Position numbers and translations under genes: made by a program. Of a stretch of 64,000 bases of DNA, positions 1 to 64,000 are shown piece by piece; position 1 is the first letter of the stretch; each line of letters begins with the position of its first letter. Under the pieces are notes generated by a model, which saw nothing but the letters and a program-made list of their open reading frames with translations, had not been told where the DNA came from and did not search any database. The DNA comes from a virus: positions 37,736 through 101,735 of IMG/VR virus record IMGVR_UViG_3300012036_000004. One strand, written 5' to 3'.

Positions 1-3000
1 TCGGTTCTTCACTTTCTTGCGGGCGTCTGCTGCGCGGTGCCCTGACTGGACCAGTCCTTTGACGAGGAAAGGTTCGTACATCTTCCAGGCCATCTCCTCA
101 GGCATACCGACCTCGTCCATGTTCAGGTTGAGATCCGGAGCAATGGTTGCGCGGCCCGACAGGTCCTGACGTCGCTTCATCATGCGCGACTGGAAGTACC
201 CATGCTTCGGCGAGCCGGTGCCTGTGATTTGCTGAAGATGCCCCTTCGTTCCTCGCCCCTGGTTCTGCGGAGACACGGGGTCATTGAAGCCGAACAAAGC
301 ACCGACCGAGTCGTGCAGGTGTTTGCGTCGCTTCTTCCGATCGTCATCGGTGTCGAGCTCCTCGGGCGTCTCGGTAATGGACTCGTTTGCCAGCATCACG
401 TCTCGGTACAGGTAGTTTGCATCCGAGATGAGCATGGTCCCGTCGCTCGTGGGCATGATGGGGCGAATCGTCGGAGGCACGACCGGTACCTTCGACAGCA
501 CATAGGCGTCGCCCGCGGTCAGGTCTTCTTTGAGCAGAGCGTCGATGTACTTGATGCGCTTGACGGCATCGTCGAGCGTCGCGCCTCGAGCCGTTTTAAT
601 CTCCTGCTTCAGCTTCCGGCGTTCGCTCTTCAGGTCGATCTCGTTGAGCTTCTTTTTGACCTCAGACGCCCCCTTGTCATCTCGGAATGCGCGGAATTCA
701 TTCTTCGTCATCCCCAGCATCCGACGGGCCGGGTCTTCGAACACCGGATTCACCACCGGCTCCGCCAGGTTAATCTTGGAGTACTTCGTGCCGGTCAGTC
801 CGCCTGTCAGCGCGGGGTCAAACAGCCCTCCCTCCTCAGGCTGGAGCTGTGTAACGCCCTGGCGTTTCCGCGGCGTCACGAGCAGTGCGTTCTTCACTTC
901 GGTCTTTGCCATCGAGTCGATGTCGCGGTCGGTGAGCGGGGCCAGGCTGTGTCGTGAACCCTTCTTGTTCACTTTGATGCCTGCTCCGTGCAGCATGTGA
1001 TTGAACTTCTCGTAAGCGAAGTTCTCGCTCGGCATCGGAGCTGGAAGACCCAGTTGAATGCGGCGCCAGTACTCGTCGTTACGCTGTCCTTTAACGACCG
1101 CAGCCTCCTGCAGCACGTTTCGAGCGTTGTGCGCAAGGAGTGCGTTGAACTCCATCTTGCCCAGGGACTTCGCCCCCTCGTCACCGCCTTTGGTGGGCTG
1201 CATGTTGGAGTCGTACCCGGGGCCAATACCGCGAGCAGCGAAGTTGGTGTCGGTCGACTTGAACAGTTTGTAGGTGTACTGCCTCCCCACGTGGATGCCT
1301 GGGATTTTCTTTCCCGACATCGGGTCGTACACGGTTTCCTTGTCCTTGAGTCCGTTGTCCTTGAGTAGCTTCTTCGCCCACTTCACGTTGTCGTGGTCGG
1401 CGAACTGATCGATGATGACTGGCTTGCCTGTCTTTTCAGCGACCTTGCCGACCGCCGTCTCGAGAATCTGACTGGGGTTGATTCGAGTGATCACGCCTGC
1501 AGACGTCATCAACACGTCGATCGGCTTGCCGGCCTCGTCTTTCACCATCTGGTCGTCCGGGACGATCTTAGACACCACGCCTTTGTTCCCGTAACGCCCG
1601 GCCATTTTGTCCCCTACACCCATTGGCGCGTCCATCTTCACCGTGACGGTGATTTGTTTGTTGGTGACTGCGACGTCAATCACGGTGCCGGGATGGTCGT
1701 GATCCCACGTAATGGCCGCGTCCCGGTAAGGCTTCACCAGTGACTTGTGCAAGTTCCCCAGCATCTGCTGCTGGGCAGATGCCTGATCTTTTCGGATCGC
1801 AGAGATGAGGAGCTCACCGTGGTCCACCTGCTGGCCCTTCTTGATGATTCCCTTGGAGTCGAGCCGTTCGTACTCCGGACGCGAGTAGCGCGAGCCGAAG
1901 TAGGCCCGGTGCTTGTCCTTGTCTGTGGAGACCCCCTGGTCCAGCGACAGCGTCTCTTTGTACATGTGCCTCGAAGTCAGCTTCTTGGACGCAGACTCCG
2001 AGATCACGACAGCGTCGTTGGAGTTGTAACCGTAGTAGGGCATGTATCCCACCGACAGATTCTTCCCCAGAGCAAGCGTTCCGTTGCGAGTGAAGTTGGT
2101 CTCCGCCAGGGCCTGCCCCTGTTGGACTCGCTGGCCTTTCTTCACGTTGACGTCGTCGTGCATGTACGTCTTGGACATCAAGGGGAAGTCCGTAGCGTAA
2201 GGCACCTTGACGAGATCGTCTGTCTTGGCCGCGGCGGTCTTCATCCATGCAGAAAGGGATTTTTCCTGAGGCCCTTCAGCGCTTCGCTTGGAGCGATCAG
2301 GTCGGATGTAGATGTAGTCTTTGTCGATCTTCTCCACAGTGCCAGCGGTCGGCGACATGGGAACGATGAGCTCACCCATCTGTTTCTCGACAGTCTTCTC
2401 CGGGTCCCACGACCGAATTTGTACATAAGGCTCGTCTCGATCAATGAGCGGCAACGCCTGGGTGTGCATCTTGGACCCCATGATGTTTCGGTTGCCCTGC
2501 GCGCTGTTCAAAAACGGCACGAGATTCGTCGTCGGGCTGTACATCCGGGAGGGGTCGGGGACTTCATAGTCCACCTCCGAAGAGTTTACTGAGTAAACCT
2601 GTCCGTTCTTCAGTGCGTCGATCTTCTTGCGCCCGCCCAGCTTCTGGTTCGGGAACGCGACGGTTTTCTCCATCAGCTTCGACGCCTTCACGTACTCGAG
2701 TTTCCCGTTCTTGGTGTTGCGCATCTGGGCGTACATGTTTCCTTCGTCGTCACGCCGAGCGAACATCGAAGTTCGCACATCGATGCCTGCTTTCCCTGAT
2801 TCGGGCGTTCGCACCGGGTCAAGGATACCCAGATGGGAGTGATGCACGTCTCGAGCTTCGTCTGGTACGGCCAAAGTCGACGAAATACCCCCCTCACCTA
2901 GCGAGGTGACTTTAACGGCATGATCAACGATCTCCATCGGATTTATCTGCATCGGCGTCGCAGTGAGTGCGGACGTCGTCACAAAAGAGTGGAGGGATTT

Positions 3001-4011
3001 CGTGAAAGGAGACGACGGCATGATGTCCGAGACCTTCGGATTGTCCCCGGCCTTCCGAAGACGCATCTTGACCTTTCGAGAGATGTCTGGCGCTGCGTCT
3101 TTCTCAACTCGTTCCTTCAAAAACGACTCAACCGTGTGGATGGTCTTGAACGCAGTCGAGTCTCGATCGTCCTGCTCCTCTTTGTCGTTGTAGACGTTCA
3201 GAATCTTCTGACTGGCTCGCAGAAGCGTCTTGGGTTCGACCTTAGAGAACTTCTGACCCAGCGTGATGTTGGTGACCTCCGGATCGAGCTGCGTACGGTC
3301 GTACGAGTCCCGGATCGCCTCCAACATCTCCTGGTGATTCGGGTTGTCCTCCTGCAGAAAGCTTGGAATGAGCTTTTTGTAGAGCTTTCGGACGTACCGA
3401 GCTTCCTTGCCGGCGGCGTACTTCTTGTTGAGTTGAAGTACGTCCTTGCCCCAATACTTGGTGATCTCTGTATCCCGCACCCCCAGGGCTGACAGGGCCC
3501 CGTAGAGCGGAATCTTGCTTGAGCCGTACTCCATGAAGATGAGACCGCGGTCTGGGTCGAGCGACAACCGGAAGTTACGTCCCTTGGCGAGGTTGAATGC
3601 GGACTCGAGCTCTCCGTTGCCGCGCTGCCGTGTGTAGACCCCGGGCTTGATTCGAACCTGGTTGGAGACGGTGTAGTCATTGCCCTTCATGATGAAGGTG
3701 TGCCGCTCTGTGAAGTACGGGATCTGCGCCAGAGTTCGCTTGCTCGTATCCAGTATCTTACCCGTCTTCTTGTCACGAACAACGACCGTACCCTTCATCG
3801 GCTCGACCAAGGTCTTGCCCTCCAGGATGGCTTTCTTCTGCTCGGAGGGAGAGAACACTTTGTTCGTCGGTTCGACGTCCTGAATCTCCACAATGTGCTT
3901 ATCTGTCTCGACCCGAAAGTCCTGAATCCCCTTCCTGACGTGGTCTCGAATCATCTCACGCCGTTCTTCAGCGCGCCCCATCAGGGGATAGAGTGTTGGG
4001 TTTTTCGCCAC
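1..4011 (-). CDS. DNA-directed RNA polymerase, beta-beta' fusion (partial, C-terminus off window)
   Basis: This is a multisubunit-type RNA polymerase with beta and beta' in one chain. About 1,337 residues are in the window and the frame runs off the left edge. Bacterial beta hallmarks appear in order: DVHHSHLG near nt 2850, LVPFLNSAQGNRNIMG near 2500, NGYN-type GYNSNDAVVISE near 2000, and VGDKMAGRYGNKGVVSK near 1600, which keeps both active-centre lysines. The beta C-terminal LGKMEFNAL...VLQE block ends near nt 960 with no linker. Beta' then starts (GGLFDPALTGG, later DLSGRATIAPDLNLN and GMPEEMAWKMYEPF). The catalytic NADFDGD segment lies beyond the edge. I chose the GTG at 4011, preceded by AGGAGG four bases upstream; an ATG at 3981 is an alternative. 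Beta is short (about 1,015 residues), suggesting loss of lineage-specific insertions. Fused beta-beta' chains are known in Helicobacter and Wolbachia. Confidence 0.93.
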   Translation of the reverse strand, partial: MAKNPTLYPLMGRAEERREMIRDHVRKGIQDFRVETDKHIVEIQDVEPTNKVFSPSEQKKAILEGKTLVEPMKGTVVVRDKKTGKILDTSKRTLAQIPYFTERHTFIMKGNDYTVSNQVRIKPGVYTRQRGNGELESAFNLAKGRNFRLSLDPDRGLIFMEYGSSKIPLYGALSALGVRDTEITKYWGKDVLQLNKKYAAGKEARYVRKLYKKLIPSFLQEDNPNHQEMLEAIRDSYDRTQLDPEVTNITLGQKFSKVEPKTLLRASQKILNVYNDKEEQDDRDSTAFKTIHTVESFLKERVEKDAAPDISRKVKMRLRKAGDNPKVSDIMPSSPFTKSLHSFVTTSALTATPMQINPMEIVDHAVKVTSLGEGGISSTLAVPDEARDVHHSHLGILDPVRTPESGKAGIDVRTSMFARRDDEGNMYAQMRNTKNGKLEYVKASKLMEKTVAFPNQKLGGRKKIDALKNGQVYSVNSSEVDYEVPDPSRMYSPTTNLVPFLNSAQGNRNIMGSKMHTQALPLIDRDEPYVQIRSWDPEKTVEKQMGELIVPMSPTAGTVEKIDKDYIYIRPDRSKRSAEGPQEKSLSAWMKTAAAKTDDLVKVPYATDFPLMSKTYMHDDVNVKKGQRVQQGQALAETNFTRNGTLALGKNLSVGYMPYYGYNSNDAVVISESASKKLTSRHMYKETLSLDQGVSTDKDKHRAYFGSRYSRPEYERLDSKGIIKKGQQVDHGELLISAIRKDQASAQQQMLGNLHKSLVKPYRDAAITWDHDHPGTVIDVAVTNKQITVTVKMDAPMGVGDKMAGRYGNKGVVSKIVPDDQMVKDEAGKPIDVLMTSAGVITRINPSQILETAVGKVAEKTGKPVIIDQFADHDNVKWAKKLLKDNGLKDKETVYDPMSGKKIPGIHVGRQYTYKLFKSTDTNFAARGIGPGYDSNMQPTKGGDEGAKSLGKMEFNALLAHNARNVLQEAAVVKGQRNDEYWRRIQLGLPAPMPSENFAYEKFNHMLHGAGIKVNKKGSRHSLAPLTDRDIDSMAKTEVKNALLVTPRKRQGVTQLQPEEGGLFDPALTGGLTGTKYSKINLAEPVVNPVFEDPARRMLGMTKNEFRAFRDDKGASEVKKKLNEIDLKSERRKLKQEIKTARGATLDDAVKRIKYIDALLKEDLTAGDAYVLSKVPVVPPTIRPIMPTSDGTMLISDANYLYRDVMLANESITETPEELDTDDDRKKRRKHLHDSVGALFGFNDPVSPQNQGRGTKGHLQQITGTGSPKHGYFQSRMMKRRQDLSGRATIAPDLNLNMDEVGMPEEMAWKMYEPFLVKGLVQSGHRAADARKKVKNR
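2584..2598. repeat. GTTTAC-TGA-GTAAAC palindrome, site 1
   Basis: Perfect six-base arms inside the RNA polymerase gene; on the coding strand it reads in frame as VYSVN. Confidence 0.7.
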
Positions 4012-4099
4012 GTGGCCTCCTGGGAAGTTCCGCCATTATACGCAGTACTACCGCGCATTCCAGCGCCGGAAAACGATCAAAAATCCACCCCCTCGATGC

Positions 4100-4131
4100 G
4101 GTATAAGATATTGATACAGAAAACACGCTCT
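4100..4131 (+). promoter_or_regulatory. Promoter-like element, copy 1 (TATAAGATATTGA type)
   Basis: A 32-base element containing GGTATAAGATATTGATACAG followed by AAAACACGCTCT. It matches the element at 4479-4510 in 29 of 32 positions. Each copy sits about 62 bases before a plus-strand start codon. No shared -35 box is visible upstream, so recognition may rest on an extended -10-like core, as in T4 late promoters (TATAAATA). Promoter activity is inferred. Confidence 0.6.
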
Positions 4132-4174
4132 CGACGACACTGCAATCCTGCAGCGAACTCTCCCATAAGAGCGT
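4125..4174 (+). ncRNA. Leader hairpin, copy 1
   Basis: ACGCTCT (4125-4131) can pair perfectly with AGAGCGT (4168-4174), closing a loop of 36 bases that contains CTCCCAT. The same arrangement with one G-C pair replaced by G-U occurs at 4502-4553, which supports conservation of the pairing in the RNA. Confidence 0.5.
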
Positions 4175-4192
4175 ACGGAACAGGGAAAACAC

Positions 4193-4369
4193 ATGGAACA
4201 TCTCGACCAGCCGCAGACGAAGCCGAAATCGACCTTCAACAAGGTCGTGGATGGTGTTCTCAAAGGCGCGAAGATTGGCGCCGGAGTCTGGCTGGCGACC
4301 AGCATTGTGAAGCGAGACTGGATGGGGGCATTCAATGCCGTCACCGCGCTCGTCGTGCTCAGGGACTAG
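4193..4369 (+). CDS. Small protein with a hydrophobic central segment (58 aa)
   Basis: This gene opens with MEHLDQPQTKPKSTF. The segment GAKIGAGVWLATSIV, followed after KRDWMG by AFNAVTALVVL, is hydrophobic enough for one or two short membrane helices. An AGGGAAAACAC stretch lies just before the ATG. The gene is preceded by the promoter-like element and leader hairpin and followed by a terminator, so it forms its own transcription unit. I do not recognise a family. The shared leader suggests co-regulation with the gene at 4573 and possibly abundant expression. Confidence 0.6.
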   Translation: MEHLDQPQTKPKSTFNKVVDGVLKGAKIGAGVWLATSIVKRDWMGAFNAVTALVVLRD

Positions 4370-4397
4370 GGTCTCTAAGCACGTCATTTCACCCAAA

Positions 4398-4424
4398 AAC
4401 CCCCTATATCGGGGGTTATTTTTT
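4398..4424 (+). terminator. Rho-independent terminator after the 58-aa gene
   Basis: AACCCCC (4398-4404), a six-base loop, GGGGGTT (4411-4417) and then ATTTTTT. It is a perfect seven-pair stem with a T tract. Confidence 0.85.
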
Positions 4425-4446
4425 GCCCTAAAAAGGGCCCAAAAAC

Positions 4447-4478
4447 CCCCTAAAATCACAAATATAGGGGTCTTTTTT
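4447..4478 (+). terminator. Second terminator-like hairpin
   Basis: CCCCTA (4447-4452) pairs with TAGGGG (4465-4470) over a 12-base loop and is followed by TCTTTTTT. It ends directly against the second promoter-like element, so it may insulate the two units. Confidence 0.6.
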
Positions 4479-4510
4479 GGTATAAGATATTGACACGAAA
4501 AACACGCTCT
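4479..4510 (+). promoter_or_regulatory. Promoter-like element, copy 2 (TATAAGATATTGA type)
   Basis: GGTATAAGATATTGACACGA followed by AAAACACGCTCT; it matches copy 1 at 29 of 32 positions. It starts right after a terminator T tract and lies 62 bases before the ATG at 4573. The region upstream differs completely from that of copy 1, so the conserved part is limited to this core and the leader. Confidence 0.6.
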
Positions 4511-4553
4511 GACAACTACATCAATTCTGATGGAACGTCTCCCATGAGTGTGT
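4502..4553 (+). ncRNA. Leader hairpin, copy 2
   Basis: ACACGCTC (4502-4509) pairs with GAGTGTGT (4546-4553) as eight pairs including one G-U. Spacing and the TCTCCCAT loop segment match copy 1. The change from G-C to G-U preserves pairing. Confidence 0.5.
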
Positions 4554-4572
4554 ATCAGACAAAGGTAAAACT

Positions 4573-5613
4573 ATGTCAGTCGCAATCAACGTACTCTCAT
4601 CGCTCTTCAGCAGTTCCACGCTCGCCTCGGCGGCGTGGAGTGGATTAAGTACACCGGTTCAGGCGGCCATCGCCTTGGCCGGAATCGGCAGCGCTGGGTG
4701 CACCGCCCACTCCGTGGGCAAAAGAACCATCCTTTCGGTAGCGAACTACCGAAAGAACGGTGCAAAGGTGTTCCTCCCGTGTGGAAACACCGGGAGGGTC
4801 AGCAAAGTCGGCTTCGATTTCATCGAGGCCATCCGAGACCATGACGACACCATCGTCACGGTCCGCGGAGACGACCTCGAGAATCTCCGAGACGCCGAAT
4901 TCAAGCGTGATCCCGAGGCCGGAGCAAAGGCCCGGGAGCGCGTACAGGCACTCAGGTCGAAGACGATCGGAGAACGCCGAAACGAGCGTCTGGGTCAAGA
5001 CGATCGTCAGCTGTCGGACGTCAAGTACGACAACATCCAGCTCACCGGCGAGCTGGGGGCTGCGAAGCAGGTGATGAAAGACCAGCGCGCCAAGTTCGAG
5101 GCGCGTTTCGAGAATTTCCGCGAGGAAATCTTCGGGCAGATGGACGCTGTGACTCCTGAGGACGACGAAGAGGTCGTTCTCGACCTCGGAGACGAGGAAT
5201 CGGACGCTAAGCCCTCAAACGAGGGCGACGCCTCCTCACCCGAGGAAGGTGCTGACGAGTCCCCCACCCAGGAGGACGAAGTCAACGAGAGCACTCCGGC
5301 TCTCAAGTCCGACGCCATCAAGGCGAAGGTCAAAGCGGCTGCCGCCGTCGCTGAATCTGCTGACGAGGCCGTAGAGGCCGCGGAAGCGGAGTTGGATGAA
5401 GCACTCGAGGAAGCGGTCGCGACTGCGGCCGCGTCGGATGAGTCGGACGAGTCGGAAGACTCGGACGAGTCCAGCGAGTCCACGGAGGACTCGGAGAACA
5501 AGGCCAATGCGGCCGCGTCGGATGAGTCGAAAGGCTCAGAAGACAGCGACCCCGCTTCGGCGGAGGTCGCACCGTCGGGAAAGCAACAGGCGAAGGGGGA
5601 GGCGACGGCGTAG
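4573..5613 (+). CDS. Unknown protein: hydrophobic N-terminus, coiled coil, acidic Ser-rich tail (346 aa)
   Basis: The N-terminal ~55 residues are Ser/Ala-rich and hydrophobic (SSLFSSSTLASAAW, then AAIALAGIGSAG), possibly membrane-interacting. Residues ~60-110 include a compact-looking segment (SVANYRKNGAKVFLPCGNTG). Residues ~150-200 look coiled-coil. The C-terminal ~140 residues are acidic and repetitive (DESDESEDSDESSEST). I do not recognise a family. It is the second gene with the duplicated promoter-leader. Near its 3' end a GGGGG run (5594-5598) lies where an uninterrupted -1 frame continues to 6077, so a longer product of about 500 residues by frameshifting is possible. Confidence 0.7.
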   Translation: MSVAINVLSSLFSSSTLASAAWSGLSTPVQAAIALAGIGSAGCTAHSVGKRTILSVANYRKNGAKVFLPCGNTGRVSKVGFDFIEAIRDHDDTIVTVRGDDLENLRDAEFKRDPEAGAKARERVQALRSKTIGERRNERLGQDDRQLSDVKYDNIQLTGELGAAKQVMKDQRAKFEARFENFREEIFGQMDAVTPEDDEEVVLDLGDEESDAKPSNEGDASSPEEGADESPTQEDEVNESTPALKSDAIKAKVKAAAAVAESADEAVEAAEAELDEALEEAVATAAASDESDESEDSDESSESTEDSENKANAAASDESKGSEDSDPASAEVAPSGKQQAKGEATA

Positions 5614-5759
5614 CGTCGAAACCCTCTCCAAAGCCGACCCCGGCCAAGGCGAGACCCTCGCGAAAGCGGGGGAATCGCTGGGAGATCCCCAGAGATGTCC
5701 GAAAGGGCATCGCACTCGCAAACGCGTATGCGGATGCGAAAGGGGACGCCGCCGCAGCG

Positions 5760-6077
5760 GTGGCTGGGCGTGAGTACATGATGTACTACGCCCAGCGCCT
5801 GGTCAAAACGAAGCGTAACCTCGCGGTTGCGCAGCGTTTCGACGCCCACAACCCAGGTTGGACGTGGCCTGCCAATTATGGCAAGGCTACGGGGCGTACC
5901 AAGCTCCTGGAATTCCTCTACGGGGAACTGGCGGACGTCATGCAAGACGTTCAGAAGTTTCTCGACGAGTATGCGAATCGAGTCGCGCCACTTCCTGCAC
6001 GGCGCTACCGACGCTACTCGGATAACGAGTCGCGCGTCACCCTCGGTGAAGGCGCAAAGAAGTCGTCCTTAAAATAA
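5760..6077 (+). CDS. Unknown basic protein or C-terminal domain reached by -1 frameshift
   Basis: From GTG 5760 this would be a 105-aa protein (MAGREYMMYYAQRLVKTKRN...). The same frame is open back to 5598 and beyond, and 5598-5759 reads like natural protein: KPSPKPTPAKARPSRKRG, then WEIPRDVRKGIALANAYADA. No start codon with a good ribosome site lies in that stretch; the GTG has only a distant GAAAGGGG. I therefore think this is either the C-terminal domain of the gene at 4573, joined by a -1 shift at the GGGGG run, or a weakly initiated separate gene. No known family is recognised. Confidence 0.55.
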   Translation: MAGREYMMYYAQRLVKTKRNLAVAQRFDAHNPGWTWPANYGKATGRTKLLEFLYGELADVMQDVQKFLDEYANRVAPLPARRYRRYSDNESRVTLGEGAKKSSLK

Positions 6078-6078
6078 G

Positions 6079-6101
6079 CCCTGTCCCTGCGTGGGACAGG
6101 G
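6079..6101. terminator. Nine-pair hairpin between convergent genes
   Basis: CCCTGTCCC, loop TGCGT, GGGACAGGG: a perfect stem. Read on the minus strand it is followed by CTTATTTTAAGG, so it may terminate the portal operon. It lies just before the plus-strand terminator at 6110. Confidence 0.55.
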
Positions 6102-6109
6102 GCAGGCAC

Positions 6110-6140
6110 GACGCCCCCGACTCTGGGGGCGTCTTTTTTT
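6110..6140 (+). terminator. Strong rho-independent terminator
   Basis: GACGCCCCC (6110-6118), loop GACTCT, GGGGGCGTC (6125-6133) and seven Ts. The stem has nine perfect pairs. It ends the plus-strand unit that begins at 4479. Confidence 0.92.
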
Positions 6141-6142
6141 GA

Positions 6143-6559
6143 TCACTCAGGTTTGGTGACGTGCGCCACCTCGTCGGTGCCGTCCATGTCCTCGTCGGGC
6201 ATCTCGCCGTCGCGGTAGAACTCAGGTCCGGCCTTCTTCTTTTTAGGTGTCACATCCAGCCAGGACACGGTGACCACCGTGAGCCCGTCCTTGTCATGCG
6301 ACCACCGTTCTTCTCGGATCATCTTCGTGCCTCGACACGCCTCTGTCATGAGCGTCTCGAGCTCTTTGACTTGACTGTCTTTGGTGAGGTCGAACATTTT
6401 GTAACGCGCCGAGACGTGGTTGTTCTGGGTGAACGACGAGGCTGATCCCGCAGGGCCTCCCTGTCCGGGGTAGGTCGTACCTCCACCCTGGCGTCGTCGC
6501 GAGGGTCCGCGCCCTTGCATAACATCGTGCGATACTTTGCTGACGAAATCGTCTCCCAT
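6143..6559 (-). CDS. Unknown small protein downstream of portal (138 aa)
   Basis: The N-terminal third is low-complexity and Arg/Gly/Gln-rich. The middle (ARYKMFDLTKDSQVKELETLMTEA onward) looks folded, and a KKKK stretch plus an acidic tail closes the protein. Its ATG follows the portal stop directly, so the two are probably translationally coupled. Position suggests a head or neck accessory, but no family is recognised. Confidence 0.75.
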   Translation of the reverse strand: MGDDFVSKVSHDVMQGRGPSRRRQGGGTTYPGQGGPAGSASSFTQNNHVSARYKMFDLTKDSQVKELETLMTEACRGTKMIREERWSHDKDGLTVVTVSWLDVTPKKKKAGPEFYRDGEMPDEDMDGTDEVAHVTKPE

Positions 6560-8281
6560 TTAGCTCACCATCTCCTGCGCTGCGTTTCGTTCCTGCAGCT
6601 GAATCTCTTCGAGTCGTTGAATGACGACGGAGTACATGACGTAGTCTTCGGCCTGTAGCGAAGAGAGCACCGAACGGCGCTGTCCTTCGTCGATCTGGCT
6701 GAGCTCCATCGCCATCTGATCGGCCTCGGCGATGACGGCCTGCTGATCGTACTCGAGACCTGTCGATCCTGCAGAAGCCTCGGCCTGCGCCTGGTCTGCG
6801 AGCGTCGACTGCAGCTCTTCCATCTTTCGGCTGAGCTTCGCCTGTCGTCGCGTCTGCTCGAGCATCTCCTGTTCTTTTTGCTCGATCTCGTCGTCGTAAT
6901 CGAGGTCGAGAATCTCCGATACGGTGCGTCGCGACACCAGGTCGTACTGCGCGTCCGCCTGCATGATGAGAGACTTCTGCTGAATATCGTCGATGAACTT
7001 GAAGTTCGTGATATCCGCCGAAACTTTCGCCCATCCGAGGTAGTCTGCAATCGAGTCGCAGATCCACTGTAGCAGGTCTCTGAGGTCAGCTGAGTGCGAC
7101 AACAGCTGATTCTCCAGCATCCGTAATGTGACCGAACTTCCGGTAAAAGAGAGTCCCCCATATAGGAACTCCCGAGGCACGCCCAGACCGGCGATGATGT
7201 TGTTCTCGACTTCCTGCACCTCTCCGAGCGTCAAGAGCGTGCGGCCCTGTCCGCCCATCTGCGTGACGCCCAGCGCAACCGGGGCGAACATGATATGGAG
7301 CGGGTCTTTTCGCCACTGCTTGATGTTCTGCTTGGTCTCGTCAATCCACTGCGCAAAGGCCAGTGTTTTGACGGGGTCGTTACTGCTCCCCGTCTGGGCG
7401 GGGTGAAGTACACGGAACGGCGTGAGGTGATCGAGTGCAATCGCTTCGTTCGACCTCCGCATGACCTCCGCGTAGTAGAACTGCTTCATCACCGAGATCA
7501 CTGATGGATAGCCCAGTGCTCCTCCAAGCCCCGCCGGTACGTCGCCTTTGAGGTGAAAGATTTTCGTGGGGTCGAAATGGAAAACCTGGTCGTCGTCCGC
7601 GGCTTCCAGGAACGCTTTCGGCGTCCCGTCGATCATGTGCCGATCTCCGTCCTTGATGGCGCTTCTCAGTTCCGCCGGGAGATCATAGTAATACTCAGTG
7701 TTGCCTGTGATGGGGTTGTGTTCGACGTCGATGTGTTTGGGGTCCCAGCAGATGACGTTCATGCGCTTGGGGTCATACACCTTGACGTCGCGCACCTCGC
7801 TCAGACGCGTCGTCGACGACGCCTTGCACTGCATGCAGTTGTACTTGAACGTTCGCTTCTTGTAGTCGAACTTGTAGTCTTTGATGCGCCGAATGTCCCA
7901 CATCATCCCGCAGCCTTTGCACGGGACGATGCGTTTGAACGGGAAGTACAGAGAGTAAAAAGCGTTCCCGTACAGGGTGCGGTTCTTGGACGCACCCTTC
8001 AGCACCACCTTCGCCCGAAGAGTCTCGAGCACAATCTCGGAGTACTTCGTTCGGAGCGACTCGGACTCCGTCTTGAACGTGATGTCCGTGATGACGTAGT
8101 CAGCGAGTTTTTGAAGAGCGATGAAAATGTGGGGGGAGTTGTAGTAAATATACTCCGTCCACCGGTACATATCCTTCAACTTCCGAGGGACGAAGCCCGT
8201 CAGAAAATTGAACATCGGGTTCGGATGCGCATTCGACTGCCCGAGAATGTCGAAAGGCTCTCTGCTGATATCACCACTCAT
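6560..8281 (-). CDS. Portal protein with an inserted zinc ribbon (573 aa)
   Basis: The portal is the dodecameric DNA gate at the capsid vertex and the dock for terminase. Supporting segments are an N-terminal FNFLTGFVPRKLKDMYRW region, a central IIAGLGVPREFLYGGLSFTG block followed by SVTLRMLENQLL (typical of portal cores), and a charged helical C-terminus rich in Gln/Glu. Residues ~120-155 hold two CxxC pairs (CKGC and CMQC) about 30 residues apart, a zinc-ribbon-like insertion that is unusual for a portal. The length fits large myovirus portals. It starts 28 bases from the divergent helicase gene. Confidence 0.82.
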   Translation of the reverse strand: MSGDISREPFDILGQSNAHPNPMFNFLTGFVPRKLKDMYRWTEYIYYNSPHIFIALQKLADYVITDITFKTESESLRTKYSEIVLETLRAKVVLKGASKNRTLYGNAFYSLYFPFKRIVPCKGCGMMWDIRRIKDYKFDYKKRTFKYNCMQCKASSTTRLSEVRDVKVYDPKRMNVICWDPKHIDVEHNPITGNTEYYYDLPAELRSAIKDGDRHMIDGTPKAFLEAADDDQVFHFDPTKIFHLKGDVPAGLGGALGYPSVISVMKQFYYAEVMRRSNEAIALDHLTPFRVLHPAQTGSSNDPVKTLAFAQWIDETKQNIKQWRKDPLHIMFAPVALGVTQMGGQGRTLLTLGEVQEVENNIIAGLGVPREFLYGGLSFTGSSVTLRMLENQLLSHSADLRDLLQWICDSIADYLGWAKVSADITNFKFIDDIQQKSLIMQADAQYDLVSRRTVSEILDLDYDDEIEQKEQEMLEQTRRQAKLSRKMEELQSTLADQAQAEASAGSTGLEYDQQAVIAEADQMAMELSQIDEGQRRSVLSSLQAEDYVMYSVVIQRLEEIQLQERNAAQEMVS

Positions 8282-8309
8282 CCGAACTCCACATCCTCAA
8301 AAGGCACCT

Positions 8310-10475
8310 ATGCAACCTATACGACTGCAACTGATTCGTCACCATAATACACCGGTGTTCGCCACAAAAGACGATCACTCAGATTTGAATCGAGTGTATG
8401 GCTACACTCGAGTTCGCAAGATGGGCCTCGCCCTCTTCCCCGCATTTCTCCCATTCTCCGAGCACGTGGTCAACGACCTCAACATCGTGTACGGCGAGGA
8501 GAACCTGGACTGGGCACTGGCTGCAAAGAACCACCTTGCCGAGTTAGAGAACGAAAAGCGTCGACAGAACTCTGAGAGCTTACCGGCTGGCTTCGAGTTC
8601 GTCACGGAGCCGTTCGGCCACCAGCGAGAAGGTGTGATACGCGCCATATACGAGCCGCGCACCGCGTTGTATTTCGACTGCGGTCTCGGCAAGACCAAAA
8701 CGGCTATCGATCTCATCCGTGCGTTGAAGTGCAAGATCTCCGACATGCGTGCCCTGGTTATCTGTCCGCCGCACCTTGCGCCGAACTGGGAAGAAGAGTT
8801 CGCTACGCATGATGATGGCGAACTTCGCGTCCGAACGCTACTCGACCACAACTCCAAAACGCTTGGGTCAAAGAAGCGGCGCCATGCCTATCATGGGACG
8901 CGTAAGCACGAGCCGAGTTGGCACCCAGACGAGCCGTGGGGTGAGCTCTTTCCCGATGTCGTATACGAACCCAGCCCTGACCGCGCCTTCCGTGTCGCTG
9001 GTGGCGATAACGAACTCGACTACCTGAAAGCGACGCAACGCGACGACTCCGACGAGCGCGGACGAGCTCGAGCTCGAATGCGTCGTCACGCCAAGAAGAG
9101 GGGCATCGACTTGCCTGCTCCTGCAAAACGAGTCAATCCGGCTCCCGAGCCTGTCAAGAACTTCGATGTGTTGGTGTTGCCATACTCAGTGCTCAAGAAG
9201 GATCTCAATCACATCCTGGACGCCTATCCCTACAACGTCCTGATCTGTGATGAATCGCACATGCTCCGCTCCCACAAATCGAACCGGTCGAAGGCTGTCC
9301 TGAAGTTGGGCGCCAAAGCGAGTCATCGCTACTTGTTGTCCGGGACCCCGGCACTCGGAACGCCGATGCATCTCTACGTGCAGCTTCGTTTGCTCGGCGG
9401 ATTCCTGACCGGCACCTGGTGGGAGTTCTACAAGCGCTACAATGTAGCCATCCGACGCCAGCACCGAGGCGTTGAGCATGACGAGGTCGTGGCCTACAAG
9501 AACCTCAACGTGCTCAATGAGATTGTCACCGAAGTGGCGCTTCGTAAGAAAGCCGATGACTGCCTCGACCTTCCGCCGGTCCGCACGTTGACCTATCCAA
9601 TCTATCCCAGCGACGAGACCAAGGAGATGTACAACGAACTCGTCCGAACACACTCTGCAGCGATTGGTGGTCGACAGATCCGTGTGGCGCACGCTGCAGA
9701 TCGATTGACGAAGCTACTCCAGGTGTTGTCCGGGTTCATCATCGACTCGCAGAAGGACTACGAGCTCTGCGATGGCGGCGACGACCGTCCGCCCTGCCCT
9801 CATCTGATGGACTGCGTTCGCAACAAAATCAACCCCTACACGCCCAAGTGTGCAATCGTGCAGGAGGACCCGCCCAAGCTTACCGAGTTGTTGGACGCGC
9901 AGGACAGGTGCGACCAGAGCATGGAGCTCTTTGAGTCCATCCTGTCCTCGGACGACAACAAGGTCATCGTGTGGGCCACCTTCCAGGCGGAGCTCAACAT
10001 GTTGGACGCAGCTTTCACGAAGGAGGGTTGGGACTTTGTCCGCGTCGACGGGAACACCAAAGACAAGCAGGCGGCCAAGAAGCGCTTCAACACGGACCCG
10101 AACTGTCGCATCTACCTGAGCCAGATCCGCACAGGTGTCGGCATCACGCTGAACGCGGCCAACTACACCGTGTTCTATAACGCCACTTTCGACCTGGGTG
10201 ATTACATTCAGGCGCAGAAGCGAAACGACCGGATCGGACAGGAGCGTCCAGTGACGGTTTACCAGCTGGTTGTTCCTGGTAGTGTGAACGAGTATATTTT
10301 CCGTTCCTTGGAGCGAAAAGAAGATATTTCTGCTGCCCTCACCGACCACGTTCAGTGTATACTGTGCGACCGCAATAAGGAGTGCGACGCTGCCGGAATC
10401 CAGCCGTTCGACAAAGACTGCATCTACTCGTCGAAGGAAGGCCGACTGCGAATGCGCCCTGCGCTGCTTAAATAG
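8310..10475 (+). CDS. SNF2-family helicase (721 aa)
   Basis: A superfamily 2 ATPase that would translocate on or remodel DNA, probably during replication or recombination. Motifs in order: Q-motif-like FGHQREGVI (~102-110), Walker A GLGKTKT (~125-131), DESH (~314-317), LLSGTPALGTP (~342-352), and in the C-terminal lobe FNTDPNCRIYLSQIRTGVGI and QKRNDRIGQ (~636). A Cys-rich end (CILCDRNKEC...DKDC) may bind metal. About 100 extra residues separate Walker A and DESH. I start at ATG 8310, after AAGG, because an upstream in-frame start would overlap the portal start on the other strand. It leads the replication block. Confidence 0.92.
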   Translation: MQPIRLQLIRHHNTPVFATKDDHSDLNRVYGYTRVRKMGLALFPAFLPFSEHVVNDLNIVYGEENLDWALAAKNHLAELENEKRRQNSESLPAGFEFVTEPFGHQREGVIRAIYEPRTALYFDCGLGKTKTAIDLIRALKCKISDMRALVICPPHLAPNWEEEFATHDDGELRVRTLLDHNSKTLGSKKRRHAYHGTRKHEPSWHPDEPWGELFPDVVYEPSPDRAFRVAGGDNELDYLKATQRDDSDERGRARARMRRHAKKRGIDLPAPAKRVNPAPEPVKNFDVLVLPYSVLKKDLNHILDAYPYNVLICDESHMLRSHKSNRSKAVLKLGAKASHRYLLSGTPALGTPMHLYVQLRLLGGFLTGTWWEFYKRYNVAIRRQHRGVEHDEVVAYKNLNVLNEIVTEVALRKKADDCLDLPPVRTLTYPIYPSDETKEMYNELVRTHSAAIGGRQIRVAHAADRLTKLLQVLSGFIIDSQKDYELCDGGDDRPPCPHLMDCVRNKINPYTPKCAIVQEDPPKLTELLDAQDRCDQSMELFESILSSDDNKVIVWATFQAELNMLDAAFTKEGWDFVRVDGNTKDKQAAKKRFNTDPNCRIYLSQIRTGVGITLNAANYTVFYNATFDLGDYIQAQKRNDRIGQERPVTVYQLVVPGSVNEYIFRSLERKEDISAALTDHVQCILCDRNKECDAAGIQPFDKDCIYSSKEGRLRMRPALLK

Positions 10476-10483
10476 GAGATCCG

Positions 10484-11230
10484 ATGCCCCCTACGCTACA
10501 CGCAACCCTATCGTTCGATGACACTGCTGTTGAGGAGCTCGTGCAAGCGCACGTCGAGTCTCAGGGGTACTTCGTCGAGGACATTCACCCCGATGAGAGC
10601 TCTCTGGGGTATCAGGTGTCCGTACGGCCTATGACGCAGGAAGAGCTTCTGCTGCACGATCTGCCGACTGAGTCCGTCGAAGACCGTCTCCAGATTAAGA
10701 TCGATTCTCTGGTAGAAGAGACCCAGCGCGCATTCGGTAGCTTCGCTTCTCACATCGAGAAGCAGGCCCGCGACACAGAGATTGCGCTGGAGTCACGACT
10801 CGACGACCTGCGTGCGTTGAGTAGCAGCGCTCAGCAGACCATGCTCGAGATTCAGAGCCTGGCTGAGAAGCAACGAGCCACCCCGGTCTTCGTAGAAACA
10901 CCTACCGAGACTGTCGTGACACGTTCCGAAGCCGTTACGGAGACACGCCTCCCTGCCCCGAAACCTGAACCTACGATTGACGCCGAGCCTCTCGGTGGCC
11001 CTGTCAGTGTCATGAGCACTGGCGCGCCATCTGGTTCTTACGAGACGCTCAGCTTTGCCGACGCCGTTGCGGCGCTCCAAGAAGATGCGTCTGCATCGAA
11101 CCCGAACGACCACACACGGCAACGCCGATTCACCCAGCTCCACGAGGAGCTGGCCCAAGAAGCCGCGGTGGCTCGAGACCCGATTCCGGGCGAGTCCAGC
11201 GCATTTCCCTCTGACCTTGTGACCCAATAA
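10484..11230 (+). CDS. Unknown coiled-coil protein (248 aa)
   Basis: Begins eight bases after the helicase stop with AGGAG upstream. Residues ~1-60 may form a small domain (MPPTLHATLSFDDTAVEEL). Residues ~65-130 are a predicted coiled coil (LEETQRAF-type heptads and LESRLDDLRALSS). The rest is Pro/Glu-rich and probably disordered. It could be an adaptor in the replication block. No family is recognised. Confidence 0.75.
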   Translation: MPPTLHATLSFDDTAVEELVQAHVESQGYFVEDIHPDESSLGYQVSVRPMTQEELLLHDLPTESVEDRLQIKIDSLVEETQRAFGSFASHIEKQARDTEIALESRLDDLRALSSSAQQTMLEIQSLAEKQRATPVFVETPTETVVTRSEAVTETRLPAPKPEPTIDAEPLGGPVSVMSTGAPSGSYETLSFADAVAALQEDASASNPNDHTRQRRFTQLHEELAQEAAVARDPIPGESSAFPSDLVTQ

Positions 11231-11235
11231 GGCCT

Positions 11236-12171
11236 ATGACAGACGACATCACAGACGAAGAAGACGAAGACACATCCCGATCACGTGGACGCAGCCGCAA
11301 CCACGATTTCGGGGAGTACGACAAAGTGTACGACCTGCCCAGTGGATACCTCTCGGTGTCCCAGGTGGGGCTGTACCAGAAGTGCGGAGAGCGGTACCGG
11401 CGTCGATACGTCGAAAACCAACGAACGCCGCCTTCCTCGAACCTGGGCCACGGTCGGTTGATCCACAAGGCCGTCGAGACCCTGTTGCAGTACAAGATCG
11501 ACAACGAGCAACGCGTGCCTCCCGCAGACCTGGGGAACGACGCAATCAGTGATCACTTCCAAGAGATGTCACAGGACATCGAGATCTGGGACCCGAAGGT
11601 CCCCGACATCGAGACCTTCGAAGAGACGGCTCGTGAGTTGGTGGGGCTCTACGAAGAGTCGCGCCTGCCCGAAGTACTGCCGCGCGCCGTTGAGCTCAAG
11701 CTCAAGCGCGTTCTCCGTGGGCGCATCCCGTTTGTCGGGTACACTGACCTCATCGAGATGTCCCTGATGGATGTCGACTTCCAGCCTATGAAGTCACTCG
11801 ATGATTTGAAGTCGACAGACAGCGTTCGCGACCTCAAAGCGACCGGTCGAAAGTACGGCGCGCAGCGCGTCAAGAATTCCCTGCAGCTTTCGATGTACGC
11901 CGAGATCACCGGGCTCGAGAACGTTGGGTACGACCTGCTCGTTCAGAAGAAAAAGTCCGAGTTCGCCAAGCAGGACGCCTTCCGCTCCAAGCGGGAGAAA
12001 GAACACGCCGTAGATGTGGTAGAAGATGTCGCCAAGTCCATCTCCGCTGGCGTGTTCATGCGTGCCGATCCGGAGAGCTGGATGTGCACCGAGAAATGGT
12101 GCCCGTACTTTAGCGAGTGCCGAGGCGCCCAGAAGAGCATTCACACTGTCCCTGATGGAGAGAGCGTTTGA
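11236..12171 (+). CDS. RecB/Cas4-like PD-(D/E)XK nuclease, copy 1 (311 aa)
   Basis: Motifs in order: YQKCGERYRRRYV with the first Cys, GRLIHKAVETLL (the GxxxH motif), a GYTDLIE segment carrying the PD-type acidic residue, a DLKATGR (D/E)xK segment, and QLSMYA (the QxxxY motif). The C-terminal CTEKWCPYFSEC with the N-terminal Cys gives the four-cysteine set that holds an Fe-S cluster in Cas4 and AddB proteins. It probably acts as an exonuclease in replication or recombination. A second, diverged copy lies at 15316. The first ~35 residues are acidic and Arg/Ser-rich and are probably disordered. Confidence 0.85.
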   Translation: MTDDITDEEDEDTSRSRGRSRNHDFGEYDKVYDLPSGYLSVSQVGLYQKCGERYRRRYVENQRTPPSSNLGHGRLIHKAVETLLQYKIDNEQRVPPADLGNDAISDHFQEMSQDIEIWDPKVPDIETFEETARELVGLYEESRLPEVLPRAVELKLKRVLRGRIPFVGYTDLIEMSLMDVDFQPMKSLDDLKSTDSVRDLKATGRKYGAQRVKNSLQLSMYAEITGLENVGYDLLVQKKKSEFAKQDAFRSKREKEHAVDVVEDVAKSISAGVFMRADPESWMCTEKWCPYFSECRGAQKSIHTVPDGESV

Positions 12172-12383
12172 TGGAGAAATTCGGAGTAGAAACCCATCGC
12201 CCAGGAGAAAAGAATGCCGGAGATAGTCGAACCTGCCCCTGGTGCGGACGTTCTGTCAGCGTTGACGGAGCTGTTCGACGATGCCCTGTACATGGAAGTG
12301 AGCCTTTCGAAGTACAGGGAGAAGCTGCGCCCGCTGACCGTTCCGACGTCAAGCTGGCTGGGGATGATAGCCCCGACGAATAA
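12171..12383 (+). CDS. Small zinc-ribbon protein (70 aa)
   Basis: Starts at the ATG sharing one base with the stop of the upstream nuclease gene (TGATG-type coupling). TCPWCGRSVSVDG followed by CPVHG makes a Cys2-CysHis zinc ribbon, and GSEPFE follows it. This type of CxxC...CxxHG mini-protein is common in phages. Its role is unknown. The acidic tail overlaps the next gene by 20 bases. Confidence 0.7.
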   Translation: MEKFGVETHRPGEKNAGDSRTCPWCGRSVSVDGAVRRCPVHGSEPFEVQGEAAPADRSDVKLAGDDSPDE

Positions 12384-12873
12384 CTCGGATTACCCGAGCC
12401 CCGCGCGCGGCTTTGTGCCGCTCGCCCGGGTTCGGAGCTGGGAGCCTGCGGAAGGGGAGAAAACAGGACGACTGCATAACCTGCTCTTTCTGCAGAACAG
12501 CAAGATACTGTACCGAGCAGCACACACCAGCCATGCCGCTGGAAACGGCGACGAACCCTACCTCATATTCGTCACCCCAAGAGCCCTCCCTGAGGGTTGC
12601 CCGATTCAAACCGACACGAGCGACGCTTGTGACAACTGCGCCTTGTGGGCTCATTGCGCCACAGGGCGTCTTCCCTTCGCGGACCTACGCTACGTCAAGA
12701 TCAGCGGCTTTCACTGCATGAAAGTATGCAAGGTCGACGACGAGTGGTTCGATGCAGGGCAATCTGCGAAGCGCCTGAGTTACCGAACCCTAGACGCCAC
12801 TCCTCAGCAGGGGGTGCCTCTCACGGGAGTCGACCTCCGCGCACTACCTCAATTTGAACCATATTGTTATTGA
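12364..12873 (+). CDS. Cysteine-containing unknown protein (169 aa)
   Basis: Contains CPIQTDTSDACDNCALWAHC (residues ~85-105), a likely metal-binding cluster, and ends FEPYCY. I start at ATG 12364, which overlaps the zinc-ribbon gene by 20 bases. An in-frame ATG at 12214 has a better ribosome site (AGGAG) but would overlap the upstream gene by 170 bases in another frame. The N-terminus is therefore uncertain. No family is recognised. Confidence 0.65.
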   Translation: MIAPTNNSDYPSPARGFVPLARVRSWEPAEGEKTGRLHNLLFLQNSKILYRAAHTSHAAGNGDEPYLIFVTPRALPEGCPIQTDTSDACDNCALWAHCATGRLPFADLRYVKISGFHCMKVCKVDDEWFDAGQSAKRLSYRTLDATPQQGVPLTGVDLRALPQFEPYCY

Positions 12874-12888
12874 ACGGAGAGATCACGA

Positions 12889-13044
12889 ATGACACCGCGG
12901 CTTCGCTTCGCCTTACTCGTCTACTGGTATACTCTTCAGTACGTGAAAGAGGTTGAGCAAGCCCCCACCCAGGACCGGGGCTCAAACATCGTGAGCCTGG
13001 ATGAATACAGACGGAAAAAACATGCCACATTTACCCATATCTAA
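12889..13044 (+). CDS. Small protein overlapping parB start (51 aa)
   Basis: MTPRLRFALLVYWYTLQYVK, then a polar middle, then NIVSLDEYRRKK near the C-terminus. GGAGA lies seven bases upstream of the ATG. It ends 22 bases inside the ParB-like gene, so coupled translation is plausible. The hydrophobic N-terminus may contact membrane. I do not recognise it, but the ribosome site and overlap favour a real gene. Confidence 0.5.
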   Translation: MTPRLRFALLVYWYTLQYVKEVEQAPTQDRGSNIVSLDEYRRKKHATFTHI

Positions 13045-14224
13045 GATCTTGGCGGAGGACAATATCCGCCTCAACATCGACCCGGACTCTATCGAGGAGC
13101 TGGCCGAGTCGGTTCTCGCCGTGCACACGTTGAGCAACGGTGAGAAGACTTTGCTGCAGCCAATCACGTTGCAGAAGCTCGACAAACCAACGGAGGAGGG
13201 TCACACCCACCAGCTGCGTTACGGCTTCCGTCGTTACGCCGCCATGAAGTTTCTTCTGGAGAAGCACCCGGAGAAATGTTTCTGGGCCGCCAACGTGCCC
13301 TACCACCTCGACGACGCTGTCTACAACGAGGAGGACAATGCGACGACGCATTTCCGTCTCGTCGAGAACATTCAGCGCGAAGACATGTCGCTGCTCGAGG
13401 AGGCGATGGCGATGAAGCGAATCCAGAAAGAGCAAGGGATGAAGCAGTCCGAGCTCGCCAAGATGCTCGGTAAGAGCAAGGGCTGGGTGTCGCAACGTCT
13501 CGCGCTGCTCCGCATGGACGAGTCCGTACAGCTCGGCGTCCAGGAAGGAAAGCTGGGGCAGGCTCACGTCCGTGAGCTCGCACGCATCAAGAAGAAAAAG
13601 GACCAGGCCGACGTCGCGACCAAGCTTCTCCAAGACGAGTCGCCGTCCGTCGCAAAGGTCAAACGCGCCGTGAAGAAAGCACTCGGCGAGACCGAACCGA
13701 AAGAGAAGACGAAAGAGAAGACGAAAGAGAAGCCTGCCGAGAAGAATGACGACTCCGAAGAGGACTGGGAAATGTCCGAAGAGGAGCGCTCTAAGCAGGA
13801 TATCGATCAGCTCAAGACAGGTAAGAAAAGCAAGCCCGTCGAAGAAGAAAACGACGAGACGCCTGTCGAAGAGGCAGAGGAGTCCGAGGAGTCGGAAGAA
13901 TCGGAGGGAGAAGAGGAGGTGTCCTCAACCACCGCTCCTGCGCCTTCCGAGCCGTCTCGAGGAGACGTGCTGCAGACGATGTCTCACGAGGAGAAACTGA
14001 AGTTTCTCGAGGAAGACACAGAGCGTCGACTCGCAATGGAGTTCGACGGACGTAAGGGCGATCTCGAAGCTGAAATCTTGCGGTGCTCGCAAGCAGCAGT
14101 CGACGCCGTGAAGAAGGGCGACGCAGAGAAGGCCGCATACTACGCCGGAGCAGAGCAAGCGCTCAAATTCGCCCTGGGCTCGATCAAATCGATCCGCTAC
14201 GTAAAGCGAAAAGTAGCAAGTTAG
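13022..14224 (+). CDS. ParB/Spo0J-like DNA-binding protein (400 aa)
   Basis: Residues ~1-95 form a ParB N-terminal domain: ISKILAEDNIRLNID, EELAESV, YGFRRYAAM (box II, GxRRxxA) and ENIQREDMSLLEEA (box III). Residues ~125-170 hold a helix-turn-helix (KQSELAKMLGKSKGWVSQRL). The middle is acidic and Lys/Glu-repetitive (EKTKEK) and probably disordered, with a helical C-terminal domain from ~300. ParB proteins bind palindromic parS sites and spread using CTP. No ParA is visible nearby. Six GTTTAC-N3-GTAAAC palindromes elsewhere in the window are candidate targets. I start at ATG 13022; an upstream ATG at 13001 would add seven residues. Confidence 0.88.
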   Translation: MPHLPISKILAEDNIRLNIDPDSIEELAESVLAVHTLSNGEKTLLQPITLQKLDKPTEEGHTHQLRYGFRRYAAMKFLLEKHPEKCFWAANVPYHLDDAVYNEEDNATTHFRLVENIQREDMSLLEEAMAMKRIQKEQGMKQSELAKMLGKSKGWVSQRLALLRMDESVQLGVQEGKLGQAHVRELARIKKKKDQADVATKLLQDESPSVAKVKRAVKKALGETEPKEKTKEKTKEKPAEKNDDSEEDWEMSEEERSKQDIDQLKTGKKSKPVEEENDETPVEEAEESEESEESEGEEEVSSTTAPAPSEPSRGDVLQTMSHEEKLKFLEEDTERRLAMEFDGRKGDLEAEILRCSQAAVDAVKKGDAEKAAYYAGAEQALKFALGSIKSIRYVKRKVAS

Positions 14225-14237
14225 TGTTGACGAGTGG

Positions 14238-14267
14238 GGAGGTCTATCGCTACAACGATAGACCTCC
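14238..14267 (+). promoter_or_regulatory. Perfect 12-pair hairpin downstream of parB
   Basis: GGAGGTCTATCG (14238-14249), loop CTACAA, CGATAGACCTCC (14256-14267). No T tract follows, so it is not a classical terminator. It may stabilise or process the mRNA, bind a protein as RNA or be a DNA operator. The rest of 14225-14367 also has a weak CGGAG...CTCCG hairpin (14311-14331). Confidence 0.6.
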
Positions 14268-14367
14268 TGCCTGGCAGCAGAGGAAAACAAACTAGACAGT
14301 CCACCCGGAGCGTATTCCTCACTCCGAATGTATACGTGTGTCTGTCGAACACCCTTGGAGAAAGATA

Positions 14368-15237
14368 ATGACAACTGAACTCGTTCTCACCGAAACCGTC
14401 CCCGCACTCGCGAATTACGAACTGACTGCGGAGATGGAGCAGCAACTCGAGGACCTCGTTTTCCTGATGACGACGCCTCCCATGGGTCTGGAGAACACGG
14501 ACTGGGAATGGCGTCCCGACATCGTAAAAATCAAGGCCCCTACAACTACAGACGACGCCTGTCCCGGTAACGCCGAGATCGGCGACATCTGGGCTGCAGG
14601 CGAGATCCTGTGGTCACGCAAAGAAGATGGGAAAGACGAGCCGTTTCGGTTCATCCCGATCTATCACTGGAAGCAGCACTCGAAGTTCGTCTACGGAAAG
14701 CGCCAGCCGGACTGCTCGAGCCCCGATGGTGTGACCGCTTATGACGGTACGCCGTGCGTGGAGTGTCCACACCTGCCGTGGAAGGGTAGCGCGAAAGTGC
14801 GTCCTGGAAGCGACAAGACCGCATGCGATGAGACGTTCTCGTTTCTCGTGATGGCCGAAGACATGAGCAACTTCTACGTGCTCAACTTCCGCGGCACCTC
14901 CGCCAAAGCAGGCAAGAACATCTTGCGCAACACACGCCGCGCGCTGTGGGGCAAGGTGTACGGCCTGACGTCCGTCGAGCAATCAACCGACACGAACACC
15001 TGGCAGAAGTATGACGTGGCCCCGATCTCGGGCTCTCGTCCTGCTCCCGAGGTTCAAGCGTTCGCACGCTTCGTCCACGAGCAGAAAGACCAGGCCGCAA
15101 AAGCTCAGAGCGCCGAGCTCAAGGCCGCGCGTGAGGCCATCGAGAAGACGCTCAATGCCGACCTCGAAGAAGGCGGCGCCATCGATGACCTCGAAGCCGA
15201 GCTCAACGCAGACGATGGGTTCAGCGAGTCGATGTAG
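14368..15237 (+). CDS. Putative ssDNA-binding or replication accessory protein with Cys motif (289 aa)
   Basis: GGAG sits seven bases before ATG 14368. The region WKQHSKFVYGKRQPDC...GTPCVECPHLPW...ACDE (~residues 105-150) gives a four-cysteine metal site. Segments such as FSFLVMAEDMSNFYVLNF resemble an OB-type beta strand series. Phage proteins with an SxDG...CxxCP...C pattern next to polymerase and helicase genes are often annotated as ssDNA-binding, which fits the position. The C-terminus is acidic (LEEGGAIDDLEAELNADDG), as in SSB and T4 gp32. Assignment is moderate. Confidence 0.55.
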   Translation: MTTELVLTETVPALANYELTAEMEQQLEDLVFLMTTPPMGLENTDWEWRPDIVKIKAPTTTDDACPGNAEIGDIWAAGEILWSRKEDGKDEPFRFIPIYHWKQHSKFVYGKRQPDCSSPDGVTAYDGTPCVECPHLPWKGSAKVRPGSDKTACDETFSFLVMAEDMSNFYVLNFRGTSAKAGKNILRNTRRALWGKVYGLTSVEQSTDTNTWQKYDVAPISGSRPAPEVQAFARFVHEQKDQAAKAQSAELKAAREAIEKTLNADLEEGGAIDDLEAELNADDGFSESM

Positions 15238-15258
15238 TCTCGATTCGCCCTCTCAATC

Positions 15259-15292
15259 GGGAGGGGTCGCTATGCGGCCTCTCCCTTTTTTT
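15259..15292 (+). terminator. Rho-independent terminator inside the replication block
   Basis: GGGAGGGGTCGC (15259-15270), loop TAT, GCGGCCTCTCCC (15274-15285), then seven Ts. It has twelve pairs, including two G-U pairs. It should end or attenuate transcription after the Cys-motif protein, implying a new promoter or partial readthrough for the genes from 15316 on. Confidence 0.88.
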
Positions 15293-15315
15293 GCCTCTTT
15301 CCCATCGGACGTATC

Positions 15316-16083
15316 ATGAGCAACGCACCGTGGAGTATCTCCAAAGCCAACATGGCACATGAGTGCACGTATCGATTCCACATGCGCTACACCAAGCGCG
15401 CAAAAGGCCGGCGTATCGAGAACTCCGCGGGCCGGATCGGAACTGCCGTGCACGACATCCTGGACCGCATGCTCCAGGGCACCGAATTCAAACGCGCCTT
15501 CGTCAATGCCTCCATCCAGAAACTGACTCGGAAAGAGATCCTGGAACTGAAGACGCACGAAGAGGGCATCAAACGATTCATCGAGCGGTTCGCAGACTGG
15601 CGCGACAAAATGGGGAAGCCAGAAGTCTACCCCGAAGTTCAGATGGCCATCACCGAAGAACTCGGCGAGACCGGCTACTGGGACAAAGACGCCTACTTCC
15701 GAGGTGTGCTCGACATCAGTACCGTGGTCACCCGCGGCGACCAGAAGTACGCCGTCATCATCGACCACAAGACCGGCATGCCGTCTGATATCGAGAAGTA
15801 CAAGCCGCAGCTCGACTCCTACGTCGCGATGGCGTCGGTAGTCTACCCCGACATCGTCGGCGCGCAGGCGGCCATTCACTGGGTCCGCGCGCAAGAGGCG
15901 GCGGATGAAGAAGTCATCGCCTGGGGCCCTATGTACAAACGCCCTGTCATTGAAAAACTCATACTTCCTCAGTTTTTGGAGCACCTTCAGTCCGCTGAAG
16001 CGCGCGCTCAAGAACGTCCCACACCCACGGAGGGGTGGTATTGCGAGTTCTGTGAATATCAGGATTCGTGCCCAATAAAATAA
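15316..16083 (+). CDS. RecB/Cas4-like PD-(D/E)XK nuclease, copy 2 (255 aa)
   Basis: The same architecture as the protein at 11236: an N-terminal single Cys (ECTYRFHMRYTKR), GRIGTAVHDILDRML with the catalytic His, a GVLDISTVV acidic strand, VIIDHKTG (the D/ExK motif), QLDSYVAMA (QxxxY) and a C-terminal CEFCEYQDSC. The four cysteines would bind Fe-S. The two copies are diverged outside the motifs. It is probably an exonuclease acting with the helicase and polymerase. The ribosome site before ATG 15316 is weak (GGAC). Confidence 0.85.
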   Translation: MSNAPWSISKANMAHECTYRFHMRYTKRAKGRRIENSAGRIGTAVHDILDRMLQGTEFKRAFVNASIQKLTRKEILELKTHEEGIKRFIERFADWRDKMGKPEVYPEVQMAITEELGETGYWDKDAYFRGVLDISTVVTRGDQKYAVIIDHKTGMPSDIEKYKPQLDSYVAMASVVYPDIVGAQAAIHWVRAQEAADEEVIAWGPMYKRPVIEKLILPQFLEHLQSAEARAQERPTPTEGWYCEFCEYQDSCPIK

Positions 16084-16108
16084 CCCAAGCCAAGACGGTG
16101 AGGTACCC

Positions 16109-19100
16109 GTGTCAAAATCATATAAAGTCCTGTCCCGGCAGGAGAAGTCGAAAATGCTTGCTGACGTCGGCATCGAAGACGTCCTAGCTCTCTGCCAAGA
16201 AGCTCGCCCCTCGCATCAATGCGAACGGCACGGCAACCGAATCCGTTCGCGCTGCATGTTTCCAGGGCACTCGGACGCCAACCCTTCGATGGACATTGTG
16301 TTCACTGAGGGCCGTGTTTTCGCCAAGTGTTTCAGTTGCGGTCAGTATGAGTCTGACGGCTTTCGCATCGTTGAGCACATCACCGGCATCCACGCCGTTT
16401 CGCGACTGTACGCCGAGATATTCGGACAGCGCTTCGGTCTCAAAGTCGACGCCGAGTTGGACGACGCGCTCGTCCAGGAAGACCTGTTTAGTCACTTCAA
16501 GAACTCGGTGCTGCGTGCCGGCGAACACCTTCTCGTCAACGCCTCATCCACCAAAAGTAAAGAGTACACCTACGCCCAAAGCGCGATCACCTATCTGGCC
16601 CAGCGAGGCTTCCCAGCAACCACGTTCCTGACATTGGGTATTGGCATCTTCCCGACGCTCGAGCACTTCGCTCAGCACGCAGACCAAGACGCACAGATCA
16701 CCATTGGTGAGTATTTCGGCCCTCGTGTCTTCGAGCAGAAGCCCAAGGCCGTCGGGCGCTACGGTGGTTGGTTGATGTTTCCCTACTACACCTCACCCAC
16801 GACGATCGGTCGCCTCAAACTGCGTGACCCCAAGAACAAGGACAATGAAGTCTGGCTGGGTATCCACAAGGAAGAGACGCGCGGCTTCTTCGGACTCAAC
16901 CAGTTCACCACTCTCGTAGGTAAAGACCTCAAGGAAGCCAAAACGGCGTATGTCGTCGAAGGGGAGTTCGACCAACTGGCGATGTTGCAGGCGCAGTTAA
17001 ACCTGAACCCCAACCAGCAGCACATTGTGCTCGGCGGCTCAGGCTCGGCTCCGACCAGCTTGGACATCCTGGCTGATTCCCGTATCAGCCGAGTCACGCT
17101 CGTGGGAGACAACGATGCGGGCGGCGACCAATTCGTTCGACGCATCCTGGAAGTGTCCGAGCAGGAACGTATCCACGACTTCGGGGTCTACGACTGGTCG
17201 ACCCTGCAGACGTATGGCGATCCTGACGACGTCGTTCAAGGTGGGGATTACCCGGACCTCATCCACGGCCTCACCACACGCAGTGACGTCAAAGAGCTCC
17301 ATATGTGGGCGATGGATACCGCCCTCAAAGAGATCGCGACGCTGAGCTCTCCGAGCTCTGTCGAGAAGATTGACGTGCTCGACAAGGGCTGCGCGTTCAT
17401 CAAGAACGACGTCGAGCGCGGGTTGTACGTTTCCGAAGTGTCGGCCACGACAGGTCTCGACGGCGGCGTGCTCTCAAAGCACATGATCTCTATCGACACC
17501 GAGCGAGGTTTCCTGGTCGCGCTCGAGCGTAAGCTGGGTGAGCACGCCTCGCCTGTTGCGATGAAGAACTCAGAAACGGCGCTGATGTTCTGTCGAAACT
17601 CGAACGAGATATTCGAGGTCAACCTCAAGAAGCCGCGCGACATCGAGCTTGCTCTGCAAATGCAGGTCTTCGGATGCACGACCTACGACTTCGTCGAAGA
17701 GAACATCGGCATCCCTGACCGCGTTCGCTACACCCAGGGAAAGGTCCCGACTGAGCGTCCCATCAATCACCAGGCCAAAGACCTGTCCGGTCACGTCGAC
17801 CTCGCCGTGCAGAACTTCGTGGCAGGCTCCAAGCCCTTGTCCAAGTACCGAGTGCGGCGACAGGGCGTTCACTGGAGCGATGTGACCGAAGACCCGGTAC
17901 GAGCCGAGGGTCTCCCCTCCAGCGCTCCTGCCCGCTGCGTTTACGTCGTAAACGGCCACCTTCGTCTCATGGGTACGCCCGGCTCAAACGGCCTGATGTA
18001 CTACGAGGAGCTGTCTGAGCCTGTTCATGGCCTCAATCTGTTGTGGGGAGACGACGAACCTTGGAGCGCAATGCTCACAAGCGCTGACTCCGCCAATAAA
18101 AAGCCCAAGCACACGCGCAAGGAAGTCTACGAACTTCTCCTGGACGTAGTAGACGGGTGGGCTTTTGAGCGGCACGACCTGGTCCGTCATTTCTGGGCGG
18201 CCTACATCATGATGCTGACGCATTGCGACATCTTCGAGAACCTGCCGTACGTGCTGCTGAACGCGCCTTCGCAGTCAGGTAAATCAACGATGCTCAAAGG
18301 TGTTCTTCGCGGAGAGGACCCGGGAGAGATTGGCCTCATCGAACACAGCCGAGGCTACGATGACTACACCGCCGCTGCCGTCATGCAGCACGCTGAGGGC
18401 TCGCCCATTCTGATGGGTCTCGAAGAGTTCGAGGCGGCAGACGACGCCAGCCGCAATGATTCCAAGGCCCGAGCAGTCCGCGCCATCCTAGCCTCTGTGC
18501 GAAACGCCAGCGGCCGAAAAGGGATGCAACGCTCTCGCGGCGGTCGCTACGGGACCCCATCCGATACGCACCTCCGTTTCCCGATCTCCGGGGCCGCCAT
18601 TCAGCCTCTGCAAGAAGAGGCCGACCGAAACCGGTGGTTCACCTTCGAGCTGACGCAGCAGCCAGGCAAGCTTCCGCCCGAAGCCTACATCCGTCAGAAG
18701 CTGGGCTGGGACGGCGTCTCCGACCTTCGCGAATCGATCCTGTTGAACTCACTACAACACGCGCACCGAGACTACCTTTCGGAGCAAGATATTCTGCAGA
18801 ACGTGTGGGACAAGGACGTCCTGACGACCCGCTCGACTCGAGGCGCAAAGTCTGTGGCGCCCATCTTGACCATCATGAAAGACGTGGAGGTCGACTACCT
18901 GAGCTGGGGGCAAACCTTTCTGGACTGGCGTAGCGATTTGCTGCGTGCATCGAACACGTCCGCCGAGCGGACAATGTTCCTGGCCGTCTTCGAAACCAAC
19001 GCCATCACGATTCCGAACGAGTTCCAGCGTCGAAGCCTCATCAACATTCTCGCCAACCCCGATCTGCGAAACCATCTAAGCTACGCAGACTGCGGAGCGT

Positions 19101-19396
19101 ACTACCTGCCGGGGGCGACTTTCGTCGTGCTGTACCCCAAGAAGATTGCCGAGATTCTCAAGTACAACGCCAACTACCGCCACTCCACGAACGCCAACCA
19201 GATCTTCAATCACCTCAAAAGAAACCCCGAGGTGAAATACGATCCGCCGTTCTTCAACGGGAGCAAAAAGACGATGCAGCACCTGCGTCAGTTTATGCCG
19301 AGTGTCCGCGCTGAGGATCTTCTCGCGGTGTCATTCCAGGCATTGGACTTCGACAAAGCGCCGCTCCTGCCCCCTGACCCGGACACCGTACTATGA
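16109..19396 (+). CDS. DnaG-type primase fused to a P-loop ATPase (1,095 aa)
   Basis: Residues ~30-80 match the CHC2 zinc finger (CMFPGHSDANPSMDI...FAKCFSCG). A TOPRIM domain follows with VVEGEFDQLAML (catalytic Glu ~284) and LVGDNDAGGD (~334), so it should synthesise RNA primers. The C-terminal half has Walker A NAPSQSGKSTML (~718-729) and a GLEEFEAADDASRND segment that may be Walker B, consistent with a helicase-like or D5-like ATPase. The start is GTG 16109 with GAGG upstream. A GTTTAC-N3-GTAAAC palindrome lies inside at 17939. It couples by four-base overlap to the next gene. Confidence 0.88.
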   Translation: MSKSYKVLSRQEKSKMLADVGIEDVLALCQEARPSHQCERHGNRIRSRCMFPGHSDANPSMDIVFTEGRVFAKCFSCGQYESDGFRIVEHITGIHAVSRLYAEIFGQRFGLKVDAELDDALVQEDLFSHFKNSVLRAGEHLLVNASSTKSKEYTYAQSAITYLAQRGFPATTFLTLGIGIFPTLEHFAQHADQDAQITIGEYFGPRVFEQKPKAVGRYGGWLMFPYYTSPTTIGRLKLRDPKNKDNEVWLGIHKEETRGFFGLNQFTTLVGKDLKEAKTAYVVEGEFDQLAMLQAQLNLNPNQQHIVLGGSGSAPTSLDILADSRISRVTLVGDNDAGGDQFVRRILEVSEQERIHDFGVYDWSTLQTYGDPDDVVQGGDYPDLIHGLTTRSDVKELHMWAMDTALKEIATLSSPSSVEKIDVLDKGCAFIKNDVERGLYVSEVSATTGLDGGVLSKHMISIDTERGFLVALERKLGEHASPVAMKNSETALMFCRNSNEIFEVNLKKPRDIELALQMQVFGCTTYDFVEENIGIPDRVRYTQGKVPTERPINHQAKDLSGHVDLAVQNFVAGSKPLSKYRVRRQGVHWSDVTEDPVRAEGLPSSAPARCVYVVNGHLRLMGTPGSNGLMYYEELSEPVHGLNLLWGDDEPWSAMLTSADSANKKPKHTRKEVYELLLDVVDGWAFERHDLVRHFWAAYIMMLTHCDIFENLPYVLLNAPSQSGKSTMLKGVLRGEDPGEIGLIEHSRGYDDYTAAAVMQHAEGSPILMGLEEFEAADDASRNDSKARAVRAILASVRNASGRKGMQRSRGGRYGTPSDTHLRFPISGAAIQPLQEEADRNRWFTFELTQQPGKLPPEAYIRQKLGWDGVSDLRESILLNSLQHAHRDYLSEQDILQNVWDKDVLTTRSTRGAKSVAPILTIMKDVEVDYLSWGQTFLDWRSDLLRASNTSAERTMFLAVFETNAITIPNEFQRRSLINILANPDLRNHLSYADCGAYYLPGATFVVLYPKKIAEILKYNANYRHSTNANQIFNHLKRNPEVKYDPPFFNGSKKTMQHLRQFMPSVRAEDLLAVSFQALDFDKAPLLPPDPDTVL
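17939..17953. repeat. GTTTAC-GTC-GTAAAC palindrome, site 2
   Basis: One of six perfect GTTTAC-N3-GTAAAC inverted repeats in the window; here inside the primase gene, read in frame as VYVVN. Candidate protein-binding site. Confidence 0.7.
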
Positions 19397-19749
19397 CCAC
19401 CCTCAAAGAGAGCATGGACACCGAGAAGCTGAACAATCAGCTCCTCAACCTGACCAACGACCTCAACGGAGTCCTTGGTCTTCGAGCCCTATCTTCCACC
19501 GCCGCCGAGATATGGGTCACTGGTGGCAGCACCAAAAACGAGGTGCTCGCCCGCGCCGAAGAGCATGAAGAGCTGGCTGACGTAGACTTCACCTTCCGAG
19601 AAGAAGTCGACGAAGCCTACTCGCCCGGCGGCGCCACTGACCGACCTCGAACCTGGGAACCTAAAAATGACGACCGAGACAACGACACCGACCCCTTCGA
19701 AGAACTACTCGAGCGCGATCCAAGCAGCCCCCGCACGGTGGACGAGTAA
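19393..19749 (+). CDS. Small acidic unknown protein (118 aa)
   Basis: Starts by ATGA overlap with the primase stop and overlaps the polymerase start by 83 bases. The first ~60 residues are helical with TAAEIWVTGGSTKNEVLARA; the rest is very acidic and Pro/Thr/Asp-rich. Possibly a primase or polymerase accessory. No family is recognised. Confidence 0.65.
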   Translation: MTTLKESMDTEKLNNQLLNLTNDLNGVLGLRALSSTAAEIWVTGGSTKNEVLARAEEHEELADVDFTFREEVDEAYSPGGATDRPRTWEPKNDDRDNDTDPFEELLERDPSSPRTVDE

Positions 19750-22700
19750 CCAAAAGGGGACCTTCTGTAGTACCTGCCCCAACAAAGACGCTTCGTGCCT
19801 GCTGATGGGCCGCTGGTTGAGTCAGGCGAGCATGACCATCATCCTGGCATCGCCGGGGCAAGAATCCATCGACCGTGTGCAGCCGCTGGGGAGCCGAGAC
19901 GAAGCAATCATCGCGCAGCTCATGCAGAACCTGACCGAGAAGCACGGTACAGCCATCGCCTACAACATCGTGTATTTGACAGGAGCAGAATCCCGAAAAG
20001 CCCCCGGCAAAGAGGTGATCGCTGCTTGCTCGCAGTACATGAACCAGAAGCTGCTCGACGCGCGTCGACAATTCGAACACGGCCCGCATGCAGGTCGAAA
20101 CCACGTCCTGGTTCCGCTGGGAAAAGCCTGCACGCAGGCACTTCTTCCTGACGTACGAACCCTCAAAGAGGTTCGCGGAAAAACTGTCGCCACCGAATTC
20201 GGTGGGTACGAGTGGTTGGTCTGTCCGACGTTCAGCAGAGCGCAGCTCTACGTCAAGCCGGGCTACGCTCGAGTGATGAGTCACGACATCTCCAAAGCCT
20301 ACACGCTGTCCCTCAAAGAGGGGCGCGAGGATAAGGTCGACGTCCACTCACTGACGACCGACTACATCATTCCGCAGAACATCGAAGAGGTGCGCGACGT
20401 TTGCACTGACCTGCTCGAGCGTATCGAATCTGGCGACATCACTGCGATGAGCGTCGACATCGAGACGAACACCAAGAACCCGTATCGCACTGACGGTCAC
20501 ACCTCGGTCGTCTCGCTGGCCTGGGACAAGGGGCAGGCTACCGCCATCCTCCTTGACCACCCTCGCTCCTACTACGACGCCGAAGAAGCGTGGGAAGCTG
20601 TGATTCCCATCCTGGAAAGCGACGTCAAGAAAATCTTCCACAACGGAAAGTTCGATCTCCAGTTCCTGCGAAACCGCAAAGGACTCAAGGTCCCCAACCT
20701 GTGGTGGGATACCATTCTTGCCGAGCACTTCCTCGACGAGGACAAGAGCGGTGTCTACGGCCTCAAAGAGGTCATCGGGCTCTACGCTCCCCGTTACATG
20801 GGCTACGAGAAAGAACTTCGAGCGAACTTCGTCAAGAAGGCGCTGGCCGAAGCTAAGGGTCTCGGAGAAGACGAAGACCGCGAACCCGACCACGAAGAAT
20901 CATGGGAGATCATGCCCTTCTTCGCTGACCTCGAATACAAGCCAGTTGCCGAAGACGACAGCATCGACTGGGAAAGTCTTGGAGAGGACGTCCGTATTGA
21001 ACTCTTCGAGAACGAAGTGATTTACCTCAACGCGCACCGCGACGGCGAGAAGAAGTCGAAGACTCGCGCACGAGGTCGCATCCGACGGCGCTGCAAGAAG
21101 TACGACCTCGACCCGCCTGACACCGTCAACGACCGCTCCTTCGACGTCGGCGACAATGGCTACGACGACATCCCGGTCGACATGCTCCTGTGGTACGCCG
21201 CAGTCGACGCTGACGTAACGAGACAGGTATGCGCCGGGCAACGCATGATTGCCGCCCGACGCCAGCGAGACCTGGGCATGACCACGCCGAATGTCACGCT
21301 CCAACGAGACCTGGAGAACGTGATGGCCGACCTGTACGTGCCTGGAACGGATTCACTGTCCACCATGTCGTATCGAGGCACCAAGCTCGACTACGATCTG
21401 CTCGACCAATACGAAGAAGAGATCGGCCAACTTCGAGACGACACACTTCGCATCATCCGAGAGATGGTGTGCCAGCCCGAGTTCAATCCGAACTCCAGCG
21501 CCGAGATGGCAGACCTGGTGGTCAACGTCTTGAGCATCGACCCCGATGCGTTCACCTACACTGCCACGGGAGCCATCAGCGTCACGGACGCCTGGTTGGC
21601 TACACAGCAGGAAGAGTGCGCCGACGAGTTCACGCAGGAAGTCATCTACTACATACGCCTTTACAAGAAGGCAGCGAAGACGATCTCGTCATTCCTCGCG
21701 AAGTTCCGTCGGTTGACTCAGTACGACGGACGTATCCACACCTCGTTCAATCTGAACGGAACCGCGACTGGTCGGCTGTCTTCTTCGTCGCCCAACCTGC
21801 AGAACGTTCCACTGTGGATGTGTCGATTCCCGCCGCACCCCAAGTTCACGAAGGTCTCGAGCCCGGGGTGGAACATCAAGGCATTGTTCATCCCGAGCGA
21901 GCCCGGAAAAGTGTACTTCCAGCTCGATATCTCGGCAGCCGAGATTCGCGTGCTCTGCGCCTACGCAGGCGACGAGCGTCTGATTTCGGCGCTCAAAGCT
22001 GGTCAGGATATTCACTCCTTCGTGGCCTCGCACGTGTTCGACCATACCTACGAAGAGTTCGTGGCTGGAAAGGACACCGACCCCGACCTCAAGCTGAAGC
22101 GAACCGCTACCAAACGCGTGGTGTTCGGCCTGATTTACGGCGCCGGTCCCTACAAGATTGCCGAGCAGATCTACGGCGGTCTGGCTACCGACGAAGCCGA
22201 GCGTGAAACGCAGATTGCCTTCGCGCAGTCTGTCATGGACATGGTCTTCGAGCGCTTCCCGAAGATTCAGGAGTACATCTCCAAGACCATCGCGGAGGTC
22301 CAACTGTTCGACCAGGTCCGAACGTACTTCGGGCGACGTCGTCGCTTCGACCTTCGAAACGCCTCCTGGAAGGAAGCTCGGAAGAGCGAGCGCCAGGCGG
22401 TCAACTTCAAAATCCAATCGTCGGCTTCTGACATCGTCCTCTCGCAGCTCTGTGCGGTCGAGCAAGCCATCAAAGAGATTAGCGGAGAAGTGCTCCTCAC
22501 GGTGCATGACTCCATCGCCGGGGAAATCGATGTCGACAAGGTGCCACTGATGCGTGCCTTCTTCGACCACTATGTCGTGGACGAAGTGAAGCGAAAGTTC
22601 CCCTGGCTGCCCGTTCCGTTCGCCTACGACCTCGAAGTTGGACCTTCGTATGGTGAGCTCGTCGACTTCGGCCTGCTCGAATCCGATCCGGACGACATCC

Positions 22701-22774
22701 CGGACTACGTCCTCAAGAAAGCCCGTCCTCGCATGGAGCGGGCAGGGCTCACCTTCTTCTCGGAGACCGCCTGA
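19667..22774 (+). CDS. Family A DNA polymerase with N-terminal uracil-DNA-glycosylase-like domain (1,035 aa)
   Basis: Residues ~30-215 resemble family 4/5 UDGs: Cys cluster CSTCPNKDASC, then ILASPGQESIDRVQPLG, YNIVYLTGAESRKAPGKEV and VPLGKACTQALL. Next comes a 3'-5' exonuclease with DIE (264-266), FHNGKFDLQFL and YAAVDADVTRQV. The polymerase domain has motif A FQLDISAAEIRVL (Asp 754), motif B KR..FGLIYGAG (Tyr ~824) and motif C VHDS (946-949), where the usual HDE is HDS. It is the likely replicative polymerase. The glycosylase-like part might sense or remove uracil, or may only bind DNA. The start overlaps the previous gene, but the Cys cluster requires it. Confidence 0.93.
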   Translation: MTTETTTPTPSKNYSSAIQAAPARWTSNQKGTFCSTCPNKDASCLLMGRWLSQASMTIILASPGQESIDRVQPLGSRDEAIIAQLMQNLTEKHGTAIAYNIVYLTGAESRKAPGKEVIAACSQYMNQKLLDARRQFEHGPHAGRNHVLVPLGKACTQALLPDVRTLKEVRGKTVATEFGGYEWLVCPTFSRAQLYVKPGYARVMSHDISKAYTLSLKEGREDKVDVHSLTTDYIIPQNIEEVRDVCTDLLERIESGDITAMSVDIETNTKNPYRTDGHTSVVSLAWDKGQATAILLDHPRSYYDAEEAWEAVIPILESDVKKIFHNGKFDLQFLRNRKGLKVPNLWWDTILAEHFLDEDKSGVYGLKEVIGLYAPRYMGYEKELRANFVKKALAEAKGLGEDEDREPDHEESWEIMPFFADLEYKPVAEDDSIDWESLGEDVRIELFENEVIYLNAHRDGEKKSKTRARGRIRRRCKKYDLDPPDTVNDRSFDVGDNGYDDIPVDMLLWYAAVDADVTRQVCAGQRMIAARRQRDLGMTTPNVTLQRDLENVMADLYVPGTDSLSTMSYRGTKLDYDLLDQYEEEIGQLRDDTLRIIREMVCQPEFNPNSSAEMADLVVNVLSIDPDAFTYTATGAISVTDAWLATQQEECADEFTQEVIYYIRLYKKAAKTISSFLAKFRRLTQYDGRIHTSFNLNGTATGRLSSSSPNLQNVPLWMCRFPPHPKFTKVSSPGWNIKALFIPSEPGKVYFQLDISAAEIRVLCAYAGDERLISALKAGQDIHSFVASHVFDHTYEEFVAGKDTDPDLKLKRTATKRVVFGLIYGAGPYKIAEQIYGGLATDEAERETQIAFAQSVMDMVFERFPKIQEYISKTIAEVQLFDQVRTYFGRRRRFDLRNASWKEARKSERQAVNFKIQSSASDIVLSQLCAVEQAIKEISGEVLLTVHDSIAGEIDVDKVPLMRAFFDHYVVDEVKRKFPWLPVPFAYDLEVGPSYGELVDFGLLESDPDDIPDYVLKKARPRMERAGLTFFSETA

Positions 22775-23070
22775 TGCCTATTTACGCCCTCGCCATGGAG
22801 ACACCCGGTCGCTACATAGTCGGCCAGAGCAGTGCCGCCCCTGACGCTATCCTGTCGACGAACACCGTCGCTCTTCAGGACGCCGCTCACCTCACGGTGC
22901 TCAAAGAACAGAGCATCCTGACGCCGATCGACGTGCTCGATAACTTCCACGCGAAGGTGTCGAGCTACATTGGCTTCGGGGTGCTCAACGAAGACTTCAG
23001 TTCCATCTACGAGTCGTGGCTCGAGATGCACAAAAATCCGCCGGATTTTGAGGTACAAGAGGGTGAATGA
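22774..23070 (+). CDS. Unknown small protein after polymerase (98 aa)
   Basis: Starts on the base shared with the polymerase stop (TGATG). MPIYALAMETPGRYIVGQS looks like a folded beta start, with helical segments later (IDVLDNFHAKVSSYIG). Last gene of the plus-strand replication block. Its stop codon lies inside the first arm of the hairpin-rich element at 23064. No family is recognised. Confidence 0.7.
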   Translation: MPIYALAMETPGRYIVGQSSAAPDAILSTNTVALQDAAHLTVLKEQSILTPIDVLDNFHAKVSSYIGFGVLNEDFSSIYESWLEMHKNPPDFEVQEGE

Positions 23071-23590
23071 ACTAGTACAGACACTTAGCTGTGGGCGATG
23101 TTTCGTCGCCATATCATAGCAGTACTTTAGTACTGGCCGCCGGCTTGAAGCCGAGCACCAGGCCGCCTCGAGCTCACTACTTCGGCGGAAATGGTAGTTC
23201 ATTCATACGCACGCGCTAGACACTGAGGTGATCAAGGACGATCCCTCGAGGCGATGTTTCGTCGCCACATTTTGTTTCACTATCTCTTCACCTGGTTTAG
23301 CAACCAGGTGTAGAATTAGTAGCGCACTTGAGTTGGCACCGATCTCGGTGGGCGATGTTTCGTCGCCATATGAAGTAGGACCGGGAGCAAACGCGAGCGA
23401 GGTCTTCCTGGCCACGCGGTTTTCGTCGCATACGCTCCTCAACCCAGCTAGGCCTGGAAGACCAGGCTCAGCACAGCAACTCACCTCTGATTGGCTCCCG
23501 TTTGTGGAGGGCGATGTTTCGTCGCCATATCTCCCAGACACTTTCGTGTCTGAGCTTTTCTCGAGCTCCTCCGGGAGCTGCGTGATCATG
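23064..23590 (+). ncRNA. Hairpin-rich, repeat-containing non-coding element (candidate structured RNA)
   Basis: No convincing gene lies here. The 17-mer GGCGATGTTTCGTCGCC occurs exactly at 23094, 23250, 23351 and 23510, with a degraded copy near 23416. Read as plus-strand RNA it is a seven-pair stem with a UUU loop, one pair being G-U; on the minus strand that pair becomes C-A, which favours plus-strand RNA. Other hairpins: CAGTAC/GTACTG (23120-23135), CACCTGGTT/AACCAGGTG (23289-23310), CACCG/CGGTG (23337-23350), CCTGG/CCAGG (23453-23466), CAGACAC/GTGTCTG (23535-23552) and AGCTCC/GGAGCT (23564-23579). An 11-base arm at 23064 pairs perfectly with 23195-23205, enclosing the first set. Alternatives: terminator cluster or packaging site next to terL. 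Confidence 0.6.
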
Positions 23591-23594
23591 GCAA

Positions 23595-25190
23595 TCAGAG
23601 AGACATTGGGTAGAACGCTACCTGACCGGTGGCAATCTGCATCGCAAGGCGCCCGAATACCTGGGCGTGAAGAGCATCGTCAGGGGTGGCCGGGAAGCAG
23701 TTCCAAACCCGGCGCCCCTGACCCTGTTTCGTAACTTCCTCATACTCAGCGAGGATATCCTGAATCGCGAGCTTCATCTGCTTCTGCTTCGCAAAGACGA
23801 CGCGGCCTCGCTTGTAGTCCATCATCATCGAATCGATGGCTGCCGTCCGGTCCGCCATATACCGATCTGTGTTGTTCCATCGGAGCATCTTCGAGATCGA
23901 GCCGTACTGAATCTGAACGACCTTGTTTGCCCCAAGCGCGTCGACCAGCATTGCGTTGGAGACTGCGCCAACTCCGGCGTCACCAGCGACCAGAGAGACC
24001 TTGTAGTCTCGACAGATCTCGATGATTTCCTTCACATCATTAACCGGGTTCGAGGTCGGGAAGATGTGGTAGTACAGCGTCTTCATCTGGCCGTTCGGCA
24101 GCAAACCCCAGACGTGAATCGCTGTTCGAGACGTGAACGTCGAGGAGCCGCCTCCCGACCAGTCGACCCCTGCGACAATCTTCGAGACATGCTTGAAGAT
24201 TTTGGGGTCTGGCTTGCGCTCAATCGTGTAGTTCCGGCAGAGCGCTTCGAGCTCTTCGAGCGACACCATGCGCGTGCCGATCGCGTCGCTCATCCCCAGT
24301 ACCTCGTTCCTGAACTGCGAGTCTGGGTAGGTGTTGTACTTGTGAAGGATACGGTCCCACCGGGCCTGCACCTCATTGTTCTGTGGCATGATGAGCTGCG
24401 GGATGTGGAACCCGCGGACGTAGGCGCCCGGATTCATGCTGTACCACTGCCCGTCTCGAGGCCGCAGCTTCTTGCCGCAGTTGACGCAGATAACGCCCGA
24501 CTTACCGATCGAGCGGACCGTGGTCACGTAGTTCCATTTGTTGCACCCCGTGCACTTCATCATCCACACGTCTTGCGTGGATTGCTGCCAAAGGAACTCC
24601 ATGGTGTTTTCCATCGACTTCGGTGTCCCGAAGTACCAGGTCCACCCGTGCTCCGACTCTGCCATGCACTCGTTGACGACCGGCACCACCGACTTGTAAA
24701 TGATGTCCTGGACCTCGTCCCATACGACCTGGTCCGCCGAGACGCCACGTGCGCGGTCCGGGTCGTCCTGGGCGTACGAAAGCACGACCTCCGACCCGTT
24801 CGAGAAGTGTTTCATCAGCACGTTCATCGGCATCGATGTGCTGGTGTAATTCTTGGAGATCAACGGAGAATAGGTGATCGCCTTCTGGAGACGGGAGTGC
24901 GAAAACCGAGTCGTCTGCTGCTGTGTAGGCGACACAAACAGCGTTCGAAAGTAGTCCTGCGAAACCGAGTTCGTCAGGATCATGTTGCAGCCAGTAGTCG
25001 ACTTAGCGACCTGGCGGCCGCATTTCATCACCAGCTCTTGGTGGTACCCATCGTAGATGTCTCGGTAAAACGGGTAGTTCTCAAACGAGAACTTCTTCCC
25101 GTCCAGTACCACCATAGCTTCCGTGAGTTGAGACCGGGTAAACTGCCCGACACTCTCTTCCTCGCGTCTAATCGACTGGAACACACTCAT
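23595..25190 (-). CDS. terL: Terminase large subunit (531 aa)
   Basis: The packaging motor and headful or cos nuclease. ATPase motifs: Walker A GRQVAKST (58-65) and Walker B VVWDE (~155-159). A zinc ribbon with CTGC and CVNCGKK follows (~245-280), then an RNase H-like nuclease with VAGVDWSGGG (~350), VAGDAGVGA and a C-terminal PDDALHA. I start at ATG 25190 (MSVFQSIRREEESVG); longer in-frame starts to 25292 would run through the opposite-strand gene at 25189, with which the two start codons share two bases. It lies next to the hairpin-rich element, which could be its recognition site. Confidence 0.94.
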   Translation of the reverse strand: MSVFQSIRREEESVGQFTRSQLTEAMVVLDGKKFSFENYPFYRDIYDGYHQELVMKCGRQVAKSTTGCNMILTNSVSQDYFRTLFVSPTQQQTTRFSHSRLQKAITYSPLISKNYTSTSMPMNVLMKHFSNGSEVVLSYAQDDPDRARGVSADQVVWDEVQDIIYKSVVPVVNECMAESEHGWTWYFGTPKSMENTMEFLWQQSTQDVWMMKCTGCNKWNYVTTVRSIGKSGVICVNCGKKLRPRDGQWYSMNPGAYVRGFHIPQLIMPQNNEVQARWDRILHKYNTYPDSQFRNEVLGMSDAIGTRMVSLEELEALCRNYTIERKPDPKIFKHVSKIVAGVDWSGGGSSTFTSRTAIHVWGLLPNGQMKTLYYHIFPTSNPVNDVKEIIEICRDYKVSLVAGDAGVGAVSNAMLVDALGANKVVQIQYGSISKMLRWNNTDRYMADRTAAIDSMMMDYKRGRVVFAKQKQMKLAIQDILAEYEEVTKQGQGRRVWNCFPATPDDALHAQVFGRLAMQIATGQVAFYPMSL

Positions 25191-25386
25191 GAAACTACTC
25201 AAGTTTGCAATTCTAGCGTGGGCAGCGATCGCGCTTCTCGGCGCGTGCATTGCCCACCCGGGTCTCGTGTTCCTGCTTATCATCGCAGGCACGCTTTACG
25301 GCCTGTTCACTCTCACGTTTGGGTCTCTCGATTACTGGCGTCGTTACCACGACCACGTATACGGAGACTCGAGCGATCACCAATAA
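25189..25386 (+). CDS. Small membrane protein (65 aa)
   Basis: MKLLKFAILAWAAIALLGAC is a signal-like helix whose LGAC could serve as a lipobox. A second hydrophobic helix (LVFLLIIAGTLYGLFTLTF) and a polar tail follow. Its ATG overlaps the opposite-strand terL start. It leads the accessory block and ends 27 bases before the MoxR-like gene. Two-helix form would suit a holin-like or inner-membrane role, but no family is recognised. Confidence 0.6.
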   Translation: MKLLKFAILAWAAIALLGACIAHPGLVFLLIIAGTLYGLFTLTFGSLDYWRRYHDHVYGDSSDHQ

Positions 25387-25413
25387 CCACACATTCGTGC
25401 AGTAGGGAAAACC

Positions 25414-26760
25414 ATGACACAAGCATCACCATCCAGCAACAAGACGCTCGACTACGCAGAGGAGATCGGCCTGGTTCCGGTGAGCCTCAAGACGGCCGCC
25501 TGGGTCATCCAGCTCTGTGCATACGACAGGCACGTGCCGCTTCTCATCGGCGAAACATCGACCGGCAAGACGGCCATTCTACGTCAGCTCGCTGAGTACA
25601 ACGAGCTCGACTTCCTCTTCTACGGTCTGGCGCACAAGGAGGCGTCTGATCTCACCGGTCCGATGATGCCTTCTTCGGACGGCGTCACCTTCCAGCACCT
25701 GCCGCCGGCGAACATCCCCATCAAGGGACACGCCGGCGAGGACCGGTTCGTCATGATGGACCTGGCAGAGGTGAACCGTGCCGACAGCACCGTGCACAAT
25801 GCTGCCTTCCAGGTATGGACCGACCGACAGCTCGGCACGCACGAGCTCGGAGAGAATGTCATCGTCGTCTCCGATATGAACCCCCCGGACGGTGACTACG
25901 CCGTCACGTCGAGCTTCAGCAGTGACCCGGCCATGCGTCGGCGTACCTGCCAGATCGTCGTCAACTTCTCGGTCAACGATCTGTTGGCATGGGCGAAGGA
26001 CCCTGCGTCTGCGACGCAATTCAACATGCCGAAGCTCAGCGAAGACGGCGTTCTCGAGCCGGTAGGTTTACACCGTAAACGCCCGTGGCATCCGAGCGTT
26101 GTTGAGTTCCTGCAAGCCAACGTCGACATCGCGCTGGACAGACAGGCGCGCGACGCGGGCAAGATATTCGCCTGCCCGTCGACTTGGCACGCCTGCTCCG
26201 ATACGCTCTACACGTTGGAGCGTCTCGAGATCGACACATCCAGCGCCAGTATGCAGCTTGCTCTTCTGACCAAGCTCGCCGGTCACATCGGTCACACGCA
26301 CGCCAAGTCGCTGCTCGAGTACCACAACCGTGAGGCGTCGGCGCTCGATCCGCGCGACATGCTCCTGCACTTCGCTGATGAGGATAATCGCTCTTGCCGA
26401 CGCGTCGAGAAGCTGCTCGAAGCCGGACATGCCGGTCACGTCGCCGGTGCGCTCAACAACCTGGCCATCGTGTGGGCTGAAGGTGTCGAGGCCGAAGAAT
26501 TCACGTCAGAAGACTGTGCACCGCACCTCGCCAAGATCTTCAACATGGTCCCGACCGACGTCGGCGGGCAGCTGTTGGACGCCATCGTAGACGCAGACTC
26601 AAAGGTCGGCGCGAGTACGGGCGGGCCTTCTCAGCGCTCCACCGGTCTTGTCCGTCTGCTGCACAAACAGCCAGCGTTCAAAGAGTTTCGGGATCGTCGC
26701 ACGGAGAACCTGCGCGACAAACAGCAGCGCGAGCGCGTCGCTGAGGAAGGCCTAGAGTAA
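25414..26760 (+). CDS. MoxR-family AAA+ ATPase (448 aa)
   Basis: Walker A GETSTGKT (46-53), a Walker B-like VMMDLAEVNRAD (~110), sensor-type VVSDMNPP (~150) and SFSSDPAMRRR with the arginines expected downstream. MoxR ATPases remodel or activate partners that carry VWA domains; a VWA protein is encoded at 28448 in the same direction. AGGGAAAACC precedes the ATG. The GTTTAC palindrome at 26066 is inside, in a different frame from the other genic copies. The C-terminus is helical and charged. Confidence 0.88.
   Translation: MTQASPSSNKTLDYAEEIGLVPVSLKTAAWVIQLCAYDRHVPLLIGETSTGKTAILRQLAEYNELDFLFYGLAHKEASDLTGPMMPSSDGVTFQHLPPANIPIKGHAGEDRFVMMDLAEVNRADSTVHNAAFQVWTDRQLGTHELGENVIVVSDMNPPDGDYAVTSSFSSDPAMRRRTCQIVVNFSVNDLLAWAKDPASATQFNMPKLSEDGVLEPVGLHRKRPWHPSVVEFLQANVDIALDRQARDAGKIFACPSTWHACSDTLYTLERLEIDTSSASMQLALLTKLAGHIGHTHAKSLLEYHNREASALDPRDMLLHFADEDNRSCRRVEKLLEAGHAGHVAGALNNLAIVWAEGVEAEEFTSEDCAPHLAKIFNMVPTDVGGQLLDAIVDADSKVGASTGGPSQRSTGLVRLLHKQPAFKEFRDRRTENLRDKQQRERVAEEGLE
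26066..26080. repeat. GTTTAC-ACC-GTAAAC palindrome, site 3
   Basis: Perfect six-base arms inside the MoxR gene; here the reading frame gives GLHRK, unlike sites 1, 2, 4 and 5, so protein sequence cannot explain the repeat. Confidence 0.7.
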
Positions 26761-27426
26761 CCGCTGGAGCTGACGTTCGTGCATCTGCTCGCGCTTCTCG
26801 ACGTACGTCTCTACGGCGTGCATGAGAGCGAGTTGGATGCCGATCGCATCCTCTCCGAACTCAATCTCGCGTGGGTCGAGGCCTTTCTGCTCGCCCCACG
26901 CTTTTTTTACCTCGGCTCGAAGCTTCGAGCATTCAGGCGTGAGCTCGTCGAGTCGGTCTTCGCAAAACGAAAGACTCGGCGGCACGCACACCATGCCGTG
27001 CGCCTGACACATCACAGCCGTGTAGCCTACGGGCTCGTAGTCTAGCCAATCTACGATGGATTCATTGACCAGATCCGCGACGATGGTGTCTGCCTCTCGG
27101 ACAGCCCACGCAATCTCAGCGGGTGCGACAGGTTGGAGACTTCCGGACTCTGCCTCTTTTCCGTTGAACGCGACGATCGTGTTCTCAAACGTCATCGCCT
27201 CGTACATGAAGCGCCCGTCGCCGCGAAGTGCCAGTGCAGCGTAGAGCTCTTCCCAGTTCTGAGAAGGGACGTCGAGCTGCATGTGATTGCACTCAAGCTC
27301 GAGCGTCTCGTACTCGTACTCCTGCAGAGGAGAGCCGAACAACGCCAGCGCGCTCATGTAGACAATGGAGGCGCTGGTGTCGACGTCTTGCAGCAGCCGT
27401 TTTGCGGCTCGCTGTCGTCGGCTCAC
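26752..27426 (-). CDS. Unknown protein (224 aa)
   Basis: Begins MSRRQRAAKRLLQDVD; mostly helical and acidic, with a few scattered cysteines (MCQAHGMVCVPP). Four-base overlap with the upstream 337-aa gene shows an operon of two. Both are inserted, on the opposite strand, between the MoxR and VWA genes, and the 3' end overlaps MoxR by nine bases. Placement near terL and on the late strand suggests a virion or head role. No family is recognised. Confidence 0.7.
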   Translation of the reverse strand: MSRRQRAAKRLLQDVDTSASIVYMSALALFGSPLQEYEYETLELECNHMQLDVPSQNWEELYAALALRGDGRFMYEAMTFENTIVAFNGKEAESGSLQPVAPAEIAWAVREADTIVADLVNESIVDWLDYEPVGYTAVMCQAHGMVCVPPSLSFCEDRLDELTPECSKLRAEVKKAWGEQKGLDPREIEFGEDAIGIQLALMHAVETYVEKREQMHERQLQRLL

Positions 27427-28436
27427 AGGTACGCCTTCGCGCTGTTGTAGAAAATGTTCTGGAGATCAGCAGGCAGCGTTTCCATCATGGCGATGAGCTG
27501 CTTGGGGTCGGCGTTGCCGTCTGCGCCTTTGACGTGTTGCATGACATCAGGGCCGAGGACTTCTTCCATGAGCTCCGTTGGCAGCGCCTGGAGCTTCCGA
27601 ACGGGTACCTGGTTTCCGGCAATCGTCGCAGTCGCCTCAGCGACTTTGTCCATGTTGAACACCGTCTCGACCGGGTCGAGAAGCGTGCGCCCGTACCGCG
27701 GCGCCATCTTGGCCTTGATGTCGAGGTTCTCGAGGATAGACGCGATCTTGACGAGGTCTTCACGCTCTCGAAGGATACCGTCGTGCGGGACATTCTCTGA
27801 GAGATACACAGCGACCTTCTCGTAGTCGCTTCGCAGCTCTTTGGTCGGAGCAGCGACAGCACGTGCCTCCACCCAATCCGCCAGGACACCTACGTCGCAC
27901 GTCGTCAGACCTGCGTACTTGTAAATATCCGTTGGGAGTGAACTCTGCGGCAGGTTAAATGCCGCTGCTTTCTTCACGAGACCTGTTGCGGCCTTCATCA
28001 CCGAAGGCATAGTGAGCTTGTAGCGCTGCGACAAGAGTGCATTCGCGACCGGCTCGACATGAGCGGCTTCCTTCACCAACAATGCCTTGTGTTGTGGTAG
28101 AAGGTAGTGAGACGACTCATCCTCGGCTTCTTTGGTCACCTGCTCTTCCGACGGGTCTTTCCAATCCACGCCGTAGAGATCGAGTGCCTTGTCGATGCGC
28201 CCCATAACATCGTCAGAAACGTACGCCGCTTGCTTGACTGCGTACAGCTTTGACAGGAGCGCCTGCTCCGGGGAGTGCACTGGAAACAATCGTGAGTCCT
28301 GATCTGCGAACGACGTGGACGGTACAGACTTTCCGTCCAGCGATGCAGTCTTGGCTCGAAGAACCTCGCGCGGAAACTCCCTCTTCAGTTGAAAGAGGAG
28401 TCGATGCTGCGGGTCCGTAAACTGATCAACAATCAT
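27423..28436 (-). CDS. Unknown probable virion or head-assembly protein (337 aa)
   Basis: N-terminus FTDPQHRLLFQLKREFPREV, followed by several helices containing short KEAA/KKAA motifs (VKEAAHVEP, VKKAAAFN) and a C-terminal TLPADLQNIFYNSAKAYL. It looks all-helical without membrane segments. It is divergent from the VWA gene, with starts 11 bases apart. I do not recognise it; a structural or scaffold-like role is inferred only from strand and position. Confidence 0.65.
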   Translation of the reverse strand: MIVDQFTDPQHRLLFQLKREFPREVLRAKTASLDGKSVPSTSFADQDSRLFPVHSPEQALLSKLYAVKQAAYVSDDVMGRIDKALDLYGVDWKDPSEEQVTKEAEDESSHYLLPQHKALLVKEAAHVEPVANALLSQRYKLTMPSVMKAATGLVKKAAAFNLPQSSLPTDIYKYAGLTTCDVGVLADWVEARAVAAPTKELRSDYEKVAVYLSENVPHDGILREREDLVKIASILENLDIKAKMAPRYGRTLLDPVETVFNMDKVAEATATIAGNQVPVRKLQALPTELMEEVLGPDVMQHVKGADGNADPKQLIAMMETLPADLQNIFYNSAKAYL

Positions 28437-28447
28437 AGGGAGAACCC

Positions 28448-30154
28448 ATGCGAATGAATGACGACAAAAGCCCGCTTAAAGTAGCAGAGCAAGAGGGCAG
28501 TGAGCAAGCAGTACGAAAGGAAGACCCCTTTCGTTCCTGGATTCTGTTCTTCTTGCACAGCTCGACGCAAGCAAAGAATCCGAGGCTGAGCTTCTACGCC
28601 CGCGTGCTATCCGGCATGCAGACTCACGCAACGAAGCAGGTCGGCTACATGGCCGTCGGCTTTCTGCACGGCAGCTACGTGCTGCTGTACAACCCCGAGT
28701 GGACCCGGCGAACAACCTACACGGAGTTCGTCTGTACGCTCGCGCACGAATCGATGCACATCATTCTGCGTCACATCCCGCGAAGTATGCGCCGTCTCGC
28801 AGTTCTCGACCCGAACGATCGAGCCGCTGCGCACCACATCATGAATGTGGCTATGGACGCGACGCTCAACGAGCAGATCGAGCGACACTTTCCCCACATG
28901 CGGACCGGTGCTTCCGGTTACTGGGTTTTCCCAGAGCCGCTGGGGTTGCCTAAAAACGCTGCGTTCGAGGACCTCTTCGAAATCATGTGGAGTTACCGCC
29001 AGGCCCTCATGCAGCGCATGCAAGAAATTCTGGAGGAACGGAAGCAGAAATGCGACGAAGAGGGACAAAGCACCCCGGCGCCAGGCGGCGAAGAGGAAGG
29101 CGACGGCGAGGGTCAGGGTCAAGGCGACGGCGAGGGTCAGGGTCAGGGTCAAAGCCAGGGCGACGGTCAGTCCGGCTCCGGCTCCGGCGAGAGTCAGAAG
29201 TCTCAGGACTCCTGGGCTCCAGGTACCGACGCCTTCGAGAATACCGCCCAGGCAATGGCCGACCTCGCGGAGGCAGGGGCACACGAGTGGTCGATTCGAC
29301 CGGCCGAAGACGGGCAGCCCACCGGAGAGTCGGACGCAGACTACTCTGGCATGGACGCCGGAGAGCTCGACGCCAATGCGACGCTTCTGGAAGAAGCCGG
29401 AAAAGAGCTGGTTAAGCACGCGGTACGTGAGCAAGAAAACGCGCGCGGTACCGTACCGGCCGACCTTCGCGTCGAGATTGACGCCATGCTCGAAGAGCCA
29501 ATCGTGCCATGGGCACGTCTACTCAAGAACATGGTTGTGGCACGTATGCTTGCTCGGCGAAAAAATACCATGACCCGTCCACACAAGCGGCGCCACATTC
29601 TGTGGTTCTTCAATGAGGACACGGGCCTCATTGAGCGATACGCGCGTGCCATTCCACAGTACCCCGGACATACCCGGGACCGCACGTACGTCGCTCTCTT
29701 CGCCATCGACACCTCGGGCTCGATGTCCGAGAACGACATCAAAGAGGGCCTCTCCGAAATGAAAGGAATCCTCGACGCGTATGAGGATGCGCATCTCATC
29801 GCCGTTCAGTGCGACACGCGCATCTCCTCGGTGGAGGTCGTTGGGCCCGACATGGATGTTGACGAGTACGTCAAAACCATCGGCCGCACGTCATACGGCG
29901 GCACGACGTTCGACGACCCGTTCATGCTTGCGAACTACATTCGCGACGAGGGCAGGCCACCTCGCCTTCCGAACCCAGAAGAGACGCGGCGTCTTCTGCG
30001 CGACTACGACACTGTCGACGTGGTGGTCTACCACACCGACGGTTACGCCCCGATGCCCAGCGACAAGGTGCGCCCCAGTTGTCCGACCATCTGGCTCACG
30101 ACCAGTAACTCGCGCACTTCGGACATTTCATTTGGACACGTCATCGAGAGGTAA
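28448..30154 (+). CDS. Metallopeptidase-like/VWA-domain protein (568 aa)
   Basis: The N-terminal part has a zinc-binding HExxH (HESMH, residues 100-104) inside TLAHESMHIILRH, then a Gln/Gly/Asp-rich linker (~205-255, GQGQGDGEG repeats). The C-terminal VWA-like domain has the MIDAS motif DTSGSMS (421-427), SYGGTTFDDPF and VVYHTDG. This order matches the COG3864-type proteins that pair with MoxR ATPases. GGGAG lies upstream of ATG 28448. With the ATPase at 25414 it probably forms a chaperone or maturation machine; the substrate is unknown. Confidence 0.88.
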   Translation: MRMNDDKSPLKVAEQEGSEQAVRKEDPFRSWILFFLHSSTQAKNPRLSFYARVLSGMQTHATKQVGYMAVGFLHGSYVLLYNPEWTRRTTYTEFVCTLAHESMHIILRHIPRSMRRLAVLDPNDRAAAHHIMNVAMDATLNEQIERHFPHMRTGASGYWVFPEPLGLPKNAAFEDLFEIMWSYRQALMQRMQEILEERKQKCDEEGQSTPAPGGEEEGDGEGQGQGDGEGQGQGQSQGDGQSGSGSGESQKSQDSWAPGTDAFENTAQAMADLAEAGAHEWSIRPAEDGQPTGESDADYSGMDAGELDANATLLEEAGKELVKHAVREQENARGTVPADLRVEIDAMLEEPIVPWARLLKNMVVARMLARRKNTMTRPHKRRHILWFFNEDTGLIERYARAIPQYPGHTRDRTYVALFAIDTSGSMSENDIKEGLSEMKGILDAYEDAHLIAVQCDTRISSVEVVGPDMDVDEYVKTIGRTSYGGTTFDDPFMLANYIRDEGRPPRLPNPEETRRLLRDYDTVDVVVYHTDGYAPMPSDKVRPSCPTIWLTTSNSRTSDISFGHVIER

Positions 30155-30155
30155 C

Positions 30156-30863
30156 ATGCTGAAACTCAAGATTTCCCGGCGCAACGTCCCCGAGTTGGTG
30201 CCGTTCACTGTCGTGTACCTGTACAAAGAGGACGAGCGCGAAGCCATCCGCGCTGCGTTCCCCGCCCTGTTCGAGTTGAGACCCTCTCAGTTGAGGCTCA
30301 AGAACTGGGCGCAGGTGCACGTTCACTCTCAAGAACCCGGATGGAACCACGATGCCCCCGCCTACGAAGACAAGCATGCAGACACGCTCATCGAAGTCCT
30401 GCCTGAGTTCTTCGAGATCGAGTCGGACTGGTACATGGCTGTGCCGACCGTACTGATGTCTGGCTGGCCTCGCATCAAGGAGGCGGAGCGTAGCTCAGGT
30501 GATCCGCTCGACGCTCCGCCGCCTCGGGGTCCTTCCGGTCATGGATCTCCGAAGTACTTCGGTCACCGCTCTGCAGGGAATTGGCGCGGCCGTCGAAACC
30601 AGCCGCCGCGACCTGAGCCCCAAGTCCTGCTCGACCCTGTGCTTGCTGTACAGGGTGAGCCCGACCGAGGCGTCTGCTCTGAGTGTCCTCGATACGCGCA
30701 TAACGCCGCCGGTCGATGTTTCTTCGGCGATCCGATCTGCGCCAAGCATGTGCACACCATCGCCGGTCCAACCTTTCTGCAGCACCTCGCTGCGTACCTA
30801 GAAGAAAACGGAGAATCAGATGACGTACCAGGCAGGGAGTCTAGTCTCCCTGGCGATTCCTGA
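30156..30863 (+). CDS. Unknown protein with C-terminal Cys/His cluster (235 aa)
   Basis: Starts one base after the VWA stop (GAGAGGTAAC before ATG). The N-terminal ~100 residues look folded (MLKLKISRRNVPELVPFTVV). A Pro/Gly/Arg-rich linker leads to CSECPRYAHNAAGRCFFGD followed by CAKH, probably a small zinc finger. The 3' end overlaps the reverse transcriptase by 44 bases. It may be a partner of either neighbour. No family is recognised. Confidence 0.7.
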   Translation: MLKLKISRRNVPELVPFTVVYLYKEDEREAIRAAFPALFELRPSQLRLKNWAQVHVHSQEPGWNHDAPAYEDKHADTLIEVLPEFFEIESDWYMAVPTVLMSGWPRIKEAERSSGDPLDAPPPRGPSGHGSPKYFGHRSAGNWRGRRNQPPRPEPQVLLDPVLAVQGEPDRGVCSECPRYAHNAAGRCFFGDPICAKHVHTIAGPTFLQHLAAYLEENGESDDVPGRESSLPGDS

Positions 30864-31884
30864 GGGATTGCCAGACGGCATGCCCGCCGTATTCGACGAC
30901 ATGAGCTTCGCACTGTCGTTGGGGCTGCAGAACCGAACGGTTTGGTGGCTCATACACGCATCGAAAATCGACTGCATCGCAGCAGGAAGGGGAGCCTACG
31001 ACGTATTTCGGGTTCCCAAAAAAAGCGGCGGGTCTCGCCAAATTCACGCACCTCGAGCCACGCTCAAGCGAGTCCAGCGTGTCCTCTTGCAGGTCTACTT
31101 CAACAAACTCCCGGTCGGTGACTGGGTCGGAGCCTACGTCCCTGGCCGGGACATGGTTTACTCCGTAAACAAGCACACGAACAAAGATGTGGTCGTCTCG
31201 CTCGACCTGTCCAATTTCTTCGGCTCCACCAAGCGGACGTGGGTTCGTGAATGGCTCGAAGGCCTGGGCTACGGTATGGAGGTCGTCGTGCCAATGTCGG
31301 GTCTGATCACCGTGCCAGTTCGTCGACGCCATGGTGTGACGTACGTCGTACCTCAGGGCGCACCCACGTCCGGCGCGGTCACTAACCACGTGGCTTCTGC
31401 TCGACTCGACGCGCCTTTGATGGCGTACCTGGAGAATGCAGGTCTGACTGACTGGGACTACACCCGGTACGCTGACGACCTGACGATCTCGTACAATGGG
31501 TTTCTCCCCAAAGACGAGTTTGATGTGTTCATGGAGGGGGTACGTCAGGTCGTCAAAGACTCTGGCTACTATCTCAACCACAAGAAGACCCGCGTCGCCG
31601 TGTCGCGTCCCGCAGAGAGCGCTCCGCAGCGTATGCTCGGCATGAGCATCCACAAAAAGCCCAACGTCCCCCGAGAGAAGAAGCGCCTGTTGCGTGCACG
31701 TGTTCACCACATGGTGACGCAACGACACCCCTGCTACGACGCGGACAACATCTTTGCCGCGTCCCGTCAGCGATCGCAGGCGCTGGATAAACTCTTCGCG
31801 GAGCTCAGATACTGGGTCCGCATTTCCCCTCAAACAATCGAGCCGCTTTTGACGCAGCTCGAGGAGACATTTCCTAACGAATGA
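30820..31884 (+). CDS. Retron-like reverse transcriptase (354 aa)
   Basis: RT motifs in order: VPKKSGGSRQIHAP (RT1), VVVSLDLSNFFGS (catalytic Asp ~129), VPQGAPTSGAVTN (~177-189), YTRYADDLTIS (YADD 217-220), GYYLNHKKTRV and RMLGMSIH. The retron-type X motif NAxxH appears as VNKH and the VTG motif as MLG, so it is close to, but not a typical, retron RT. GGAG lies seven bases upstream of ATG. The upstream overlap leaves no room for an msr-msd RNA. A GTTTAC palindrome sits at 31156, encoding the VYSVN just before the catalytic core. Target RNA and role are unknown. Confidence 0.9.
   Translation: MTYQAGSLVSLAIPEGLPDGMPAVFDDMSFALSLGLQNRTVWWLIHASKIDCIAAGRGAYDVFRVPKKSGGSRQIHAPRATLKRVQRVLLQVYFNKLPVGDWVGAYVPGRDMVYSVNKHTNKDVVVSLDLSNFFGSTKRTWVREWLEGLGYGMEVVVPMSGLITVPVRRRHGVTYVVPQGAPTSGAVTNHVASARLDAPLMAYLENAGLTDWDYTRYADDLTISYNGFLPKDEFDVFMEGVRQVVKDSGYYLNHKKTRVAVSRPAESAPQRMLGMSIHKKPNVPREKKRLLRARVHHMVTQRHPCYDADNIFAASRQRSQALDKLFAELRYWVRISPQTIEPLLTQLEETFPNE
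31156..31170. repeat. GTTTAC-TCC-GTAAAC palindrome, site 4
   Basis: Perfect arms inside the reverse transcriptase gene (in frame VYSVN). Confidence 0.7.
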
Positions 31885-33569
31885 TGGACTACGAAGATGA
31901 AGATTTCTACTTCTGCGGGACTCACGTCGAGTACGCCGAGGAGTATCGCCCTGAGCATTGTTCCGACGATTTCCGCCCCGAAGACGCCTCTGAAGATTGG
32001 TCTCCGCCAAGAGAAGCTCCGTCTTCCTACCGAACGCGGCAAAAAGCGCCGCTGGTGGCGCTCAGCATTCCGCCTCGAGTCGAGGACCCGGAGAAGAGAA
32101 CCATGGCGTTGCTTGAGGAGATGCAATCACGCATGCGCGCTGAGTTTAGTCTCGACTTCGATCCGACGCTCTATCTCACTCTCCTGCCTCGCGTTCCCGG
32201 GCAGCTTTACCGGTGGATCAACCAGGACCGGTTGCGCGATTTCTACGACAATCACACGCATCCGGGCGTCGACATCTACCGGAAAAAGAATGACCAAAAC
32301 GAATGGGTCTACGCGAAGGCATCCGTCGCACCGCTCCGGTTTGACGAGTCCTGGCAGGCAGTCATCCATTTCGATCCGGCTGTGTTCGCGACGGAAGACT
32401 GGCGAGCAGGGTTTTCTGAGTACGCAATTCACGCCCTGTATCAGGGCGAGCTTCACTCCGTGTCTTTCCAAGACATGCACGACGCCTGCCCTCTCATCGG
32501 GGTCCTCATCGACCCTGGCTTCGATAGCTGCGTAGGCTGCGCACACAACGATATATTCTGCCGAACTCGATTCCTCCGGGAAGCTTTGGACGCCGTGAGC
32601 CCCGACATCCTGGATCGCACGCTCTGGTTCCGGCAATGGCGGCTAGGTAGCGGAGCAGTCAGTCTTCGAGGCGACGCCAGGTGGTCCTCGAAGCAGGTGT
32701 CCAACTTCCTGGATAAAATCGACATCGACGGGTGGTACGGAGTAAGCACCAACGCCGTCAACGCAGGTCGGGACAGCTCGATCTCCCGGATAAAGATGGC
32801 GTGGCCGTCCGTTGATCGTCAGACAAAGAAGAGACGTGATGCAGCGAAAAAAGGCGCCAAGACACGCAAGGCACATGACGAAGTGTGCGGCAGAGGCGAC
32901 GAGGCCTGCGTGCTTAGAAAGTACGACTGCATGGCGTGGAGAGGCTACAGCGTGCGGTGCACGCACCGACGGCAGCACGAAGACGAGCTCAACGAAGAAG
33001 CACTCGCGCGGCTTTCGAAAATGGGTCAGAAGACGCCCGTTCACGAGATCCAGCGAAGCGCTGTGCTGAAAATGAATGAGTTCTCCTACGTCGCCGACAC
33101 AGGACGTATTCGAACCGGTTACTTCGCGGGCGTCTCACGTCCACGCAGCCAGGGTAAAGTACTCTGGCGCATGATGCGCGGCACGCAGCGAGATCGCATG
33201 CTCTACACCTTCCCAAGCTGGGAAGCCATGCGTCGGTGGTTTCGGCGATGGGCTCCTTGGGAGCTTTCACAGCTTGATGAGGCAGATGCTCGAGCCGAAG
33301 AGATCGAAGTCTCTGACCTGATACGGTGCGTGTTCTACGCCGCTCAGAGCATGACCAGCATCAAGGTCAGCGGAGGTTTCGGGGGCTCGTCTTACGCCGT
33401 GGAGTGTTACGAGCCTATCGTATCAACCCGAGACGACGGCACGTCTTACGTCACCGCCGTCATGCCTCAGGGCGGCGGCTACAGTCTCGGACTCCTCAAG
33501 AACATGAAAGATTTCTGGCATGTCCACCGGCGGGGCTTCACACGTCAAGACGGGATTTTGCCTGCATGA
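31881..33569 (+). CDS. Large unknown protein after the reverse transcriptase (562 aa)
   Basis: ATGA overlap with the RT stop shows coupling. The N-terminal ~70 residues are acidic and probably disordered. Further on are a Cys set CVGCAHNDIFC (~215-225), a basic stretch QTKKRRDAAKKGAKTRK (~312-330) with nearby CGRGDEAC and CVLRKYDC-type cysteines, and a Trp-rich region MRRWFRRWAPWELS. Basic and Cys-rich parts suggest nucleic-acid binding. It may act with the RT. No family is recognised. It ends one base from the convergent gene. Confidence 0.7.
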   Translation: MMDYEDEDFYFCGTHVEYAEEYRPEHCSDDFRPEDASEDWSPPREAPSSYRTRQKAPLVALSIPPRVEDPEKRTMALLEEMQSRMRAEFSLDFDPTLYLTLLPRVPGQLYRWINQDRLRDFYDNHTHPGVDIYRKKNDQNEWVYAKASVAPLRFDESWQAVIHFDPAVFATEDWRAGFSEYAIHALYQGELHSVSFQDMHDACPLIGVLIDPGFDSCVGCAHNDIFCRTRFLREALDAVSPDILDRTLWFRQWRLGSGAVSLRGDARWSSKQVSNFLDKIDIDGWYGVSTNAVNAGRDSSISRIKMAWPSVDRQTKKRRDAAKKGAKTRKAHDEVCGRGDEACVLRKYDCMAWRGYSVRCTHRRQHEDELNEEALARLSKMGQKTPVHEIQRSAVLKMNEFSYVADTGRIRTGYFAGVSRPRSQGKVLWRMMRGTQRDRMLYTFPSWEAMRRWFRRWAPWELSQLDEADARAEEIEVSDLIRCVFYAAQSMTSIKVSGGFGGSSYAVECYEPIVSTRDDGTSYVTAVMPQGGGYSLGLLKNMKDFWHVHRRGFTRQDGILPA

Positions 33570-33570
33570 A

Positions 33571-34626
33571 TCAGGGAGGCGTGTAGTTAGGACAGAGCGC
33601 CACGATGTCGGATAGAAGCTGTGCCTGCTCCTGCTGGAGTGTGGCCAGCACCGACGATATCGTGGCCTCTGCCTGCGCGCACGTTTCTTTATCTGACAGA
33701 GCCTGATTGACCTCATTCTGAGCGTCGTCACGTGCAGTAGTCTGCGCTGCGACTCGGGTCCCAATCTCAGAAGACTCAGCAATTGCGACCTGGATGGCCG
33801 TGTCGAACGTAATCTTTGCCGGCGCGTACTCGTCATAGTACCCCGAGTACAGCGTGCCTGCCGGGCCCGGCGGGTCACTCAGCAACTCGTCGTCCATGTC
33901 CTGGACTTCGGGTGCCGGGCTCATCGAACCTCGGTTCAATGCCCACGCTTCCAACGCAGAGACGACGTCTCCCGTCAGGTTCTCACTCACTGTCTTGAAT
34001 GCCTGCATCGCACTCAGTGCAGCGTTGATACTGGTCTGCGTACGCTTGAGCGCGTCGAGTGCAGCTTGCTGGTCGTCTCGAACCTGGAGCGCAACCTGAT
34101 AGGCCGCGTCGAGATCTGCGCAGTCCGCTGTTTTCTCCGTCAGGAATTCTTGCTGTGCCTCGACCTCTTCGGTCTTCGCCACGTAGTCTTCGATAAGCGG
34201 CGTCAGTACACCCACGGAAGGTTCTGGGAACTCGAAGATCTCTGGCGTCGGGTTCGCCTCAAACTGCGTGTCGTAGGTGATGTAATCATCGACCAGGGTG
34301 TTGACCTGTTCGGCAAGGAAATCCTTTGCCGTGATGGCTTCCTGGATGTCTTCGTAGACCTTGGTGACGACGCTGGTTCGGTAGAAGTCCTGGCCGTTTC
34401 GTAGCGCTGTGGGTCGGTCTATCTCCCACTCAAACAAGTCTCCCACGCCGGCAACTCGCTCGAGCTCGTCTTGTTTCGGGTCATCTGTCAAGACGATCCG
34501 CATCAAGAAGAACCCCGCATCTGGGACTTCTCCACGATCCGTGATCGCCATTTCCAATTCATACTTCGCGACCGCGTCACTGACGACGGCCTTTCGAAGC
34601 TGCTGTGCGAACGAGGAGGTAGCCAT
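33571..34626 (-). CDS. Coiled-coil probable virion protein (351 aa)
   Basis: N-terminal ~80 residues contain short beta-like segments (AGFFLMRIVLTDDPKQDELERV); residues ~155-225 and ~290-340 are strong helices of coiled-coil type (TEEVEAQQEFLTEKTADC, LQQEQAQLLSDIV). Coupled by overlap to the small gene upstream. Strand and neighbours suggest a tail or neck component. No family is recognised. Confidence 0.65.
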   Translation of the reverse strand: MATSSFAQQLRKAVVSDAVAKYELEMAITDRGEVPDAGFFLMRIVLTDDPKQDELERVAGVGDLFEWEIDRPTALRNGQDFYRTSVVTKVYEDIQEAITAKDFLAEQVNTLVDDYITYDTQFEANPTPEIFEFPEPSVGVLTPLIEDYVAKTEEVEAQQEFLTEKTADCADLDAAYQVALQVRDDQQAALDALKRTQTSINAALSAMQAFKTVSENLTGDVVSALEAWALNRGSMSPAPEVQDMDDELLSDPPGPAGTLYSGYYDEYAPAKITFDTAIQVAIAESSEIGTRVAAQTTARDDAQNEVNQALSDKETCAQAEATISSVLATLQQEQAQLLSDIVALCPNYTPP

Positions 34627-34985
34627 CAGGGCGTCGGGTCAATGGTGAGTGTGTCTGGCGTCAGAAACGTCGACAGCCCTGCTTCGTACGCGTCGACGAG
34701 CGAGCCCAGGTCCGCCTGCACTTCTGCCTTGGCTGCGTCTGCGGTGTCGATGTCGGGGTAATTCGCCGACGCCGTGGTCAATCGATACCACGCTTTTGTC
34801 GGGTCTTTGGAAGTCGGCCAGATGAGATCTCCAGGATTCGCGACATGGTCGAATTCTTCCGTAGAGAACTTGTGAACGAAAACTGCCGTCGGCATGTCAG
34901 TCGAGCCCGTCGCAGTCCACGTCACCGTGTAGCTGCCGTCGAGCTCGGCGGTGCCGACAACATCAACTATGATTTGAGCAGGCAT
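34626..34985 (-). CDS. Small probable virion protein (119 aa)
   Basis: The start MPAQIIVDVVGTAELDGSYT and the strands TVTWTATGSTDMPTAVFVH suggest a beta-sandwich, as in phage decoration or fibre-tip proteins. The C-terminus is helical. It shares a base overlap with the 351-aa gene. Function unknown. Confidence 0.6.
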   Translation of the reverse strand: MPAQIIVDVVGTAELDGSYTVTWTATGSTDMPTAVFVHKFSTEEFDHVANPGDLIWPTSKDPTKAWYRLTTASANYPDIDTADAAKAEVQADLGSLVDAYEAGLSTFLTPDTLTIDPTP

Positions 34986-35038
34986 GGCGTATCCTCAGCG
35001 CGGTTTGCTCACTATATGACTTCGGCTCAGGAGGAGCA
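34986..35038. promoter_or_regulatory. Divergent intergenic region, probable promoter
   Basis: 53 bases between divergent genes. CACTATATGAC could hold a -10 for the plus strand, and CAGGAGGAGCA is a strong ribosome site for the RuvC-like gene. No -35 is clear and no copy of the TATAAGATATTGA element is present. Confidence 0.35.
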
Positions 35039-35620
35039 ATGAACAACCCGTCCGCTGACGCTACGACGTACGTCGGTATCGACACCGCGCTTGTAAACGT
35101 GGGTCTTTTTGCCTTCGAGCCCTACGCCTGGTTCCGCTACCTGCCGCTGAACTCCAGCAAACGGAAAGGCCCCCGGCGTCTGGCCTACTTACGCGACGCT
35201 ACCCAGGAGTGGCTGTCTGATCTACCTGCGATTCAATACGCCGCCATCGAAGACGGTGCATTCAGTGCTGCAGGTCGTCTTTACCAACTCGGCGGCATCC
35301 AGCATGTGCTTCAACTCGAAGCCTGGGCCCATCTGTCCGGCGGCCTCATCGAAGTGGCGCCTGCGCAGCTAAAGAAATTCCAGACAGGAAAGCCGGGCGC
35401 TCTCAAGGAGTGGATGGTCGAGGCTGCGAACGAATTCCTGTCTCGACATGCCGGCGGCCCAAAATGGCTCGATGTCGTCATCGAAGACGACAACCTGGCC
35501 GACGCCATTGGCCTCGCCCGAATCGCGCACGCGGTGTATACCGATAAGGTGCAAACACGTGCGGAAGCCGAAGTCGTGCACGCTCTACAAACCTCAACTC
35601 GAATCCATAAGGTGCCCTAA
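35039..35620 (+). CDS. RuvC-like Holliday junction resolvase (193 aa)
   Basis: RNase H-fold order of RuvC: YVGIDTALVNVGLF (first Asp), AAIEDGAFS (Glu), GGIQHVLQLEAW, IEVAPAQLKKFQTGK (the Lys-rich step) and DDNLADAIGLARIAHA (final acidic pair). It should cut recombination or replication junctions, clearing DNA for packaging. AGGAGGAG is just upstream. Slightly longer than host RuvC (~173), with an acidic/His C-terminal tail. Start is well supported. Confidence 0.87.
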   Translation: MNNPSADATTYVGIDTALVNVGLFAFEPYAWFRYLPLNSSKRKGPRRLAYLRDATQEWLSDLPAIQYAAIEDGAFSAAGRLYQLGGIQHVLQLEAWAHLSGGLIEVAPAQLKKFQTGKPGALKEWMVEAANEFLSRHAGGPKWLDVVIEDDNLADAIGLARIAHAVYTDKVQTRAEAEVVHALQTSTRIHKVP

Positions 35621-35970
35621 TGGCCCACGATCGCCTTGACCATGTCAGTATTTTTCGCTCCGGCTCCGGCAGCGTCATCATCTCCAACGACACGCTCGGT
35701 CCCATCAACCAGACAACGGCGTGGCTCGTCGAGCATCTGGAGATGGCCCTCGCAGCCTACACCGGCTCGCCTGAAGAAAAGCACGAGATTCTCCATCCGA
35801 TACCCAAGCTGCCCTGGCGGACATCGTCTGGCGAGCGTCTGAACGCGCTACTCATCCGCCTGGCTCGTGTAAGCGATATTGCTGACGCGCTCCCCGCCGA
35901 GTGGTTTGAGGGTTTTCCGGTGAAAAGCGACGACATTTTCTGCGTGTCGCTGACACTGGTGAAGAACTAG
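35620..35970 (+). CDS. Unknown protein coupled to RuvC (116 aa)
   Basis: TAATG coupling with the resolvase. MAHDRLDHVSIFRSGSGSVI begins with beta-like strands, then two helices (TTAWLVEHLEMALAAYTG, LNALLIRLARVSDIADAL). Overlaps the convergent tagged gene by four bases. No family is recognised. Confidence 0.65.
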   Translation: MAHDRLDHVSIFRSGSGSVIISNDTLGPINQTTAWLVEHLEMALAAYTGSPEEKHEILHPIPKLPWRTSSGERLNALLIRLARVSDIADALPAEWFEGFPVKSDDIFCVSLTLVKN

Positions 35971-36221
35971 GCCTTCGGCGAGTACCGATCGCAGATACCG
36001 TTCGGGTTGATGGAGCCCATCACAATGGCGCACGCCCCGTCCGGTTGGTAGTGGCTGCACTTCGCGCAGTTGGCGTCGGGGTGCGGCGAGCTATCCATGT
36101 ACGCGACGTCTTCGCGCGTGTACTGCTTGCTCTTTCGCTCAGCCGGTACGGGTTCATCCGAAGGGTCGCCGTGGTACGCAAGCTTCATGAAAAGATTGTA
36201 TCCCTGCTCGAACGCCGTCAT
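35967..36221 (-). CDS. Tagged small Cys protein (84 aa)
   Basis: Begins with the shared tag MTAFEQGYNLFMKLA. The C-terminal half carries CAKCSHYQPDGACAIVMG...CDRY: four cysteines in a CxxC-x7-C-xn-C pattern like small iron-sulphur or zinc modules. It is the only tagged gene away from the 49.9-53.6 kb cluster. It overlaps the next gene by four bases. Role unknown; virion targeting is inferred from the tag. Confidence 0.7.
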   Translation of the reverse strand: MTAFEQGYNLFMKLAYHGDPSDEPVPAERKSKQYTREDVAYMDSSPHPDANCAKCSHYQPDGACAIVMGSINPNGICDRYSPKA

Positions 36222-36700
36222 TCAGATGCCTTGGATTGGATGTACACGCCTAGCCCGACGCCCGCGCCGAGCCCTACCACGAGTGCCGTGATGAGCCAGG
36301 GCAGTCCCCCGCCCCAGATCGACATCGCCTCTGCTTCGGCGGCTCGAGTCGTTGCGTCTTCATATTTTACGAAGAGCTCGCTGTATGCTGTCTCCCAGCG
36401 TACGGCGTCCTCTTCGTAAACGCCGGCAGCCTTCTCAGAAGCCGCGGCGCTCTTTTTTAGCTCAGACACGATCGCGGGCCACAATGTCATGTGTGCGTCG
36501 AAAAGCCACGCATACTGCACGCGCATCTGGAGGTACCGCTTGAAGTTTTCCTGGTCGAAGCACTTCATGGGCGGCTCGCCACACATCGTCGTACTTGGCT
36601 TCTCGACGAACTCGAGCTCAGGCGCACTGGCCGGCTCTTGCGCAAGGAGCGGTGCCGGGACCAGGAGCAAGACAATCAGAAGTGGCGCAACAAGCTTCAT
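36218..36700 (-). CDS. Secreted, C-terminally membrane-anchored protein (160 aa)
   Basis: Signal peptide MKLVAPLLIVLLLVPAPLLA with a likely cut after AQ; no lipobox. A helical middle (residues ~75-125) and a C-terminal membrane helix (LPWLITALVVGLGAGVGLGV) follow. The topology suggests a periplasmic coiled coil tethered to the inner membrane. With the next gene it may form a lysis (spanin-like) pair, but the missing lipobox argues against a classical outer-membrane spanin. Confidence 0.65.
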   Translation of the reverse strand: MKLVAPLLIVLLLVPAPLLAQEPASAPELEFVEKPSTTMCGEPPMKCFDQENFKRYLQMRVQYAWLFDAHMTLWPAIVSELKKSAAASEKAAGVYEEDAVRWETAYSELFVKYEDATTRAAEAEAMSIWGGGLPWLITALVVGLGAGVGLGVYIQSKASE

Positions 36701-37086
36701 CGGATGTCCTCTTCAATCTCGTCGAGCTCTTCCCAGCTGTCAGCGCCCTTCACCGCAGCTTCGAGCTCGCGTCGACTCTTCGATGACTTGACGAGTTTGG
36801 CGCTGAGTTTGTCCGCTTCCCGCGACGCAAGATGTGCTTCTCGCATGTACTTCTTCGCGAGCTCTCGGTCCTGCTCCGACTGCGCCAAAAGACGTGACTG
36901 GGAGGCGCGTGCTTCAGCGATCTCGAGGGCAGCCCGGTTGCGTGCTTCTTGTTTCTTTGCCAGAGACCACAGGGACAGCACAATAATACCGAGCCCGGCA
37001 GCCGCGACCCACCACACCCACTTGGTGTACCAGGATCGCTCCTCCGTCTTCTTCTTGAGCTTGGTGTAGGTCTTAGCGAGGCTCAT
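36697..37086 (-). CDS. Membrane-anchored coiled-coil protein, i-spanin-like (129 aa)
   Basis: One N-terminal membrane helix (WWVAAAGLGIIVLSLWSLA, ~25-43) followed by a long charged coiled coil. This is the layout of Rz-type inner-membrane spanins. ATGA overlaps on both sides show an operon with the 160-aa and 121-aa genes. A lysis role is inferred from topology only. Confidence 0.6.
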   Translation of the reverse strand: MSLAKTYTKLKKKTEERSWYTKWVWWVAAAGLGIIVLSLWSLAKKQEARNRAALEIAEARASQSRLLAQSEQDRELAKKYMREAHLASREADKLSAKLVKSSKSRRELEAAVKGADSWEELDEIEEDIR

Positions 37087-37448
37087 TCGTTCTCCTCGAT
37101 GGACTCGAGGTACGCGTCGTAGGCATTTTCTCTGTTGGTACCGTTTCGAAGCGACTCCTCGTCCCGGATACCGAGAATCATCAGCACATCTTTCTGTTGG
37201 TCCGCGTACAGCGCACTGAACTCAGATCCTGTGAGCGGAATATTCGTCAGAAGGTGCGGTTCCTCAGCGACGTCGACTCGAGTCAGCTTCGCCTTTTCCG
37301 CCTTGGCGTAGTTTCGAAGATGAAGCGGTTCGCGAAGCCCTCCGGCCAGCACAAGTGTGCCTCCCGGAGGTGTCGGTTCTCCTTCCATATCGAAGTAGAG
37401 CGGCTCATTGGATGTATTTTCAACGCGGTAAATCATGTCCTGCCTCAA
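37083..37448 (-). CDS. Unknown small late protein (121 aa)
   Basis: First half beta-like (MIYRVENTSNEPLYFDMEGE, TPPGGTLVLAGG), second half helical with acidic end. It lies between the fibre gene and the spanin-like gene with overlaps at both ends. Could be a small fibre accessory or tail-completion protein. No family is recognised. Confidence 0.6.
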   Translation of the reverse strand: MRQDMIYRVENTSNEPLYFDMEGEPTPPGGTLVLAGGLREPLHLRNYAKAEKAKLTRVDVAEEPHLLTNIPLTGSEFSALYADQQKDVLMILGIRDEESLRNGTNRENAYDAYLESIEENE

Positions 37449-40219
37449 GTATCTGGGTACGCCGAAACCGTTGTAAGCGGAGTGATCGCCTGCGGGATGT
37501 ATTCGCCAGTCGAGAATCCGCGGTTGTTGACAATCCAGTGACCCGATCCGCGTCCCATCTCGTACCGGTACAGCCGCTCATTGTCTCCGCCACCAATGTC
37601 GATTCGAACCAGGGTCAGGTACACGCCGTCGGTTTGCATCTCGTAGAAGAACTGCGAACCGGCGAGCCCCAGGTCGAACTCGAACGCACGCATAGGCTGC
37701 TTGACGGTGTCTGTCTCGAATATTGTCGTACCGTGCAGAGAGTAGCCGCGTACGAAAGCGACGGGTGCAGACTGGTCGGATAGCGACACAAAAAATTCGT
37801 TCTTCGTTCGCGCCAGGCATATCCGGTCTGGTGTGTCAATGCCGAGATCGTCGTCATACATCTCCTGATCTCGTTCGTCGTGGTACCGAAATGAAACCTT
37901 CGGGTCTGAAGACGAGTTGTCTGCGCCGGCGACCGCGACGCCTCGCGCGTTGACGGCAATGTCGTGTACGCTCGTCCAGCTGTCGTACTGCGCCATGTAG
38001 TTCGCGTCGATCGTACCTCCCTGGAGACGTCCAATTGCCAGGCTGTTGGATCCGCTATCCGTCCAGATAGCAATAAACTCTCCCCAGACGTCGATGTACA
38101 GTCCGTTGCCATTCAGGTTCCCGCTCTCCGTGGCGAGCGTAGAGACCGACGCCGTGTCGATAACCGCGAACGCGACGCCTGCTGGTACGCTACCTGCTCC
38201 GTCCGCCTCGTCGCCTACGTAATAGATCCAGCCATTCTGCATGACCATGTCACGGATCCGATCGCCCGGAGTCCCTGAGTGCGTGTAGACTCCCGACGTG
38301 CGCCAGGACGTGTCCAGGACCGGCGGGTCTTGTTCGATGTCCCAGAGCTCAATCTCGGAGTCGTATGCCACCGCCAACGAATACCCGTCACTCGCAAGCG
38401 ACGTGATGCCTGTCCACGCCGGCGACGAGCTGAGCGTGATCGTGGCGTGAAGAGATAGATCGCGCTGGTTGTAGAGTGACACCTTGTCGGTAAAACCTCC
38501 TGAAGTCGCTCCGGGTTCACCCGGAATGATCACGTAGCGGCCATCAGTCGAAAGCGCCGACCAGCCTTCGGTATTTGCGACATCACCAGACCAGTCTCCA
38601 GTGTCGAAAACGACGCCCGCGGGAAATCCGGCACCCTCCGTGTCCTTTGCCAGAAAAAGAGGAAATCGAGCGTCAGGGTCGTTGACCGCGCCATCTCGAG
38701 ACATCGCGGACTTTTCAAAGATGTCCTGGAGCGATGTGTAGCTTCTGAGCCGGTCGTAAATCGCGTCGATACGGTCTTCAACCGTGTTACCGTAGTTACC
38801 GTCCGTGACAGTGGCGAGTTGCGTGTAGTCGTCGGCGATATTCGCGATTCGACCCGCGCCGCTGCCGCCCACATAGGGTGTCCCGAGACCTTGCTGGAGA
38901 AGTGCGAATTCGCCGTCCAAGTCCTCCAGCGCCCCTTGCGCACTGTCGGTGGCAGCGTCGATTACCTGGAACGCGCCCGGGTTGTCGATGCCGATGTGTT
39001 CCGAGCCCTGAGCTGCGACGTCCCCTGGAGACGGAGGTGCGGTGATACCTCGATTCAAATCGAGACGAAGCAGCCCCAGATGCGCGTCCAACTGCGCAAT
39101 CTCGGCGTCGACACTATCGAACACATCCTGCGCCGCACTTCCGGTAATGAGAAGATACCCGGTCGTGTCGATGGGCATCACCGACGCATCGCCAGCCCCC
39201 AGGATAAGCGTGGAGCTCAGGTCACCCACCGTGACGTTGGGCTGCATCACGTACCCGCTGCTCAGCACGAATCGGTCATCGATGACGCGACCCAGCACGA
39301 GAGAGTTTGGTGCCTTGTCGGGCTCTCGAGTCAGGTTCACCAGCGACGCAGATGGAATGAGGTGGTTATTCGCGTTCTCCTCGACGCTCTCGCGACGCAG
39401 TTGCTGGGTGTCGTACCAGATCGCCAGGACGTCCCCTTCTCTCAAAAGGTTGTCCGCGCTGGCGGCGAAAAAGGCCGACAACTCAGCTGGGCTAATCAGG
39501 TGACGAACAGTGTCGAGACCGCCCTCCAGCGATTGGGCCGTGTCGAATGCAAACTCACCCGGTGCAGGCGCGTAGATAACCTCGACCAGCGCATTTGCTA
39601 CAGCGTCAGCAACGATGGCGTCATCGATCTGTCCCCAGGTGTGCGGAACCGTCGAGTCGTACTCGACGACGATCTGAGTTCGACCTGGCTGAAGCGCCGG
39701 GTTTGCGACAGTCGCTTCCCCGTTCACTTCGACGTTGATGGTCCCTGATCCGGGGACGTCTACCGTCTCGAAGGTGATTGTGTTCCCGCCCTCGAAGTCC
39801 AGCTTCTTTGAAATCAGAACGAAGTCCGTTCCGTTGCCATCGTCGAACCGATCCGATGCGTACAGGCTGGGGAAAGACCCGGCGCCTTCAAAATCTCGCC
39901 CTCGCCCAACGCCTGCGCCGTACAGTGGCCAGAGCCCCCAGACAGCGCCGCCCGTCGTGGTGAGCGTGCCGGTGCCGACCCCGTTCCAGGTAAGCGTACC
40001 GCTCAAGACCACATGGGCCATCGTGCCCCGGTCGATGTCTCTCGCCCATCGGTTCTCGTTGATCTCGGCCCGTGCAACTTCGGTGCGGTTGCGCAAATTC
40101 TGTTCTGCGCGCGCCAGCGTCACCTGGTCGAGGTCTTCACCATTCTGGATGGGTTGAATGGACTCCGGACCCGCTTCGCCCGTATCAGTACCCGACTCAT
40201 AGTTGATGGTCTTACTCAT
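37445..40219 (-). CDS. Tail fibre-like protein with repeated propeller-like strands (924 aa)
   Basis: N-terminal region (~1-120) has helices then Gly/Thr-rich strands (TLTWNGVGTGTLTTTGGAVW) as in fibre baseplate-anchoring parts. The middle contains VFDSVDAEIAQLDAHLGLLRL coiled coil. The C-terminal ~400 residues show repeating blocks such as GYSLAVAYDSEIELWDIEQD and GVAVAGADNSSSDPKVSFRY, a WD/Kelch-like beta-propeller pattern. Such a head could bind receptor. It is the largest gene next to the baseplate set. Fibre identity is inferred from architecture and position. Confidence 0.65.
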   Translation of the reverse strand: MSKTINYESGTDTGEAGPESIQPIQNGEDLDQVTLARAEQNLRNRTEVARAEINENRWARDIDRGTMAHVVLSGTLTWNGVGTGTLTTTGGAVWGLWPLYGAGVGRGRDFEGAGSFPSLYASDRFDDGNGTDFVLISKKLDFEGGNTITFETVDVPGSGTINVEVNGEATVANPALQPGRTQIVVEYDSTVPHTWGQIDDAIVADAVANALVEVIYAPAPGEFAFDTAQSLEGGLDTVRHLISPAELSAFFAASADNLLREGDVLAIWYDTQQLRRESVEENANNHLIPSASLVNLTREPDKAPNSLVLGRVIDDRFVLSSGYVMQPNVTVGDLSSTLILGAGDASVMPIDTTGYLLITGSAAQDVFDSVDAEIAQLDAHLGLLRLDLNRGITAPPSPGDVAAQGSEHIGIDNPGAFQVIDAATDSAQGALEDLDGEFALLQQGLGTPYVGGSGAGRIANIADDYTQLATVTDGNYGNTVEDRIDAIYDRLRSYTSLQDIFEKSAMSRDGAVNDPDARFPLFLAKDTEGAGFPAGVVFDTGDWSGDVANTEGWSALSTDGRYVIIPGEPGATSGGFTDKVSLYNQRDLSLHATITLSSSPAWTGITSLASDGYSLAVAYDSEIELWDIEQDPPVLDTSWRTSGVYTHSGTPGDRIRDMVMQNGWIYYVGDEADGAGSVPAGVAFAVIDTASVSTLATESGNLNGNGLYIDVWGEFIAIWTDSGSNSLAIGRLQGGTIDANYMAQYDSWTSVHDIAVNARGVAVAGADNSSSDPKVSFRYHDERDQEMYDDDLGIDTPDRICLARTKNEFFVSLSDQSAPVAFVRGYSLHGTTIFETDTVKQPMRAFEFDLGLAGSQFFYEMQTDGVYLTLVRIDIGGGDNERLYRYEMGRGSGHWIVNNRGFSTGEYIPQAITPLTTVSAYPDT

Positions 40220-40234
40220 TCTTCACTCGCTCAC

Positions 40235-40747
40235 TCAAAGTACGATGGTGTACTGGATGTCCCACTCAAACCGGATGCCGATGTCGGCGGTCTTCACGAT
40301 CGGTGTTGTCAGTTGTCTTGCGGCGAGAACAGGTTGTCCGCCGCTGTTTCCGTCGTCCAGTGTGAACAACGCTACCGCTGAAATCGTCTGACCAACCGCG
40401 TCCAGTTTGCCCATTTCTGCTCGAAACTGCACGAGCCCTTCTACGCCTCCCACATCGATCGACACATCTGCGTCTCGGTCGAACACCTGCGTGAACACAA
40501 CCGTGCCGACCGTGCCTGTGTCTGTTGGAGCGGGCGCCGCCAACGGAGTCAGGCTCGACTCGACTCGAAGCTCATTAATCGCGAGCTCTTCGACCTGGAG
40601 CGTTGAACGCTGCGTAATCAGTTTCGCCAACTGCGTCAGATGCAGATACGTAATCTGATTCGACCGGTCAACGAGTAAATCCTCGCTTCCATCCGAGTTT
40701 ACGCGGTAAACGCGTATATGTCCTCTCGCGCGTGCGGGGTCTTTCAT
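40235..40747 (-). CDS. Tail or baseplate protein (170 aa)
   Basis: Beta-rich: GHIRVYRVNSDGSEDLLVD, TVGTVVFTQVFDRDADVSID and DIGIRFEWDIQYTIVL. Similar short proteins sit between baseplate wedge and fibre genes in myoviruses. A GTTTAC palindrome (40697) falls near its 5' end, in frame as VYRVN. Four bases from the next gene. Confidence 0.65.
   Translation of the reverse strand: MKDPARARGHIRVYRVNSDGSEDLLVDRSNQITYLHLTQLAKLITQRSTLQVEELAINELRVESSLTPLAAPAPTDTGTVGTVVFTQVFDRDADVSIDVGGVEGLVQFRAEMGKLDAVGQTISAVALFTLDDGNSGGQPVLAARQLTTPIVKTADIGIRFEWDIQYTIVL
40697..40711. repeat. GTTTAC-GCG-GTAAAC palindrome, site 5
   Basis: Perfect arms near the 5' end of the 170-aa tail gene. Confidence 0.7.
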
Positions 40748-40750
40748 CCG

Positions 40751-43700
40751 CTAATCCTTGAGCATCATGTGAACAGGCCACGGGACAATGTAGTTGTCTG
40801 GCGTCGTTTTTACCACGTCCGACGGTACCCCACCACAAACAGTGGGTGTTGTTGTTCTCGTCGGGCGACCAATGTACCACTCGAGATCTGTCGTCCCGAC
40901 AAACGACGGCGTCGTTCCTGGGTACGCCTCAACAACCTCGACAGTGTGCTCGTCCACCAGGGCCGTGATTCGATAACGATACTCGGTGAACCCAACTTTG
41001 ACGATCAGTTCTCGAAGCACGTCGGCGACATTGAAGAAGAAATTCGTGTCTTGGAACTGGTTCGTTGAATCGATGTAGGCGCCTGTCGAGCTCGAGAGCG
41101 TCGGGGACACGAAGACGACCGTTCTCGGTACATCTGCGATGAGTCCAAACGACACGCCCGCGCTGTCCGCGTCTGCGGTGCCTGTTTCTGATACCGAGAT
41201 CGCGATACGGTTCCCGACGGTGTCGAGAATGAAGAGGTCGGAGCCTGCCGGGTCTAAGACCTCCACGTCTCCCGTGGGTACCCACATCATTCCCGTCCAC
41301 GCCCAGAACGTGACGGTGAGTGTCGGGGAGGTGCCTCCTTCCAGTGCACTTGAGACGACGACCTTATCCACCTCAGAGGCTTGAGGGATCTCTGTGATAG
41401 ACGAGAACTCGGCACGTCGGACCGAGTCCATCCACGCCACGGCAGGCTGCGAGTAGGCGTAGTGCTCGCCCGCAATCGATCCGCCTCCTGCCGAAACCCG
41501 CCAGTCAACTTCCTGCATCGAATCTGTGTAGTTCAGGACACCGAAGAACTCGACTGAGTCGACGACTTGTACACGGTCTCGAAACTGCGACCGCGGCACA
41601 ACCAGCATGAACGTGTAGGACGGCTTCCCTGCGTCGAGTACGTCGCGAATGTCTTCCTCAGGCCGCGGGTACGCCAGGTCGGGGTAACTTCCGTAGTCGT
41701 AAGACACCTGGAAGATGTGTGCGCGAAGATAGTTGCGCATCATCACGTAACCCGTTGAGTGCCGAAGCGGGGAACGCACTTCCACTTCCCACCGAAGCCC
41801 CAGGCGCGCAGTAAACCCGGGGTCTGCGGGAAACGCTACGGCAGCCCCGGTGTCGTACTCGACAACCTTGACCTGTGTCGGGCTGAGCACTTCCTCAATA
41901 CGGTAAAGGCCCAGCGTAATTGTGACGGCGGCTGTCACTTCAATAAGCCGTCCCACATCCGCTGGTACAAACGTGGCAGCCGCAAACTCCCATTCGTCGC
42001 CGGTCGCGGGGTTCACGCCGCTGTACGTGGCTGCGGCGTACACAGGCGTTAAGTCGAATGGATCGGTCGAACCGTCGGTGACCGTGGCGTACGGGTCTGG
42101 GTCTGTGCCGACGTTTGTAATCTCGTACTCGACGTCTTCGATAGTCAGGATCTTGCCGACGTCCTCGGGCAGGAAAACGGTGTCTCGAAACCGGAGAAAC
42201 GATTCGTCGCCTGTGTGATAAACATCACTCCCCTCTCGTCGTGGCTCTACGAAGCGTGTTTCATCTGCCCCGCAATAGAGTTGCGGATCTCCGCACACCC
42301 ATTTGTCTGAGCCGCACACCAGTGGGTAGAGACGAGGGTCTACGTTGCGACGAAGAACGCTGGGTCCAGATAGGAGCTCCTCAGGTATGACCGCTCCGTA
42401 GTACCACGTTGGTCGGTCCACGTAGTCGGTTGCCTCAAAGATGTCTGTCAGTGCCTGAAACGCGTCGAGCTCGTCACCGATTTCAATCTCAGAGCGCAGA
42501 GACCCTACAGGTATTTCATACGAGTTCCGGTTCGTGTTGACCCGGTCCAGTCCCGAGGGTGCGGTGTCGAGGCTCTGAAATATCTCGCCGTCTTCACGTA
42601 CGACCGGCACACCGACCGCGACGTTCAAAGCGCTCTCAATACGCGCCAGAGACGGTCCCAGCATGAAGTAGCGGAAGATGCCGTCGATCAGCGCCCGATA
42701 CGACTCCGTGCTCGGCTCGAACCGGTTGATGAGGTAGCCGAAGGACAGATACAGGTTCTCCCGGTCAAAGAACGCATCGGGAATCCAGTACGCCAACTGC
42801 CGGACTCTCGACGTCGACTGATGACTCCACTGAATGCGCGCGGTGTCTTCAAACACCGTGTCGATCTGTTCGGTGAAGGTGACGACAAGACTCGTATCCG
42901 TTGGCACTCCGTCATCGACGACGGTGTCGATTGTGTAGAGGTGCGTGTCCCTCGCATCAGACGGGTTCGTGAGCTCAATCTGGCGACCTACATCGAACTC
43001 GTTGAAGTAGCCCTCGTCGCGGAGCGCCCACTGAAGTGCGGCAGGACCCGAGGTCGTGTCTGCGTCGGGTGTGCAGAACACCGTCGTCGAGTTCAGGACA
43101 CCTGTGACCGTTCGCGTCTCCTGAGGTCCGGTTCCCAGCGTGTTGGAGTGTACGATCTGCCGACCAATGTCTTGCGCCGTGAAGTCCGCTGATGGTGATT
43201 CAAACCGGTCAACATTGGTGACTTGTCCGTCCGCCCCCTCCTGCAGGTTCCCAAGAATTGAGAACGTGCTGGTAGGTCCGACTCCTACGACGCCGTCTGT
43301 CCCTTGTCGGTAGATCGTGGGGACGATGTCCAGTTGACGAAGCGGCACCCCATCGGATTGTTCGAATGGGTCGTCTTTCCAGTGCATCTCGTCGTCAACG
43401 AGGACGAAGTCAATATCCTTCTCGAACGACGCTGTCGGGTTGTAGATGCGGTTGAGCAGAAAGACGAATTCACGCAGACCGTCCTGCATGGTCAGGCGGT
43501 ACGGCCAATCTTCACCAGGTTCAAAGAGGAGTTCGTCTTCTCGGATCGTGAACAGGTGCCAGAACTCACGGTTGAACAACGGTACGTTCTGTAAATTCTG
43601 ATTCAGAACCTGCGTAACGATGTCCAGGTAAGCCTGCCCCAGCAGCTCTTCCGTCGCTGAGTACAGTACGTTGAGTTGGTCTTTGTCAGCAAAAAAACGG

Positions 43701-43759
43701 TGCCAGAAATCCGATAGCCCGGTCAGCAACGTCTCGCCAGTTGTAGGCAGCTGAGGCAT
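40751..43759 (-). CDS. Large baseplate/tail protein (1,002 aa)
   Basis: N-terminus MPQLPTTGETLLTGLSDFWH, then helical ~100 residues and a long beta-rich body with many short repeats of the form 'FTAQDIGRQIVHSNTLG', 'FVPADVGRLIEVTAA', 'FLPEDVGKILTIEDVEYEI'. These DVG-R/K-I units recur also in the 806-aa neighbour (NDVGKRIFI, NDLGRYIRI), suggesting shared structural modules. Stop-start overlap with the 806-aa gene. Position after J/gp6-like fits a wedge or tail protein I role. Confidence 0.7.
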   Translation of the reverse strand: MPQLPTTGETLLTGLSDFWHRFFADKDQLNVLYSATEELLGQAYLDIVTQVLNQNLQNVPLFNREFWHLFTIREDELLFEPGEDWPYRLTMQDGLREFVFLLNRIYNPTASFEKDIDFVLVDDEMHWKDDPFEQSDGVPLRQLDIVPTIYRQGTDGVVGVGPTSTFSILGNLQEGADGQVTNVDRFESPSADFTAQDIGRQIVHSNTLGTGPQETRTVTGVLNSTTVFCTPDADTTSGPAALQWALRDEGYFNEFDVGRQIELTNPSDARDTHLYTIDTVVDDGVPTDTSLVVTFTEQIDTVFEDTARIQWSHQSTSRVRQLAYWIPDAFFDRENLYLSFGYLINRFEPSTESYRALIDGIFRYFMLGPSLARIESALNVAVGVPVVREDGEIFQSLDTAPSGLDRVNTNRNSYEIPVGSLRSEIEIGDELDAFQALTDIFEATDYVDRPTWYYGAVIPEELLSGPSVLRRNVDPRLYPLVCGSDKWVCGDPQLYCGADETRFVEPRREGSDVYHTGDESFLRFRDTVFLPEDVGKILTIEDVEYEITNVGTDPDPYATVTDGSTDPFDLTPVYAAATYSGVNPATGDEWEFAAATFVPADVGRLIEVTAAVTITLGLYRIEEVLSPTQVKVVEYDTGAAVAFPADPGFTARLGLRWEVEVRSPLRHSTGYVMMRNYLRAHIFQVSYDYGSYPDLAYPRPEEDIRDVLDAGKPSYTFMLVVPRSQFRDRVQVVDSVEFFGVLNYTDSMQEVDWRVSAGGGSIAGEHYAYSQPAVAWMDSVRRAEFSSITEIPQASEVDKVVVSSALEGGTSPTLTVTFWAWTGMMWVPTGDVEVLDPAGSDLFILDTVGNRIAISVSETGTADADSAGVSFGLIADVPRTVVFVSPTLSSSTGAYIDSTNQFQDTNFFFNVADVLRELIVKVGFTEYRYRITALVDEHTVEVVEAYPGTTPSFVGTTDLEWYIGRPTRTTTPTVCGGVPSDVVKTTPDNYIVPWPVHMMLKD

Positions 43760-46179
43760 CAGATGATCTCGGTAAGAGTAATCAAATCAGGCGACGTCAG
43801 ATAACGCACATTCCGGTTCACGACACCCTGATTCACGGGCGCCTCCAGGCGGTCCTGGGCCAGGGGTGACGACAGAAGCGCCGCGTCGACGCGTACGACA
43901 TCGTCCGTGCTGTACGGAATCGCGCGGCCGTCCGGTGCGTACAACGTGTAGTTAATCTGAACCGGCAGCCGAACTTTCCCGACTTCCGTAGCGTGCTGAT
44001 TACGAAACTCCGTCACGATGTCGCTCGCATCGAGCACCTGGTCTGTCGGGAAGGTGTTGATGAACGTCACCAGCTCGTCTTTCGCACCTGCGATGTCGAA
44101 GAACGCGTCGAAGGTGTCCAGTAACTCAAACCGCAGCTCGAAGCTCAGGTAGACCGGGTGGTCACCTCGGACAAGAGTGTTCGCGCACGCTACTCGGTTT
44201 TGGCGGTCGGCGACAAAATCGTGAATCCCAGCAAACCCTGAGATCGTGTCGTACGTGACGCGGCACGGTTTGCCGTTGTACTTCGCCTTATTGGTCAGTA
44301 CCCAGGAAAGCTGCGTCTCAGCGACTGCTGTAAACGAGCCTCCCTCGGGGTCTGCCAGCGTCAGGATGTTGGGCGGCGTCACGTTCGTGATGAGGTGCTC
44401 CCCTCGATTCACAGCGTTGACTGCCTGCGGAATGAAGATCCGCTTGCCAACGTCGTTAGCGGTGAATGTCGCGCCCGGCACCGTCAGGATGTTGCCTGCC
44501 GAAAAGATTGCGCCAGAGCCTTCTTGTTCCGCGGCGTACCCGACGTCCACTGCAAACATCTGGTAGGCCGACTGCGCCTCTTGAACCGCTGTGTTCGTCA
44601 GCGTGTACTCCAGGTTCGACCCAGACGCAGATTCGGGTTCTCGGTTGACTCGATTGGGGAACTGAACCCGCTGTGTGACCGGGTCGGTGTCCGGGTCTGC
44701 CGGGTCCAGTACCGAAACATCGTGGATACGGTACACCGGCTCCGATGGGAGCAAGACCTGTCCGTCTCTTCGAAAGACTCGAGTAAACTCGCCCGTTGTT
44801 GCCGGGGGTTTCTTATTGACGTACTCCGGCGCGAAGTCCCCGACAGAGTACTCCACGATGCCTTCGTAGATCTCGAACTCAACAGGCGTCTCGACCGTCA
44901 GAGACGACGTGTTCAGCGTCACTGTGTTGGTAGGAGCATTGACGCTGATGATTTGGTAGTCGCCTTCGTTGGCCGGCGTAGGTGCCGACGTGATTCGTAT
45001 GTAGCGCCCCAGGTCATTACTCGAGAACTGCGCACTCACCGAAGTGAACTCATCTGTATCTGTCACACTCCCGTCAGTCAGCGTCGCCCCGTCACGCTCT
45101 TGAATCGGGCGCAAGCCGGGAAACGCCTGTTGGCGCGCCACACGGAGGTGGTACTTCGTGACTTCCTCAATGATGTAGAGCGAGTTCTCCGACGACTCGG
45201 CGTTGCGAATGCGCAGAATGTCGCCCGGCTCAATCGGAAGTGCGCGCCAGTCCAGTACGTTCGGGTCTCGGAACAATGTCAGCGCGCGACCTGCGTCGAC
45301 AAACGAGCCTCCAACAATGCCTTCGAAGGTGCGGCGCTCGAGCAGAGGCGTCGAGATGTAGGCGTCAATGTAGCCGCCAAGATGAAGTTCGATGGCGCTC
45401 GAGAATAGTGCGAGGTCGCGCCGCATTCCATCATCGCCGAATCCCACGACGACGACTGAGTCGATGACAGCGAATTCCTCCTGGAGCACGGTGACAATGG
45501 ATCGGTCCGAGTTCAGGTCGCGCACCGTAATGGCTTCCGGGACGCGCTGGAGAAGCTCTTCGGGTGTCTCCGTGTCGGTCGCCCCGGAGAACCGGAAATC
45601 GTTTTCGACGAAGGTGGCGAATCGGTTGAACTTGTCGAAGAAGGCGAAGGTACCCGGCTCGATCTCGTAGTCACGGCCGGGGAGCTCAGCAATCACGGGC
45701 ACGCGCAGCGTGTAGTCGACGATCTGTCCGTCTGTGTCGACGGTAGGAATGAGCTCATCTGCGGAGTAGACCAGGTTGAGCGTCGTATCGAGTGTGAAGC
45801 GAAGCCCCGCCTCGCGAGTGAAGGTCGTGCTAAACGGGATCGTGCCTGAGTGGCGCTCAGAGAAGTGAATCACCACCGAGCCGCGGGCCGGGCGTCCATC
45901 TCGCTTGGTGACGTACCAGTTTGCGACGATGTTCTCGACGGCCTCTGCGAAATCGGTCGGGTTCTCGAGTCCATTGACCAGGTTGAGGCTTGTACCTCGT
46001 CTAATGTCGTCTGCTTCGCCGCGGAGCACCGAGAAAAGAGCGCTGAGCGCACCGATCGTGTGGTCTCGGGTCACCGAGCCTGGTGTGAAATCCGCGTCGG
46101 GGTAAAGCTCTGTGAGAACCGCCGTCATGAACGCCTCGGCGTTCGCGCGGTCCTGGTCGTCAATCGTGATGTCTGCCAT
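43759..46179 (-). CDS. Baseplate wedge protein, gpJ/T4 gp6-like (806 aa)
   Basis: N-terminal ~200 residues match the baseplate J layout: FMTAVLTELYPDADFTPGSV, SVLRGEADDIRRGTSL, RPARGSVVIHFSERHSGTIP, and ELPGRDYEIEPGTFAFFDKF. Further on, EELLQRVPEAITVRDL is typical of the J domain. A middle region carries DVG/DLG-R-I modules shared with the 1,002-aa protein. The C-terminus (ELVTFINTFPTDQVLDASDI) resembles the usual end. It forms the ring that surrounds the hub. Coupled to the gp25-like gene. Confidence 0.82.
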   Translation of the reverse strand: MADITIDDQDRANAEAFMTAVLTELYPDADFTPGSVTRDHTIGALSALFSVLRGEADDIRRGTSLNLVNGLENPTDFAEAVENIVANWYVTKRDGRPARGSVVIHFSERHSGTIPFSTTFTREAGLRFTLDTTLNLVYSADELIPTVDTDGQIVDYTLRVPVIAELPGRDYEIEPGTFAFFDKFNRFATFVENDFRFSGATDTETPEELLQRVPEAITVRDLNSDRSIVTVLQEEFAVIDSVVVVGFGDDGMRRDLALFSSAIELHLGGYIDAYISTPLLERRTFEGIVGGSFVDAGRALTLFRDPNVLDWRALPIEPGDILRIRNAESSENSLYIIEEVTKYHLRVARQQAFPGLRPIQERDGATLTDGSVTDTDEFTSVSAQFSSNDLGRYIRITSAPTPANEGDYQIISVNAPTNTVTLNTSSLTVETPVEFEIYEGIVEYSVGDFAPEYVNKKPPATTGEFTRVFRRDGQVLLPSEPVYRIHDVSVLDPADPDTDPVTQRVQFPNRVNREPESASGSNLEYTLTNTAVQEAQSAYQMFAVDVGYAAEQEGSGAIFSAGNILTVPGATFTANDVGKRIFIPQAVNAVNRGEHLITNVTPPNILTLADPEGGSFTAVAETQLSWVLTNKAKYNGKPCRVTYDTISGFAGIHDFVADRQNRVACANTLVRGDHPVYLSFELRFELLDTFDAFFDIAGAKDELVTFINTFPTDQVLDASDIVTEFRNQHATEVGKVRLPVQINYTLYAPDGRAIPYSTDDVVRVDAALLSSPLAQDRLEAPVNQGVVNRNVRYLTSPDLITLTEII

Positions 46180-46631
46180 TACGTACTCACCTTCCCTGCA
46201 AGGATGACCTGCAGGCGCTGGCCCGCTTGATTCTGTATCAGAACATACACAGATACCGAGCTGTTGTCCTCGAAGATGATGGACGTCAACTCTGCCGACT
46301 GTAGGATCTCCGTAGGGTCCTCAGGCGGAAAGCGAGACTGAATCGAATTGATGTCGGCCGTCGCCTTGGCCACCGAGCTGTATACGATCTGCTGGATGTC
46401 TGCCCGGTCCGTCACGTTCGAGCCGATGAGCCCTGCGAACGACGTTCCGTACTGGCGGCTGCTCAGGTCCGTTCCCTCTTCAGTGAGAAACGCCTTTATC
46501 CACTTGTTGATGAGCTTCTGAAGCCCGGCGATGCCGATGTGTTTCTGATAGCCATACGTGAACGTGCCTCGTTGTACGCCTTGCTCCACTTCCGGAAGGA
46601 GCTCAAAGTATGTGTCGTAGGTCGTAGGCAT
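46179..46631 (-). CDS. Baseplate gp25/gpW-like protein (150 aa)
   Basis: Short protein between the lysin and the J-like gene, the usual place for gp25. YQKHIGIAGLQKLINKWIK, ADIQQIVYSSVAKATADINS and a SIIFEDNSSVSVYVLIQNQA strand fit the gp25/lysozyme-like fold. It would link wedge and sheath. Identification rests on order and size as well as motifs. Confidence 0.65.
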   Translation of the reverse strand: MPTTYDTYFELLPEVEQGVQRGTFTYGYQKHIGIAGLQKLINKWIKAFLTEEGTDLSSRQYGTSFAGLIGSNVTDRADIQQIVYSSVAKATADINSIQSRFPPEDPTEILQSAELTSIIFEDNSSVSVYVLIQNQAGQRLQVILAGKVST

Positions 46632-48217
46632 CAGAACTCCGATCCGTCCAGGGCGAGGGCTGTATTACCAAATGCAGTGCGAACTTGCCGCTGCGAATCT
46701 TCCTGAGAAGTGTAGGCGGATCGAGGCAGCGAAGCGATCTGGTCTGCGCGGCTCAGTGCCACCGACATGTCATAGGCCGTTTGTGCCGACGTCTGTGCAT
46801 TCGGGGTCGACGCCGTCAACGCCAGTGATGCGTACGACTCTCTTGCCTCGTTGAGCTTCTTCGTCTCCGCCTTCGTGACGGCGCGTACCTCGCCCGGTGC
46901 CGGCGCTGTCCGCAGAATGCCGCTGGGGTCAATCGGTACAGGGCGTGTCGAGATGTTGGCGTTCTCAGACGTCTCTCCGTCGAACAGAAGTGAGGCGTCG
47001 CCTCGGAGCTCGAAGTAGAGGACGGGGTCTTGTCGTGCTCTCGAGATGGCCAGAAACTCCTGGAACACTTCATCGAACGCGCCCTTTGTTTGACCTGCTC
47101 GAGCGATGACGTCTCCTGGCAGAACCGAATCACCTGTCGAGACAAGCACTTCTCCGAGATGTCCATACGACGACACCAAAAACCCCTCGTGGTTGATGGT
47201 GACGACGTTGCCTCGCTCTTTGGTGACGGTGACGCTGACGACCTGGCCTCTCGCCACGGCGTGTACGAACTGATTGGGGTCGCCGGCTGTGTCGTACTCC
47301 ACGCCTTCAAAGAACTCGCCCTCAAACCCGGACGGCGTGCCGAATCCTTTGACAACTGCAATCGCAGCCAGCGGCAGCGAGTAGCTGACGCGGTCGACCT
47401 CCGATGGGAACTCTGCAGTCAGCGTCTCGAATCGACCCTGACGCAGGACGCGGATGGTGCGTGTTCTCGACCCTGACGCAGCAGCCGGGTCCGCTGGGTC
47501 TGTTTTGAACCCGGTGGCGCCGCCTTGCTGTGTGATGGACAAAGCTTCCTGAGCGGTAGCCTGAGCCGCCTGAGCAGCGCTCTGGCTTGGGACAAGTATC
47601 TGCGGCGAGCCTGCTTTGGGTGGACAATCCGGAAGCCCGGACGCTGACGGTGCGTTGTACTGACGCCGACTGGAGCTCGGCAGGACCAATGTCGGGTCTG
47701 CGACCTGCGCTTTTCCGTCGGACCACTTCTTGGCGAGACGTCGGAACTTGTTGAGGTACGCGAGTGACGAGCCGCCGAACCGCTCGGAGAGATACTGCTC
47801 CCCCGCTTGCTGGCCCAGGTTGTTCTGAGTCTGAATGTAGCGTTTGAGCGTACCTGGTCCGGATTTCCAGAGAATGGAGATCTTTTCCGGGTCGTAGTTG
47901 TGTCGAGTCGGGCCGCGGGCGTAGCGCTCGGCGTATCGAAGAAACGAATCGATCGAGAGATGTCCATCGCCGTCATGGTCGGTGTTGCGTCGTCCAACGT
48001 CCTTGGCGTTAGCGACGCCGATCTGAAGAAGACCGTAGTACTGCGACGGCTTTCCATTGCGGATGCTGTGCGCGTCCTGGTCCCCTTTTGACTCGATGCT
48101 GATGAGGGTCAGTATGACCCAGTTCGGATACTGCTTGGCTGTGAGGCCCTGGTCCTCTCGGATCTCCTCGATCGCAGGAATCCAACGCCGAATCCTGTCA
48201 TCCGTCGCTTTACCCAC
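46631..48217 (-). CDS. Tail lysin: lytic transglycosylase plus M23-like domain (528 aa)
   Basis: Residues ~10-150 form an SLT-type transglycosylase: catalytic Glu 42 in LTLISIESKGD, then YYGLLQIGVANAKDVG, which would cut peptidoglycan during DNA entry. Residues ~290-400 look like an M23/LytM fold (HAVARGQVVSVTVT, VTINHEGFLVSSYGHLGEVL, SVLPGDVIARAGQT, VLYFELRGD), but the HxH of active enzymes is replaced by VLYF, so this part is probably binding only. The C-terminal ~90 residues are helical. It sits in the baseplate set. Confidence 0.82.
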   Translation of the reverse strand: MGKATDDRIRRWIPAIEEIREDQGLTAKQYPNWVILTLISIESKGDQDAHSIRNGKPSQYYGLLQIGVANAKDVGRRNTDHDGDGHLSIDSFLRYAERYARGPTRHNYDPEKISILWKSGPGTLKRYIQTQNNLGQQAGEQYLSERFGGSSLAYLNKFRRLAKKWSDGKAQVADPTLVLPSSSRRQYNAPSASGLPDCPPKAGSPQILVPSQSAAQAAQATAQEALSITQQGGATGFKTDPADPAAASGSRTRTIRVLRQGRFETLTAEFPSEVDRVSYSLPLAAIAVVKGFGTPSGFEGEFFEGVEYDTAGDPNQFVHAVARGQVVSVTVTKERGNVVTINHEGFLVSSYGHLGEVLVSTGDSVLPGDVIARAGQTKGAFDEVFQEFLAISRARQDPVLYFELRGDASLLFDGETSENANISTRPVPIDPSGILRTAPAPGEVRAVTKAETKKLNEARESYASLALTASTPNAQTSAQTAYDMSVALSRADQIASLPRSAYTSQEDSQRQVRTAFGNTALALDGSEF

Positions 48218-48229
48218 GGCCGTCTCCTA

Positions 48230-49306
48230 CTACACCATTTGGTCCTGAAACATGTCGACCAGTTGTCGCTTTCGGTACGACAGTTGCCCCTGCGTCAAGT
48301 TGGTCTTCTTACGCAATTCCTTGTTCGAGAGAATAGGCTTCCCCGAGTATCCTGTCGAGTGTTCGAAGATGAGCTTGTCTTCCGGATTCATGTCGTAATA
48401 GAGCATGTCGACCATGCCGTCGCCCGAATCTGAACCCCACACGCTCTGGTTCTCGAACATCCCCGCGCCCATGTCTCCGGACTCGATGAGCTCGGCATGC
48501 TGGGCCTGTTGCACTTTCGACAGCGTCTTGGGAGCCCACGCCAGGTGGTCCGCCAACTCCTGGTTGGTCGGCTCGCGCCCGTGGACGTCCATGAGTTGTT
48601 GATTCGCCTTGTGCAGATTCTGAACCTTGAGCTTCTTGTACTCAGGCAATCGCACTGCATCCTGGTGCGTGTAGACTTTGCGGGACAGCTTCTTGAGTCG
48701 ATTGGTGACGTGCGTTGCGAGCGCAGCCCCCGCATACGGGTCGTATGACTTGATGGCCTCGAGCGCCAAAGACTTCGCTTTCGACTCCAGCACCGGTCGT
48801 GCAATCGCTCCACTCCACTTGTTCACTTCGACCTGAATCACCGGGTCGAGTGCTTTCATCAGGGGCTTGAGATTCTGTTTGGACGGGTTCTTATTGTACT
48901 CCCGCCACAACTCGAGGTCCTTCTCTTTGCGCTCAGCCCGGGTCATCGAAGTCTTCTCGACTTCAGCCTCCGGGCGAAACCCAACCATGCCGAGTACGTC
49001 GTCGTCGGCACCTTTTCTCGGGTCGTGCGTCTCGTGCGTTGCTCGAGCCTCGAAGAATTGCGTTCGTGACTTGTTCGTGACGACGTCGGGCTTTCGACTG
49101 GACTCGATATTCGTGATCTTGACGCCTGTTTCTTCGGCGACTTCCCGCTCGGCGGCCTCCCGGGGTGTCTCGCCTGCTTCAATACCGCCGCCGGGTCGCT
49201 TAATCTCGTCGTCACCGGGCTCGGCGCCGGACAGCACATTGCCCTCATCGTCTCGGATGTTGACTTCGACGCGTTGGCGAAGTGCTTCGCTAAGTTTGTG
49301 GATCAT
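48230..49306 (-). CDS. Nudix hydrolase fused to a sigma-70-like domain (358 aa)
   Basis: Residues 40-62 carry a complete Nudix box (GGIEAGETPREAAEREVAEE then TGV). From ~125 the protein changes to a sigma-70-like layout: DLELWREYNKNPSKQNLKPL (region 1.2/2 start), LALEAIKSYDPYAGAALATH then VTNRLKKLSR (region 2-like), HGREPTNQELADHLAW (region 3 hallmark) and a C-terminal helix-turn-helix-like LSNKELRKKTNLTQGQLSYR. It could direct the phage polymerase, with the Nudix part acting on nucleotides or RNA ends. It lies among virion genes. The fusion order is clear; function is inferred. Confidence 0.75.
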   Translation of the reverse strand: MIHKLSEALRQRVEVNIRDDEGNVLSGAEPGDDEIKRPGGGIEAGETPREAAEREVAEETGVKITNIESSRKPDVVTNKSRTQFFEARATHETHDPRKGADDDVLGMVGFRPEAEVEKTSMTRAERKEKDLELWREYNKNPSKQNLKPLMKALDPVIQVEVNKWSGAIARPVLESKAKSLALEAIKSYDPYAGAALATHVTNRLKKLSRKVYTHQDAVRLPEYKKLKVQNLHKANQQLMDVHGREPTNQELADHLAWAPKTLSKVQQAQHAELIESGDMGAGMFENQSVWGSDSGDGMVDMLYYDMNPEDKLIFEHSTGYSGKPILSNKELRKKTNLTQGQLSYRKRQLVDMFQDQMV

Positions 49307-49917
49307 TTCGAGCCTCGTGGCTTCATCTGGTCGAGGAACTCCTGTGCCTTCTCGTAATGGGACCGTGGCTCAGCGAACTCGAGCGACGGCTTCGGCTTGT
49401 CGAGCCTCTCTTTCTTCTTCGCCACCTTCTTTCGCTGATGCTCCTCCTCTTCGGCCCGTTCTTCTTCTTCCACAAGCGCCGGGTCGAGTGTCACCCCTGC
49501 TATCGGCTCAGAGAACTCGCCTTGTACGCTCCAGCCGCCGTACTCCGTCACGCTCTCCTGTGTCATGCCGCCGATGCTTCCTTCCATCGGAAAGCCAGCA
49601 GGAGGCATCGCCCCATACATGAACCGTTGGTTCGCGCGGTCAGACACCTGAAGCTCGAACAGCACCTCGTCCTGCTCATCGACGATTGCCTCGAGCGCTT
49701 CGATGCGTTCGTACAGGTCCCCAAACGTTTGACGTGACTTGTCTTGAATGTCTTTGTCGACCCGCACGCGGTCTTTCGCTTCCAGTGCTGCGCGCTCTCG
49801 CTCGTTGCACGACTTCACACCTTCGCCCACCGCCGTGACAGACACCAGCACCGCCAGCGCGAATGTGCCCCAGGTGAATTTATTCGTCTTCTTCTTCTGC
49901 TCGGGTTCTTCGGACAC
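49303..49917 (-). CDS. Membrane-anchored coiled-coil protein (204 aa)
   Basis: Basic N-terminus, one membrane helix (FTWGTFALAVLVSVTAV, ~14-30), coiled coil (~40-95), Gly/Pro region, then a very charged helix (EEEERAEEEEHQRKKVAKKK). ATGA overlap with the Nudix-sigma gene. It may be inner-membrane or virion; a spanin-like role is possible, but the 36.7 kb pair is the better candidate. Confidence 0.65.
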   Translation of the reverse strand: MSEEPEQKKKTNKFTWGTFALAVLVSVTAVGEGVKSCNERERAALEAKDRVRVDKDIQDKSRQTFGDLYERIEALEAIVDEQDEVLFELQVSDRANQRFMYGAMPPAGFPMEGSIGGMTQESVTEYGGWSVQGEFSEPIAGVTLDPALVEEEERAEEEEHQRKKVAKKKERLDKPKPSLEFAEPRSHYEKAQEFLDQMKPRGSK

Positions 49918-49935
49918 GGGAGCTCTCCTCGACGT

Positions 49936-50196
49936 TCATTGATTTGCGTTGAGCGCCAGGAGCATCAGCTGCGCTTTGGGGTCCATGCCCCATTGCTCCG
50001 GAAGGTTGTCCGGCATCTGATACGCGTCTTCATCTTCCTGGAGACGTTTGTGAAGCCCCATCGAGCCCAGGCCCACTGCAGCGACAGTCGGGATGGTCGC
50101 TCCGCTGCCTATCGCGCGTCTCGCCACAGAAGATGCTTCGTCCGTCAGGCCAGCGAGCTTCATGAAATTGATATACCCTTTTTCGAAATTAGTCAT
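49936..50196 (-). CDS. Tagged small protein (86 aa)
   Basis: I start at the tag MTNFEKGYINFMKLA, discarding a longer in-frame start at 50262. After the tag there is an Ala/Gly-rich hydrophobic segment (GSGATIPTVAAVGLGSMGLH) and a polar end. First of a tight run of tagged genes. Role unknown. Confidence 0.7.
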   Translation of the reverse strand: MTNFEKGYINFMKLAGLTDEASSVARRAIGSGATIPTVAAVGLGSMGLHKRLQEDEDAYQMPDNLPEQWGMDPKAQLMLLALNANQ

Positions 50197-50197
50197 A

Positions 50198-50500
50198 TCA
50201 ACTGAAGGCTCCCTGATAGGTCCGCATGCGTGGGTCTGCCGGGAGGCTTCTACGCATAGCACCTGCCGACGGCGACGCCTTGGCGATGTCGTCGAGCTTG
50301 CCTGTCATCTTGGGCGCCTTGCCGAGCGCACCTCGAAATGCATCTGCAACCGCATGCACGCCTTCGCGCCAGGGCATCTGGGTCCCTGCTTCGAAGAGCT
50401 CGTCTTTCAGACCGGCGTCTTTGTACAGCTCAACAAGGACGTCGTCCTCGTAGCCGGCGACTTTCAAGAAGCTGATGTATCCGTCTTCGAAATGCGTCAT
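50198..50500 (-). CDS. Tagged small protein (100 aa)
   Basis: Starts MTHFEDGYISFLKVAG. The middle (DDVLVELYKDAGLKDELFEA) is helical and the end is basic (AGAMRRSLPADPRMRTY). One base separates it from the next tagged gene. No family is recognised beyond the tag. Confidence 0.7.
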   Translation of the reverse strand: MTHFEDGYISFLKVAGYEDDVLVELYKDAGLKDELFEAGTQMPWREGVHAVADAFRGALGKAPKMTGKLDDIAKASPSAGAMRRSLPADPRMRTYQGAFS

Positions 50501-50501
50501 G

Positions 50502-51713
50502 TCAGTCGTCCAGTACTTTGCCCAGAAGCCCAGCACCTAGCGTGCCTGCTCCCAGGATAGCGCCAGCTCGGCCTAGTTGTCGAATCTTAGGTTTCGCTTC
50601 GAGAAACGATGCTACGTGCGGGATGGTCTGGCCATACCGACGGTGCTTGACCTTCGTGTGGTCAACAGTCGCCTGAAGAATGTCATCCGGCAACTCTTTC
50701 AGGGACGTGGCAGGATTCGCGTGCGGAAGCTCCGTCTCGCGAATCAGCTGAGAGACTGCTTCCTGCGGCGATTTGTAGAACGCGTCATAGTGTTCGGCAG
50801 ATCCAGGTCCCCACTTCACCGGACCGCCGATGGTGTTCGGCAAGAATCCGCTTCGCATCTCTTCGATGTACTTACGCCCGGAGACGGGAGGGCGGCCCAC
50901 GGGGTTGACGACGTTCTCACGCAAAATGTTGTGTCCCCGAGTCGCGTAGTCGTCGATGAACTTTTCCAGATCTGCTCGACTGGCGCCTTCGCCTGGCGCC
51001 GCGATGTCCATGAACTCCTCCAGACGGGCTTTGCCGCCTTGCGCCACGTTCGGAAGACGCGCGCCGACCTCGTCTGCACCTAATCCACCTGCGCCGCCCG
51101 CCACGCCTACGCCGATGAGCGCATCGTTGGCGTCGAGGCCTTCTTCGGCGAGCTTCATGAAGCTGTAGTAGCCCCGCTCGAATGGTGACATGTGTGCTTC
51201 CTTCTCAGTGGGGCCCAGGCGAGCTCGGCCAATTTCTTTGTTGCCCTGAACAACCCGAACGTCTTTCACCGTCCAGCGCCCAAAGGGGAGTTTTGCGACC
51301 CGCTCCCAGTTCTCAGGGAGTTTCCGGTCCTCATGGTACTCGAGCGTCATGTGCGGCACGAAGCCGTGTTTTTGCTCATCGAGTAGGTCCGCTTCGTTGA
51401 GCGCCTTGTAGATCGACGCGCGGAGCTCGTTGAGTCCTACGCCGTTTGGCTGAAGGACGCGGACAACGGCATCCGGGTTGTCGAACGCCGCAGCACCGTT
51501 GCACTTCATCTGAAACGGTTCGTGGTTCTGCACCACCGGCTCGATGATCTCAAGCGCTCGCTTCGCTTCCTCACGAGTTTTCTGGCCCAAGTACACCAAC
51601 GTGACGTGCAGATTATCCCACTGCGCAAGGTGCGTATGCGGACCCAGCAAATCGCGCCACCCCTTGGGAGGGTAGATCGCGACCATCGTGCTGTTCTCGC
51701 CTACGTCTGCCAC
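50502..51713 (-). CDS. 2H phosphoesterase domain joined to an internal tag and C-terminal domain (403 aa)
   Basis: Residues ~1-170 are a LigT/2H phosphoesterase: LHVTLVYLG and GFVPHMTLEYH give the two HxT motifs that act on cyclic phosphates in RNA or cyclic oligonucleotides (T4 Acb1 is a 2H enzyme). Residue 175 begins MSPFERGYYSFMKLA, the tag otherwise found at N-termini. AGAAGGAAG lies a few bases upstream of this internal ATG (51191), so a separate 229-aa product is plausible. The rest is helical with a Gly-rich C-terminus (AGAILGAGTLGAGLLG). Confidence 0.75.
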   Translation of the reverse strand: MADVGENSTMVAIYPPKGWRDLLGPHTHLAQWDNLHVTLVYLGQKTREEAKRALEIIEPVVQNHEPFQMKCNGAAAFDNPDAVVRVLQPNGVGLNELRASIYKALNEADLLDEQKHGFVPHMTLEYHEDRKLPENWERVAKLPFGRWTVKDVRVVQGNKEIGRARLGPTEKEAHMSPFERGYYSFMKLAEEGLDANDALIGVGVAGGAGGLGADEVGARLPNVAQGGKARLEEFMDIAAPGEGASRADLEKFIDDYATRGHNILRENVVNPVGRPPVSGRKYIEEMRSGFLPNTIGGPVKWGPGSAEHYDAFYKSPQEAVSQLIRETELPHANPATSLKELPDDILQATVDHTKVKHRRYGQTIPHVASFLEAKPKIRQLGRAGAILGAGTLGAGLLGKVLDD

Positions 51714-51727
51714 GGGTGTCTCCGTTG

Positions 51728-52015
51728 TTACTCGTCGTCTGCCATCGCGCTCATCGCTGCGCCTGTTCCCAGCGCGCCAACACCGAGTCCGCCGAGGCGG
51801 TTCATCGCATCACGGTCCTTGACCATCTGGAGCACTTCCGGCGTGATTTGATGCTTGATTTTGGGGTGACGCATCGTCTCTTGGAGTAGCGCGGGCAGAA
51901 GTGCTGCCTGCCCCATACGCGAGCGAGCTGCCTGGCTCATCGCGTCCATGGCACTCTCAGGTAAGCGCATCGCGAGCTTCATGAAGCTGTTGTAGCCTTC
52001 TTCGTACGGTGTCAT
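51728..52015 (-). CDS. Tagged small protein (95 aa)
   Basis: Starts MTPYEEGYNSFMKLA, then helices (ESAMDAMSQAARSRMGQAAL) and a Gly/Ala-rich C-terminus (LGGLGVGALGTGAAMSAMA). Four-base overlap with the upstream gene. Gly/Ala-rich hydrophobic ends recur in this cluster and could insert into membrane. Confidence 0.7.
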   Translation of the reverse strand: MTPYEEGYNSFMKLAMRLPESAMDAMSQAARSRMGQAALLPALLQETMRHPKIKHQITPEVLQMVKDRDAMNRLGGLGVGALGTGAAMSAMADDE

Positions 52016-52230
52016 TGGTTGCCCATCGCCATGTTCATGAACTGCGTGTACCCGCGCTGAAATGGGGACAGTTGGCTCTCTTTTTCGAAGTCATGAGACG
52101 GGTCCATCTTCTTGTACAGACTCATGATGTACGCATGGTTATCGCCTTTATCCTCATTCTCGGCGATCGCCTTGGCCTTCTCCCACTTCTCTTCGTCTTT
52201 GTCGGTATGCACCACGTTGTTCGGCATCAC
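52012..52230 (-). CDS. Small protein with the tag at its C-terminus (72 aa)
   Basis: The N-terminal part (DEEKWEKAKAIAENEDKGDN, AYIMSLYKKMD) is a short helical module also seen in other phage small proteins. The last 19 residues contain LSPFQRGYTQFMNMA, a tag copy placed at the end. The preceding EKESQ resembles EKEAH before the internal tag of the 403-aa protein, so the linker is shared too. Confidence 0.7.
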   Translation of the reverse strand: MMPNNVVHTDKDEEKWEKAKAIAENEDKGDNHAYIMSLYKKMDPSHDFEKESQLSPFQRGYTQFMNMAMGNQ

Positions 52231-52610
52231 TCACCTATCCCTTGGCGTGCTCCAACGATGTTACCGCCGAATGCACCGCCTGCTAGTCCCAGAAGTCCCA
52301 GACCCAACGCTTTGCGCGGGTCTCCTTTCATTGCTCGACCGATACCGTATCCGATACCGCCGCCTGCTGCACCTCCCCCGATCATACCCACGCCAGAGCC
52401 GAAACCGGCCGACGCTACGTCGCCCATGTCGCCGCCTCCGAGTCCTGCGCCGATTGCAGCGCCGAGCGGTCCGGGAACAAACGTCGCTCCCAGGGTTGCA
52501 CCGGTTCGCGCGCCTGATTTGTCTTCTTCCATGCCGAGTGCGCCTTTGGCTTCGTCCAGAATGCCTGCGCACTTCATGAAGGTGTAATAGCCGTTTTCGA
52601 AGGGAGTCAT
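52227..52610 (-). CDS. Tagged glycine-rich protein (127 aa)
   Basis: Starts MTPFENGYYTFMKCA. From ~35 on it is dominated by Gly/Ala hydrophobic stretches (GATLGATFVPGPLGAAIGAG, GMIGGGAAGGGIGYGIG), similar to glycine-zipper membrane proteins. It may form or contact a membrane channel. Coupled by overlap on both sides. Confidence 0.7.
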   Translation of the reverse strand: MTPFENGYYTFMKCAGILDEAKGALGMEEDKSGARTGATLGATFVPGPLGAAIGAGLGGGDMGDVASAGFGSGVGMIGGGAAGGGIGYGIGRAMKGDPRKALGLGLLGLAGGAFGGNIVGARQGIGE

Positions 52611-52840
52611 GTCGCGTCCTTTACTTGTGCGGTGTCCATGCTTCCTGCTCCAGGTCCAGTGCCCGCAGCAGTGACGTGCTCACTCAGGTCTTCCATCTTA
52701 ATGTCTTTGATTTCGTCGGGAACGTCGAGCTCGACTTCCGCGTCGCCCATAAGCGTCTCGAGCTTGGCGCCAATCAGATCGGCCGCCATGTCCGAGGCGA
52801 GCTTCATGAAACTGTAGTAGCCTTGTTCGTACGGTGTCAT
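52607..52840 (-). CDS. Tagged acidic small protein (77 aa)
   Basis: I start at the tag MTPYEQGYYSFMKLA (52840) rather than an in-frame ATG six codons upstream. The rest is helical and acidic (GDAEVELDVPDEIKDIKMED). No further family is recognised. Confidence 0.7.
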   Translation of the reverse strand: MTPYEQGYYSFMKLASDMAADLIGAKLETLMGDAEVELDVPDEIKDIKMEDLSEHVTAAGTGPGAGSMDTAQVKDAT

Positions 52841-52848
52841 CGTGTGTC

Positions 52849-53625
52849 CTAGCTCCAATAGCTCTCATTCGACGCCCAGGCAGGTTGAGCTGCTTGCCGC
52901 TTAAACTCCGGCGCCTCCGAAGGAAGCGGGCTGCTACGTACCTTGTTGCGGATGAACCGATCGGGTCGTGTGATTTTGTCGAGAAGACCGGCATGTTTGA
53001 GGTGCTCAGGCATCTCAACGTCGAGGCGGACCCGAGGAAGCATGCCACGTTCGTTGGCGTGGTGAAGACCGGCCGCTCCTGCGCCGAGTGCGCCGAGTCC
53101 GCCGGCAGCCATCAACGCCGGGGTGTAGTCAGGCTCTGCATTGCGCTCCATCACGCCCTTGCCCACGTTGTAGGCGGCGTGCCCGGTCGCTGCGGCGCCC
53201 AGAAGACCCAAAAGTGCAGTACCCGGATGGCGTCGAAGGTGTTGCGGGAGGTCGCTGAGCGCTCGACTCAGGACTTTTCCGCGTCGGCCTTGTCCTTGAA
53301 CCAGGTCTACGAGGTCTTCGACTGGGAGTCCGTCCTCCATCGCTACTTGCGGGAGTCGTTTCCCGGTGTAAACGTTTTTGAGGCCTTCGAGAACACCTGC
53401 GCCGCTGTCGGGCGGAATTCTTTTCAGTCCCAGAAGCTGATCTGCAGTCACCGGTGCGTGTGCGAGACCTACCCCGAGACCCAAACCGTGCAGTGCCATC
53501 TGCGAGTCGGTTTGCTCCCCTTTGACGGCACGAATCGTATTCTTCAGGTCATCGCCGTTTCCAGCGAACCCGGCGAATCCAGCCGTCTTTAGAAACAAAA
53601 AATAACCCTGCTCGAACGGGTCCAT
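52849..53625 (-). CDS. Tagged protein with Gly/Ala segment (258 aa)
   Basis: Starts MDPFEQGYFLFLKTAG with AGAGGAG upstream. It contains VEDLVDLVQGQGRRGKVLSR, a hydrophobic HPGTALLGLLGAAATGHAAY and a LMAAGGLGALGAGAAGLHHA helix. It is the longest tagged protein without another enzyme domain. First gene of the tagged run in transcription order. Confidence 0.7.
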   Translation of the reverse strand: MDPFEQGYFLFLKTAGFAGFAGNGDDLKNTIRAVKGEQTDSQMALHGLGLGVGLAHAPVTADQLLGLKRIPPDSGAGVLEGLKNVYTGKRLPQVAMEDGLPVEDLVDLVQGQGRRGKVLSRALSDLPQHLRRHPGTALLGLLGAAATGHAAYNVGKGVMERNAEPDYTPALMAAGGLGALGAGAAGLHHANERGMLPRVRLDVEMPEHLKHAGLLDKITRPDRFIRNKVRSSPLPSEAPEFKRQAAQPAWASNESYWS

Positions 53626-53683
53626 AAAATCTCCTCTGTGATGGAGACACCATACCGTCGAGCAGGGTCCAAGCCAAGCGGTC

Positions 53684-53698
53684 GTTTACGGGGTAAAC
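53684..53698. repeat. GTTTAC-GGG-GTAAAC palindrome, site 6 (intergenic)
   Basis: The only copy outside genes, in the 74-base gap between the lipoprotein and tagged genes. In RNA it would be a hairpin with a GGG or CCC loop. Confidence 0.7.
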
Positions 53699-53699
53699 G

Positions 53700-53942
53700 C
53701 TACTCGGACTCGTCGGCCTCCTTGGCCTCTTCCGTGGCAGCCTTGCTGGCACCATCCGTGGCTTCTTCCGTGGCGGCATCTGCGCCAGTGTCACCCGATG
53801 GGGTGGCAGCGGCATCTTCTTGTGCTCCTGCGTCGACTTCGGCGACTGCATCGCTGTCCGGCATGACGTCGGACGACTTCTTCTCACATGCAGTGGCCAT
53901 AACGGCGAACACGGCAAACATAATCAGTAGGTGCTTTTTCAT
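53700..53942 (-). CDS. Small lipoprotein (80 aa)
   Basis: MKKHLLIMFAVFAVMATAC is a signal peptide ending in a lipobox-like ATAC; the mature part starts CEKKSSD and is an Ala/Glu/Asp/Thr-rich, probably disordered tail with repeats (TEEATDGASKAATEEAKEA). Candidates are an outer-membrane spanin or a superinfection-exclusion lipoprotein. It suggests a Gram-negative host. Confidence 0.7.
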   Translation of the reverse strand: MKKHLLIMFAVFAVMATACEKKSSDVMPDSDAVAEVDAGAQEDAAATPSGDTGADAATEEATDGASKAATEEAKEADESE

Positions 53943-53974
53943 GATGTTCCTTGGGTTCTATTCATACGCCGTCG

Positions 53975-56821
53975 CTACGCCTTGAATGGCTGCAGCGAGT
54001 TGTAGACCTTGCGTCGAAATGCGAGCAGTCTCTCTTCCCAATTGCGGCGCGTGTCCGTTCCAACGGGTCCGCAGGGTAGACCGTCTGCGCTCAGATTAAT
54101 AGGCTCAACAGGAACAGCGCTGAGGTTGAAGATTTTCACGTAATATTGCGCGCCTTTACCTTCCTTCTTGTTGCTCGGAGATCGGACTCCGTCTCGAACT
54201 CCTCGTGCTCCCTGAAGGTCGATGTACTGGTCAAGCGTGCAGATGGGGCGGCTTCCGTACGCAAAGGCTTTCAGCGAGTTGTTCATCAGCGGCTGGTATG
54301 AATCGTTGACGACGTAGGTCGGCGGCTCGGCGGTCTCGATATTCGGCGTGCCTTTGAGTAGCGGCTGCCCCGAGCTCCCCCGGAGTTCGCGGTTCAACTG
54401 GGCCGCATCGCGTTTTTTAGCTGCCTCGAGCTCAGCAGTCAGCTCAGAGAACTCTTCAACCTTTCGGTCGTAGGCATCTCGCGTCCCTGGCGAGTACTGA
54501 CGACGCTGAGCAGCGACAATCGTCGACAGGTCCTTCTTCGCCTGCTCGATGTCCGACGCGATGTCTTGCGGAGACCGATCGGTCTGCACTGCGTCTTCAG
54601 GGGGCTCCGTGAACCCGATGCGTTCCACTGTTCCATCCGGCTGGCGAATGCTGAGCACGTTGAAGATGTCGAAAATGATGGGGTCAGGCGTCGTAACCCC
54701 GGTGTCGCCCCAAAACATCGTCTGATAGTACTCGCGCGCCGGGTTGTTCACCTGGAAACGCTCTCGCAGCTCTCGAATCGGGTGTTGCGGGACCGCAGAC
54801 GGGGTCTCGGCCGTAATCTCAGTTACCCCGTCTTCGAAGTACTGGTCGCTCAGCGTCTGAAAGAACTCGCCGAACGTCTGCGCGTGGGTAAACGACACGC
54901 TCGTCGACATGCTCTCCTGTCCAAACTGGTGCTGGACCGATGTGAAGTAGCAGAACACGTGGTTGTTCGATTCTTCGTTGTCGATGACTACGCCAGGCAG
55001 CCCAGCCACCACATTCGGGTTGTACGGACCTGCGATGCCTCCGTTTCGCCGGCTTGCACGGGTTCGTTCGTGTTCGTAACGAGCGTAGATGCGCTGAATC
55101 GAGCCTTCCTGGTTCGGTGGACCCGAGCCGCGGTTTGCGAGGTGCCCAAACCAGGGCGGCGTCGTAATCTGATTGTAGACAGGGCCCTTGAAGTACTCCT
55201 CGAACTGAATCAGGAAGTTGTGGTGGTTGATTTTGGCGCCGGTTTGCCGGTCCACCAGGCGTTGGTTAGCCTGAAGCGGGTAACCCACTGTCAGAGCAAA
55301 CTTATCAAGCGCTGTCTTCGACGCTGACTGGCCTCCGTCGTTCAAAAGGTTGTAGATGTGCGGATCACCGATATAGGTCCGGGTCGGCTGAAGTGCAAAG
55401 TTCTCATCGTAGGTGAACTGCTCGTACATGCTCGGCCAGTAGACATTGAAACTCGGCGGCACCGAGAAAATCGTCTGCGGCTTCGTCATGTAGGACGCTA
55501 GCACCTTCTCAGACCCCTGCGCGTTGCTGGTAAGAAACCGCGTCTTCGTAACGGCTTCTTCTTTGGCCTGCTCCGCCTGTGCGACCCGTTGCTTTTGTCG
55601 CTCGAGCGCATCTTTGGTGCCGGGCGTCGGGTTTCGTTCTACAACGGCTTCCTGCTTCTTGAGCGCCTCTCGCGCATCCCGTAGCGCCTGGTCTGCTTCG
55701 ACGACGGGCTCCTGGAACGCGCTGTAGTCTCCTCCCTGAATCTTGAAGTTCTCCAGGTCCTCCTGCAGCGACACCACGAGCTGTGCTTGCTGTCGAAATA
55801 GCTCGTTGATCTCTTCAGTGGCGTTACTGCGTTGTGCGGCCGAAATCTCGGTCAGGCGTGCCCGCTCTTGCTTGAGTTCGTTCTGCAGTTCTTCGAGACT
55901 GACGTCGGAACGCTGTGTGTTCTGGAACTCTACCGAGGCAGGCTCGTTCGCGTCTGATTTGAATCCACCGATCACCTCTCGAGTGGCCTGATTGACGTTG
56001 AGCACCGGAGGATTCGGCAGCATCGCCAGCTCGTAGTAGACGTGCTGGAAGATGTTCTGGATAACCTGGTACATCGACCCGGTCATACCCAGTCGAGACG
56101 CTGCATCGGCCAATGCGTTGGTGCCCTCGGTGTACTGAGCCGCCCGGAAGATGGGAAACGCCGGCACTTCGCCTGTCGGAGCTACGGTCTCCACGTAGGC
56201 GCTGGGCACGAAGCGTTTACTGAACTGGGTTCGCTGGTTCCACGGCTTGAACCACTCCGTGATGATGACCGAGCGCTCGTTAGTAATGACCGTGTCGTCA
56301 AGCAGCAGGCGAAGCACGTTCTCGACGACGTCGTAAGGTCGCTTGATGTCGCCGTCGCCCGTCAGACCTGCACGCAGCAGAGAATGGTGCGGGGCAAACG
56401 GATTGACGACGCCACTGGCTGCCGCCTGGTCTTGTCCGACAGACCCTTTGGAGATAGACGCCAGGGTGGCGATGAAATGCGGGAAGATGCGCCCCAGTGC
56501 CTCGATCAGGTCGACTGCGGTGAACGAAATCGAGCGGCCTGTTGCTGTAGAGCGGTACTGGTACGCTACAATCTCGCCGTCAAACGCCAGGCGGAACGGA
56601 TCGCCTTCTTCAGGGTTGTTCGTCGAGCGGTACGGGTCGATGGCGAAGATAGTGACGCGCACGCGGTCGTCTGCCCCGACGCGCTGCATGATTTTGTCGG
56701 CCGGAATGGAGATCGACGCCTGCGGTATCTGCCACACACCGCTACTGACGCTGCAGCTCGTCGCAGGGATCTCAATCCCGTTGAAATAGACCACCCAACC
56801 CGCTCTGACATGATCTGACAT
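53975..56821 (-). CDS. Baseplate hub-like protein with coiled coil (948 aa)
   Basis: N-terminal ~120 residues resemble hub gpD/gp27 domains: GWVVYFNGIEIPATSCSVSS, ASISIPADKIMQRVGADDRV and FRLAFDGEIVAYQYRS...RSISFTAVDLIEAL. Residues ~350-470 are a long coiled coil. The C-terminal third includes YYVKIFNLSAVPVEPINLSA. I start at ATG 56821 (TAATG overlap with the upstream gene); a longer start at 56929 would run back into that gene. It would link tail tube and baseplate. Confidence 0.7.
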   Translation of the reverse strand: MSDHVRAGWVVYFNGIEIPATSCSVSSGVWQIPQASISIPADKIMQRVGADDRVRVTIFAIDPYRSTNNPEEGDPFRLAFDGEIVAYQYRSTATGRSISFTAVDLIEALGRIFPHFIATLASISKGSVGQDQAAASGVVNPFAPHHSLLRAGLTGDGDIKRPYDVVENVLRLLLDDTVITNERSVIITEWFKPWNQRTQFSKRFVPSAYVETVAPTGEVPAFPIFRAAQYTEGTNALADAASRLGMTGSMYQVIQNIFQHVYYELAMLPNPPVLNVNQATREVIGGFKSDANEPASVEFQNTQRSDVSLEELQNELKQERARLTEISAAQRSNATEEINELFRQQAQLVVSLQEDLENFKIQGGDYSAFQEPVVEADQALRDAREALKKQEAVVERNPTPGTKDALERQKQRVAQAEQAKEEAVTKTRFLTSNAQGSEKVLASYMTKPQTIFSVPPSFNVYWPSMYEQFTYDENFALQPTRTYIGDPHIYNLLNDGGQSASKTALDKFALTVGYPLQANQRLVDRQTGAKINHHNFLIQFEEYFKGPVYNQITTPPWFGHLANRGSGPPNQEGSIQRIYARYEHERTRASRRNGGIAGPYNPNVVAGLPGVVIDNEESNNHVFCYFTSVQHQFGQESMSTSVSFTHAQTFGEFFQTLSDQYFEDGVTEITAETPSAVPQHPIRELRERFQVNNPAREYYQTMFWGDTGVTTPDPIIFDIFNVLSIRQPDGTVERIGFTEPPEDAVQTDRSPQDIASDIEQAKKDLSTIVAAQRRQYSPGTRDAYDRKVEEFSELTAELEAAKKRDAAQLNRELRGSSGQPLLKGTPNIETAEPPTYVVNDSYQPLMNNSLKAFAYGSRPICTLDQYIDLQGARGVRDGVRSPSNKKEGKGAQYYVKIFNLSAVPVEPINLSADGLPCGPVGTDTRRNWEERLLAFRRKVYNSLQPFKA

Positions 56822-57282
56822 TATACGCTGACCAAGAATCCGAGATCGTTGTACGCACCTACGACACACATCCCAGCAACGACCTGAACTCGGTATCGCC
56901 CGTCGTCCTGAAGGAACGTATCGAGCCACATGTCCGTAATTGCCGGGTCCAGCCCCGCATTGCGAAGGTCAGCCATCGCAGGCCGCACCACTCCGTAGTA
57001 TGGGGCAAGCGTTCGGTCAACCTCGAGCAGACGACGCTTCGTTCTAAAAAGAGTCGACCGGTAGACGTCGGAGAAGTAACCCTCGAACAGCGCCCCGGGC
57101 TCAAACTGCGCCGCAATCTGCACCAGTCGGCGTGCGCGAGCCGTAGCGTTGTTGTCCGTCAGAGTCAGGGGCAGTGCGACTTGCAGCAGATTATCGAGAC
57201 GGCGAATGCTTACGCCGTTGATGAGCTGCTCTTCGAGTGCTGTCGTCACCAGGTCTGTGTCCTCGGCGTACTCATCAGGCAT
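56821..57282 (-). CDS. Tail/baseplate small protein (153 aa)
   Basis: Helical N-terminus (LVTTALEEQLINGVSIRRLD) and mixed C-terminus (YRVQVVAGMCVVGAYNDLG). It lies between the 316-aa and hub-like genes with overlaps at both ends. Size and place suit a tail initiator or T4 gp53/gp48-like role; this is inference. Confidence 0.6.
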   Translation of the reverse strand: MPDEYAEDTDLVTTALEEQLINGVSIRRLDNLLQVALPLTLTDNNATARARRLVQIAAQFEPGALFEGYFSDVYRSTLFRTKRRLLEVDRTLAPYYGVVRPAMADLRNAGLDPAITDMWLDTFLQDDGRYRVQVVAGMCVVGAYNDLGFLVSV

Positions 57283-58225
57283 TCAAGAGCTCCGGTGGAG
57301 GAAGCGGCACCTGCGAGCCTGAGCGGAACAGGTCTTCTGTGCGCTGGTTGGTGGGTACCACGCCGGTCTTCTCTTCGATTTCAGCCGGGTTGTAGCCCGT
57401 ACGAATCCCCAGGTCGAGGTCAGGGACCAGATTGCCTGTCTGAGCGCGTTGCCGAGCGTCCCCAAGCGAGGGAAGCGTCAGTGTTTCGCTCTGCAGCGTC
57501 TGGTCATCCAGCGAATCGAGCTGCGAGTCCTGCTGTTGACGTAGAATGTCTCGTGCGCTTGCGAGCTCGAGCGACTCCGTGACTCGAACGGCGACCTGGA
57601 CCTCTTTGACCAACAGCGAGAAGCTACCGGAGACCGAGAGCTCGTTGCTCGCCCTGAGCGCTGTCTGCGTATTGGTCAGAGAACCGATGACACGTCGAGT
57701 GTCGTAGGCCAACGTGACGGGCGTACCTGCCTCAGCGAGTCGAGTTCCGCGGATGATGTTCTCGTAGACGATGTTCCAGGCGTCGTACCACTCATCCTGC
57801 TGCGAGTTGATGAGCCCGATCTGATAGGACCACACCGGAGCGGCCTGCCCGAAGAAATAAGCGATGTGCCCGTCGCTCAGAACCTCGGAGACCTGTACCT
57901 TCTCGCGAAGTGGCTCTTGGGCTGCCTGCAGGAAGAAGCTCAGGTAGCCCTTTCCGCCGCTCGAGCCGAACGTTCGTGCCATCGCCTGTGCGTACCCTCT
58001 CGCTCGAGGCGGGATAGCATCCAGGTAGTTCCGGTAGGCTGCCGGGTCCGAAATATCGATGTACAGCCGAGCCTGTGTATCCAGCGTCTCCAGGTGGTTC
58101 GATGCGTTGTACTTCGGCGTAGCTGCCGGGTACGTCGCATAGACTCCTTTCTGCGCGTTGGGGTCGTCGCTGTTGAGCTGTTTGTCGGGCGCCGGATCAT
58201 TTCCGCCGTAAATAGGACCGCTCAT
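57275..58225 (-). CDS. Structural tail protein (316 aa)
   Basis: Disordered first ~45 residues, then ARLYIDISDPAAYRNYLDAI, a WSYQIGLINSQQDEWYDAWN block and SVSGSFSLLVKEVQVAVRVT. The C-terminal ~60 residues look flexible (PLPPPELLNA end). Eight-base overlap with the next gene. Position after the tape-measure gene fits a baseplate or tail-tube-end protein. Confidence 0.65.
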   Translation of the reverse strand: MSGPIYGGNDPAPDKQLNSDDPNAQKGVYATYPAATPKYNASNHLETLDTQARLYIDISDPAAYRNYLDAIPPRARGYAQAMARTFGSSGGKGYLSFFLQAAQEPLREKVQVSEVLSDGHIAYFFGQAAPVWSYQIGLINSQQDEWYDAWNIVYENIIRGTRLAEAGTPVTLAYDTRRVIGSLTNTQTALRASNELSVSGSFSLLVKEVQVAVRVTESLELASARDILRQQQDSQLDSLDDQTLQSETLTLPSLGDARQRAQTGNLVPDLDLGIRTGYNPAEIEEKTGVVPTNQRTEDLFRSGSQVPLPPPELLNA

Positions 58226-58452
58226 CGGGACACCCTCTGGGTCACAGTCGGAATGAAGGTCTTCTGGTCAACCAGAAGCTGCGCTCGAGACACCAGGCTC
58301 GGCATGGTAATCTTGGCTCGCTGTCGAACGCGGTGGTTCTGCGTGATATTGCGGTGATACATGCGAAGAACCTCAGGCGCGCGGGCGTGCACGAGCTTGT
58401 AGGTCTGCTGTCGAATCTGAGGACGCTGTGCTGTGGAGTTGATGACTGGCAT
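58222..58452 (-). CDS. Small basic tail protein (76 aa)
   Basis: Arg/Gln/His-rich (QRPQIRQQTYKLVHARAPEV, RNITQNHRVRQRAKITMP). It links the tape-measure gene and the 316-aa gene by base overlaps. Unknown, probably virion. Confidence 0.6.
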   Translation of the reverse strand: MPVINSTAQRPQIRQQTYKLVHARAPEVLRMYHRNITQNHRVRQRAKITMPSLVSRAQLLVDQKTFIPTVTQRVSR

Positions 58453-61400
58453 CAGAAGTTCCTGGGTGTCTTAGGTGTTTCACGGGGAGAGCCGCCGCTT
58501 CCTCGTTGCTTCTCCATCATGGAGTCCGCTCCGCTCTTTGACAAATTCGAGTTCAGCGTGTTCACAGCGCTTGTCAGGTTGCCTATCGCGCCTGTGTTCT
58601 GCCGGGTCGCGCCGTTGAGCGAAGCGAAGATCTTACGCTGAGCCTGGATTCTGGCCGCTTGTTCTTGAGTCGCTGCGTTCGTAGCGCCTTTCTTCGAGGA
58701 CAGCTCGATGCTGCCTGAGCCTGCACCCGTCTCCTGAGCGGTGAGTGCTGCAAATTCATTGAGGGCCTCGTCCGACATGTCACCTGATTTGGCCAATGCG
58801 ACAGCTTCGTCGCCGAGCACCGATCGGTACTGCTCCAGCGTGTCTCCTTCGGCCGTTGCAACGCGGGACATCAAGTCTTCATCGTCCTCCACGCCCTCTG
58901 TAAGCGACCCATCGACGTCTCCGAGTGCCGCCCGTGTTGCTGCGAAGCGTTCTACTGATTTGACGCCTTCCCCAGCAGTCTGGACCTGGCCGAGCGTCTG
59001 CTCCATGTGCTTGAGCATCTCTTCGGGAGACATCTTGTTCATGTCGCCCATCGACTTGCCGCCGCCAACGAATCCCTCGATGTTGGCGATGAGCGCATCC
59101 CGCGTCTCGGGCTTCATATTCGCAACGAGCTTCTTGGCGTTCTCGAACTTCGCATGAGCCTGGTCGTCGACTTTTACGAGCTCTTTGAACAGACGTTCGG
59201 CTACCTGACGGTTCTCAGAGCCGCCTTTCTGCAACAGAGCAGCGATAGCGAGATACTTCCGTGATCCCTCGGTGCCTGATCCAGCGATAGCTGTGACCGC
59301 TTCCTTTTCCCCTCGGCTCAGGTCGTCATATTCATCCAGACCCACGGTGTCGAGTGCCTCGTTCAGGCGATCTCCCGCTGCAGCGCCGCTTCTGAGGTAC
59401 TGCTGACCAATGCGTTCTGTCATTCCAGCACGCGTCACGTCTCGGAACTTCGTTTCGAACTCCTGAGCGTCCTCGTTGGTCATAAACAGGGTCGCTTCTT
59501 TGATGAGAGCGCCTTTAGCCTCTGGGCTCAGATTGCGAATCTCTCGAACCGACTTGCCAGTGGCTTCGGCGAGTCGTTCGTCGCTCATCGCCTTGTCGTC
59601 CGTATCGAACACATTCGTGTCGAACAACATCTTCACGCCGCTCTGGCCAAGACCCTTCGACTCGAGCCATTCTTCGCCCTGGCCTGCGCCTAGCGCCGAG
59701 CCTGCTTCTACGAGGCCATCTCGTCCTAGTAGTGACTCGAGCTCCGCGCGTCCCTCCGCAAGGGCTTCTGTGTCCCCTCCGAACGCTATTTTGTGTGCGC
59801 GGATCAGTGCGTCGTCCTGGCGTCGTCTGTCTTCGGTGGACTGTGTGCCTTGCCCGGCGAGACCCATGATATTCAGCAGGCTATCTTCGTTCTGCCCTGC
59901 CATGTCCTGAATCGTCCCAATGACGCCGCCTCGATTGCGTAGATACCGACTCATGGCTCGCTCATCGCCAAAGACGGCAGTCTGGCGATCGATGGCGCCG
60001 CCTGCAGCTTCCAGTCCGCCTCGAAGCCCTTGCCCTACCGCAGTGTCTCCGAGTAAGGCTCGTTGATGCTCCGTCACACCCAGCGTTCCGAGCGCCATCG
60101 AGCCTCGAACGAGTTTGTTGTCGAAGATCTGCGTGACGGTATCGCTTCGGTATTCTTGCGTAGTGCCCTGGTCGCCTCGAAGGCCCTGCACGCCAGAGAA
60201 TCCTTCGACATCGACCCCGCGAGTGAAGCGCGTCACGCCGACTGCTTGCAAACGTCGGTCTTCTTCGAGCTGGGTAAAGAAATCCGACACCTCTCGTTGT
60301 TTGCGATCGAGGAAACTTGTCGGGCCTTCGAAATTGATGCCCTGTCTGGCCAAAAACCCTGCGCTTCCCACTCCCGCTCGATCTTGCTTATCCGCCTCGA
60401 ACTCTCTGCGTCGCATTTCGGCGTCCATCTGGGACACCACGCCCTGCTGAAATTTCCGATCGGACATTCGACCGACGAGGGCGCCGACCTCTTCGTCGTA
60501 GAGGCTCGTAGCGGCGGCTCGCACGCTTAGCTGACCTCCGGTTTGCTTGGACAGGTCCATAGCGGCCTGTAGCGCAGCACGTTGCACGCCTTCCGGGCCC
60601 ATTTGCTTGCCGAGCTGCGTCGTGAGCTCCTTCATTTGACTGAGCATGTCGGCCAGGTCCGTTGGCGACATGTCTCGATTGGCTCCCTGGCGTAGTGCTT
60701 CCTCGTACCCGATCTCTCCGGACGTCAGCTTGTCGACGCGGCTCTGGTCGATGGTAAATCGTCCCGTGTTCGGGTTCCGGTCTCCTACGACGTAGCTCAT
60801 CAACGGTTTGGACACCTTCGATAAGTACGCGGCGTTGAGTTCGGCCATCGTCTGGCCTACGCCTTCGGTACCGCCGTACAAGTCGAGGTCTTGCTCACTG
60901 AATGCGCCTCCAGCTACGAGTTGGCGTGACTGCGATGCCGTAAACATCCGGGTCTGCATACCGATGCCTGCGCCGAGTCCCGATGCCTTGAACATCTGCG
61001 CGCCTTGCAGGCCTTCGTTCTGCATGAGCTGGTCAATGTCCATGCCAGCCATGCGAGCGTACTGATCCATGTTGCGAACTGCCTGCTGCTGGTCAGCGAG
61101 GCCGATTCCCATTCGACTGAGTGCTCCCATCTTCTTGATGTTGTTCATGAAGTCCGGGTCGCCCGTAATCTCGGCGATAGACCCTAACACCTTGGACATC
61201 GTCTTCGTCGTCTCAACGATCTGGTCTGCATTCTGAGCCCAGTCCATCAGACCCTGCTCACCGCCTGCCTGCATGAGGTTGATCGCGTCTTTTCGCGTCA
61301 GATTCCCGCCGCTCTGGTCTGCAATCGAATCCATGCCGCGCGTTAGGCGCTGCGCGGCTACGCCAGAGAGCCCGGTGCCGCTAATGTCGACATCTGTCCC

Positions 61401-62360
61401 TCCGCCAATCAAAAATTGACGAGATGCATACTGCCCCTGGATTGCATCAGCACGTCGCTGCAACGCAGGCTCGAAAATCGCCTGGGTCGCCTGAGTAACG
61501 CCCGGAATGTCCTTGGCGAAGCCCGCCATCGAAAGACCGATCTCTGCGCCTGTGATAGCGCCGCCAGGGCCGGCCAGCCATCCACCGATGGTTGCGCCTG
61601 CTGCCGTCGTGACTGGAGCAGCGACAGCGCTAACGCCAAGACCTGCGACCTCTTCTGCGTAGGCGTTGTAGCCCTGCTCGAGCAGTCGAGATGTCTCCAG
61701 GCCCTCATACAGCGCAGAGTCGTAGGCTCGATTGAACTGCAGCGACGGGCGCGTTCGCTGGAAGACGTCCATCGGCAAGAATGCGTTCGGAACACCCTGG
61801 CCTCCTCCCGGTAGCCCCAGTGGAACGGTCGTCCGGCGGTCCATCAGCACGTCTCGACGCATGTTGCCGTACTGCGCCCCCATCATCATGTTGGTGTCGG
61901 GCATCATGCCGCCCTGCTGCGACATGTACTGCGCCATAGCAGGGTTGGAGATCTGATTCATCTGTGCCTGCATCATGCCCTGTTGGAACATGCCCCCTTG
62001 CGGTGCCATAGGCATCGGCGGGGGAGGCGGCGCCATCATGGGAGGCGGCTGTGTCGCCATCATCGGCACAGGACCCGCAGTCGGCGGGCCCATCTGCACG
62101 CCAGGCATCTGATTCGATGCGAATGCCTGCGACGGATTGACTGCTCCTGCCGGGTTGGGAGGCGCAGCGGGTTGTTGGATGTAGTTCGGCAGCACCGGAG
62201 GAGGTGGTGGCACGAACGTGGGGGCAGGCGGAGGCGGCGGAATGGTCGACGCCGAGCCAAGAGGGGTCATCACCGACTGATTCAGCAAGGCAGCAGTCTG
62301 CTGACCGCCTTCAAAGCCGGTGATAACCTCGCTGAGTGTTCTTGCGTAGTCTTCTGCCAC
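58452..62360 (-). CDS. Tape-measure-like protein (1,302 aa)
   Basis: Longest structural gene. Residues ~35-140 are Pro/Met/Gln-rich (VPPPPPVLPNYIQQPAAPPN, APPPPPMPMAPQGGMF). A Gly/Ala hydrophobic stretch (SAVAAPVTTAAGATIGGWLA, ~255-275) could cross the membrane during ejection. The remainder is helical and Gln/Gly/Met-rich to the end. A segment LLEQGYNAYAEEVAG weakly resembles the peptide tag. If it sets length as in other phages, the tail is about 195 nm (~0.15 nm per residue). Confidence 0.7.
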   Translation of the reverse strand: MAEDYARTLSEVITGFEGGQQTAALLNQSVMTPLGSASTIPPPPPAPTFVPPPPPVLPNYIQQPAAPPNPAGAVNPSQAFASNQMPGVQMGPPTAGPVPMMATQPPPMMAPPPPPMPMAPQGGMFQQGMMQAQMNQISNPAMAQYMSQQGGMMPDTNMMMGAQYGNMRRDVLMDRRTTVPLGLPGGGQGVPNAFLPMDVFQRTRPSLQFNRAYDSALYEGLETSRLLEQGYNAYAEEVAGLGVSAVAAPVTTAAGATIGGWLAGPGGAITGAEIGLSMAGFAKDIPGVTQATQAIFEPALQRRADAIQGQYASRQFLIGGGTDVDISGTGLSGVAAQRLTRGMDSIADQSGGNLTRKDAINLMQAGGEQGLMDWAQNADQIVETTKTMSKVLGSIAEITGDPDFMNNIKKMGALSRMGIGLADQQQAVRNMDQYARMAGMDIDQLMQNEGLQGAQMFKASGLGAGIGMQTRMFTASQSRQLVAGGAFSEQDLDLYGGTEGVGQTMAELNAAYLSKVSKPLMSYVVGDRNPNTGRFTIDQSRVDKLTSGEIGYEEALRQGANRDMSPTDLADMLSQMKELTTQLGKQMGPEGVQRAALQAAMDLSKQTGGQLSVRAAATSLYDEEVGALVGRMSDRKFQQGVVSQMDAEMRRREFEADKQDRAGVGSAGFLARQGINFEGPTSFLDRKQREVSDFFTQLEEDRRLQAVGVTRFTRGVDVEGFSGVQGLRGDQGTTQEYRSDTVTQIFDNKLVRGSMALGTLGVTEHQRALLGDTAVGQGLRGGLEAAGGAIDRQTAVFGDERAMSRYLRNRGGVIGTIQDMAGQNEDSLLNIMGLAGQGTQSTEDRRRQDDALIRAHKIAFGGDTEALAEGRAELESLLGRDGLVEAGSALGAGQGEEWLESKGLGQSGVKMLFDTNVFDTDDKAMSDERLAEATGKSVREIRNLSPEAKGALIKEATLFMTNEDAQEFETKFRDVTRAGMTERIGQQYLRSGAAAGDRLNEALDTVGLDEYDDLSRGEKEAVTAIAGSGTEGSRKYLAIAALLQKGGSENRQVAERLFKELVKVDDQAHAKFENAKKLVANMKPETRDALIANIEGFVGGGKSMGDMNKMSPEEMLKHMEQTLGQVQTAGEGVKSVERFAATRAALGDVDGSLTEGVEDDEDLMSRVATAEGDTLEQYRSVLGDEAVALAKSGDMSDEALNEFAALTAQETGAGSGSIELSSKKGATNAATQEQAARIQAQRKIFASLNGATRQNTGAIGNLTSAVNTLNSNLSKSGADSMMEKQRGSGGSPRETPKTPRNF

Positions 62361-62419
62361 GTGCGCCTCCGGAACTCGGTGGAGTCTACCAGACGACCAC
62401 GCTCAGCAGAAGATGTGCC

Positions 62420-62716
62420 TTACTCGTTGACGAGATCTTTGAACGTGGGAGCGGGCTTGAACTTCACCACGTTACGCGCTGCGATGGTCATCGGCTCGCC
62501 GGTCTGAGGATTTCGGCCCTGTCGTTCTTTGCGATGACCTCGCTTGAACGTTCCGAAGCCTGGATAGGCGAAGCGGCCCGTCGTTGCGACCTCTTTGGAC
62601 ATCAGATCGAAGACGCTGTCGAGGATTTCCCCGGTAGCCTTCTTGGTGAGCTCCACGCCGGCATCTTCTGCGCGGCTTTGAACAGCGTCGATTACTTCTT
62701 GCTTGGTCAAACTCAT
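62420..62716 (-). CDS. HU/IHF-family DNA-bending protein (98 aa)
   Basis: MSLTKQEVIDAVQSRA start, RFAYPGFGTFKRGHRKERQG and RNPQTGEPMTIAARNVVKFK are the HU signature with the beta-arm Arg/Pro region, ending in PAPTFKDLVNE. It would bend or compact phage DNA, for replication, packaging or transcription control. ATG follows an AGGAG-type site. Good match over the whole length. Confidence 0.93.
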   Translation of the reverse strand: MSLTKQEVIDAVQSRAEDAGVELTKKATGEILDSVFDLMSKEVATTGRFAYPGFGTFKRGHRKERQGRNPQTGEPMTIAARNVVKFKPAPTFKDLVNE

Positions 62717-62755
62717 ACGTTTCTCCTGTGTTGAGGGGTGTATCTACCCAGATGG

Positions 62756-63232
62756 TTAGTACGTGACAGGTTCGGCGTGTCCAGTACGGACCAGCGCTTC
62801 ATTGAGCGACTCACCTTCACCGTCGGTGCGGTGTACGGAGCAAATCCAGCGTCCGTACTTGCCCTTGCCGGCATCAAACGTTCGGATGACGACTCGAGGG
62901 AACTTAGAAGACCCCAGCGGAGTCTCGAACTCTTCAATCTCGGCGTGCTCTTCAATCCACGCCCGTGTGTACTCGGTAGCGGACACGCCAGCCTTGTATT
63001 CAGCGCTCGACTTCTTCACGCCGTACTTCTCAGGTGTGTCGACCCCTGCAAGACGGAACTTGTCCTGGTGCCACTCTCCGAAGCCCAGATCCACGAGCAG
63101 CTCGAGCGTATCACCATCAACGACACGCAGTACTCGAGCGTAGCGTTCATAGCGGTCCTGTACTTTCTCCTCGGTTTTCAGCAAGAATGCCTTTGCCTTG
63201 CCGTGTGCGAACTTGCGTTTTTTGCGTCCCAT
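62756..63232 (-). CDS. Staphylococcal-nuclease-like (SNase) protein (158 aa)
   Basis: RVLRVVDGDTLELLVDLGF, then FRLAGVDTPE with the catalytic Arg and Glu, and GKYGRWICSVHR with the second Arg, the full SNase set. The N-terminus is very basic (MGRKKRKFAHGKAKAF). No signal peptide, so it should act in the cytoplasm or virion on host DNA or RNA. It overlaps no neighbour. Confidence 0.9.
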   Translation of the reverse strand: MGRKKRKFAHGKAKAFLLKTEEKVQDRYERYARVLRVVDGDTLELLVDLGFGEWHQDKFRLAGVDTPEKYGVKKSSAEYKAGVSATEYTRAWIEEHAEIEEFETPLGSSKFPRVVIRTFDAGKGKYGRWICSVHRTDGEGESLNEALVRTGHAEPVTY

Positions 63233-63269
63233 CAGATCTCCGTAGTAGGTAGCCTAGTGGCCTTGGATT

Positions 63270-63497
63270 ATGTCAGACGAAATCACAAAAGTAAGCCCAC
63301 CGAAGGCCGCCATCCTGATTCCTAAAATCATCGGAAAAGTGAGTGAAATGAGCACCCTATCGGAAATGAGCGAAGACGAATTTGAAGACTTCATGGACGA
63401 AATAGAATACTGGGCGCAGAAGCCAGCGCCACCCGAAGGCCAGGAGCCGATTGCAGCGCCACCTGGCGGGCACCCGGAGTCCGCGTCGCTCGAGTGA
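63270..63497 (+). CDS. Possible small acidic protein, antisense to the 92-aa gene
   Basis: 75 residues, acidic (SEMSEDEFEDFMDEIEYWAQ) with a Pro-rich tail. The ribosome site is weak and its 3' half lies opposite a better-supported minus-strand gene. It could be real, since its composition looks protein-like, but support is limited. Confidence 0.3.
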   Translation: MSDEITKVSPPKAAILIPKIIGKVSEMSTLSEMSEDEFEDFMDEIEYWAQKPAPPEGQEPIAAPPGGHPESASLE

Positions 63498-63635
63498 CTT
63501 GCGATACCGGTAGCGCCGGAACGCTCCGTAGAGCTGACGAAGCGCAGCGCTCCATATCTCGATCGTGATGACAGCTGCTGCCATCCCACCGAAAACGAAC
63601 AAAAGAAGCGTAGTCTCAGCGTCGATTGGTCTCAT
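63357..63635 (-). CDS. Small membrane protein (92 aa)
   Basis: One clear helix (TLLLFVFGGMAAAVITIEIW, ~9-28), then an Arg-rich loop (RRYRYRKSLERRGLR) and a second, weaker helix. AGAGGAT upstream and ATGA coupling to the preceding 51-aa gene support it. It could be a holin or membrane adaptor. No family is recognised. Confidence 0.55.
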   Translation of the reverse strand: MRPIDAETTLLLFVFGGMAAAVITIEIWSAALRQLYGAFRRYRYRKSLERRGLRVPARWRCNRLLAFGWRWLLRPVFYFVHEVFKFVFAHFR

Positions 63636-63787
63636 TTTAGCTTATCCTCTTGGTCTTCACGCCAGTCTTCCATACGACGGTGGTGTCTCACGTTCGTCAG
63701 CATCAGTACGACGTGAAGAATGACGGCAATCGCAGCGAATCCTGTTCCAATGAGGAGTAGTCCGTGCTGTTGGAGAAACTCTTCCAT
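63632..63787 (-). CDS. Small one-helix membrane protein (51 aa)
   Basis: MEEFLQQHG, then a membrane helix (LLLIGTGFAAIAVILHVVLM) and a charged tail (RHHRRMEDWREDQEDKLK). Coupled to genes on both sides. Size and topology fit a holin or antiholin, but this is inference. Confidence 0.6.
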   Translation of the reverse strand: MEEFLQQHGLLLIGTGFAAIAVILHVVLMLTNVRHHRRMEDWREDQEDKLK

Positions 63788-63789
63788 GT

Positions 63790-64000
63790 CTACTTCGTGT
63801 TGGTGCCGAGGACACCACGTTTAGCCCGGTTTTCCACGCGCTCCTGGGTCGCTTCGAGCGCTCCCTTGAGGCGCATGAGCATTCGGTCGTTTTCTTCGCA
63901 GGGATACGGCCCTGCCTGGAAACTCTCGATGCGATCGATGAGCACGACGAGGACGGCGGCTTCTGTGACGCCGTGTATGCTATTCTCGCCCAGGGGCGGC
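63790..64000 (-). CDS. Acb2/Tad1-hairpin-like protein, anti-CBASS sponge candidate (C-terminal part)
   Basis: The frame is open from the right edge to a TAG at 63790-63792. The visible 69 residues contain HGVTEAAVLVVLIDRIESFQ, AGPYPCEENDRMLMRLKGAL and ERVENRAKRGVLGTN. The order FQxGP-xx-C-xEN ... R-xx-R-xxRGVxGT matches the phage Acb2-type hairpin family, whose members bind cyclic oligonucleotides and block CBASS (some also Thoeris). The N-terminus is missing. A gene of this type fits a phage in conflict with nucleotide-signalling defence. Confidence 0.7.
   Translation of the reverse strand, partial: PPLGENSIHGVTEAAVLVVLIDRIESFQAGPYPCEENDRMLMRLKGALEATQERVENRAKRGVLGTNTK

What the first reader, a model, noticed from the sequence alone, without database searches (positions are those of the whole stretch)
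30820..31884. Retron-like reverse transcriptase without an upstream msr-msd
All RT core motifs are present (YADD, PQGAPTS), with retron-type X and VTG motifs altered to VNKH and MLG. The start overlaps the preceding gene by 44 bases, so the usual retron RNA position does not exist. The RT may use another RNA, be template-free, or be an unassigned group.
Basis: partly seen in the sequence, partly recalled or inferred. Interest (0 to 1): 0.75.

Follow-up and report, generated by a model that had tools for sequence, protein, structure and literature searches.

The report
Phage retron with distant RNA array
A family of large uncultivated phages carries a retron-type reverse transcriptase whose RNA templates are not beside the gene but form a string of one to about ten tandem retron-like RNAs several kilobases away, so one viral enzyme probably makes a whole set of small DNAs.

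Summary
In detail: 30820-31884 encodes an intact retron-type RT (YADD, PQGAPTS; VNKH/MLG variants) that overlaps the preceding gene by 44 bases and has no msr-msd beside it. But the RT is probably not without RNA. A 538-nt stretch 7.2 kb upstream on the same strand (23063-23600, between DNA polymerase A and terminase) holds four tandem units with retron ncRNA anatomy: a1 arm, a G right after it, UUU-triloop hairpin, further hairpins, G, complementary a2 arm (4 units; 0 in 500 shuffles). About 30 related phage contigs have such arrays at the same junction; two RT-bearing relatives without one there have it elsewhere. Stems covary, and the same scan finds conventional retron RNAs beside other RTs. 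The RTs form one phage clade, and the first 18 PDB fold matches are retron RTs. Inferred, not shown: that this RT copies these RNAs into several msDNAs, and what they do. Between relatives the array diverges much faster than neighbouring genes, which would fit an arms-race role. Verdict: a split, multi-template phage retron, a new variant of a known kind.

The parts
30820..31884 (+). Retron-type reverse transcriptase, 354 aa; catalytic D129, YADD 217-220; NAXXH replaced by VNKH, VTG by MLG
   Evidence: AF2 model pLDDT 90, first 18 PDB matches are retron RTs
23063..23600 (+). Array of four tandem retron-like ncRNA units between the ORF after polA and terL
   Evidence: z -6.8 for the 524-nt gap; 4 units observed, 0 in 500 shuffles
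23063..23206 (+). Unit 1: a1 23063-23074, following G, UUU-loop hairpin 23094-23110, a2 23195-23206
23213..23325 (+). Unit 2: a1 23213-23218 (GCGCTA), hairpin 23250-23266, a2 23320-23325; an alternative a1/a2 pair exists at 23221-23229/23342-23350
23329..23483 (+). Unit 3: a1 23329-23335, hairpin 23351-23367, a2 23477-23483
   Evidence: also found at 23328-23483 (marginal, E 0.73) by a covariance model trained only on two other phages
23485..23600 (+). Unit 4: a1 23485-23493, hairpin 23510-23526, a2 23592-23600 (overlaps the last bases of terL)
30156..30863 (+). c7: 235-aa conserved protein with a CxxC..C..C cluster, upstream of and overlapping the RT; no known family
31881..33569 (+). c5: 562-aa downstream protein, 4-base overlap with the RT; eight Cys invariant in 16 homologues; no known family
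28448..30154 (+). VWA/putative metallopeptidase protein (DUF2201), part of the conserved module
25414..26760 (+). AAA ATPase of the same module
19667..22774 (+). DNA polymerase A, left landmark of the array site
23595..25250 (-). Terminase large subunit, right landmark of the array site

Best explanation
This is a phage-borne retron whose enzyme and templates are separated. The RT is translated from a conserved gene run (VWA - c7 - RT - c5). Its templates are four tandem ncRNAs transcribed from 23063-23600, 7.2 kb upstream on the same strand. Each unit folds so that a1 pairs with a2; the G right after a1 would prime (2'-5'); the UUU-triloop hairpin would be the handle the RT binds; the hairpins before a2 would be copied into ssDNA. 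One RT would thus make several different msDNAs during infection. Shown here: RT homology and intact active site, unit anatomy and its conservation, covariation, synteny, RT-array association. Inferred: transcription, priming, cDNA synthesis, and that this RT and not another enzyme uses the array. The biological role is only weakly inferred: because the array diverges quickly while msr parts can be kept, I favour msDNAs that engage a fast-changing partner (host or rival-phage factor) over a structural role.
For: RT is retron-type: best PADLOC profile RT_XIII 188 bits, all 25 homologues match retron profiles; first 18 fold matches are retron RTs. Four units in 580 nt against none in 500 shuffles. 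Test that asks for no flanking base: the best stem round each hairpin is flanked by G after a1 and G before a2 in 50 of 71 cases, against 104 of 1041 with shuffled flanks. Published anatomy: a1 contains or ends just 5' of the priming G, commonly TAGC or CAGC, and Ec86 region Y binds a stem with a UUU triloop (PMC6868368). The same finder picks conventional retron RNAs directly upstream of other RTs (L379, L393, L394, L403, L383). Arrays at the polA-terL junction in about 30 contigs; relocated arrays with 8-15 bp arms in G016 and G021, whose junction has no gap. 13 of 14 pairs change on both sides and 100% of cells pair in 11 units of two phages. A model from those two phages hits only arrays in 1.75 Mb that included 29 loci with the VWA gene but no RT. 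RTs form one clade with invariant catalytic residues.
Against: No transcript or cDNA data. Units were found by a rule that asks for pairing, so the a1/a2 covariation count is partly circular. Several RT-bearing relatives show no array at the junction by this finder (L332, L333, L336, L339, L343, L348, L367), some with only a 170-nt structured gap. The RT-less comparison is small (5 loci, about 3 phages; three loci show one unit, at least one of them weak), so association is not proof. The window's covariance-model hit is marginal (E 0.73). VTG is not kept.
Confidence: 0.82

Rival explanations
1. The tandem array is a structured DNA or RNA element unrelated to the RT: for example a packaging or replication site next to terL and polA, or a bidirectional terminator between convergent genes.
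For: It sits between convergent polA-side and terL genes; the hairpin is repeated exactly four times in the window, like iterons.
Against: Stems differ in sequence between units and genomes but stay paired; the G rule is strand-specific and matches retron priming anatomy; in G016 and G021 the array lies elsewhere, not beside terL; conventional retron RNAs show the same pattern.
Confidence: 0.1
2. The RT is active but uses another template (RNA inside the c7/RT coding region, or template-free synthesis as reported for DRT1, PMC13275509), and the array serves something else.
For: The c7 region 30480-30819 folds slightly better than shuffles (z -2.2) and its codon bias is weak.
Against: c7 is a conserved protein through that stretch; the finder sees no retron-like unit there; the array gives a fitting template without extra assumptions.
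Confidence: 0.06
3. A diversity-generating retroelement or other non-retron RT.
For: Phage setting, RT near minus-strand genes that may be structural.
Against: No template/variable repeat pair within 25 kb; array has no match elsewhere in its genome; profile and fold place it with retrons, above DGR and DRT entries.
Confidence: 0.02

Closest known systems
Retron-Eco1 (Ec86) and other validated retrons
   Same: RT fold; a1/a2 arms, priming-type G immediately after a1, UUU-triloop hairpin in the msr, hairpins before a2
   Different: There the RNA is a single copy in the RT's own cassette, with an effector nearby; here one to about ten tandem RNAs lie several kb away and no effector is recognisable
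PADLOC type XIII retron RT
   Same: Best-scoring profile (188 bits)
   Different: The window RT belongs to a separate phage clade, lacks VTG, and the neighbours tested (c7, c5) matched no PADLOC model
Retron-Nex1 (Ne160)
   Same: Reported as several apparently duplicated msr-msd repeats without an RT within a kilobase (PMC6868368)
   Different: A bacterial element; here the arrangement is conserved across a phage family with the RT identified in the same genomes

Membership tests
Retron | Retron-type RT fold and sequence with intact catalytic residues | tested here: met
Retron | Region X NAXXH motif | tested here: inconclusive
   VNKH: the H is invariant in 25 homologues, the N is not kept. 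Two of 16 validated retron RTs also lack the N (PMC6868368)
Retron | VTG triplet at the start of region Y | tested here: inconclusive
   MLG; clade-wide xLG with G274 invariant. Two of 16 validated retron RTs carry a single substitution (V to I, T to H), none reported there with both changed; the motif is usual, not absolute
Retron | ncRNA with complementary a1/a2 arms and priming-type G at the end of a1 | tested here: met
Retron | ncRNA in the same cassette, near the RT | tested here: not met
   7.2 kb away with genes on both strands between. Hence filed as a variant, not as a standard retron
Retron | Branched msDNA made by the RT | not testable with these tools
   Needs nucleic acid analysis
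Retron | Effector protein (tripartite defence retron) | tested here: inconclusive
   c5 and c7 are conserved neighbours without a known domain; c5 model unreliable
Diversity-generating retroelement | TR/VR repeat pair | tested here: not met

The most novel reading that the evidence does not exclude
A core gene of a large-phage family runs a multi-template retron: one RT makes a set of different, fast-evolving msDNAs from a tandem RNA array, in some phages from one msr shared by several msd cassettes that each end in the same a2 (4 a2 copies in G013; 5 in L353).
Probability: 0.6. Interest if true: 0.93.

Novelty: new variant of a known kind. Interest (0 to 1): 0.85.

Why it matters
Retrons are treated as single-RNA cassettes, mostly bacterial defence systems. 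Here the RT gene is kept across a phage family, templates are separate and multiplied, and the copied part appears to change fast while the RT-binding part can be kept. It suggests that phages use msDNA for their own ends, explains how an RT without an adjacent msr-msd can still be a retron, and offers a natural one-enzyme, many-template ssDNA system that could be useful for recombineering.

Tried and rejected
RNA hidden in the c7-RT overlap: c7 is conserved coding sequence. Rfam: nothing at gathering threshold. DGR repeats: none. Single-protein searches missed the family. The exact window hairpin is not tandemly repeated in relatives; the anatomy, not the sequence, is conserved. First folding script timed out. 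The strict finder missed arrays with a UAG loop or G-U closing pair; relaxed. Array against own genome for donor or target sequences: nothing of note. Structure of c5: low confidence, not searched further. RT-less relatives as control: too few. Three region requests failed on length. The first 3.1 kb of the window looked empty in my gene calls but hold ordinary ORFs.

Full report
Observation. The 354-aa RT at 30820-31884 is real, has all catalytic residues and overlaps the preceding gene by 44 bases. That gene (30156-30863) is a conserved protein with a Cys cluster and leaves no gap for an RNA outside coding sequence. The window lies in a 101.7-kb virus record, a large tailed phage with ParB, primase, DNA polymerase A, terminase and baseplate J genes. 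A second contig, from a different record, is nearly identical (99.9% over 13 kb).

Placement of the RT. Profiles give retron types first: RT_XIII 188 bits, RT_III-A 164 bits; NCBIfam retron_St85 matches below its cut-off. All 25 phage homologues match the retron profiles. An AlphaFold2 model (pLDDT 90, pTM 0.85) has retron RTs as its first 18 PDB matches. In a tree of 109 RTs the 42 of this phage family form one clade (SH-aLRT 97), apart from bacterial and prophage retrons; sampling was by similarity search and the tree was a quick one, so the sister group is not settled. D129, YADD, H119 and L273-G274 are invariant in the 25 aligned homologues; the searches used the YADD-region motif, so dead copies could have been missed.

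Neighbourhood. In more than 30 contigs the RT sits in the same module: AAA ATPase (+), two minus-strand genes, VWA protein (+), c7 (+), RT (+), c5 (+), then minus-strand genes. c7 and c5 have conserved Cys clusters and no family match. In the window the module leaves no intergenic space for an msr-msd.

The array. The only sizeable gap nearby is 23071-23594, between the ORF after DNA polymerase A and terL. It holds four exact copies of GGCGATGTTTCGTCGCC (0.34 matches expected even with up to 3 mismatches), a 7-bp stem with a UUU loop, and folds far better than shuffles (z -6.8). Reading the same spot in relatives showed tandem units with different sequences but one plan: a1, then G at once, a hairpin with a YWW triloop closed by G-C roughly 15-35 nt on, further hairpins, then G, then a2 complementary to a1. 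The published description of retron RNAs has the same order (PMC6868368). In the window the units span 23063-23600 and each folds with its a1/a2 stem at almost no cost; a formal scan gives four units against none in 500 shuffles.

Tests. (1) Over 21 upstream regions the plan occurs mainly in these gaps; 105 shuffled regions gave 12 hits in total. (2) Without asking for any flanking base, 50 of 71 best stems are flanked by G and G, against 10% with shuffled flanks. (3) Positive control: the scan finds conventional retron RNAs beside prophage RTs. (4) Phages whose junction has no gap have units elsewhere: three in G016 and two in G021, on the RT's strand, with arms of 8-15 bp; single candidates in G015 and G018 are less certain. 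(5) In 11 units of two phages all cells pair and 13 of 14 pairs change on both sides (choosing units by pairing inflates this). (6) A covariance model from those 11 units hits only arrays in 1.75 Mb, including further units in the same arrays, a third phage, and, marginally, unit 3 of the window. (7) In loci recruited by terminase, 32 of 39 with the RT show a unit at the junction; of five without the RT three show a single unit. This last comparison is too small to carry weight.

Variation. Between relatives with terL 67-83% identical in DNA, array DNA is 41-78% identical, in several pairs close to the level of unrelated sequence, while in L350/L353 the a1 arm, the hairpin and the stretch after the priming G of the last unit are almost unchanged. 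Structured non-coding RNA can drift fast for other reasons, so this is suggestive only. Some arrays repeat only a2: G013 has one a1 (GGTACTG) and four copies of AG-CAGTACC, and L353 has five similar a2 copies, as if one msr served several msd cassettes. Array sequences have no notable match elsewhere in their own genomes, which speaks against a role as donor DNA for the phage's own genes.

Conclusion. The most likely reading is a split, multi-template retron of phages. Shown: the RT, and the anatomy, conservation and location of the RNAs. Inferred: transcription, priming, cDNA synthesis, and pairing of this RT with this array. Function is open; fast change suggests interaction with a changing partner. 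A bacterial precedent for repeated msr-msd without a nearby RT exists (Retron-Nex1). I found no paper on phage arrays in seven searches of open-access text, which does not exclude one in journals not held.

Noticed in passing
window 36366-36420: 25-nt inverted repeat, 84% complementary with a 5-nt spacer, inside the minus-strand gene 36218-36700.
   Followed up: no
L038, L046 (also L366, L375): Viral contigs with a VTG-type retron RT carrying an N-terminal Cys-rich extension, similar to each other and outside the family.
   Followed up: no
L025-L045 RT proteins: Many family RTs have a Cys/His-rich, zinc-ribbon-like insert just after the region X histidine; the window RT lacks it.
   Followed up: no
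L257, L258, L260: Phages with a much more diverged RT (115-145 bits) and no detectable c7 still have 3-4 array units at the polA-terL junction.
   Followed up: partly
window 29097-29144: 24-nt tandem repeat in a Gly/Gln-rich stretch of the VWA gene; two of the eleven differences to the near-identical contig fall there.
   Followed up: no
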